From Chitinophagaceae bacterium (GTDB lineage Bacteria > Bacteroidota > Bacteroidia > Chitinophagales > Chitinophagaceae), in NCBI GenBank assembly GCA_018335935.1, contig JAGXRG010000073.1:1-34969 (forward strand): 34,969 nucleotides of DNA. Direction: 5' to 3'. This document shows, piece after piece, positions 1 through 34,969 of this stretch. Under the pieces are notes generated by a model. The model was not told where the DNA came from, searched no databases, and worked only from the letters and a program-made list of their open reading frames with translations. The position numbers were made by a program, and so were the translations under genes. Each line of letters starts with the position of its first letter. Positions within the stretch are counted from its first letter, which is position 1.

Positions 1-44
1 GCTATTACTATAATAGACGCTACGATTTTTTGAATGTGTTTCAT
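1..44 (-). CDS. 5' end of a secreted protein gene (partial)
   Basis: Reading leftward, an ATG at 44-42 opens a frame that runs off the left edge for 14 codons without a stop, giving MKHIQKIVASIIVI. A short basic start followed by a hydrophobic run is the beginning of a signal peptide or membrane anchor. Upstream on this strand there is a possible Bacteroidota promoter: an ATTG, a 20-nt spacer, then GATTTTTG, one base from the TAnnTTTG consensus. The product cannot be named from 14 residues. The stretch 45-193 between this start and the terminator behind the PspC gene holds nothing else I can support. Confidence 0.45.
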   Translation of the reverse strand, partial: MKHIQKIVASIIVI

Positions 45-193
45 GTTTGTGTTGTTTAGTTGTTTAAGGAGTTTGACAAAGCAAAAATCAAACTAATACT
101 ACACCTGCACAATCCCTTAAACTAGGGGGTAGCTCTGAAACACATATAAATAAAGGATTTTATGAGTGTTTAATGTATGTTACTACAATAAAT

Positions 194-217
194 AATGCCC
201 CACAATTGTGAGGCATT
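194..217 (-). terminator. Terminator hairpin behind the PspC gene
   Basis: Inverted repeat with 12-bp arms (AATGCC and CACAA on the left, TTGTG and GGCATT on the right) and a single C/A mismatch. It sits 20 bp beyond the stop of the leftward PspC gene, followed on that strand by an AT-rich tract rather than a clean U run. The same 24-bp element, with the mismatch repaired, recurs at 34711-34734 behind the trigger factor gene. Confidence 0.7.
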
Positions 218-237
218 ATAATGAATTGTTTATTTTT

Positions 238-2349
238 TTAAAAAGAAAACTTATCTAATAAAAAACTACTGACGTAAACATTACTTTGTTTTGAACTGGA
301 GTAGTTATCAACTATATTTTCATTGTGTATAAGGGCTACAGAGTTTGATATACTATCTTTTAGTAGTTCAATTTTTTTCTTGTCTAGCTTTTTTTTCTTG
401 TTTTCAATTTCTTGTAATTCTTTTTTTAAATCTTCTATATCCTCACTAAGTTCTTTTTTCTTGTTAGGATTTATTAATTCTTTTTCTCCCATGATTAATT
501 CAACATCATCATCCCAAGAGTATGAATTGCTTAAATTGCTATCCCAATCAGCATTCCACCCTTTTCTTCTATTGTAATTTAGATCGAACCATTCATAATC
601 ATCTAACGAATTATCAAGCTGAATTTTTTTGCCAACAGGAACTTCAATAATGACAAGCACTTGCTGATTTCTAAATTTATCATTTTTAGTTATCACAAAT
701 CCTTTAGGTAATATTATAACACTATCTGTTTGGTTAATATTGAATTGGATATTGCTTGCAACACTTCTAGCTTTATCTCTATCCTTACCTCTACTGAATT
801 TAACTAATTTCATATGATAATTTTCATCCTTACTTTGAATAACGCTTACTCGTATTGTTCTTAACATGATACTATCTTCATTCAATCCATAAAATGGGGC
901 ATCATTTCTATCCCAATTCATACCAAACCAATGGTCTTCGTAAAAACTTATAGGATCTTTTTGAATAGTCAATAACAATTTACCGTTAGAGGGTTGCTGA
1001 ATGGAAATAGTTTCTTCAATGGCTGATTTGGTTTTAAAATTGGTCAAGACAATTCCTACTAAAGTTAAACAAGAAAATAAGCCTATAGTCCATATTACAC
1101 CTATTGTAGCACCAAAATATCTGAATTTAGTTTTCACTTTCATGAATCTACGTACAATCCAGATCATGAATCCAACTAATGGTACAATTAAAAAACCAAT
1201 AATTGTTGCCCAAGCTAAAGTGTTCTCCCAAAACCCATCTAAAAAGAAATTTTTGAATGGAAAAAAGTTTACGCCACCTATTAATGTTCCTATTAAGGTC
1301 ATGAGTAAAGCAAAAGCTATCATACCTGCAATAAATAAGAAGAATGCTTTGAAAAATATACCAATAGCATGGCCTATTCTGTTGCCAGATCTTGAAGCTG
1401 TAGCATTTACTTCATCACCCCATTTGTTTACTTTTTCTGTTATTTCTTTTCCATATTTATCTGCACGTTCTTTAAATCCAACTAAATCGTCTTGAATTGT
1501 AGTCTTGATTGTTTTTAAATCAATTTTTTCTCCTCTCATTTCTAATTTTTCACTGGCAGTATTGGCTTCAGGAATTACAGCCCATAATACTAGGTAAATT
1601 AGTGTAAGTGATCCTCCAAAAGAGCCAAAAAATACGGATGGGAAAGGATCAAAATCCCAGAAAAGGTTATGAAAAATTGAATTTCCAATTCCTAAAACGA
1701 GTGGAAAAGCAAAAATTAACCTTGGAATCCAAACTGCAATATTGAAGTATGCAGCTAAACCACTTGAAACACCACCGATTACTTTTTCATCTGGGTTTCT
1801 ATATAATCTTTTAGTTAAATTAGTTTTTAAATTTTTACTTGGTAAGAATATCCACAGTAATAAATAAATAAAAAACCCTGTTCCTCCACCAAAAGTTAAA
1901 ATGGCAAATACAATTCTTACAACACTCGCATCTACACGTAGGTAATTAGCTAAGCCTCCACAAACACCTCCTAAAATTTTGTCATTTTCATCTCTATATA
2001 ATCTGCCACGAGGAGCTGCAAAAGTTGTTGAATTGCTTTCGGTTTGTGTTGATGAGTTGTTTTGAGATTGATTATAATGTGGATCTTCAGTTTCAAAATC
2101 TTCTGGTCGGCCCATACTATTAATTACACGTTCAACATCGTCATCGCAAATGCATGTGCTACCTTTTTTCAAAGTTTCAGCAAAAAGCTCTGCAATTCTG
2201 CCTTCTATATCATTAATAATTTCTTCTTTGCCTTCTTCATTGGCAAAAAATCTGTTTAAGCTTTCTGTATATTGTTTAAGGATTTCATAAGCAGTTTCTT
2301 CAATCGGAACTACTCGTCCTTGAAAATTTATATTAATAACCTTTTTCAT
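238..2349 (-). CDS. Two-PspC-domain membrane protein with coiled-coil tail
   Basis: A 703-aa inner-membrane protein of the PspC type, a family linked to envelope-stress responses. Residues 1-95 form a soluble N-terminal region. Two PspC domains follow at about 115-171 (begins RLYRDENDKILGGVCGGLA) and 181-262 (RLYRNPDEKVIGGVSSGLA), each with hydrophobic segments. More membrane segments lie near 329-360, 378-400 and 413-437. The C-terminal third is soluble, with a beta-rich part and a lysine/glutamate-rich coiled coil at about 628-665. The gene starts 10 bp after the PadR regulator gene, so the two are almost certainly one transcript; the PadR+PspC pairing is common in Bacteroidota, where the regulator is thought to control the membrane protein. 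The ligand or stress sensed cannot be told from sequence. Confidence 0.88.
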   Translation of the reverse strand: MKKVININFQGRVVPIEETAYEILKQYTESLNRFFANEEGKEEIINDIEGRIAELFAETLKKGSTCICDDDVERVINSMGRPEDFETEDPHYNQSQNNSSTQTESNSTTFAAPRGRLYRDENDKILGGVCGGLANYLRVDASVVRIVFAILTFGGGTGFFIYLLLWIFLPSKNLKTNLTKRLYRNPDEKVIGGVSSGLAAYFNIAVWIPRLIFAFPLVLGIGNSIFHNLFWDFDPFPSVFFGSFGGSLTLIYLVLWAVIPEANTASEKLEMRGEKIDLKTIKTTIQDDLVGFKERADKYGKEITEKVNKWGDEVNATASRSGNRIGHAIGIFFKAFFLFIAGMIAFALLMTLIGTLIGGVNFFPFKNFFLDGFWENTLAWATIIGFLIVPLVGFMIWIVRRFMKVKTKFRYFGATIGVIWTIGLFSCLTLVGIVLTNFKTKSAIEETISIQQPSNGKLLLTIQKDPISFYEDHWFGMNWDRNDAPFYGLNEDSIMLRTIRVSVIQSKDENYHMKLVKFSRGKDRDKARSVASNIQFNINQTDSVIILPKGFVITKNDKFRNQQVLVIIEVPVGKKIQLDNSLDDYEWFDLNYNRRKGWNADWDSNLSNSYSWDDDVELIMGEKELINPNKKKELSEDIEDLKKELQEIENKKKKLDKKKIELLKDSISNSVALIHNENIVDNYSSSKQSNVYVSSFLLDKFSF

Positions 2350-2359
2350 TTGTATAGTT

Positions 2360-2713
2360 TTATTGGTTAAAGTTGTTAGTTTCAGTATCTGCTTTTGTAA
2401 TATTGTTTACTGCATCAGCAAGTTCTTTCCAAGTGGTTTCTAATTCAGCATAAAAATCTAATCCTTTATCTGTCATTAGAAAATATTTTCGTGGGGGGCC
2501 GCTATTACTTTCAACCCATCTGTAAGTTAAAAGATCTGCATTTTTAAGTCGGGTTAATAAAGGATAAAGTGTTCCTTCTAAAATCTGTAATCCTGCAGCT
2601 TTCATTGTTTCTACAATATCACTAGGATAGACTTCGCCTTTTTTTATTACGGATAGAATACAAAATTCTAGTACCCCCTTTCTCATCTGACTTTGTGTAT
2701 TTTGAATATCCAT
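2360..2713 (-). CDS. PadR-family transcriptional regulator
   Basis: A 117-aa protein with the PadR winged-helix core: MRKGVLEFCILSVIKKGEVYP, then ILEGTLYPLLTRLKNADLLTYRWVES and PRKYFLMTDKGLDFY, which are the recognition helix and wing of the family. It is short, like the PadR-s2 subfamily with a single C-terminal dimerisation helix. It lies between a small protein gene (51-bp gap upstream) and the PspC gene (10-bp gap downstream) and probably autoregulates this set. PadR proteins usually repress and are released by small molecules or phosphorylation; the effector here is unknown. Confidence 0.92.
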   Translation of the reverse strand: MDIQNTQSQMRKGVLEFCILSVIKKGEVYPSDIVETMKAAGLQILEGTLYPLLTRLKNADLLTYRWVESNSGPPRKYFLMTDKGLDFYAELETTWKELADAVNNITKADTETNNFNQ

Positions 2714-2764
2714 GGCTTTTGTTTTAAATGTTATTGATTAGTTTTTTTGTCTAGATCAAGTATT

Positions 2765-2968
2765 CTACCAGAATAAAGGGTTTACTCTTCTACGGGCAAA
2801 ACCAGATTTACTGTTTTTATGAATGTTCCATAAATCTACAGATCTAAACACCTGTTTGGTGGCTGCATGATTAGTTTCTGAACTACCCATTGTTTGTGTT
2901 TCAACTGAACCATTAAAAATTTCTTGATGATTTAATGTTCTTAAAAAGTTGCTGTGTTTGTTTTTCAT
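2765..2968 (-). CDS. Small hypothetical protein, 67 aa
   Basis: The frame opens farther upstream, but the preceding residues overlap the promoter, so I choose the ATG at 2968-2966 (MKNKHSNFLRTLN...). The product is 67 aa, polar, without signal peptide or membrane segment, and ends in a basic and aromatic stretch (FARRRVNPLFW). It is the first gene after a good Bacteroidota promoter (3017-3049), with a leader of about 40 nt, and precedes the PadR and PspC genes on the same strand. I do not recognise a named family. Position and promoter support a real gene, although a coding leader for the PadR operon is also possible. Confidence 0.55.
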   Translation of the reverse strand: MKNKHSNFLRTLNHQEIFNGSVETQTMGSSETNHAATKQVFRSVDLWNIHKNSKSGFARRRVNPLFW

Positions 2969-3016
2969 GTTGTTTAATTTTTTATTGTTAATGATGTTGT
3001 TTTTAATTTGACAATG

Positions 3017-3049
3017 CAAACATATAATCTTTTTTAGTACTATGCAAAA
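3017..3049 (-). promoter_or_regulatory. Promoter of the small protein-PadR-PspC operon
   Basis: On the minus strand there is TTTTG (3049-3045), a 20-nt spacer and TATGTTTG (3024-3017). This matches the Bacteroidota primary sigma factor consensus TTTG-N19-21-TAnnTTTG exactly at -7 and closely at -33. Transcription should start near 3010, about 40 nt before the 67-aa gene. Confidence 0.75.
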
Positions 3050-3194
3050 CATAATACCTAGCAAACTTTAGTAATTTAGATTAAAAAGTATTGTATGAAC
3101 TGATAAAAGTCAATAAGCATAAGCGTTTCAGCAAACAGATTGAAAGCAAGGCAATTTTTTAAGATTGTGATGAACGGTAAAATAGCCTGATGAA

Positions 3195-3241
3195 TATTAT
3201 CGTATTATTACGATAATAACCCTTATTTTTGCATTATCGTA
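3195..3241 (+). promoter_or_regulatory. ArsR-type operator and promoter of the arsenic cluster
   Basis: A perfect inverted repeat with 10-bp arms, TATTATCGTA (3195-3204) and TACGATAATA (3209-3218), separated by TTAT, lies immediately upstream of TATTTTTG (3224-3231), an exact -7 box. A further half-site ATTATCGTA follows at 3233-3241, just after the -7 box. Operators of ArsR/SmtB repressors are palindromes of this kind overlapping their own promoter, so autorepression of arsR is inferred. Confidence 0.78.
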
Positions 3242-3259
3242 TTTAACCGATTAAGAATT

Positions 3260-3592
3260 ATGGCAACAAAAAAGAACGATTTATTCCATTCACAAGATCA
3301 AGAATTAGCAGCTTTAGCAAATGCTTTATCTCATCCTGCAAGAATTGCAATACTTAAGTATTTAGCTCAAAAAAATGAATGCATATGTGGCGACCTAGTT
3401 GCAGAATTGCCATTAGCTCAAAGTACAGTCAGTCAACATTTAAAAGAATTAAAAAAACATGGTTTTATAAAAGGTGAAATAGAAGGTGTTAAAACCTGCT
3501 ATTGTATTGAATGGAATACCATTGAAAAAGTAAAAGCATTATTCAATGGATTATTTGAAGAAATTAAAATGAATAATAGCAACTGCTGTTAA
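3260..3592 (+). CDS. arsR: ArsR-family metalloregulatory repressor
   Basis: A 110-aa winged-helix repressor. The DNA-binding core is seen as SHPARIAILKYLAQ (24-37) and STVSQHLKELKKHGFIKGE (55-73). A CxC pair at 41/43 (ECICGDL) sits in the helix that carries the arsenite site in classical ArsR (family motif ELCVCDL), with further cysteines at 80, 82, 109 and 110. Those extra cysteines suggest thiol co-ordination of trivalent arsenic or a related metalloid. The gene begins 18 bp after a half-site of its probable operator and is followed 25 bp later by the arsM-like methyltransferase, a common co-regulated pair. Binding of arsenite would release the repressor and switch on the cluster. The specific metal is inferred from the neighbours. 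Confidence 0.9.
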   Translation: MATKKNDLFHSQDQELAALANALSHPARIAILKYLAQKNECICGDLVAELPLAQSTVSQHLKELKKHGFIKGEIEGVKTCYCIEWNTIEKVKALFNGLFEEIKMNNSNCC

Positions 3593-3617
3593 ATTATTAA
3601 AATATAAAAATTAAATT

Positions 3618-4460
3618 ATGAAAACTGAAATTGAATTAAAACAACTAGTTAAAGAAAAGTATAGTGAAATAGCTTTACAATCGAAAGATCTTAATGCAGC
3701 ATCATGTTGTGGAGCAGGAGGTTGTAGTACAGAAGTGTATAATATAATGACAGATGACTACTCAGATTTAGAAGGCTATCAGCCAATTGCTGATTTAGGT
3801 TTAGGCTGTGGTTTGCCTACTCAATTTGCAAAAATTAAAGAAGGAGATGTAGTGATTGATTTGGGCAGTGGTGCAGGTAACGATTGTTTTATTGCACGAA
3901 AAGAAGTAGGACCAACTGGCAAGGTAATAGGTATAGATTTTACAGAAGCTATGATTCAAAAGGCAAGAACAAATGCTGAAAAAATTGGATATACCAATAT
4001 TGAGTTTAGACAAGGAGATATTGAACAAATGCCAGTGAACGATAATGTAGCTGATGTTATAGTGAGTAATTGTGTGCTGAACTTAGTACCCAATAAAAGT
4101 AATGTGATTAAAGAAATTTATAGAGTTTTAAAACCTGGAGCTCATTTTAGTATTAGCGATATAGTATTGGTTGGCGAGTTGCCTAATGTTTTACAAGAAG
4201 CTGCTGAAATGTATGCAGGATGTGTAAGTGGAGCAATTCAAAAGCAAGAATATTTGAATCTGATTACACAAAATGGTTTTAGTAATATTACAATTCAAAA
4301 AGAAAAAATGATTCATGTGCCAGATGATATACTATTAAACTATGTAACCAAAACTGAACTTGAACAATTTAGAAATAGTGGTATAGGAATTTTTAGTATA
4401 ACAGTTTATGCAGAAAAGCCAGAAGTAAAAAGTTGTTGTGGACCAAATTGCTGTAATTAA
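3618..4460 (+). CDS. arsM: Arsenite S-adenosylmethionine methyltransferase
   Basis: A 280-aa class I methyltransferase. The SAM-binding motif I is [13 protein letters not shown] (79-91), followed by the acidic residue in [11 protein letters not shown] (103-113) and GDIEQMPV (133-140). ArsM-type cysteines are present: the CCGAGGC group (30, 31, 36), C64 in [13 protein letters not shown]152 and C202 (AGCVSGA), fitting the known three- or four-cysteine arsenite site. A second cysteine cluster ends the protein (CCGPNCC, 273-279). ArsM converts trivalent arsenite to methylated species in the cytoplasm, some of them volatile. Its place 25 bp after arsR supports the assignment. Confidence 0.93.
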
Positions 4461-4540
4461 TAAAATAGAGTTATGAAAACTTTTTTTTAAGCTCATAAAA
4501 AGCTAATAGTTGTAACTTTTTCTATAACTATTTTACAATT

Positions 4541-4564
4541 AATTTGGGGTTTCGACCCTAAATT
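4541..4564 (+). other. Stem-loop with TTCG tetraloop between arsM and arsC
   Basis: AATTTGGGGT and ACCCTAAATT flank the tetraloop TTCG (4551-4554), giving a 10-bp stem with one G-T wobble. UUCG loops closed by a stable stem are unusually robust in RNA. The tract after it is short (TTTGC), so it could be a partial terminator for arsRM or a processing/stability element ahead of arsC, which starts 40 bp downstream. Confidence 0.5.
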
Positions 4565-4603
4565 TTGCATCATAAATATTATTTGGATATTTCTTTAAGT
4601 TAA

Positions 4604-5005
4604 ATGTCAATGAAGAAAAAACTACTTTTTGTTTGTATAGAAAATAGCAATAGAAGTCAGATGGCACAAGCATTTGCCATAATGCATGGTAAAGATAATG
4701 TTGAAGCGTATAGTGCTGGTAGTAATCCAAGTGGTATTGTAAATCCAAAAGCAATTGCTGCTATGAAGGAATTGGGTTATGATTTATCGATGCACGATAG
4801 CAAGAGTTTGAAAGAGGTTGAATGTTTTGCTCCTTTTGATGTTGTAGTAACTATGGGCTGTGGAGATACTTGTCCTTGGATGCCCTCTAAACAATTTATA
4901 GATTGGCAAATTACAGATCCCAGACACATGAATGCATTAGAATTTAATCAGGTTCGTGATGAAATTTCAGAAAAAGTTAAAGCTTTAATTCAAAATATTA
5001 TTTAA
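4604..5005 (+). CDS. arsC: Arsenate reductase, low-molecular-weight phosphatase fold
   Basis: A 133-aa protein of the thioredoxin-type ArsC / low-molecular-weight tyrosine phosphatase family. The P-loop is VCIENSNRSQMAQA, with nucleophile C11 and R17. The resolving cysteines are in VVTMGCGDTCPWMP (C86 and C90), closer together than in the Bacillus enzyme but as in many other bacterial homologues, and the general acid lies in TDPRH (D105). It reduces arsenate to arsenite, which ArsM can then methylate. It starts 143 bp after arsM, with a stem-loop in the gap, so expression may be partly independent. M1 or M3 could be the start. Its stop overlaps the convergent dsbD stop region by 8 bp. Confidence 0.88.
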   Translation: MSMKKKLLFVCIENSNRSQMAQAFAIMHGKDNVEAYSAGSNPSGIVNPKAIAAMKELGYDLSMHDSKSLKEVECFAPFDVVVTMGCGDTCPWMPSKQFIDWQITDPRHMNALEFNQVRDEISEKVKALIQNII

Positions 5006-6923
5006 AAGCCTTTAAGCCACATTGCAACCATTCTAAATATTTAGCTTCATTAAAAGTTGCACCAATTGGAAAGGTTAATAATTTTTCTTCATTATCTAAT
5101 ATTACATATAGTGGTTGAGAAACCTGATAGAAATTTTCAGATTCAAATGTTGCATATTTATCGCCAATGGTAATAATATCTTTTACATTTCCATCTTTGG
5201 TTTTATAATTTAAAATTCTCTCAGCAATAGGTAGTTTTTCTTTATCATCTACATATAAAGAAACTAAAATAAAATTATCATGAATCATTTTTTGTACTGC
5301 ATCTCTAGTCCAAATTTCTTCTTCCATTCTTCTGCAATTAGCACATGCCCAACCTGTAAAATCTATGAGTAAAGGTTTCTTTTGTTCTTTGGCAAGTGCA
5401 ATGGCTTTTTGATAATTATTAATAAAATTAGGTTCAAGACCTTTAAATCTATCTTCTTCAGAAAAAGCACTATAACTTAATGGAGGTAAAATTCCACTAA
5501 GTAATTTTAGGTTGGCATATTTTGTTTTAGTTAATCCTGGAGCTAAATACAATGCAAAAAGAATTGCTACTAAACCTATAATTTTTCTTCCCCAACTTAT
5601 TTTTTGTCCTTTATAGTCGTGTGGTAAACGTAAAAATCCAAATGCATATAAAGCCAATCCTAAACTTATTACAATCCATAATGCAATAAATACTTCTCTT
5701 TTTAATAATCCCCAATGCATTACTAAATCTGCATTTGAAAGAAATTTTAAAGCCAAAGCTACTTCAACAAAAGCTAAAACTTTCTTTACTGTATCTAACC
5801 ATCCACCACTTTTTGGTAAACTTTCTAACCAATTTGGGAAAATGGCAAATAGTGCAAATGGTAATCCAAGAGCTAATCCAAATCCACCCATACCAACTGT
5901 TAAAGCCCAAGCTCCACCATCTGAAGTGCCTACTAGTAAAGTTCCAAGAATTACACCTGTACAAGAAAATGAAACAATAACTAAGGTTAATGCCATAAAG
6001 AAAATTCCAACACCACTTGATAAATTACTTTTCGAATCTGCTTTGCCTGCAATGCTATGAGGTAATGTAATTTCGAAATATCCGAAAAAAGAAATTGCAA
6101 AAACAATAAATACTAAAAAGAAAACAATGTTTAAAGTTGGACTAGTAGAAATGCTATTGAAAATCTCACTGTTTAAATTCAGTAAATGAAAAGGAGCACT
6201 TGCTACAACATAAATTAAGAATATAAAAAAGCCATAGAGAAGACCATTTTTAATTCCTGCTTTTCTTGTTGGAGAACGTTTAGTAAAGAATGAAACTGTA
6301 ACAGGAATCATTGGAAACATACATGGCGTAAATAATGCAATTAATCCACCAAAAAGACCTAAAAGAAAAACGGTCCACAAACTTCCTTTTTCAATTTTAT
6401 CGCCACAATTTGCAACTGGTTTTTGAATATCAACCGACGAAAGTATTAGGTTATTATTAGTAGCTTTTGCACCACCTTCTAAAGCAACTTCAATTTCAGT
6501 TTCTGAAGGAGGAATAAACTCGAAACCCTTTGCAATATTGGCGTTGATTTTTATCTTAATGCTTTCAGGTATAAATCCAATAAGTTTAATGTTTTGTTTT
6601 ATTTCAACATCACCAGTATAAACATTAACGGTTTTATTCTCGAAAAGTTCATCATTAATTGTTGTTGATGCTTTATTAAAACGAATTTCTGAAATAGGTT
6701 TTACATTCTCTAATGAATAATTGAAGTTGATATTTTCTAGGCCTTCAATATTAGAATTTGAGGCATACATGTACCAACCTTGCTCAATTTGTGTAGATGC
6801 AATTATTTCGTAAGTACTATCAGCAATTCTATTAGATTTTACTTTCCAGACTAAACCTGTTGATTGAGCGTTTACAAATAAAAATGTAAATACAGCAATG
6901 AATGAAAAGAGAACTTTCTTCAT
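4998..6923 (-). CDS. dsbD: DsbD-family thiol:disulfide interchange protein
   Basis: A 641-aa protein with a signal peptide (MKKVLFSFIAVFTFLFVNAQ), a periplasmic N-terminal domain (21-150), an eight-helix-type membrane core (about 182-460) and a C-terminal thioredoxin domain. The core holds the two electron-carrying cysteines: C201 in TPCMFPMIP and C321 in SFSCTGVILG. The thioredoxin motif is WACANC (C527, C530). It moves electrons from cytoplasmic thioredoxin across the inner membrane to periplasmic partners. The N-terminal domain has the DsbD alpha fold pattern but lacks its cysteine pair: FEFIPPSETEIEV stands where the partner protein has VCNDEMCLPPTTKNF. The start ATG overlaps the stop of the upstream gene by one base, so translation is probably coupled. 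Confidence 0.9.
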   Translation of the reverse strand: MKKVLFSFIAVFTFLFVNAQSTGLVWKVKSNRIADSTYEIIASTQIEQGWYMYASNSNIEGLENINFNYSLENVKPISEIRFNKASTTINDELFENKTVNVYTGDVEIKQNIKLIGFIPESIKIKINANIAKGFEFIPPSETEIEVALEGGAKATNNNLILSSVDIQKPVANCGDKIEKGSLWTVFLLGLFGGLIALFTPCMFPMIPVTVSFFTKRSPTRKAGIKNGLLYGFFIFLIYVVASAPFHLLNLNSEIFNSISTSPTLNIVFFLVFIVFAISFFGYFEITLPHSIAGKADSKSNLSSGVGIFFMALTLVIVSFSCTGVILGTLLVGTSDGGAWALTVGMGGFGLALGLPFALFAIFPNWLESLPKSGGWLDTVKKVLAFVEVALALKFLSNADLVMHWGLLKREVFIALWIVISLGLALYAFGFLRLPHDYKGQKISWGRKIIGLVAILFALYLAPGLTKTKYANLKLLSGILPPLSYSAFSEEDRFKGLEPNFINNYQKAIALAKEQKKPLLIDFTGWACANCRRMEEEIWTRDAVQKMIHDNFILVSLYVDDKEKLPIAERILNYKTKDGNVKDIITIGDKYATFESENFYQVSQPLYVILDNEEKLLTFPIGATFNEAKYLEWLQCGLKAFK

Positions 6924-7375
6924 TAATTAATGTTTATTGTAAAGTTTTTGGTAGTTGGTGGCAAACACATTTCATCGTTACAAACCATATATTCAACTTT
7001 AGCTATCAATTTTGTTTTAGCAGCTACTTTTAATTTAATGGTTTGAACAAATGCAACTTCATTAGAATAATTTAGTACATAAGTTTTAAAATTTTCATCA
7101 TAACTTTTTTCAAGCTTACCTTCTTCTTTTATTTTTCCTACTAAACTCACTAAAGGATTTTTACTGAAAGTAATTGTAGTGGGTATTGGGCCACCATCAC
7201 CAGTATTTTGCGAGTAAATATGCCAAGGTTTTGGCAAACTTGCTTTAATAACAACATCATAAACATTACCTGTTTTTTTAGTTGCAGCGTATGTCCATTT
7301 TACAGGATCTTTAACTTGTGCATTTACATTACAAAATGAAAAACTGAATAAAACAAAAGCTAATAAATACTTCAT
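6923..7375 (-). CDS. Free-standing DsbD alpha-like periplasmic domain
   Basis: A 150-aa protein with a signal peptide (to about residue 20, VNAQ) and one DsbD N-terminal domain. The cysteine pair is in YMVCNDEMCLPP (C132 and C137), matching the CADAGFCYPP region of the E. coli DsbD alpha domain, which passes electrons to periplasmic substrates. The next gene, dsbD, begins inside its stop codon (TAATG overlap on this strand). The simplest reading is that this protein provides the redox-active alpha domain that the large DsbD next door has lost. Redox partners such as the TlpA-like protein at 9582 are possible but not shown. Confidence 0.85.
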   Translation of the reverse strand: MKYLLAFVLFSFSFCNVNAQVKDPVKWTYAATKKTGNVYDVVIKASLPKPWHIYSQNTGDGGPIPTTITFSKNPLVSLVGKIKEEGKLEKSYDENFKTYVLNYSNEVAFVQTIKLKVAAKTKLIAKVEYMVCNDEMCLPPTTKNFTININ

Positions 7376-7398
7376 ATTAAATTAAAATTATTAAAAAA

Positions 7399-8505
7399 CT
7401 ATTTTTTCTTATCGTTTACCAAATCTACTTTCAATGAAATTACATGTGTATATAATGGATTAGATTGATTGGCTAAATTAGTGAATGCATAATCTATGCC
7501 AACATTACTAAATTTTACACCTGCTCCTAAACTAGGTTGAAAAATCCAAACTTTTTTCTGATTAGTAGTATCTCCATCGCTTAACGCTTGTTGAAAGTTA
7601 GAGATTCCGGCTCTTAAGAAAACTACTTTATTATATTGTGCTTCTAGTCCAATATTAGGATCAATATTTACTACATTAGAGCTAATAACTGTATTGCGTT
7701 TGCCATCGAAAGTTAAATGCAAATTGGCTTCAGCATATAAATTCAATTTTTCATTAAGTTTAAAATCTTTTCCAACACCTAATATTAACCTTGGTGCAGT
7801 TAACTCAGTGCTTTTAACAGGAATATCATTTTTAGTAAGATACAAAACTTCTTTCTCTCTCTCCGTAAAAGTAAAACTCCAAGCATTAAATGTTGTTGTT
7901 GCATCTCTTAATACTGCAGCAAATTTCCATTTTTCTTTATGATACATTAGTCCAAAATCTAATCCAAACCCCCAGGCGTTTGCAAAACTTCCAACTTGTC
8001 GGCGTATGATTTTAATATTTCCACCAAAGCTTAATAACTCTTTATTATTTCTTTTTAATATTTGAGCATAAGAAAGTAAAACTGCATAATCTGCACTTGA
8101 AAAAGTTGAAATATTATTATAATCTATAGAACCATCAGGGTTTACCAAAAACAAAGTATTAGGAATATCATCAACTGCAAAGCGTAAAAAACTTATGCCT
8201 AAAACCTTATTATCGTTTTTTGTTGGAAGAGCCAATCCTCCAAAATCATATTTACCAATTCCACCAAAATATTCTGCATGCATTAAAGCCAAATTAGGAT
8301 GATCTTTTACAAAAACTAATCCTGCCGGATTCCAATATCCAGCTGTTCCATCATTTACACTAACAATTTGAGATGCACCCATGCCCAATGCTCTGGCACC
8401 AGCACCAATATTTAAAAACTCATTTGAATATTTTCTAAACTGGGAAAAACCTTTACTGCAGCACAGAATAAACGTTAAACCAATCAGTAATCTCAATATC
8501 TTCAT
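7399..8505 (-). CDS. PorV/PorQ-family outer-membrane beta-barrel protein
   Basis: A 368-aa protein with a signal peptide ending near CSKGFSQ (residue 22). The start of the mature part, NIGAGARALGMGASQIVSVND followed by GTAGYWNPAGL, is the signature of PorV/PorQ (UPF0164, FadL-like) barrels in Bacteroidota. Alternating hydrophobic strands continue to the end. PorV and PorQ themselves help type IX secretion substrates at the outer membrane, but many paralogues exist and this one cannot be assigned a precise job. It is first in a leftward set with the two DsbD-type genes (23-bp gap), which may point to a role in envelope protein maturation. A 28-bp palindrome lies 25 bp upstream of its start. 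Confidence 0.8.
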   Translation of the reverse strand: MKILRLLIGLTFILCCSKGFSQFRKYSNEFLNIGAGARALGMGASQIVSVNDGTAGYWNPAGLVFVKDHPNLALMHAEYFGGIGKYDFGGLALPTKNDNKVLGISFLRFAVDDIPNTLFLVNPDGSIDYNNISTFSSADYAVLLSYAQILKRNNKELLSFGGNIKIIRRQVGSFANAWGFGLDFGLMYHKEKWKFAAVLRDATTTFNAWSFTFTEREKEVLYLTKNDIPVKSTELTAPRLILGVGKDFKLNEKLNLYAEANLHLTFDGKRNTVISSNVVNIDPNIGLEAQYNKVVFLRAGISNFQQALSDGDTTNQKKVWIFQPSLGAGVKFSNVGIDYAFTNLANQSNPLYTHVISLKVDLVNDKKK

Positions 8506-8530
8506 ATAAATATTTACGTTGTAAATTTAT

Positions 8531-8558
8531 AGTTTGATTTTGAATTCAAGTTCAAACT
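8531..8558. promoter_or_regulatory. 28-bp imperfect palindrome between divergent genes
   Basis: Outer arms AGTTTGA (8531-8537) and TCAAACT (8552-8558) surround a perfect inner palindrome TTGAATTCAA (8540-8549); 24 of 28 positions are paired. It lies 25 bp upstream of the leftward PorV/PorQ-like gene and 47 bp upstream of the rightward hydrolase gene, where it would overlap the promoter of the former. A dimeric regulator site is the likeliest explanation. Confidence 0.5.
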
Positions 8559-8605
8559 CGTTTTTTTATCATTTAATTAATATTTATCATCTATTAAAAT
8601 TGCAA

Positions 8606-9484
8606 ATGAAAACAATTGTATACTTATCCGTTGGAGCTCTATTAACTGCTACTATTTTAGGATTTAGTTTAAAAAAGCCAGTAGCTCAAAACTTAAGTCC
8701 AGAATGCTATATCAGTTGTTTTAATATTGCTACTAGCGAGATGATTCAATTAGACGCTAATAAAACAGGCTTTGCTGCATTGCACGAAAATCCAAAAGAT
8801 TTTATTTTAGAAAATCCTCTGGGTGAAATGATAAGTATGCCTTCAGTTGATGGTATTAATGCGTCTGGTTATTTTATTAAAAGCAAAAAGAAATCTAATA
8901 ATTGGTTAATTGTAATTCAAGAATGGTGGGGATTAAACGACTATATTAAAAAAGAGGCTGAAAAATATTATAATAATTTACAGAATGTTAATGTGATTGC
9001 TGTTGATATGTATGATGGAAAAGTGGCCACTACAAGGGATAGTGCCACAGTTTATATGAGTGGTGCTAAAAAAGAAAGATTAGAAAATATTGTAAAGTCT
9101 GCAATTGCTTTTGCTGGCGAAAAAGCTAAAATATTTACTGTAGGTTGGTGTTTTGGTGGAGGATGGAGTTTACAAACTTCAATACTTGCTGCTGAACAAG
9201 CAAATGGATGTATTATGTTTTATGGCAGACCCGAAAAAGATGTAGAACGATTAAAAATTTTAAATTGTGATGTAATTGGTTTTTTTGGAAATCTTGATAA
9301 AGGAATTCCTGCATCTACTATTGAATCTTTTGAAGCCAATATGAAAGCAGCAAGTAAAACAGCAACCATTTATAGATATGAAGCTGGTCATGGTTTTGCC
9401 AATCCTTCAAATCCAAGCTATAATCAAGAAGCTACTGCAGATGCATTTGAGAAAGCAATTAACTTTCTAAAACAGAGAATGTAA
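8606..9484 (+). CDS. Secreted dienelactone hydrolase-family protein
   Basis: The open frame begins at a TTG at 8534, but that start lies in the palindrome; the ATG at 8606 directly precedes a signal peptide (MKTIVYLSVGALLTATILGFS), so I use it, giving 292 aa. The alpha/beta-hydrolase core has the dienelactone hydrolase pattern: IQEWWGLND (E106), the nucleophile elbow VGWCFGGG with C182, GNLDKGIP (D231) and AGHGFANP (H262), a Cys-Asp-His triad. The family hydrolyses lactones and other esters; the natural substrate here is unknown. The N-terminal extension with two cysteines (ECYISC) before the catalytic domain is not part of the usual family. It is transcribed away from the PorV/PorQ-like gene. 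Confidence 0.85.
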   Translation: MKTIVYLSVGALLTATILGFSLKKPVAQNLSPECYISCFNIATSEMIQLDANKTGFAALHENPKDFILENPLGEMISMPSVDGINASGYFIKSKKKSNNWLIVIQEWWGLNDYIKKEAEKYYNNLQNVNVIAVDMYDGKVATTRDSATVYMSGAKKERLENIVKSAIAFAGEKAKIFTVGWCFGGGWSLQTSILAAEQANGCIMFYGRPEKDVERLKILNCDVIGFFGNLDKGIPASTIESFEANMKAASKTATIYRYEAGHGFANPSNPSYNQEATADAFEKAINFLKQRM

Positions 9485-9581
9485 TAATAAAATACGGCTC
9501 TTAAAATCTTCTTAATATTTAAATTGAATCTTAACATCTTTTTCTTTTAAGCTATTTTTACGCAATTAAATTTTAAGTTGA

Positions 9582-11090
9582 ATGAAGCCATTTTACGTAT
9601 TAGCTTTTACATTAATAATATTTCAAGCAGTTCATTCTCAAAAAAACAAAACAGTTTCAAGCAGTGCTTCTAACAAAACAGTTATAAGCAAAGCTTCTAG
9701 CAATTTGGTTTTAGGTCATAATATTGCTATTACACTTACTCCTGCAAAAAATCAGAAAGCATATTTGGCTTGTTATTATGGCAAAAACAAAGTGATTATA
9801 GATTCATGCATGTTAGATGAAAATTGTAAGGGAAGATTTATTGGCGATAAGAAATTAGTAGGTGGAATTTATTTTGTAGTATCTCAAGCCTATAGTATAC
9901 AATTTGAATTGCTAATAGGAGATGATCAAGAGTTTACCATTATTGCCGATACAACTCAAAAAGAAAATTTCAATATAATGGGTTCTCCAGATAATGACAT
10001 TTTTAAAGCCTACACTAAAGTGAGTTTTGAATTGGGTTCTGCAATAAATAATCTATCTAAACAATTAGAAACTGCAACTTCATTATCAGACTCCGCAACA
10101 ATTAGAGAAGCCATAAAAGAGAAGAATGCTGCAATGACCAAGTACAGAAATAATATTATTGAAAATAATTCTAACTCTTTAATGGCGGCACTTTTAGCTG
10201 CTATGAGAAGACCAGAAGCACCTGCAATACCCTATGATTCCCTCACTAATAAATACGACTCAACATATCCTTATCGTTTTGTAAAAGATCATTTTTTTGA
10301 TGATGTAGATTTTGCAGATGAAAGATTATTGAGAACACCTTTTTTTGATCCTAAGATTGATGAATATTTAAAATACTATGTCTCACCTGAGCCTGATAGT
10401 ATTATTCCTGAAATTAAATACATGCTACTTTCTGCCAGAGAATCAAAAGAAATGTATGCTTATTTATTAACTAAGTTTACTAATAAATACATCAATCCCG
10501 AATACATGGGTCAGGATAAAGTTTTTGTGTATTTATTTACCGATCATTATTTAAAAGGCGACACTACTGTTTTAGATGCAAAATCTCGTAAAACTATTAT
10601 TGACAGGGGTTATAGCTTAATGTTAAATCAGCTAGGCAATATTGCACCAGCATTAGACTTAACTGATACCACAGGAAAAGTTGTATCCATGTATAACATT
10701 AAATCTAAGTTTACTTTAGTAGCTTATTGGGATCCAACTTGTGGACATTGCAGAACTGAATTACCTATTTTAGATTCTATTTATAGAACCAAGTGGAATA
10801 AGTTAGATGTTGCTGTGTATAGTATTATTTCGAAAGATGATTTATTACCAGAGTTAAAAAAGTTTATTAAAGAAAAAAAACTATCGAATCAATGGTATTA
10901 TACCTATGAAACCAAGGCACAGAAAGAAGCTACCGAAAAAGCAGGGTTGCCCAATTTTAGACAAGGATATGATTTAACTAAAACACCTATCTTTTATTTA
11001 TTAGATGCCGATAAAAGAATAATAGGTAAAAATTTAACCATTCATCAGATAGATGATTTGATATCTAAAAAACTTTCCATTAAAAAATAA
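9582..11090 (+). CDS. TlpA-like periplasmic thioredoxin-fold protein
   Basis: A 502-aa exported protein (signal peptide to about residue 19, AVHSQ). Residues 45-125 form a beta-rich domain like DUF4369, a helical middle follows (145-345, resembling DUF5106), and the C-terminal thioredoxin domain (about 350-502) carries WDPTCGHC with C387 and C390 and a cis-proline segment KTPIFYLL. This order is typical of Bacteroidota TlpA/ResA-like oxidoreductases that reduce or rearrange disulfides outside the cytoplasm. The SurA-like isomerase gene starts 13 bp downstream, so the two form a folding-factor operon. It is a possible client of the nearby DsbD system; that link is inference. Confidence 0.85.
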   Translation: MKPFYVLAFTLIIFQAVHSQKNKTVSSSASNKTVISKASSNLVLGHNIAITLTPAKNQKAYLACYYGKNKVIIDSCMLDENCKGRFIGDKKLVGGIYFVVSQAYSIQFELLIGDDQEFTIIADTTQKENFNIMGSPDNDIFKAYTKVSFELGSAINNLSKQLETATSLSDSATIREAIKEKNAAMTKYRNNIIENNSNSLMAALLAAMRRPEAPAIPYDSLTNKYDSTYPYRFVKDHFFDDVDFADERLLRTPFFDPKIDEYLKYYVSPEPDSIIPEIKYMLLSARESKEMYAYLLTKFTNKYINPEYMGQDKVFVYLFTDHYLKGDTTVLDAKSRKTIIDRGYSLMLNQLGNIAPALDLTDTTGKVVSMYNIKSKFTLVAYWDPTCGHCRTELPILDSIYRTKWNKLDVAVYSIISKDDLLPELKKFIKEKKLSNQWYYTYETKAQKEATEKAGLPNFRQGYDLTKTPIFYLLDADKRIIGKNLTIHQIDDLISKKLSIKK

Positions 11091-11103
11091 TCGTACACGA
11101 ATC

Positions 11104-13029
11104 ATGTTCAAAAAATTATTTTGTTCAGCTGTCATCATATGTTCAATACATATTCAGGCACAAACTTTATTTACTTATGGAAATAAAACTGTTTCTAAGA
11201 AAGAGTTTTTATTGGCCTTCGATAAGAATCCAAATCTAGAAATGAGTAGAAGAAAGGCTTTGGATGAATACAAAGATTTATTCATCAACTTTAAACTTAA
11301 AGTTCAAAGTGCTTACGATGAAAAACTAAATGAAACAGCCTTATTTAAATCAGAAAGTGAAACTTTTAAAAAGCAAATTGTTGAAAGTTTTATTAATGAA
11401 GAGGCCAATATTAAAACATTATTGAACGAAGCATTTGAAAGAAGTCAGAAAGATATTAATCTATCACAAATATTCATAGCTAATGGTTCAGATACTGTTG
11501 CCAGTAGAATGGCTATTTTTAAAGCATATCAAGAATTGTTATCAGGTAAAAATTTCCTTGAAGTTCTTAAAAAATTTACAACAGATTCTAGTCAAATTCA
11601 ATCAGAAGGAAATCTAGGGTTCATAACAGTTTTTTCTTTGCCTTATGAAATTGAAAATATTGTATATAATTTAAAAAAGGGTCAATTTTCTATGCCATAT
11701 AAAAGTGCCTATGGTTGGCACATATTTAAAAATATTCAAGATAGGCCAGCAGTAGGAAAAAGAAAAATAGCACAAATCTTATTATCATATCCACCAAATT
11801 TTACAACAGCAGAAAAAGAATCCATCGATCAAAAAGCTAAGGAAGTGTATAGTAAAGTATTGGCTGGTGAAGATTTTGGAAAACTTGCAGAAGCGTATAG
11901 CAATGATTATTCAACAGCAAATAATAATGGCTTTATGGGTGTTGTTGGCTTAGGAAAGTACAATAAAGATTTTGAAGAACTCATTTTCAGTATTAAAAAT
12001 CAAAACGATATTTCTCCAATGTTTTTCACTACATATGGAATACATATTGTGAAGTTGATTGAAAAGATACCTGTAGCTACTTCAATGAAAGATGATGCTT
12101 TTATTGAAGATTTAAGAACTCATGTTGTTAATAATGATCGATTAGCTTTAGCCAAAAAAAATCTAGTGGTGAAATGGAAAAAATTAATTGGTTATAGAAA
12201 AGCTTTTTATAACGATAAAGAAGTTTGGCGATATATTGACAGTAGTTTAAAAGGAAAATCGGTTAACACTTTATTTTCATTAGTAAATGATTCTACCTTA
12301 TTGTTTTCTTTTAAAAATGCAAATGTTAGATTGTACGAGTTTATTGACTATGTTAAGAATGTTCGTTTTGCTGGAGTAGATAGAGAAGATAAAGATTATG
12401 CTACTTTAATGAATATGTTCGAAGAAATGAAATCGTCTGAGTATTATAAAAACAATTTAGAAGAGTTTAATTTAAATTTTAAGCAACAAATTAAAGAGTT
12501 TAATGATGCTAATTTATTATTTGCAGCCATGGATAAATTTGTTTGGAACAAAGCTGCAGAAGATACAGTTGCACTTAAAAATTATTTCGAAAAAAATCAA
12601 TCAAAATATGTTTGGCAACCCGGAGTTGCAGCAATTAATATTACTACAAATAGTCTTCAGGATGCAGAGATGCTCACTAAAAAAATAACTCAATCTCCCG
12701 AAAATTGGAGAGAATATGTTTACCATTCCAACATCAATGCAATGGCAGATAGTGCACGATACGAATACGAACAATTACCCAATTATAATGCTGAAACAAG
12801 GTATAAAATACATACAGCTACAAGGCCTGTAAAAAGTAAAAGTGAAGAGCAGTATCATTTTATATATGTTACTGCCATTTTTAATCAGTCAGAACCCAGA
12901 ACATTTGCAGAAGCCCGAGGTATGGTCATTAACGATTATCAGCAAGAATTAGAAAAAAAATGGTTAGAAAGTTTAAAGAAAAAATATCCAGTAAAATGGA
13001 ATGAGGCTGTTTGGAAAACGATTCAATAA
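11104..13029 (+). CDS. SurA-like peptidyl-prolyl isomerase with two parvulin domains
   Basis: A 641-aa periplasmic protein with signal peptide (to about 20, HIQAQ). After a helical chaperone-type N-terminal part there are two PpiC/parvulin rotamase domains, at about 117-212 (ends YGWHIFKNIQDR) and 219-322 (begins RKIAQILLSYPP, ends YGIHIVKLIEK). The remaining 320 residues are helical with no family I can name and may hold a degenerate third domain (485-600). Proteins of this shape escort outer-membrane proteins to the barrel assembly machinery, and the window is rich in such clients. It follows the TlpA-like gene by 13 bp. Confidence 0.87.
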   Translation: MFKKLFCSAVIICSIHIQAQTLFTYGNKTVSKKEFLLAFDKNPNLEMSRRKALDEYKDLFINFKLKVQSAYDEKLNETALFKSESETFKKQIVESFINEEANIKTLLNEAFERSQKDINLSQIFIANGSDTVASRMAIFKAYQELLSGKNFLEVLKKFTTDSSQIQSEGNLGFITVFSLPYEIENIVYNLKKGQFSMPYKSAYGWHIFKNIQDRPAVGKRKIAQILLSYPPNFTTAEKESIDQKAKEVYSKVLAGEDFGKLAEAYSNDYSTANNNGFMGVVGLGKYNKDFEELIFSIKNQNDISPMFFTTYGIHIVKLIEKIPVATSMKDDAFIEDLRTHVVNNDRLALAKKNLVVKWKKLIGYRKAFYNDKEVWRYIDSSLKGKSVNTLFSLVNDSTLLFSFKNANVRLYEFIDYVKNVRFAGVDREDKDYATLMNMFEEMKSSEYYKNNLEEFNLNFKQQIKEFNDANLLFAAMDKFVWNKAAEDTVALKNYFEKNQSKYVWQPGVAAINITTNSLQDAEMLTKKITQSPENWREYVYHSNINAMADSARYEYEQLPNYNAETRYKIHTATRPVKSKSEEQYHFIYVTAIFNQSEPRTFAEARGMVINDYQQELEKKWLESLKKKYPVKWNEAVWKTIQ

Positions 13030-13088
13030 ATCAGCTTGATTATACAAATAATATTATAATTTAGTAGTATTATTACGACCAAGTTTTC

Positions 13089-15158
13089 ATGCTGCTGAGA
13101 ATTATTATTTATTTTGGGGTTTTAATTACATTTTCTTGTAAACAGAACAAGACTGTTGAACTCAGAGATAGACACAGAAGTGATAGTATATTTTCAAGTG
13201 CCACTGCTGCATATTTTTCAAATGATCAAACATTATTAGCCTTAGATACTGTTCAAAAACTTTATCAATCTTTAAAAAAGCCTACATTTTGGGATAAGTT
13301 AAACTATTATGCCATAAATGGGGTAACCAATAGTAGAGCCTTAGGAAAATTTGTATTAGCCACTAACTATTTTGATACCCTTATAAATATTATTGAAAGT
13401 GGAAATATTGAAAAAATTTCTACTTCTGAATATGCAGGTGTGTTTATTGAAAAAGCCTATGCATATTACGAAATGGCTCAATATGATAAGGCTATAAATT
13501 ATTATTTTAAAGCTGAAGACCTTTTAAAAAATCGAGAAAATGATTGTGAAAAATCAGATCTTATTCATGCAATAGCTATGGTGTTGTATAAACAAAAAGA
13601 TTTTGATCAAGCAAAAATATATTTTAAAAAAGAGTTGGAAATAATACATAAATGTAAGGCCTCCTATAAATATTTTGATCCCAGTACCGAACAACAATCA
13701 TTTAATAATATTGGTCTTAGTTTTTATAAACTAAAACAATACGATAGTGCAAAAACTTATTTTTTAAAAGCACTTCAATTCATTGAAAAAAACAAATATC
13801 ATTTTAGGAAGAATCAGTCCAACTCAATTGCAGTTTATTATTCTTGTAAAGGAGTTGTATTAGGCAATTTAGCCAAAATATTTGTTGAACATCAAAACTT
13901 CGATTCTGCAGTAACCTTATACCAACAAGCAATATTATGTAATTCACCAAAGGGTTACGAAAAAGGAGATGCTCAAATTTGTAGATTGCAGTTGGCTGAA
14001 TTGTATTATAGGATGGGAGATTTTAACAATATGAAATTAAAGTTGAATGAATATAAAACAGAAAAAACAAAGGCCATAAATGTAGATGCCGATATTGATT
14101 GGTTAAGATTAATGTCGTTATATTTTAATAAAAACAACGATTACAAAAATGAAGTTGCGTATTACAAACACTATATAAATAAAAGGGATTCTGTAAATGC
14201 ACTTAAAAATATTTCTCAGTTTACAACCATCACTAAAGAGTTAGAAAATAAACAACAAAAATTACAAATTAACTTGTTGCAAAAAGATAATCAACTATCG
14301 AAATTATATTTAATTTTTATTGCTTCTGGTTTTTTACTTGTTGTATTTACTGCTTATTTGTTATATAAGAATAATCGAAAGGAAAAAAAGAATTTGAGAG
14401 TTTTAACACACCTCAACAATGAAATTGGCTTACAACAAAAAGCAACAGAAGAAGCATTACAACAAGTTAAAGCATCTAATTTGGCAAAAGATAAAATATT
14501 AAACGTGGTGGCACATGATTTACGAAATCCAATTGGTGCAATAGCTAATTTTTTAGATATTATTCAAACAAAATATGATCACCCTGAAGCAGAAACGAAA
14601 ATCTTACATAATAGTCAACAAGCTGCAATGCGTTCATTACATTTAATTAATGATTTACTCGAAGTGAATAAAATTCAAGCTGGTGAATGGGTATTGGTTA
14701 AGGATAATTTTGATGTGCTTTTGTTGTTAGAACAATCTATAGAATTGGTTCAATATAAAACTATTTCAAAACAACAAAGCATCAAACTAAGTACAACATT
14801 ACAGAATTTAATGATTGAAGGAGATGAAGAAAAACTGCAAAGAGTATTCGTTAATATTTTAGATAATGCCATCAAGTTTAGTTATTTTAAAGCTGAGATT
14901 ATTGTAAAGGTTTTCAAGTTCGATAACTATATACAAATACAAATAGTCGATTATGGAGTAGGAATGCCATTACACTTTCAAGAACACTTATTTACAAATT
15001 CTGTTGTTGTTAAACGTAAGGGCACTAATAACGAGCCCTCGAATGGATTAGGACTTACTATTTGCAAACAAATTATTGAAGCCCATAATGGAAAGATATA
15101 TGTTAATAGTGTTGAAAGAAAAGGAACAACTTTTTATATTGAATTACCCCTTGTTTAA
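13089..15158 (+). CDS. TPR-containing sensor histidine kinase
   Basis: A 689-aa sensor. The N-terminus is a signal sequence with a cysteine at 17 (LITFSCKQ) that resembles but does not strictly fit a lipobox. Residues 40-370 are tetratricopeptide repeats in the periplasm. One membrane segment lies at 405-427, followed by a coiled coil. The HisKA domain has H476 in NVVAHDLRNPIGAI, and the ATPase domain has the N box VNILDNAIKFS (588-598), the G1 box DYGVGMP (621-627) and G2 NGLGLTICKQI (652-662). All catalytic motifs are intact. The stop codon overlaps that of the convergent LytTR regulator by 3 bp. LytTR regulators more often pair with His_kinase (LytS-type) sensors, so partnership is plausible but not certain. 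Confidence 0.9.
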   Translation: MLLRIIIYFGVLITFSCKQNKTVELRDRHRSDSIFSSATAAYFSNDQTLLALDTVQKLYQSLKKPTFWDKLNYYAINGVTNSRALGKFVLATNYFDTLINIIESGNIEKISTSEYAGVFIEKAYAYYEMAQYDKAINYYFKAEDLLKNRENDCEKSDLIHAIAMVLYKQKDFDQAKIYFKKELEIIHKCKASYKYFDPSTEQQSFNNIGLSFYKLKQYDSAKTYFLKALQFIEKNKYHFRKNQSNSIAVYYSCKGVVLGNLAKIFVEHQNFDSAVTLYQQAILCNSPKGYEKGDAQICRLQLAELYYRMGDFNNMKLKLNEYKTEKTKAINVDADIDWLRLMSLYFNKNNDYKNEVAYYKHYINKRDSVNALKNISQFTTITKELENKQQKLQINLLQKDNQLSKLYLIFIASGFLLVVFTAYLLYKNNRKEKKNLRVLTHLNNEIGLQQKATEEALQQVKASNLAKDKILNVVAHDLRNPIGAIANFLDIIQTKYDHPEAETKILHNSQQAAMRSLHLINDLLEVNKIQAGEWVLVKDNFDVLLLLEQSIELVQYKTISKQQSIKLSTTLQNLMIEGDEEKLQRVFVNILDNAIKFSYFKAEIIVKVFKFDNYIQIQIVDYGVGMPLHFQEHLFTNSVVVKRKGTNNEPSNGLGLTICKQIIEAHNGKIYVNSVERKGTTFYIELPLV

Positions 15159-15907
15159 CTAATAATATTTAAATGTTGTTTTACAGTTTTTATATAAGAT
15201 TTTGTAATGGTTAGATTTCTAATGGGTGTGATGAGTTCCTCTTCTATCATTTCTGAAATAAAATTTAATTGAACAACTTCTGATCTATTTACCTGAATAT
15301 AATTTTTTTGTAAAGGAATGGGTATTTGATATTTCAATGTCATAGCCAAAGAGCTTCTAATATAATGTTCACTTTTATCTATTAAAGTTAAAATGGTGTA
15401 ATTGTCTGCAGAAGTAAGAAGCACCACATCTTTCCAATCAATACGTTTTAGTTTATTTCGTGTTTTAATAAAAAAGAAATCTGTATTTTTTTGAGAACTT
15501 AGCTGAGGCTCTTTAAAAGAATTGAAGTTTTGTAATGCAGTTTGAATGCAAGCAAACAGTGTAGCCGGACTGGCAGGTTTTTGTAAATAGGCAGAAGGCT
15601 TAGCCTTAACAGCTTCTTCAATTACCGACCGATCTGAAAGACCTGTAATAAATATGAAAGGGATATGATACAGATTGGTTAAGATTAATCCAATTTCAAT
15701 TCCACTTTTAGTTCCATTCAAATCAATATCAACAAGAGCAATATCAAAAGTTTCTCTATTTAAAAGAGCTAGAGCAGTTTCTACAGAATGAGCAATTCCT
15801 TTAATTGTAAATCCAAACTCCTGCAATGTTAGCTCCATGCTTTCAGCACTAATAGGGTCGTCTTCTATTATTAGAATTTGAATAGGTTGTTCAGGAGTTA
15901 ATTCCAT
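15155..15907 (-). CDS. LytTR response regulator
   Basis: A 250-aa LytR/AlgR-type response regulator. The receiver domain (8-125) has the acidic pair D16-D17, phosphoacceptor D60 in ALVDIDLNG, T88 in FITGLSD and K110 in LQKPAS. The LytTR DNA-binding domain occupies about 145-246 (KLKRIDWKDVVLLTSADNYT is its typical start). It is tail to tail with the histidine kinase, sharing the stop region, so transcripts of the two genes overlap at their 3' ends. A 21-bp-spaced direct repeat of the kind bound by LytTR proteins lies 53 bp upstream of its start and suggests autoregulation or control of the divergent surface gene at 16098. Confidence 0.92.
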   Translation of the reverse strand: MELTPEQPIQILIIEDDPISAESMELTLQEFGFTIKGIAHSVETALALLNRETFDIALVDIDLNGTKSGIEIGLILTNLYHIPFIFITGLSDRSVIEEAVKAKPSAYLQKPASPATLFACIQTALQNFNSFKEPQLSSQKNTDFFFIKTRNKLKRIDWKDVVLLTSADNYTILTLIDKSEHYIRSSLAMTLKYQIPIPLQKNYIQVNRSEVVQLNFISEMIEEELITPIRNLTITKSYIKTVKQHLNIIS

Positions 15908-15959
15908 TTTATAAAATTACTAATGCAAAATACTATATGTTTTACTGAGTGTAATTTTT

Positions 15960-15995
15960 TTCGTCCACAAAAAACAGCAGTTCATCCACAAAAAA
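15960..15995. promoter_or_regulatory. Direct repeat, probable LytTR binding site
   Basis: TTCGTCCACAAAAAA (15960-15974) and TTCATCCACAAAAAA (15981-15995) are 14/15 identical and repeat at 21 bp, two helical turns. LytTR domains bind paired direct repeats on one face of the helix with this spacing, and the TTCRTC core resembles the AlgR site (CCGTTCGTC). It lies in the 190-bp gap between the LytTR regulator gene and the divergent T9SS cargo gene. Confidence 0.55.
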
Positions 15996-16047
15996 GTTTA
16001 AGAATAGTCCCAATGATAATAATAAAACAAGTATTTATTGTTACTTG

Positions 16048-16067
16048 AGTTTATTATTCAATAAACT
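16048..16067. promoter_or_regulatory. Inverted repeat upstream of the surface-protein operon
   Basis: AGTTTATT (16048-16055) and AATAAACT (16060-16067) are perfect 8-bp arms around ATTC. It ends 30 bp before the ATG at 16098, just upstream of a -7-like TATTTTG (16075-16081), a position suited to an operator over the -33 region. Confidence 0.4.
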
Positions 16068-16097
16068 AGGTTAATATTTTGTTTTAAAAATTAACTT

Positions 16098-19000
16098 ATG
16101 AAACATTCATTAATACATTTTACCTGTTTTCTTTTATTATCAAATTATTTAAACGCTCAAACCGTAACAACTTTTGCTACTGGGTTAAGTGGTCCGTTTG
16201 GTAATGTATTTGATAATAGTGGCAATATGTTTGTGACGAATTATAACAATAATACATTAAGTAAAATAAACTCTTTAGGTACAGTTTCTACTTTTGTAAG
16301 TTCTGGACTTAGTTTACCTGGTGCAATTACAATTGATAATGCAAATAATTTATATGTTACCAATAGGGGCTCTAATTCTGTTAGTAAAATAACTAGTGCC
16401 GGTGTAGTTTCAACCTTTGCAACGTCCATTACACCAAATGCCGGTTCTTATGGTATTACAATTGACAATAGCAACAATTTATATGTTACAAATTATTTTG
16501 ATAGTACCATTAAAAAAATAACAAGTGCCGGTGTAGTTTCAACATTTGTAACTGGTATTAGTAAACCATATGGTATTACAATAGATCCCATAGGAAATTT
16601 GTATGTAGGAGATGATGGAACAAATTCTATACTTCAGGTTTCTCCATCAGGAACTACTTCAACTTTTGCTACAGGTATTTCATCTCCTTATGGGCTTACC
16701 TATATTAATGGTGATATTTATGTTAGTAGTAATACAGGCACAATTAGTAAAGTTACAAATACCGGAACAGTAACAACTTATGTAAGTTCAGGGTTAAATA
16801 GTCCTATGGGATTGTGTGCTAACACAACTGGAAATTTATTTGTGTGTAACATCGGTACTAATTCTATACTAAAAGTTACTCCCCCAATAACCTTGAGCCC
16901 TCTAAATAGTTTATATTTTAATGGAACTAACAATTATATAGACCTAGGTTCTAATACCATCACATCAAAGCTCACAACAAACAAGGTTACAGGAGAAGCC
17001 TGGATTAATATTAAAGTGGCTTCATCTTTTGGTACAGTGATGAAAAATTGGGGTGATAATAACCATGGAGCATTTCATTTTGGATTATCTGGTACTACCG
17101 GCAGGTTAGACATTGCAATAACACAAACTAATGGAACTGTAGTTAATGTAACTTCTCCCAATGTAATAAGTTTAAACACCTGGCATCATGTTGCTTTTAC
17201 TCTAGATGGAACAAATATAAATTTATATGAAGATGGGGTACTGGTAGCCAGTACTACATATAATGGAACATTATCTAATGCAATACCAGTAACTTATTTA
17301 GGTGCAAAACCAAATGATGCAGGTACAGGACCTTCATCTGGTGCTTTCTCTGGTTACTTTAATGGATTAATGGATGAAGTTAGAATATGGAATACTGCTT
17401 TAACTCAAGCAGAAATAAGAACTAACATGTACAACTACATAAGCCCATCTTCAACAGGGTTGGTGGCTTATTATACATTCAATTCTGGTATAGCTTCTGG
17501 GAATAATGCTGGAATTATTACTTTAAATGACTCAACTTCAAATAACTATAATGGAACACTAAAGAATTTTGCATTATCTGGTTCAATTAGTAATTGGGTA
17601 GAGAGTTATGCTATGGTTGTGCCTGAGCCAAATGCTGCCTCTGGAATTACTACAACAGGATTTACAGCAAGTTGGTCAACACCTTTATTGGGCACAGTTG
17701 ATAATGGTTACAGGTTAGAGGTATCAACATCTCCTCAATTTCTTTCAAGCATAACAGGGTCTCCTTTTACAGTAAATGGATTAACTCAAAACATCACAGG
17801 GTTAAATTCTGGTACTGTATATTATTATAGAGTTAAAGCTGATAAAACATCAGTTACTGGTCAGGGAGGCTTTCATTATAATTCTCCTATTAGTGTAACA
17901 ACAATTAATGCAACAGTTGCCATTACTCCAGGATCTATAGCTCCTTTCTGTGATGGGTTAACCAGTACAATTTTAACATATACAAACCCTGTTAGTAACC
18001 CAACTAATTATAGTATTGTTTGGGATGCACCAGCAATAACAGCTGGTTTTTTAAATATTACAGATTCTGCACTCAGATCTTCATTAATTTATATTAAAAC
18101 ACCCACAGGTATAAATGGCAATTTTACCGGCACATTATCTGTTAGAAATGCAAGTACTACAAGTGTAAATTATCCTGTAAGCATAACTATTTATGCCAAT
18201 CCTGTAGTAGCTGCTATAGTAGGACCTTCAAGTGTTTGTCAGACAAAAACAATTACATTAACTAATTCAACATCAGGAGGTGTATGGAGTAGCTCAAATA
18301 ATAGCATTGCTTCAATTAGCACAACTGGTTTAGTTACAGGCATAGCAGCTGGAAATGTGGTAATAAGTTATAGCGTAACTAATGCTAACAACTGTACTAC
18401 AGTTTCTACCTATAATATTGTTGTGAATGAAGTACCGTCAAGAACAAGCTTTAAAAGTGATACTTTAATTTGCAAAGGCACCTCATTAAATATTAATGCT
18501 ACTATTGCTGCTCCAGCAACTTATTTGTGGACATCAGCTAACACCGGATTTACTTCTTCCTTAGCAACAGTTAGTCTAACACAAGACGACTTGTACAAAT
18601 TAACAATTACACTCAATAATGGTTGTGTCATAAGAGACAGTATCAATGTTTTAACAACTAGTGATCCTGCTATAAAAGCAAAAATGGCAATTACCGCACA
18701 GGCATTTATAAATCAAAATGTTATTGCAGTAAATCTTACAACTCCTACACCTCAAACCCAAAATTGGGTTATACCATCTGGAGCACAAATTGTAAGTCAA
18801 AATGCTAACATGTTGGTTTTAAAATTTGCAAATAAAGGCAGTTATATGGTTGGCTTAAATAATACTTCATATACTGTTTGTACCAGCAAAGACTCGGGTA
18901 AAGTGGTCATCAGCAATAGTGATTCTGTATTAGTATCTAATACCAATATTGTAATTGTAAGAGAAGTTGCTGTAAGCCCTAACCCAAGCGTATCAGGTAT

Positions 19001-19214
19001 TTTTAATTTGAATATTAAATTAAACAGAACCGGGAAAGTTTCTATAAAAGTATTTAATCTATTTGGCTTGCAGGTTTATAGCAAAATAATTCCTGAAAGT
19101 TCAGCAACCACTTTAAACGAAAAAGTTGATTTGAGTGCATTACCAAATGATACATACGTGGCTGTTATACAAACGGCCAATGCCAACGAAATTAGAAAAA
19201 TGATGAAGAACTAG
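16098..19214 (+). CDS. T9SS cargo: NHL propeller, LamG and Fn3 surface protein
   Basis: A 1038-aa exported protein. Order: signal peptide (1-21, ends LNAQ); six NHL/SMP-30-like blades (about 22-268) with the recurring pattern GITIDNSNNLYVTN; a LamG-like jelly roll (about 272-460, LYFNGTNNYIDL to GLVAYYTFN); an Fn3 module (505-585); Ig/BIG2-like modules (about 700-790, with GVWSSSNNSIASISTTGLVTG); and a type A T9SS sorting domain (about 955-1038, VSPNPSVSGIFNL to EIRKMMKN). It should cross the outer membrane through the type IX system and be held on the surface or released. NHL and LamG folds usually bind proteins or glycans, so adhesion or polymer binding is likely. It opens a run of five exported-protein genes (next gap 57 bp). 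Confidence 0.88.
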   Translation: MKHSLIHFTCFLLLSNYLNAQTVTTFATGLSGPFGNVFDNSGNMFVTNYNNNTLSKINSLGTVSTFVSSGLSLPGAITIDNANNLYVTNRGSNSVSKITSAGVVSTFATSITPNAGSYGITIDNSNNLYVTNYFDSTIKKITSAGVVSTFVTGISKPYGITIDPIGNLYVGDDGTNSILQVSPSGTTSTFATGISSPYGLTYINGDIYVSSNTGTISKVTNTGTVTTYVSSGLNSPMGLCANTTGNLFVCNIGTNSILKVTPPITLSPLNSLYFNGTNNYIDLGSNTITSKLTTNKVTGEAWINIKVASSFGTVMKNWGDNNHGAFHFGLSGTTGRLDIAITQTNGTVVNVTSPNVISLNTWHHVAFTLDGTNINLYEDGVLVASTTYNGTLSNAIPVTYLGAKPNDAGTGPSSGAFSGYFNGLMDEVRIWNTALTQAEIRTNMYNYISPSSTGLVAYYTFNSGIASGNNAGIITLNDSTSNNYNGTLKNFALSGSISNWVESYAMVVPEPNAASGITTTGFTASWSTPLLGTVDNGYRLEVSTSPQFLSSITGSPFTVNGLTQNITGLNSGTVYYYRVKADKTSVTGQGGFHYNSPISVTTINATVAITPGSIAPFCDGLTSTILTYTNPVSNPTNYSIVWDAPAITAGFLNITDSALRSSLIYIKTPTGINGNFTGTLSVRNASTTSVNYPVSITIYANPVVAAIVGPSSVCQTKTITLTNSTSGGVWSSSNNSIASISTTGLVTGIAAGNVVISYSVTNANNCTTVSTYNIVVNEVPSRTSFKSDTLICKGTSLNINATIAAPATYLWTSANTGFTSSLATVSLTQDDLYKLTITLNNGCVIRDSINVLTTSDPAIKAKMAITAQAFINQNVIAVNLTTPTPQTQNWVIPSGAQIVSQNANMLVLKFANKGSYMVGLNNTSYTVCTSKDSGKVVISNSDSVLVSNTNIVIVREVAVSPNPSVSGIFNLNIKLNRTGKVSIKVFNLFGLQVYSKIIPESSATTLNEKVDLSALPNDTYVAVIQTANANEIRKMMKN

Positions 19215-19271
19215 TGTAATGAATAGTTAAAATAAAATAACCAAAAGCTACTAATAATTTAAAACTGCTTT

Positions 19272-21002
19272 ATGAAACAAAAGTTATTATTAATTTATTT
19301 AACAGTAATACTTGTTTATAACGGCTATACTCAAGAGTTTACAGCATTTGGTCTGTTTGGCAAAGGGAAAAGTATGAAATTAACAGGAGGTTTAAATTCT
19401 ACTATGATGCTAAACAGTTCCTCTGATGGTAGTGGAGGTAATAGAGTTCCTTTTACAATGATAGTGGGTGGTAATCTAAATCTCTTTTTTAAGGGTTATA
19501 ATGTACCAATAAGCTTTACATACTCTAATGCTCAAGTAACAGTAACTCCACCTGTTTTTTTTAATAAATTTTCTATTAGTCCAACATACAAATGGGCTAC
19601 ACTTCATTTAGGAACTTCAAGCATGGAGTTTTCAAATTACTCCTTAACTGGTCACCAATTTGATGGAGTTGGGGTTGAACTTGCTCCAGGAAAATTTAAA
19701 ATAAAATCATTATATGGTAGATTTTTAAGAGGTAGTGGAGATTATTTAGTAAGTAATGCCGCACCGAGTTATAATCGCAAAGGATATGGTTTTGCTTTTG
19801 ATTATGATATTGAAAAATTTAAAGTCGGTGTTTCATTATTTCGTGCATCCGACGATGCAGTATCTGCATCAAATATACCTTTTGAACTTAATATTCAACC
19901 AAAAGAAAATGTGGTGAGTACCATTAGTTCAAGCTTTTCTCCTATTAAAGATTTAAAAATTTCTGCTGAGTATGCAACTAGTTTTCTAACACAAGATGTA
20001 AATTCAATTGTAACATCAAAAATAAAGAATGGAATTTTTGGAGGGATGATTAAAACAAATGGTTCTACAACAAAAAATCATGCTGCAAATATTAAAGCCA
20101 ACTATACACTTAATTCAATAGATCTTGGACTTGAATATGAAAAAATTGATTTAAATTATCGTTGTTTAGGGGCTTATTATAATCAAAATGGATTCGAAAA
20201 TATTTTGCTTAAATTATCACTTCCTTTATTTAATAATAAACTCTTTTTAGCACCATCTTTTGGTAAACAAAATGATTTAGTAGATACTGTATTCAGTCAA
20301 AAATCAAGCAGGTTTATAACAAGCATTAATGCCACATATACTCCTGCACCTAAGTGGTCAATTGCAGGGGCTTTTAGTAATAACAGTGCTGTTACAAATT
20401 ACAGAAATTTAGATAATATAGCTAATTCAAATAATATTGTTCCTTACTATTTAGATTCATTACAGTTGATTTTATTAAATCTGAATGCTAACCTTAATGT
20501 TAACTATCAACTCAAATCAACCAGCGATATTCAACAAACAATTTCTGCAAGTTACTCTTTACAAAAAAGTACAAAAAAAGAAGGAGACTATTTTATTAAT
20601 GAAGAAGATAATATTTTTCACAATTCCAATATTATGCTTTCAACCAATTACCCACAGTCTAAAGTACAATGGACTATTGGCTATAATTATAATTTAAACA
20701 CAATTGGTTTAACCAATAAAACAACTGCAAATGGAGTAAATTTTTCTTTTGGAAAAAAGTTGTTTAAAAACAAGGTAAATAGCGTACTCTCTTCTTCTTA
20801 CAATTCAACATTTAACACATCAACATTGATGCGTATAAATATAACTAACCTAAGGTTTAATATTTCTTATTTATATAAAAAGAAACACGATTTTAAGTTA
20901 ATTGGTATAATACAGTTCAGAGCAACTGATGACCCAATAAAGCAATTGAATCAATCTGTCACCAATACAATTTTTTCATTAAATTATAATTATAGTTTTT
21001 AA
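19272..21002 (+). CDS. Predicted outer-membrane beta-barrel protein
   Basis: A 576-aa protein with signal peptide (1-20, ends GYTQ). The remainder is a long series of amphipathic strands with aromatic belts, for example GYGFAFDYDIEKFKVGVSLFRAS and VQWTIGYNYNLNTIGL, and ends in SLNYNYSF, with the C-terminal phenylalanine typical of barrels inserted by the Bam machinery. No plug domain or TonB box is visible. I cannot name a specific family. It stops 1 bp before the TANFOR-like gene, so the two are tightly coupled and probably function together as an outer-membrane anchor and its partner. Confidence 0.72.
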   Translation: MKQKLLLIYLTVILVYNGYTQEFTAFGLFGKGKSMKLTGGLNSTMMLNSSSDGSGGNRVPFTMIVGGNLNLFFKGYNVPISFTYSNAQVTVTPPVFFNKFSISPTYKWATLHLGTSSMEFSNYSLTGHQFDGVGVELAPGKFKIKSLYGRFLRGSGDYLVSNAAPSYNRKGYGFAFDYDIEKFKVGVSLFRASDDAVSASNIPFELNIQPKENVVSTISSSFSPIKDLKISAEYATSFLTQDVNSIVTSKIKNGIFGGMIKTNGSTTKNHAANIKANYTLNSIDLGLEYEKIDLNYRCLGAYYNQNGFENILLKLSLPLFNNKLFLAPSFGKQNDLVDTVFSQKSSRFITSINATYTPAPKWSIAGAFSNNSAVTNYRNLDNIANSNNIVPYYLDSLQLILLNLNANLNVNYQLKSTSDIQQTISASYSLQKSTKKEGDYFINEEDNIFHNSNIMLSTNYPQSKVQWTIGYNYNLNTIGLTNKTTANGVNFSFGKKLFKNKVNSVLSSSYNSTFNTSTLMRINITNLRFNISYLYKKKHDFKLIGIIQFRATDDPIKQLNQSVTNTIFSLNYNYSF

Positions 21003-21003
21003 C

Positions 21004-22440
21004 ATGAAAAAACATTATCAAATTATATTATTGTTATTATTAATTTTTAGTTTTTTGTGTAGTAAAATAACTGCTCAAATAACAGGTAATTATCCGGTAA
21101 GTATTAATCCTGTTATTTATCCACCATATCCAACTGCTATTAAATTTTTAAATGCATCAACAACCCCCTCATTAGTATTAACTATTACAAATAAATCAGC
21201 CACCAATTTATCAATAGACTGTTATTTAAATATAACCATAACAGCCAAGAATTTTACAGCAAAATCAAGATCTATTAATGTAATGGCACCTATAACAGTA
21301 ACCTCGGGTATGCCATTAAGATTAACCAATGTAGATATTGCACAACTTTTTGATTTTTCGAATTTAACAGGCGTAAGTTTAAACCAATACGAATCGGCAT
21401 TTCCTGCTGCTAAAACAACTTTTACTTTTGTTTTATACGATGCAGCTACTAGCAGACAAGTTAGTGATAACGTAAATTACACAGTGGTATATTCTATTAA
21501 TCAACCACCTAATTTAATCTTACCAGCCGATGCTACAACTCAAACAGAAAAAACTATACAAAATATAATTTTTCAATGGCAACCTAGACAAGCAACAGCA
21601 CCTAATGCTGTACAATATAAATTTGAGTTGGTTGAATTATTCGATAATACCCAAAATCCTCTACTTGCTTTTTTAACCAATCCTATTTTTTTTACTGACA
21701 GCACTTTTAGTAATACATACATTTACGGCCCTGATAAACCAGCTTTACTAACAGGAAAAACTTATGCATGGAGAGTTAAGGCTGCTTCTTATGATAATGG
21801 TGGATTTCAAGTATCGAATTTTGAGAATAATGGATACAGTACTATTTTTTCATTTAAATACTTTGCCGAATGTAAAGCACCAACTATGTTGCAGGTAAAA
21901 GATATTGATAAAACCAGTGCAACAGTTCAATGGGATGCATTACCAGAATATGCCAATTTTATTTTTCACCATAGAAAAAAGGGAGATGGTAACTGGAAAG
22001 AAACCACTTTAAGCGGTGTAACTGAAAATATTTTTTACCTCACTAATTTGATAGGAGTTACAACTTACGAAGTAAAAGTTTCATCACTCTGTAGCGGTAC
22101 TTCTAAAACAGAATCAACTATAAAAGAGTTTAAAACCACCAATGTTGAGCAACCAAATAAAGTGGTTAAAGTAAACGCAACATGTGGTAAAAAACCTGAT
22201 TTGCCAAAGCTATCAACAGATTTACTTGCATCATTAAAAGCAAACGATATTATTAAAGTAGCAGATTATTCAATTGTAGTTGATAATGGTGTTACAGGCC
22301 AGAATGGCATATTTAAAGGAACAGGTGTTGCTGAAATTTGGATAGGCAAAACAGTAAAAATTCCAGTTAGTTTTAATCAAATAAAGATTAATAAGAAATA
22401 TGAAGTAACAGATGGGGTTATCATACCTATTTTACAATAA
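21004..22440 (+). CDS. TANFOR-like fibronectin type III protein
   Basis: A 478-aa exported protein with signal peptide (1-25, ends KITAQ). Residues 26 to about 160 match what I remember of the TANFOR domain of Bacteroidota (named after Tannerella forsythia): PVSINPVIYPPYPTAIKFL, then a strand pattern ending in DIAQLFDFSNLTGVSLNQYE. An Fn3-like module with WQPR and YAWRVKA follows (165-285), then a canonical Fn3 (289-379, CKAPTMLQVKDIDKTSATVQW) and a C-terminal domain (395-478) with a possible membrane-interaction role. There is no T9SS sorting domain. The gene starts 2 bp after the barrel stop. The function of TANFOR proteins is unknown to me. Confidence 0.75.
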   Translation: MKKHYQIILLLLLIFSFLCSKITAQITGNYPVSINPVIYPPYPTAIKFLNASTTPSLVLTITNKSATNLSIDCYLNITITAKNFTAKSRSINVMAPITVTSGMPLRLTNVDIAQLFDFSNLTGVSLNQYESAFPAAKTTFTFVLYDAATSRQVSDNVNYTVVYSINQPPNLILPADATTQTEKTIQNIIFQWQPRQATAPNAVQYKFELVELFDNTQNPLLAFLTNPIFFTDSTFSNTYIYGPDKPALLTGKTYAWRVKAASYDNGGFQVSNFENNGYSTIFSFKYFAECKAPTMLQVKDIDKTSATVQWDALPEYANFIFHHRKKGDGNWKETTLSGVTENIFYLTNLIGVTTYEVKVSSLCSGTSKTESTIKEFKTTNVEQPNKVVKVNATCGKKPDLPKLSTDLLASLKANDIIKVADYSIVVDNGVTGQNGIFKGTGVAEIWIGKTVKIPVSFNQIKINKKYEVTDGVIIPILQ

Positions 22441-22471
22441 TGAAAAATTTATAAAAAAATAATATCAAGTT

Positions 22472-25400
22472 ATGAGATTTAAATGCTTACATAAATTTTA
22501 TAAAGTTTTTATACTTGTTACATTTTGTGTTTCAATTTTTATATTGCCAAACATAACCATAGCAGGGGAGGGTGATGGTAGAAAACTTGTAAATAATATA
22601 AATAATTCAGATAAATTAAATCGAAACCTCAATAATAACAATACAATACTAAATGGTAACTTTTCAAATTTATCTTACGAGCGTTTAGAGCATGAATATG
22701 CTCCTACAAATTTCGCATCTGCTTTAATTGATTCAGCAAAAAGTGTTTTTACAATCATCGAAAACAATGGAAAATGGATAACAACTTTAGCAGAAAATGC
22801 CTCAACATCAGTTCCATTTGGTTTAAAGAAAAAATTAGTTAGTACCGATTATTATGTTGCATTTTCAAATATTCAATTTACTTCAAGTGGAGCTGTAGCA
22901 AGAGTATTTGCAAAGTGCATATTACCTCAACGCACATCAGATGGAAATAAAAAAGAATTATACTTTGCAGGGTTTGTAAATTTATCAAGAACAGGTGGTG
23001 TAATATCAGATGGTAAATTACAGTTAATAGGAGATGATGCAGTAAAAACCGACAATCAATGGAGTATTGTTCTTAATGGTAATAATCCTAGTATTAACAG
23101 AAAAAAAGAAGAACAAACTTACTTCAAAATTGATTGTACAGGATTTATAGAACTGGGTATTAATGGTGAAATAATTCTTTCAAAAGATAATTATATACCT
23201 CTTAACGCTACTTCTTGGGAGCCATTATCAGAAAGCGACACAAGAGTGAGTGCATCAATTACAAATTATGTTACTACTTCATGGGATAAAATCATGATTC
23301 CCAAACTGAGCTTTAGTAAACCTTTTCGCTTAAAAAATGTAAGCCAGTATTTTTTTCAAATAGAAGAAGCAACACTAGATTTTAGTGATGAAAGAAATCC
23401 AGATGGAGGTCCGGATTTTGTTGACTATATAAAAACAGTACAATCTGATTTTCCAAATACTTGGCGTGGAATATGCATTTCTAAAATGCAAATTGGAATG
23501 CCAAAAGAATTTAAATCTGCAGAAGCACAAAAAAGAATTATTTTTTCAAGCACCTATGCATTTATTGATGCTGTAGGTTTTACAACAGACTTCAGTCAAA
23601 AAAATGTTGTTCCAATATCAAAAGGTAGAGCAGGGGGTTGGCCTTTTAGTGTAGATGAATTCTCGCTTACTATTAAAAAAGGAAATTTGTTTGGGGGAGC
23701 ATTATCAGGTACTGTGGTATTACCCATTGAAAATAAAAATGCTTCTGGTAAAAAAGGTATCCATTACACAGGCACTTTTAATAAAGATGGAGATTACTCA
23801 TTTAGTGTTGGAAACCTTAAAGATATTAAAGCCGATATCTGGAAAGTATATTTAGAAATTGATAAAAGTTCTCAATTTACAATGGCTGTTATTGATGGAG
23901 AATTTAGACCTAAAGTTTCTCTTACCGGAAAATTAGGATTCAATTTCGATGGAAATAAAGATGATGAAATTGCAGATAAAGGAGCTTCATCGGGTAAGAA
24001 AAAAGCTTTTTCACTAGAGGGTGTAAAATTTGAAGAACTGGTATTACAAACTCAAAAGCCATATATATCTATAAAAGCAATGGGTATAGAAGGCTCATTG
24101 CATATTGCATCATTTTCTGCCGACTATTCAGTTGAAGTAATAACCAAAACAAAACCAACGAGTGTTTCATCATCTAATAACAATGAATTTGCAACATTAG
24201 CATTTGCCGCTGATATAAAATTAATGGCAGGAAAAATAGCCGGAAAAACTAAATTAAATATTAACGCAATTTATAATACTTCTAATAACGCATGGGAGTA
24301 TTATAATACTGAGTTAGAAAAAATTGGTATTAAGGCAGATTTTGGGAAAGCAAAATTTGAAGGTGAATTAGGAATTTTAAAAAACGATGATGTTTACGGC
24401 AATGCTTTTGCCGGAAGTTTATCATTAAAAGTTAACAAGTTTGAAGTAGGAGCAAAAGGAATATTTGGTAATAAGGATGGTTTCAGATATTGGTCTGTTG
24501 ATGCCATGGCTAAAGGGTTTAAATTACAAGCAGGTCCTATAACATTTACAGGTTTTACCGGAGGTGTTACCTATAAAATGAATGTGGCAGATAAACCGAG
24601 TGATAAACTACCCAGTGGAATTTTATATGAACCAGACAATAATCAATTTTTAAGAGTAAGGGCTGGTGTATTATTTGATATTTTGACAAAAGAATTAATT
24701 GATGGCTCCGCAGGTTTTGAAATAGTATTTAATAATAATTGGGGTGTAAACTCAATTACTCTTAATGGAACATTAAGAATGCTTACTGCAGATGATAATA
24801 AAGGAGAAGCAAGAATGAAAGGCAGTATGAGAAAGTTTGCAAATGCAAAAACTTCAGCTGCCCCAAAAGAAGATGCTGCCATTTGGGGAGATATATTAAT
24901 AAAATTCGATATTGAAAATGCAGAATATTCTGCCGAAATGAATTCATACGTAAATTTTAATGATTATGTTATTGGTGGAATGGGTAATTATCAATCAGGA
25001 AAAGCTCAGCTCTTTGTTAGTAGCGAAAAATGGTATATTTATAATGGAACAGATAAACAACCTAATAGCATTAAATTAAACGGACCGGTTAATGTAACAG
25101 GTACAGGATATTTTATGATGGGAAACGATATTCCTAGTCCTTATGGGTCAGGTAATTTTGCTTTAAAACATGGTTTATCAGCTCATTTTTCTTTAAGTGC
25201 AAATATTGGATGGCTTTGGGCAGAATTTGGCGGAGGTGTTAGATATGATATATTGTTAATGCGTACTGAAAATTTTAAATGTAATGGTAGCCCTGCTGGT
25301 TTAGGTGGATGGTTTGGAGAAGGAAGAGTTTCAGCTGGTTTATATGGTTCAGTTGGTGCTAGGTTTCATAAAAGAATGCCATGGTTTTTACCTGATATCA

Positions 25401-26629
25401 ATATCACTGCAACTATTTTTAAAGCTAGCTTAAATGCCAATTTGTTTCTAAGTGGTCCTAAACCATTTTATGCTTCTGGTCATGTATCAGGCAGATATTC
25501 TGTTTTTATTTTTAGCGGAAGTTTTGGTGTAGATTTTTCTGTTGGTACAAGATGTGGTACACCACCACCACCACCATATAGATTAAATGCCAAAGATCAA
25601 GCTATAGAAGATGAGATAAAAGCCAGAAGAGATTCATTAGTTAAAAGACTTAATGATTTAATTGGTCAACAAAAATTCAATAAATCAAAAGATTACCTTA
25701 AACAAGCCAATACAAATTACTTTGATGCTAAACTTTGGGCCACTCCTATCAATTTAATAAAGAATAATGGGTTATTAAAAGATGCCATAAAATTCATGGA
25801 TGATTTTATTAAAATCAAAAATTCTGAACCCCCAATTATTAATAGTAGAGATAGTACTTTAAATAATTATAATGATGAACTTAAACTAGAAAAAAATTAT
25901 TTCAGAAAAACTATTTTAAATAAGCAAGTACAATTATTAACCGAAGAAAAAACCTGGTCAACACCAATTGATCAACCAGCAGCAAATAAATTACTCAAAA
26001 AAATAAACACACAATTAGATTCATTAAAAACAGCAAGAATAAATGAATTTAAATTAATCGACTCCATTAATCAAAACATAACAAATAATAAGCCTATTGT
26101 ACAAACAAAACTTAATGATTTGTTGGCTTTAAATAAAAAAATGAGTACAACAACTAATCCAATGACTAGGGCAAATCTTGCTCAAAAATATTTATCAGAT
26201 GGAGAAGCATTAAAAAAACTAGGTTTAGGATTAAAACGAGATCAACTTATTGTTGATTTATATAAAGAGTTAGATTTAATAGATAATGAAGCAGATGCTA
26301 AAAAAATTGTAGAAAAAATTAACAAACTAAAAACAACAACCATAGATAAAATAGAAAATTTAATTGATCAATATCAAAAAGATCTCAATAAAGTGTATGC
26401 CGATAGAGAAAAACTAGCTAAAGAAAAGAAAGAGCTAGAAGATTTAAAAGTTCGACAAACTAAAGCAATTACTGAATCACCTGCATTAATTAAATTAATA
26501 CCAACCAACCAGAATGCAACAAAAGTTTCTGCAAACAAGGCAGTAGAAACATTAAGTAAGGCAACAAAAGCTACAGAAATTAAAACGGCACTTGATAAAT
26601 TGAATAGTTTATTAAAAACTAATTTTTAG
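22472..26629 (+). CDS. Giant beta-rich surface protein with coiled-coil tail
   Basis: A 1385-aa exported protein. A hydrophobic signal segment (about 10-31) is followed by about 1000 residues of repetitive beta structure with features such as FEGELGILKNDDVYGNAFAG (629-648), FGNKDGFRYWSVDAMAKGF (665-683) and FTGFTGGVTYKM (692-703), then glycine-rich strands up to VGTRCG. A proline run (TPPPPPY, about 1029-1035) marks the join to a 350-residue lysine/glutamate-rich helical tail with predicted coiled coils. The beta part resembles the large proteins that accompany TANFOR genes in other Bacteroidota, as I recall them; no function is established for it. No T9SS sorting domain ends it, so surface export by that route is not supported. 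It sits 31 bp after the TANFOR gene. Confidence 0.75.
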   Translation: MRFKCLHKFYKVFILVTFCVSIFILPNITIAGEGDGRKLVNNINNSDKLNRNLNNNNTILNGNFSNLSYERLEHEYAPTNFASALIDSAKSVFTIIENNGKWITTLAENASTSVPFGLKKKLVSTDYYVAFSNIQFTSSGAVARVFAKCILPQRTSDGNKKELYFAGFVNLSRTGGVISDGKLQLIGDDAVKTDNQWSIVLNGNNPSINRKKEEQTYFKIDCTGFIELGINGEIILSKDNYIPLNATSWEPLSESDTRVSASITNYVTTSWDKIMIPKLSFSKPFRLKNVSQYFFQIEEATLDFSDERNPDGGPDFVDYIKTVQSDFPNTWRGICISKMQIGMPKEFKSAEAQKRIIFSSTYAFIDAVGFTTDFSQKNVVPISKGRAGGWPFSVDEFSLTIKKGNLFGGALSGTVVLPIENKNASGKKGIHYTGTFNKDGDYSFSVGNLKDIKADIWKVYLEIDKSSQFTMAVIDGEFRPKVSLTGKLGFNFDGNKDDEIADKGASSGKKKAFSLEGVKFEELVLQTQKPYISIKAMGIEGSLHIASFSADYSVEVITKTKPTSVSSSNNNEFATLAFAADIKLMAGKIAGKTKLNINAIYNTSNNAWEYYNTELEKIGIKADFGKAKFEGELGILKNDDVYGNAFAGSLSLKVNKFEVGAKGIFGNKDGFRYWSVDAMAKGFKLQAGPITFTGFTGGVTYKMNVADKPSDKLPSGILYEPDNNQFLRVRAGVLFDILTKELIDGSAGFEIVFNNNWGVNSITLNGTLRMLTADDNKGEARMKGSMRKFANAKTSAAPKEDAAIWGDILIKFDIENAEYSAEMNSYVNFNDYVIGGMGNYQSGKAQLFVSSEKWYIYNGTDKQPNSIKLNGPVNVTGTGYFMMGNDIPSPYGSGNFALKHGLSAHFSLSANIGWLWAEFGGGVRYDILLMRTENFKCNGSPAGLGGWFGEGRVSAGLYGSVGARFHKRMPWFLPDINITATIFKASLNANLFLSGPKPFYASGHVSGRYSVFIFSGSFGVDFSVGTRCGTPPPPPYRLNAKDQAIEDEIKARRDSLVKRLNDLIGQQKFNKSKDYLKQANTNYFDAKLWATPINLIKNNGLLKDAIKFMDDFIKIKNSEPPIINSRDSTLNNYNDELKLEKNYFRKTILNKQVQLLTEEKTWSTPIDQPAANKLLKKINTQLDSLKTARINEFKLIDSINQNITNNKPIVQTKLNDLLALNKKMSTTTNPMTRANLAQKYLSDGEALKKLGLGLKRDQLIVDLYKELDLIDNEADAKKIVEKINKLKTTTIDKIENLIDQYQKDLNKVYADREKLAKEKKELEDLKVRQTKAITESPALIKLIPTNQNATKVSANKAVETLSKATKATEIKTALDKLNSLLKTNF

Positions 26630-26669
26630 TTTTTTAAATAATAAGTTGAATTTAAAAGAAAAGATTTTT

Positions 26670-28703
26670 ATGATTAAACAAAAAATATTTATACTTCTAT
26701 TTATTATAGCTATACCTTGCTTTCTGAAAGCACAGGCTCCAAAACCTTATATTGATTTTAAAATTCAATCTTTCAGAGATGATAAAAAAGTAATACTACG
26801 CTGGGCCTTTGAAGATGCAGATCAATGGCACTATGTAAATACTTTAGGTGTAAACATAGAACGTGCAGAAGGTGCTTCTAATCAGTTTAAAAAAATTAAT
26901 AAATCTATTATCAAACCAATTAGCGATAAAGAAACATTTTTAAAATTGGATACTAATAGCAACACATATAAAGGCATGCTGTTTACATTTAAATCTGCTG
27001 GCGACCCGGCACCTAAAGATTTAGAATATCAACAATATGCAATGTATTATTTAACTACTTCATACGAAATAGAAGCTGCAGTATTAACCGGATCTGGTTT
27101 TATAGATCATACTGCTGAAAAGGGGAAAAAGTATACTTATAGAATAACTGTTGCCAATACTAAAGTGCCTCAAAAAAATAACAGCATTGTTGTAAGTGAA
27201 ATTAATACTGAACTACCAAAAATATCTCAATTCAGTGCTGTTTTTTCTAACAGGAGCGTAAACCTTAGCTGGAATATTGAAGATGTAAAAGATCACTATT
27301 TTGCATCAATAATTGAAAGATCAACCGACTCGATTCATTTTGAAGCCGTAGGAAAACCTGTAATAAAAGTTTCAACACCAGATGATAAACCAGAAGATCT
27401 TTATATAGTAAGCGTTACCGATTCTATTCCTAATAGAATTAAATATTATTATAGAGTACGTGGTTTAAATACATTTGGTGAGCTTGGCCTGAGCAGTGAA
27501 ATTATTAGTGGAAAAGCATATCCAGATTTAAATGTAGCCCCTTATATCACCAGCGTTGATTCTTCTGCTCCCAATATGTTAACTGTCGAATGGGAATTAG
27601 CCGATTCTTTGTACGATGCAATCGAGAAATATGAAATATATCATTCAAAAAAATTTGATACCAATTATATTAAGATTACCGAATTGTTCGGAGCCCATCA
27701 TAACAAAAAAGAGTTTAGTTTTAAGACTAAAGATTTGTCAAATTATTTTATAATAAAGGCAATTGGAAATAGATATGGTCAGGCTACCACTTCTGCACCT
27801 TATTTCTATCAAATTATTGACTCTATTCCCCCAGCCATTCCAACTGGTTTAACTGGAGCCATAGATACTAATGGAGTTGTAACTTTAAAATGGAATGCTA
27901 ATGCTGAAGAAGATTTATTGGGATACCGCGTTTTAAGAGTTCTAAAAAAAGATGATGAATATGTTTCTATGAATGCAACACCTAATACTGCTACTACATT
28001 CAAAGATACCCTTCCATTAAATCAACTAAATACGCTTGTCTATTATAAAGTAGTTGCTCTCGATAATAAATATAATGAGTCTGATGCTTCGAATTTTATT
28101 GAATTGAGAAGACCTGATAAAATAGCTCCTGCACCACCAAGAATAGAAAAAGCATTTGCAAAAGATAATACTATAATTGTTGACTGGATTCAAAGTTTTA
28201 GTGATGATGTTGAATTTTACCTTGTCAATCGTCTTTCTTCAGCTGATACCAGTAAACAATGGAAAACTATTGCACAGGTTTCTAAAAATGATACTACATA
28301 TACAGATACTGATGTAAAACCTAATATTAATTATACATATAATATACAAGCCATAGATTATGGAAATTTAAAAAGTACCCCTTCTTTTACCTACTCTGCA
28401 AGCATTGTTCGAAATACTGAATCTCTGCGAAAAACTTTAAAAAACATTAATGCATTTGTTTCTCGCCAATATAAATACATTGAATTAAATTGGCAACTTT
28501 CTGAACCTGAGGCAGAAGAAATTTGGATTTATAAAGCCATTGCAGGGTCTGATGAAATAGCATTAATGGCAAACTTAAAAATTAATCAAAATAAATATAT
28601 CGATGAGGACATTGCTCCTAATACCAAGTATGCTTATTATTTTAAAGTAGTTTATAAAGATGGATCAGCAAGTAAATTCGAAAAATTAGAAGTAGAATAT
28701 TAA
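26670..28703 (+). CDS. Multi-module fibronectin type III protein
   Basis: A TTG at 26646 opens the frame, but the ATG at 26670 directly precedes a signal peptide (MIKQKIFILLFIIAIPCFLKAQ), giving 677 aa. Six Fn3-like modules start near residues 27, 184, 290, 387, 485 and 590; each shows the W in the second strand (LSWNIED, VEWELAD, LKWNANA, VDWIQSF, LNWQLSE) and the late YxY (YYYRVRG, YTYNIQA, YAYYFKV). There is no catalytic domain, sorting domain or lipobox, so it is probably a periplasmic or surface scaffold. It closes the five-gene exported set, 40 bp after the giant protein. Confidence 0.8.
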   Translation: MIKQKIFILLFIIAIPCFLKAQAPKPYIDFKIQSFRDDKKVILRWAFEDADQWHYVNTLGVNIERAEGASNQFKKINKSIIKPISDKETFLKLDTNSNTYKGMLFTFKSAGDPAPKDLEYQQYAMYYLTTSYEIEAAVLTGSGFIDHTAEKGKKYTYRITVANTKVPQKNNSIVVSEINTELPKISQFSAVFSNRSVNLSWNIEDVKDHYFASIIERSTDSIHFEAVGKPVIKVSTPDDKPEDLYIVSVTDSIPNRIKYYYRVRGLNTFGELGLSSEIISGKAYPDLNVAPYITSVDSSAPNMLTVEWELADSLYDAIEKYEIYHSKKFDTNYIKITELFGAHHNKKEFSFKTKDLSNYFIIKAIGNRYGQATTSAPYFYQIIDSIPPAIPTGLTGAIDTNGVVTLKWNANAEEDLLGYRVLRVLKKDDEYVSMNATPNTATTFKDTLPLNQLNTLVYYKVVALDNKYNESDASNFIELRRPDKIAPAPPRIEKAFAKDNTIIVDWIQSFSDDVEFYLVNRLSSADTSKQWKTIAQVSKNDTTYTDTDVKPNINYTYNIQAIDYGNLKSTPSFTYSASIVRNTESLRKTLKNINAFVSRQYKYIELNWQLSEPEAEEIWIYKAIAGSDEIALMANLKINQNKYIDEDIAPNTKYAYYFKVVYKDGSASKFEKLEVEY

Positions 28704-28723
28704 TTTAGTTTTAAAAGCAACTC

Positions 28724-28731
28724 TAACTTTG
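28724..28731 (+). promoter_or_regulatory. -7 promoter element of the glycosyltransferase gene
   Basis: TAACTTTG matches TAnnTTTG exactly. It ends 4 bp before the ATG at 28736, which would make the message leaderless if this box is used. No good -33 TTTG is seen upstream, so read-through from the Fn3 operon may also contribute. Confidence 0.45.
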
Positions 28732-28735
28732 TTAT

Positions 28736-29809
28736 ATGTTAGTTGCTTGTATATATTGGAATACTGTAAAAAATAAAGACGAACTTAGTTTTTATCAAGC
28801 TGCCGAATTAATTCAAAAGCTTGCAAAAAATCAACCTCTTCATAAGTTCTTATTATTGACGAATAAAGTCATTTTAAATAATTTAAATTGGAATAGCAAT
28901 GTTCAAATAATACAAATAGAAAGCAATGGTAAATTGGCCAAAAAACTACTTGAAGTGATTCAATTTAAAAAGCAAATTCAATTATTTCAACCTCAAATTA
29001 TTATTCATTGTAATGAAATAATTCCTTTTAAAAATTCAATTCCACAAATTCTATATTTCCACCTTCAATCTACCAAAAAAGAAAAGTCTAAATGTTTCAA
29101 CATTCAAAAAATTATAGTTAATCACCTACATTCTAAAGAGCAATTAATTGATGATTTTGAAGTAGAAGAAAATAAAATTGAAATTCTACACCTTCCACCA
29201 TCAAGCGGCTTTAAACCTCTGCCCTTACAAGAAACTTCTATCATAAAGGATAGTTATGCTGATAGTAGAGAATATTTTTTATATATAATTACATCTGAAA
29301 ATAATGAACAATTCATTACAGTTTTAAAAGCATTTTCTCAATTTAAAAAATGGCAGAAGAGTAGTATGAAGTTAATAGTCGTTAGTAGATTTACTCAGCT
29401 ATCGAATATTAATAAAGAGAAATTAGACAGCTATAAATTTAAAGAAGATGTTGTAATAGTTGAACAGCCCAATGATGAACAATATGCCAAAATATTAGCT
29501 TCAGCTTATGCTACAATTTATTTATCTCAAAATTGTAATCTAAATCTTCCTTGGTTCGAAATATTGCAAACGCACCAACCTCTAATAACAAGCGATTTAA
29601 ATGAAATTAAAGAAATTGCTCGTGATGCAGCATTATTTGTAAACGACAATAATGTAGATGATGTAGCAGCTCAAATGCAAAGCATTTACAAAGACGAAAA
29701 TCTACGTTCAAAGCTCATCAATAAGGCCAAATCCATTGCTGAAGCACATCTTCAATCCAATTCAATCGATAAATTTTGGCAAATCATTCAAAAAGCTGTT
29801 CAAGTTTAA
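28736..29809 (+). CDS. GT-B-fold glycosyltransferase-like protein
   Basis: A 357-aa cytoplasmic protein without signal peptide or membrane segment. The C-terminal half has the GT4-type Rossmann pattern: YFLYIITSENNEQFITVLKAFSQFK (179-203), LIVVSRF, VVIVEQPNDEQYAKILASAYATIYLS (about 241-266), and PLITSDLNEIKEIARDAALFVNDNNVDDVAAQM, where family members bind the nucleotide sugar. The usual EGFG/ExxxxE is replaced by NLNLPWFEILQ, so activity on a standard sugar donor is not assured. The N-terminal half is divergent. It may glycosylate surface proteins or envelope polysaccharide; Bacteroidota O-glycosylate many exported proteins, but no link to the Fn3 operon is shown beyond a 32-bp gap. Confidence 0.7.
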   Translation: MLVACIYWNTVKNKDELSFYQAAELIQKLAKNQPLHKFLLLTNKVILNNLNWNSNVQIIQIESNGKLAKKLLEVIQFKKQIQLFQPQIIIHCNEIIPFKNSIPQILYFHLQSTKKEKSKCFNIQKIIVNHLHSKEQLIDDFEVEENKIEILHLPPSSGFKPLPLQETSIIKDSYADSREYFLYIITSENNEQFITVLKAFSQFKKWQKSSMKLIVVSRFTQLSNINKEKLDSYKFKEDVVIVEQPNDEQYAKILASAYATIYLSQNCNLNLPWFEILQTHQPLITSDLNEIKEIARDAALFVNDNNVDDVAAQMQSIYKDENLRSKLINKAKSIAEAHLQSNSIDKFWQIIQKAVQV

Positions 29810-29832
29810 ACAAACCCTTTCGCAGCCTTCCT

Positions 29833-29840
29833 TACATTTG
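29833..29840 (+). promoter_or_regulatory. -7 promoter element of valS
   Basis: TACATTTG is an exact TAnnTTTG match followed by CAGC, with a leader of about 55 nt before the ATG at 29900. The -33 region is poor (AGTTTAAAC at 29803-29811). A small ACCC/GGGT stem lies in the leader. Confidence 0.5.
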
Positions 29841-29899
29841 CAGCAAAGCAAATAAATCATACCCCTTTTGGGTTTTGATTTTAAATTTTTGATTTTTAT

Positions 29900-32548
29900 A
29901 TGAGTGCAATAAGTAAAAATTTTGATCATCAACAAGCCGATGCATTTTGGTATCAGCATGCATTAAATAAAGGATATTTCAATAGTACGCCAGACGAACG
30001 TGAACCTTACACTGTTGTAATTCCTCCCCCAAATGTAACAGGAGTGTTACACATGGGGCATTGTTTAAACAACACTATTCAAGATATATTAGTTCGTAGA
30101 GCAAGAATGCAAGGTAAAAATGCTTGTTGGGTTCCGGGTACAGACCATGCTTCAATAGCCACAGAAGCTAAGGTAGTAGCCATGTTGAGAGAAAGAGGAA
30201 TTACAAAATCATCATTAACTCGTGACGGATTTTTGCAGTACGCTTGGGAATGGAAAGAAAAATATGGTGGCATTATTTTACAACAATTAAAAAAGCTGAG
30301 TTGTAGTTTAGATTGGAATAGAGTAAACTTTACAATGGATGAGGACTACTATAAATCTGTCATTAATGTATTTATAGATTTATACAATAAAGGTTATATC
30401 TATCGTGGTAAAAGGATGATTAATTGGGATGTGAAAGCCTTAACCGCATTGAGTGATGAAGAAGTAATTAGAAAAGAAACACATCAAAAATTATATCATC
30501 TACAATATCAAATTGTTGATGCAGGAGGTAACACATTAAATGAAAAAATTACGATTGCAACTGTACGACCTGAAACTATAATGGGTGATACAGCAATTTG
30601 TGTTCATCCAAATGATGCTCGTTACAAACAGCTTCATGGAAAGTTTGCCATCGTTCCTCTTATCAACAGAAAAATACCTATTATTTGTGATGATTATGTA
30701 GCTATGGATTTTGGTACTGGTGCTTTAAAAGTAACACCAGCACATGATATGAACGATTATCAATTAGGCCAAAAACATAGCTTAGAAGTAGTTGATATTT
30801 TTAATGATGATGGAACTTTAGGAAATGATGCACAAATTTTTATTGGTGAAGAAAGATTTGAAGCACGTAAAAAAATTGTGGTTGAACTTGAGGAAAAAGG
30901 ATTTTTAATAAAGACAGAAGACTATACCAGTGAAGTGGGTTATAGCGAAAGAACAGATACTGTTGTTGAACCAAGATTGAGTTTGCAATGGTGGGTTGAT
31001 ATGAAGAAAATTACTGGTCCTGCTTTAGATGTGGTGATGAATGATGAAATAAAATTTCATCCTACAAAATTCAAAAATACCTACAGGCATTGGATGGAGA
31101 ATATTAAAGACTGGTGTATTAGTCGTCAGTTGTGGTGGGGTCATAGAATTCCAGCTTGGTACGACGAGCAAGGAAATTTTGTTGTTGCAGCTACTGAGAC
31201 AGAAGCTATTGAAGCATATAAAAAGAAGTACGGTCAACTGTCGACTGTCGACTGTAAACTTTCTCAAGATCAAGATTGCCTTGATACCTGGTTCTCTTCT
31301 TGGCTTTGGCCTTTTGAAGTATTTAAAGGATATAGTAATCCCAATAATGCAGAAGTAAAATATTATTATCCAACCAATACATTAGTTACAGCACCAGAAA
31401 TTATTTTCTTTTGGGTAGCTAGAATGATCATGGCTGGAGAAGAATACATGCATCAAATTCCTTTTAAAGATGTTTATTTTACAGGAATTGTTCGTGATAA
31501 ACAAGGCAGAAAAATGAGCAAAAGTTTGGGCAATAGTCCAGACCTTTTAAACCTCATTGATAAATATGGTGCAGATGCTGTTCGTTTTGGAATTATGATT
31601 GCTTCACCTGCGGGAAACGATTTATTATTCGATGAAAGTAGCTTAGAGCAAGGCCGAAACTTCAATAATAAATTATGGAATGCCATGAAATTGGTGAAAA
31701 TGTGGGATGAAAGACAGTCGACCGTTGACAGTCGACCGTCGACAGAAGAAACGGACTTTCCTACTTTTTGGTTCACTAACAGATTAAATGAAGCCAAACA
31801 AGAAGTTGAAACTTTAATGAATCAATTTCAACTGAGTGCTGCATTAAAAGTAATTTATAGTTTAATTTGGGATGACTTCTGTAGCTGGTATTTAGAATGG
31901 GTGAAACCTGGTTTTGAACAACCCATTGAAGCAAAAACTTTTGAATCAACTATCAGCTTCTTTGATGAGTTGTTGCAAATGCTTTCTCCTTTCATGCCAA
32001 ATATTACAGAAGAGATTTATCATCAATTGAAAGAAAGAGATCATGATTTAACAGTAAAACTTCAGTCAACCGTTGACAGTCAACAGTCGACAGTTCTTGA
32101 TCAAGGAAAACTTTTAAAGAATGTGATAACTACATTAAGAGAAGCACGAGCAAAAAATCAGTTAAAACCAAAAGAAGAAATTAAGTTATTTATTCAAACA
32201 CAGCAACCACAAGCGTTTCAATTTATTCAATCCATTCTTGCCAAACAAATCAATGCTTCAGAAATTAGTTTTGTAAACGAAAGCGTTGCAAATACTATTG
32301 TTGTTGCCATAGAAAGCGATAAGTTTTATATAGAATCAGAAAAAGAAATTGATACAGCTGAGTTAAAAGAAAATTTATTAAAAGATTTAGAGTATCAAAA
32401 AGGATTTTTATCATCTGTAATGAAAAAGTTAAGTAACGAAAAATTTGTTGCCAATGCAAAATCTGAGGTATTAGCAAATGAGCAAAAGAAAAAAGATGAT
32501 GCAGAAGCCAGAATTAAAACCATTGAAGAAAGTTTAGCCAATTTATAA
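29900..32548 (+). CDS. valS: Valyl-tRNA synthetase
   Basis: An 882-aa class I aminoacyl-tRNA synthetase that charges tRNA-Val. The HIGH motif is at PPPNVTGVLHMGHCLNN (42-58), the CP1 editing domain spans the middle, the tryptophan-rich DTWFSSWLWPF follows, and KMSKS is at 538-542 (GRKMSKSLGNSPDLL). The anticodon-binding and C-terminal coiled-coil arm complete the chain; length is normal for the family in Bacteroidota. The odd feature is three in-frame stretches encoded by a GTCGAC-type heptamer repeat, at residues 445-454, 606-616 and 722-733 (QSTVDSR-like peptides), all in variable loops away from the signature motifs. The gene starts 90 bp after the glycosyltransferase gene, with its own -7 box, and ends 9 bp before the acetyltransferase gene. 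Confidence 0.95.
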   Translation: MSAISKNFDHQQADAFWYQHALNKGYFNSTPDEREPYTVVIPPPNVTGVLHMGHCLNNTIQDILVRRARMQGKNACWVPGTDHASIATEAKVVAMLRERGITKSSLTRDGFLQYAWEWKEKYGGIILQQLKKLSCSLDWNRVNFTMDEDYYKSVINVFIDLYNKGYIYRGKRMINWDVKALTALSDEEVIRKETHQKLYHLQYQIVDAGGNTLNEKITIATVRPETIMGDTAICVHPNDARYKQLHGKFAIVPLINRKIPIICDDYVAMDFGTGALKVTPAHDMNDYQLGQKHSLEVVDIFNDDGTLGNDAQIFIGEERFEARKKIVVELEEKGFLIKTEDYTSEVGYSERTDTVVEPRLSLQWWVDMKKITGPALDVVMNDEIKFHPTKFKNTYRHWMENIKDWCISRQLWWGHRIPAWYDEQGNFVVAATETEAIEAYKKKYGQLSTVDCKLSQDQDCLDTWFSSWLWPFEVFKGYSNPNNAEVKYYYPTNTLVTAPEIIFFWVARMIMAGEEYMHQIPFKDVYFTGIVRDKQGRKMSKSLGNSPDLLNLIDKYGADAVRFGIMIASPAGNDLLFDESSLEQGRNFNNKLWNAMKLVKMWDERQSTVDSRPSTEETDFPTFWFTNRLNEAKQEVETLMNQFQLSAALKVIYSLIWDDFCSWYLEWVKPGFEQPIEAKTFESTISFFDELLQMLSPFMPNITEEIYHQLKERDHDLTVKLQSTVDSQQSTVLDQGKLLKNVITTLREARAKNQLKPKEEIKLFIQTQQPQAFQFIQSILAKQINASEISFVNESVANTIVVAIESDKFYIESEKEIDTAELKENLLKDLEYQKGFLSSVMKKLSNEKFVANAKSEVLANEQKKKDDAEARIKTIEESLANL
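31233..31260 (-). repeat. GTCGAC heptamer repeat, copy 1 (inverted)
   Basis: Four tandem 7-bp units: GTCAACT, GTCGACT, GTCGACT, GTAAACT. Read on the minus strand they become AGTTTAC, AGTCGAC, AGTCGAC, AGTTGAC, the same unit as copies 2 and 3, so this copy is inverted relative to them. It encodes QLSTVDCKL in valS, just before the conserved QDQDCLDTWFSS segment. Confidence 0.85.
31713..31745 (+). repeat. GTCGAC heptamer repeat, copy 2
   Basis: After a partial unit GACA come GTCGACC, GTTGACA, GTCGACC and GTCGACA, showing a 7-bp period and a 14-bp super-period. It encodes QSTVDSRPST in valS. The unit is far richer in GC than the codons around it. Confidence 0.88.
32063..32093 (+). repeat. GTCGAC heptamer repeat, copy 3
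   Basis: Units GTCAACC, GTTGACA, GTCAACA and GTCGACA follow a leading CA. It encodes QSTVDSQQSTV in valS and has the same orientation and reading frame as copy 2 (both read CAG TCN ACC GTT GAC AGT). Confidence 0.87.
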
Positions 32549-32557
32549 ATTTTGATC

Positions 32558-33046
32558 ATGAGTTTAATTGTTCGTGAGGCTGAATTAAAAGATATTGCTG
32601 CTATTCAAGAAATTGCAAAAATTACATGGGATGAAACTTATAATTTTTTGCCAGAAGGACAAATGGATTACATGCTCAATTGGATGTATAGTAATGAATC
32701 GTTACAACAACAAATGCAAAATGGGCATCAATTTTTTATTGCTCAACTTAAAGAAAAATCAATAGGATTTGCTTCTGTTTCCGCAGAAGAAAATCATCTT
32801 TTCAAATTAAATAAGCTCTACGTTTTACCAGAAATTCAAAAATCTGGAGCTGGTAAAGCATTGCTTCAAGCAGTAATACATTATGCCAAAAGAAATGAAG
32901 GAAAGGAATTACAACTTCAAGTCAATAGAAACAACACAGCAAAAGATTTTTACCTCAAACAAGGATTTACCATATTATATCAAGCTGATTTTGAAATAGG
33001 AAATGGCTATTTTATGAACGATTATGTTATGAGTATGCTATTTTAA
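32558..33046 (+). CDS. GNAT-family N-acetyltransferase
   Basis: The frame opens at a TTG (32552), but the ATG at 32558 is two codons on and is preferred; the product is 162 aa. The GNAT core is complete: IVREAELKDIAAIQEIAK at the start, FIAQLKEKSIGFASVS, then LNKLYVLPEIQKSGAGKALLQAV with the acetyl-CoA pyrophosphate loop QKSGAG, and AKDFYLKQGFTILYQ near the end. It transfers an acetyl group from acetyl-CoA to an amine; the substrate (antibiotic, polyamine or protein) cannot be read from sequence. It starts 9 bp after valS and is probably cotranscribed with it. Confidence 0.9.
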   Translation: MSLIVREAELKDIAAIQEIAKITWDETYNFLPEGQMDYMLNWMYSNESLQQQMQNGHQFFIAQLKEKSIGFASVSAEENHLFKLNKLYVLPEIQKSGAGKALLQAVIHYAKRNEGKELQLQVNRNNTAKDFYLKQGFTILYQADFEIGNGYFMNDYVMSMLF

Positions 33047-33101
33047 ACCCAAAATCACCTAATCTCTTCAATAATTGATTTAAAATAATCTCATTTTCCC
33101 C

Positions 33102-33109
33102 TACTTTTG
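33102..33109 (+). promoter_or_regulatory. -7 promoter element of the tRNA-Leu gene
   Basis: TACTTTTG matches TAnnTTTG exactly, followed by CG, and lies 35 bp upstream of the tRNA. The -33 side has only TTG at 33075-33077, a slightly long spacing. Confidence 0.55.
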
Positions 33110-33144
33110 CGTCCCAATTCACTAAAAGGACAAGTGTATTAACT

Positions 33145-33229
33145 GCGGGTGTGGTGAAATTGGTAGACACGCCAGACTTAGGATCTGGTGCCGCGAGGCA
33201 TGGGGGTTCGAGTCCCTCCACCCGCACCA
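33145..33229 (+). tRNA. tRNA-Leu (anticodon UAG)
   Basis: Acceptor arms GCGGGTG (33145-33151) and CACCCGC (33219-33225) pair fully, followed by discriminator A and an encoded CCA (33227-33229). The D arm has TGGTGAAATTGGTAGACA, the anticodon stem is CCAGA/TCTGG (33172-33176, 33184-33188) with loop CTTAGGA and anticodon TAG at 33179-33181, and the T arm has GGGGGTTCGAGTCCCTC. A long variable arm (GCCGCGAGGC) makes it class II, as expected for leucine. It reads CUA codons and, by wobble, others in the CUN box. It is 85 nt long. Confidence 0.97.
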
Positions 33230-33232
33230 AAC

Positions 33233-33293
33233 TAAAAGTTGATGAGCTAAAGTTAGAAAGCAAAAAACTTTCGCTTTACTTCATCAACTTTTA
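33233..33293 (+). terminator. Long stem-loop after tRNA-Leu
   Basis: Arms TAAAAGTTGATGA (33233-33245) and TCATCAACTTTTA (33281-33293) are perfectly complementary over 13 bp. Inside lies a second stem, GAAAG (33256-33260) with CTTTC (33268-33272). It starts 3 nt after the CCA and could end or process the tRNA transcript. The T tract is part of the stem, so it is not a textbook terminator. Confidence 0.6.
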
Positions 33294-33322
33294 AACTATT
33301 ATAAACATATACAAATTCAATA

Positions 33323-34687
33323 ATGGCAACAGTTGCAAGAGAAAACATTGGTTTATTAAACGATAAACTAACAGTTACAATTCAAAAAGAAGATTATCTT
33401 AATAATTTTGAGCAGAGTTTAAAGAAATATGCTAAAAATGCAAATATTTCTGGCTTTAGAAAAGGAATGGTTCCTGCAGGATTAGTGAAAAAAATGTACG
33501 GACAAGGTGTGTTTACAGAAGAAGTGGTAAAGCTTGCCGAAAAACAATTATTCGATTATTTAGAAACAGAGAAACTCGACATTTTTGCTCAACCTCTGCC
33601 TGTTGATTTTGACACTAATAAATTAGATGTAAATAATCCAACTGATTATAATTTTTCTTTTGAAATTGGCTTGAAGCCTGAGATATCAATTGATCCTTCT
33701 AAGTTAAAAGTAACTAGATATGTAATTAATGTGGATGAAAAATTGATAGATGAAGAAGTAGAAAGATTAAGAACTCGTCATGGTAAAATGACAGAATTAG
33801 AAACGATTGCAGGAGAGGAAAATGTGCTAAATGTAAACTTCGTTGAAACAGATGCTGAAGGAAATGTGGTTGAAGGAGGTATTACAAAAGCAAATTCTTT
33901 ATTAGTAAAATATTTTTCTGAAAACTACAGAACAAGTTTAATAGGCAAAAACTTGAACGATACTATTAATTTTCAATTAAACAAAGTATTTGACGAAAAA
34001 GAGTTAGAATTTATTGCCCAAGATTTAGGATTAAATAAAGATGAAGCAGCTTCTTTAGAAAAATATTTCAACTTAACAATTTCAAAAATTGGGCATGTTG
34101 AAAAAGCAGAAATGAATGATGAATTTTTTGCTGCTGCTTTTCCAAATAAAGAAATAAAATCAGAGGAAGATTGCAGAAAAGCAATTCAAGAAGATATTGC
34201 AGCTGCATATGCTGCACAAAGCAAGAATCAATTGCACGATCAATTATATCATCAGTTAATCGATAATACTACAATTGAGTTCCCTGCAAACTTTTTGAAA
34301 CGTTGGCTACAAAATGGAGGAGAACAACGTAAAACAGCTGAAGAAGCAGAAGCTGAATATCCATCTTTTGAAAATAGTTTAAAATGGACATTAATCAGTA
34401 CAAAAGTAGCAGCTGATAATAAAGTTGAAGTAATGCCAGATGATATTAGAGCATTTGCAAAAAACCAATTATTCAGCTATATGGGAGCTGGTGTTTTAGA
34501 CGAATCTCAGCCATGGGTAGAGGATTATGTAAATAGAATGATGAAAGATAAAAAATTTGTAGAAGATAGTTATTACAGAATTCAAACTGAAAAAATGTTT
34601 GAATCTTTAGAAGCACAAGTAAAAATTTCTGAAGAAAGTATTACAGCAGAAGCTTTTGCTGAAAAAATGCATCACCATCATCATTAA
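33323..34687 (+). CDS. tig: Trigger factor chaperone
   Basis: A 454-aa ribosome-associated chaperone. The N-terminal ribosome-binding domain (1-115) has the signature GFRKGMVPAGLVKKMYG (44-60), which docks near the nascent-chain exit. A divergent FKBP-type domain spans about 170-265 (begins ENVLNVNFVETDAEGN), and the helical C-terminal cradle follows to about 445. The protein ends in MHHHHH (449-454), a native histidine run. The gene starts 93 bp after tRNA-Leu, behind the long stem-loop; no clear -7 box precedes it, so it may share the tRNA promoter or have a weak one. A strong palindromic terminator follows. Confidence 0.95.
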   Translation: MATVARENIGLLNDKLTVTIQKEDYLNNFEQSLKKYAKNANISGFRKGMVPAGLVKKMYGQGVFTEEVVKLAEKQLFDYLETEKLDIFAQPLPVDFDTNKLDVNNPTDYNFSFEIGLKPEISIDPSKLKVTRYVINVDEKLIDEEVERLRTRHGKMTELETIAGEENVLNVNFVETDAEGNVVEGGITKANSLLVKYFSENYRTSLIGKNLNDTINFQLNKVFDEKELEFIAQDLGLNKDEAASLEKYFNLTISKIGHVEKAEMNDEFFAAAFPNKEIKSEEDCRKAIQEDIAAAYAAQSKNQLHDQLYHQLIDNTTIEFPANFLKRWLQNGGEQRKTAEEAEAEYPSFENSLKWTLISTKVAADNKVEVMPDDIRAFAKNQLFSYMGAGVLDESQPWVEDYVNRMMKDKKFVEDSYYRIQTEKMFESLEAQVKISEESITAEAFAEKMHHHHH

Positions 34688-34704
34688 AAAATATAAATTT
34701 AATA

Positions 34705-34740
34705 AATAAAAATGCCTCACAATTGTGAGGCATTTTTATT
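34705..34740. terminator. Bidirectional terminator between tig and the DUF4402 gene
   Basis: A perfect 36-nt palindrome: the left arm is AAT, then AAA, AATGCCTCACAA and the right arm is its exact complement TTGTGAGGCATT, TTT, ATT. The core 34711-34734 matches the hairpin at 194-217 in all but one base. A-rich and T-rich flanks on both sides suit termination of tig (rightward) and of the convergent gene at the edge (leftward). Confidence 0.85.
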
Positions 34741-34759
34741 AGTTTGAATGTTTTAAAAA

Positions 34760-34969
34760 TTAGTTGTAGTTAACTGTTACATTAAAAGGAGTAGCAGTAG
34801 TGTACAATCCAGCAGCTTGGTTAGCACTTACATCAAGTGTAGCACCAACAGTGAAAGATTGTGTACCTGTACCACCACTAGATAACTGACCAGCAGTTAA
34901 ACCAATACTTGCAGTAAAGTTGTTAATGTTCATACTGTTTGCACCATTAGCTAATACTATGTTACCACT
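34760..34969 (-). CDS. DUF4402-like exported protein, 3' end (partial)
   Basis: The last 69 codons of a leftward gene that enters from the right edge; the stop TAA is at 34762-34760. The translated tail (for example NFTASIGLTAGQLSSGGTG, FTVGATLDVSANQAAGLYT, PFNVTVNYN) has the ending typical of DUF4402 proteins of Bacteroidota: a conserved NQAxGxY turn and a final VTVNYN. These are small secreted beta proteins with a pilin- or adhesin-like look, without a proven function as far as I know. The start and any signal peptide lie outside the window. Confidence 0.75.
   Translation of the reverse strand, partial: SGNIVLANGANSMNINNFTASIGLTAGQLSSGGTGTQSFTVGATLDVSANQAAGLYTTATPFNVTVNYN

Follow-up and report, generated by a model that had tools for sequence, protein, structure and literature searches.

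Three heptamer arrays in a valyl-tRNA synthetase gene

The window, the whole 34,969-nt stretch of DNA analysed, is one contig (C73) of a Chitinophagaceae genome assembly of 2,859,413 bp in 79 contigs (G000; completeness 99.91, contamination 5.62). It carries valS (29900..32548, plus strand), an open reading frame of 882 aa for valyl-tRNA synthetase that hosts three short arrays of heptamers. The protein has the Pfam domains tRNA-synt_1, Anticodon_1 and Val_tRNA-synt_C, its nearest solved structure is 1gax, and its closest named relatives in the genome collection come mostly from Chitinophagaceae (Lacibacter, Sediminibacterium, Ferruginibacter and MAGs).

Array 1 (31233..31259; residues ~445-454) consists of the units GTCAAC, GTCGAC, GTCGAC and GTAAAC with the spacers T, T and T, its fourth unit being one base off GTYRAC. 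Array 2 (31717..31743; residues ~606-615) reads GTCGAC, GTTGAC, GTCGAC and GTCGAC with the spacers C, A and C, and array 3 (32065..32091; residues ~722-731) reads GTCAAC, GTTGAC, GTCAAC and GTCGAC with the spacers C, A and A. The unit is a degenerate palindrome, GTYRAC, plus one free spacer base, and the 7-bp spacing is exact in all arrays. The three arrays that an earlier note on this DNA had described in valS are real, as GTYRAC palindromes (GTAAAC in one unit) in a 7-bp register, and we likewise find no further copy in the window: the only other four-unit blocks with at most 3 mismatches over the 16 scaffold bases are overlaps of these arrays shifted by one unit. An orthologue of array 1 is present in the congener G001, and a degenerate orthologue of array 2 in the congener G002.

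The first array had been called inverted. This label says little because reverse complementation turns the GTYRAC class into itself, and one peptide cycle, V-[ND]-x-[QR]-x-[SL]-T, results in all frames and on both strands, except for stops when position 3 is T. A peptide of the QSTVDSR type had been assigned to arrays 2 and 3; the type holds but the limit does not, as array 1 encodes QLSTVDCK, which is of the same type. The residue positions agree with the claim that the arrays are clear of the HIGH (here HMGH, residues 51-54), DTWFSS (from residue 462) and KMSKS (from residue 538) motifs. In an AlphaFold2 model of ValS (mean pLDDT 71.5, 40 sequences), in which confidence is low at the array segments, array 1 (residues 445-454) is predicted to be coil, as is the array 2 region (604-619) except for one bridge residue, with pLDDT below 50 at 609-617. 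Array 3 is modelled as coil preceding a helix that starts at residue 730, and it overlaps the first two residues of that helix.

A dispersed family of mostly four-unit arrays

The arrays belong to a family that is spread over the genome. The pattern GTYRACNGTYRACNGTYRAC (GTYRACN x3) has 38 matches in G000 and its reversed-pattern control has 0, so the heptamer is far commoner than expected by chance; freeing the centre (GTNNACN x3) raises the count to 49, again against 0. A homogeneous AGTCGAC tandem has 0 matches in the genome. We count 18 arrays, plus two contig ends (C28 and C48) that break off in homogeneous (CGTTGAC)n of at least 14 units. Four units is the size of 14 of the 18 arrays, with two arrays of three units and two of five. 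The centre is YR in 64 of 72 units and the spacers are near uniform (T15 G14 A14 C11). Heterogeneous units, fixed and free positions, and a preference for four units are thus all present in the G000 arrays.

Seventeen of the 18 arrays lie within reading frames: three each in valS and metG, two in a B12-binding/MeaB/mutase fusion, and one each in hutU, gcvP, lpxB, gcpE and the genes for class II ribonucleotide reductase, methylmalonyl-CoA mutase, a PaaA_PaaC-family protein, a 2-oxoacid dehydrogenase acyltransferase and a protein with a secretion C-terminal tail. The single intergenic array is at C13:192534. The earlier suggestion of a dispersed short palindromic repeat located in coding loops is therefore borne out, with a wider scope than was noted. 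Set against the coding density that is usual in bacteria, 17 of 18 in frame is no clear excess. Nor can a shortage of stop codons in the blocks be the cause of their survival in genes: a GTYRAC block is stop-free in one frame with a frequency of 0.50, against 0.65 for random 27-mers, and its survival within genes thus requires selection. The idea that the element seeks out loops is unnecessary, since selection among random landings yields the same pattern.

Among 59 genomes (G000 and 58 relatives), eight have a GTYRACNx3 match. Matches with none in the control are numerous in G000 (38), G002 (43) and G010 (30), the last from another genus, and fewer in G001 (9); the others are weak or fail the control (G007, 1 match and 1 in the control; G023, 1 and 4; G027, 1 and 0; G029, 5 and 17). 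The congener G003 has 0 GTYRACNx3 matches and 1 GTNNACNx3 match, compared with GTNNACNx3 counts of 19 in G001 and 54 in G002. Arrays fetched from three other genomes also have four units most often (10/19 in G002, 10/20 in G010 and 3/6 in G001), and 9 of the 20 G010 arrays lie in no ORF of at least 100 aa. In a sample of the phylum, 20 of 395 genomes match, a figure that is hard to interpret because these are largely homogeneous (GTTGACA)n arrays, which score in the reversed control as well. Beyond the family, mixed arrays occur in G248 (11 matches), G130 (2), and G325 and G168 (1 each). Carriage by phage was considered and set aside: GTYRACx4 also occurs in 19 viral stretches, where all arrays have one or two kinds of unit.

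Differences between orthologous arrays follow the 7-nt register

We compared three codon-aligned pairs of orthologous arrays: valS array 1 in G000 and G001, valS array 2 in G000 and G002, and the hutU array in G000 and G003. Differences occupy 17 of 36 cells at heptamer positions 3, 4 and 7 and 4 of 48 cells at positions 1, 2, 5 and 6, a bias that, with codon position kept in the shuffle, has P 0.00015 and is based on three arrays only. By codon position 1, 2 and 3 the 21 differences number 5, 10 and 6. Since 17 of 21 fall at positions 3, 4 and 7 in every codon phase, it is at the DNA level that the GT..AC scaffold is conserved. G003, which has no other such array, contributes three of the four scaffold differences. 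The retention of the scaffold could reflect either selection on the DNA or replacement of blocks by other members of the family.

Arrays lengthen some loops and replace others

The hutU array provides a case of in-frame insertion with an empty site in relatives. Of 29 relatives, 26 have a loop of 17-18 residues, two share the 26 residues of G000, and one has 38; the gain in G000 is +27 nt, or nine codons, in frame, and alignment with the B. subtilis-type urocanase 2fkn leaves a nine-residue gap at the array. The same site holds the orthologous array in G003, a different palindrome in G002, and in G010 an unrelated heptamer-like block (ATTCACC type) with an equal nine-codon gain. In metG, loop 1 has 29 residues in G000 and 21-23 in 29 of 29 relatives, and loop 2 has 26 residues compared with 24 in 14 of 29 relatives (range 18-34). 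No GTNNAC array was found at the same loops as the three G000 metG arrays in three congeners.

Length is unchanged at the third valS loop, where all of 119 other proteins, and 93 of 105 genes other than that of G000, have 21 residues. The array there therefore replaced earlier sequence. Loops 1 and 2 of ValS vary in length among relatives (18-104 and 19-36 residues), and G000 is within both ranges. The ribonucleotide reductase loop has 25, 24 and 25 residues in G000, G001 and G002, with near-identical flanks, and its heptamers are of the GTYRAC type, GAAACRA and the GTAAAC type, respectively, that is, two classes in three congeners.

Other heptamers occupy the same loops in relatives

We scanned 112 valS genes at offsets of 3-21 for windows in which at least 17 of 20 bases are equal at the given offset. 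Offset 7 gave 20 windows in 15 genes, offset 14 gave 8 and offset 21 gave 2; offsets 8 and 18 gave 1 window each and the remaining 14 offsets none. Period 7, with its multiples, is thus nearly the sole repeat period across these genes. Counted by gene, the period-7 windows lie in loop 1 (9), loop 2 (3) and loop 3 (1), while one gene has its window at residues 207-216 and another ahead of the first aligned position. The heptamer differs by lineage: GTYRACN, AAAATTC, GAAACCA, GAAACGG, GATTSAC, AAATCTC, GCCAACT, GTCAACA, TCAACAA, GAGTCGG, GTCAATG and GTCATCC. Differences between their units keep arrays 2 and 3 of G000 below the 17/20 threshold. In close relatives the array is absent or other heptamers stand in its place; they do not encode the same residues with unrelated codons.

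Period 7 recurs in other genes, with 30 genes scanned for each. For metG there were 9 windows at period 7, 4 at 14, 1 at 21 and none at other offsets; for lpxB, 3 at 7, 2 at 8, 2 at 14 and 1 at 16, leaving out one N run that matches every offset; and for hutU, where period 7 gave no window, 2 at 14 and 1 at 6. As a background we scanned 235 kb of G000, made up of the window and ten stretches chosen regardless of repeats, at periods 2-30. This gave 8 windows at period 7, 3 each at 8 and 14, and 1 each at 12, 15, 21, 24 and 27.

The pattern GAAACNNx4 has 14 matches in G016, one each in G001 and G002, and none in nine other genomes, a distribution which indicates that unit classes vary between lineages. 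The single matches in G001 and G002 share an identical stretch of 26 nt although the genes differ (nrdJ and hisS); units of this class vary at about one base each, and the identity may be due to chance. A palindrome rule does not extend to every class of heptamer, GAAACNN and AAATCTC in relatives being non-palindromic.

Copying, local growth and transposition

The arrays could have spread as blocks or grown in place. We took the 16 G000 arrays with four or more units and compared them with a shuffled-unit expectation, using one distance cut-off (at most 3 differences). Adjacent units are identical in 13 of 48 cases against 10.0 expected (P 0.17), and 12 pairs of arrays at different places have at most 3 differences against 5.6 expected (P 0.009). 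G010 (15 arrays) shows 35 similar pairs against 9.1 expected and adjacent identity in 23 of 45 cases against 14.7 (P 0.003). In G002 (13 distinct arrays) similar pairs number 5 against 5.1 expected and adjacent units give P 0.23, with adjacent spacers alike in 11 of 26 cases against 6.5 (P 0.039). The likeness of adjacent units in G010 and of spacers in G002, together with the homogeneous contig ends, implies that slippage acts somewhere. Growth by slippage, which the earlier note had raised, is however not supported as the main route in G000: adjacent identity is in no detectable excess, array size peaks at four units, and the net length changes in the cases tested (0, +18 or more, and +27 nt) do not come in steps of 7 or 21. 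A hairpin constraint pairing spacers 1 and 3 was also considered and rejected; these are pairable in 4 of 15 G000 arrays (5.9 expected), 7 of 13 in G002 (5.6) and 4 of 15 in G010 (5.3).

A link to a REP-type transposase, for which the earlier note had suggested a search, was not demonstrated. Matches to PF01797 (Y1_Tnp) occur in 18 of 21 genomes, including G003. Clear Y1_Tnp genes (E <1e-16) are present in all four GTYRAC-rich genomes, whereas G003 has weak matches only; they are also present in array-free genomes such as G004, G005 and G018. No GTYRAC array was found at any of eight fetched Y1_Tnp loci, out of the 38 matches listed. One such locus, L288, bears a heptamer window of a different kind. 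G016 has five Y1_Tnp matches, and ~0.8 kb separates one of them from a GAAACNN array.

Origin of the arrays

We favour copying over binding-site selection and, after that, slippage growth. In the reading that we prefer, tentatively and at a little under an even chance, the arrays are dispersed blocks of ~27 bp that are copied from locus to locus as wholes and patched into permissive loops. A block consists for the most part of four heptamers, each a degenerate GTYRAC palindrome with its free base, and whole blocks would pass between loci through a templated process such as template switching or break repair, perhaps assisted by a helper enzyme. The copied blocks would replace or lengthen protein loops in frame, and loops may be hit since only landings there survive; long intergenic arrays are possible donors. 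Block copying is supported by the single unit class at 18 arrays, the four-unit peak and the 17 of 18 arrays in frame, as well as by the unchanged length at valS array 3, the nine-codon gain in hutU, the DNA-level conservation of GT..AC through the codon phases and the other heptamer classes in the loops of relatives. The likeness of arrays at different places in G000, which is stronger in G010, is also in its favour. The modest size of this pair signal in G000 and its absence in G002 count against it, and we saw neither a donor or an intermediate nor a target-site duplication or an enzyme. On this modest signal, we infer that the blocks probably reached their loops by copying from other loci and did not grow in place, and lineage-specific heptamer blocks tolerated in loops are the best reading of the data.

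The concentration of differences at positions 3, 4 and 7 (P 0.00015) is also what would be expected if the arrays were recognition sites, kept for a DNA-binding protein that reads GTYRAC, a HincII-type sequence, at 7-bp spacing, with their location in genes incidental. The 64 of 72 YR centres, the free spacers and the four-unit peak fit such sites, yet replacement by another family member would yield an equal pattern of differences. We consider this unlikely, as the family is patchy (1 GTNNACNx3 match in G003 against 49, 19 and 54 in G000, G001 and G002), the metG arrays of G000 were not found as GTNNAC at the same loops in three congeners, no pattern is apparent in the host genes, a single gene can contain two or three arrays, and unrelated heptamers occupy the same loops in relatives. 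Heptamer slippage, in which a polymerase favours 7-nt slips, chance seeds grow and frame-keeping arrays persist in loops, would account for period 7 being nearly the sole period over 112 valS genes and for the more homogeneous arrays in G010 and at contig ends, and a preference for 7-nt slips has been proposed in work cited by two reports (PMC4679880, PMC4692102). We regard it as still more doubtful, because local growth fails to explain why a single unit class occurs at 18 places, units of a G000 array resemble one another no more than shuffled units do (P 0.17), the net length changes do not fit, and the sharp four-unit peak is unlike a slippage length distribution.

Movement of a REP-type family by a Y1 (RAYT or IS200-like) transposase appears improbable. 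Palindromic units, a length of 27 bp, dispersal, the Y1_Tnp genes that are clear in the GTYRAC-rich genomes and weak only in G003, and the proximity of an array to a Y1_Tnp match in G016 are all in its favour, but the fetched Y1_Tnp loci are without GTYRAC arrays, the heptamer window at L288 is a different one, and G004, G005 and G018 combine clear Y1_Tnp genes with a lack of arrays. Most improbable of all is convergence at the protein level, in which a STVDSR or LTVNGQ peptide is selected as loop sequence: coding arrays do yield similar hydrophilic peptides, but the constraint tracks the 7-nt register and not codons (5, 10 and 6 differences by codon position), and the same class also occurs outside genes (C13:192534 and 9 of 20 G010 arrays).

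A stronger version of block copying, which we think possible though on balance improbable, is that an undescribed process in Bacteroidota writes preformed blocks in a 7-nt register in trans, each lineage having its own heptamer 'alphabet', and overwrites the same loops of essential enzymes. If so, homologous loops would be rewritten by repeat DNA and not by point mutation, often without change of length, and the four-unit size would be a property of the writer and not of G-quadruplexes. A telomerase-like reverse transcriptase (DRT10) was rejected as a candidate writer: it adds 9-nt repeats, and heptamers are not mentioned in the part of its description that we draw on (PMC12632851).

Relation to known repeats

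Heptanucleotide SSRs and the STRR heptamers of cyanobacteria are taken to be homogeneous slippage repeats; one STRR unit is CAACAGT. They share the 7-nt period with the arrays described here, and CAACAGT is the rotation GTCAACA of the GTYRAC class, but GTYRAC units are mixed and the arrays act as blocks. Neighbouring units look like copies of one another in G010 (P 0.003) but not in G000 (P 0.17). The palindromic elements of Rickettsia are longer single elements with one hairpin of about 100-150 bp. Like the GTYRAC arrays they are palindromes within coding sequence that add peptide, but the arrays are blocks of ~27 bp with period-7 units. REP elements are palindromic, 20-40 bp long and dispersed, as the GTYRAC arrays are. 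They are described together with Y1 transposases (PMC3733652); for the arrays no linked transposase was demonstrated at the eight loci fetched.

PARCEL coding palindromes each have a sequence of their own and encode amphipathic domains of membrane-associated proteins (PMC2996958), whereas GTYRAC arrays lie in enzyme loops (valS, metG, hutU); on these accounts neither the Rickettsia elements nor PARCELs are heptamer arrays. TAACTGA heptamers are lineage-patchy direct repeats of Beggiatoaceae, Cyanobacteria and five Bacteroidetes, and other heptamer arrays were noted beside them in Bacteroidetes (PMC4679880). Unlike GTYRAC, they have a single invariant unit, lie mostly between genes, ahead of start codons, and bring stops in the forward orientation (PMC4679880).

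The closest likeness in design is to the heterogeneous heptamers (GGGANTN)n of Xanthomonas and GGGGAYT of Nostoc, which are G-rich and have been linked to G-quadruplexes (PMC4692102). Both they and GTYRAC are dispersed, with fixed and free positions, mostly four units and no preferred gene class (PMC4692102). GTYRAC differs in being palindromic, with no GGG run on either strand, and in lying within reading frames at 17 of 18 places. The Xanthomonas heptamers are reported to be 89-93% intergenic and 7-11% intragenic, and the in-frame position of the GTYRAC arrays is not the gene avoidance reported for them (PMC4692102). Their four-unit size has been attributed to G-quadruplexes (PMC4692102); its occurrence in a G-tract-free family speaks against these as the general cause. 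In the open-licence literature, none of the matches listed describes heptamer patches, of GTYRAC or another class, in coding loops of Bacteroidota.

In summary, a repeat family rewrites loops of essential proteins, under a constraint that tracks a 7-nt DNA register across all codon phases. GTYRAC can serve as a test case that challenges quadruplexes as the reason for four-unit heptamers, and strain collections make it possible to test why bacterial repeats favour the heptamer. Where proteins of Bacteroidota have stretches resembling STVDSR, NEKQETRNE or KIQNSK, these may be repeat DNA and not conserved peptide motifs.

Heptamer classes in protein loops

Three congeners, the source genome G000 (L175:4402-7830), G001 (L313:2240-5704) and G002 (L314:11-3406), fill the C-terminal loop of their class II ribonucleotide reductase with heptamers of the GTYRAC type, GAAACRA and the GTAAAC type, and the length of this loop is nearly constant across them. 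An identical 26-nt GAAACNN array is common to two genes in two species, hisS of G002 (G002:C149:13516-13541, L312) and nrdJ of G001 (G001:C57:3814-3839, L313). Two heptamer classes also adjoin within single loops: GGAATTG lies beside GTYRAC in gcpE of G000 (L310 3050-3097), and GAAACGG lies close to GATTSAC in valS of another relative (G016, L058). In G002, metG loop 3 (L203) and the hutU loop (L224), which bear arrays in G000, contain other palindromes in frame (CCCTCCAAAGGAGGG; ACCTCCTTTAGGTGGT), and these loops therefore accept more than heptamers. The C-terminal vicinity of type IX secretion-tail-like proteins is the site of many arrays in G002 and G001 (L059-L075); Pfam Por_Secre_tail confirms one of these proteins.

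Contig ends and a transposase gene

The repeat (CGTTGAC)n runs off the ends of both C28 and C48 of G000 (L020, L022), with at least 14 units at the C28 end. The assembly break at these two contig ends is probably due to a long intergenic array. Behind the clear Y1_Tnp transposase gene of the same genome (L284; G000:C57, around 165168-165512), the intergenic stretch seems, as judged by eye, to repeat parts of the gene's own flanking sequence in additional incomplete copies.

A reversed-pattern control

In the phylum sample, CARYTGNx3, the reversed control for GTYRACNx3, has many matches in certain genomes of Bacteroidota that lack GTYRAC arrays (for example, 124 in G424, 46 in G275 and 39 in G173), which hints at a further palindromic heptamer class, besides GTYRAC, in some Bacteroidota.
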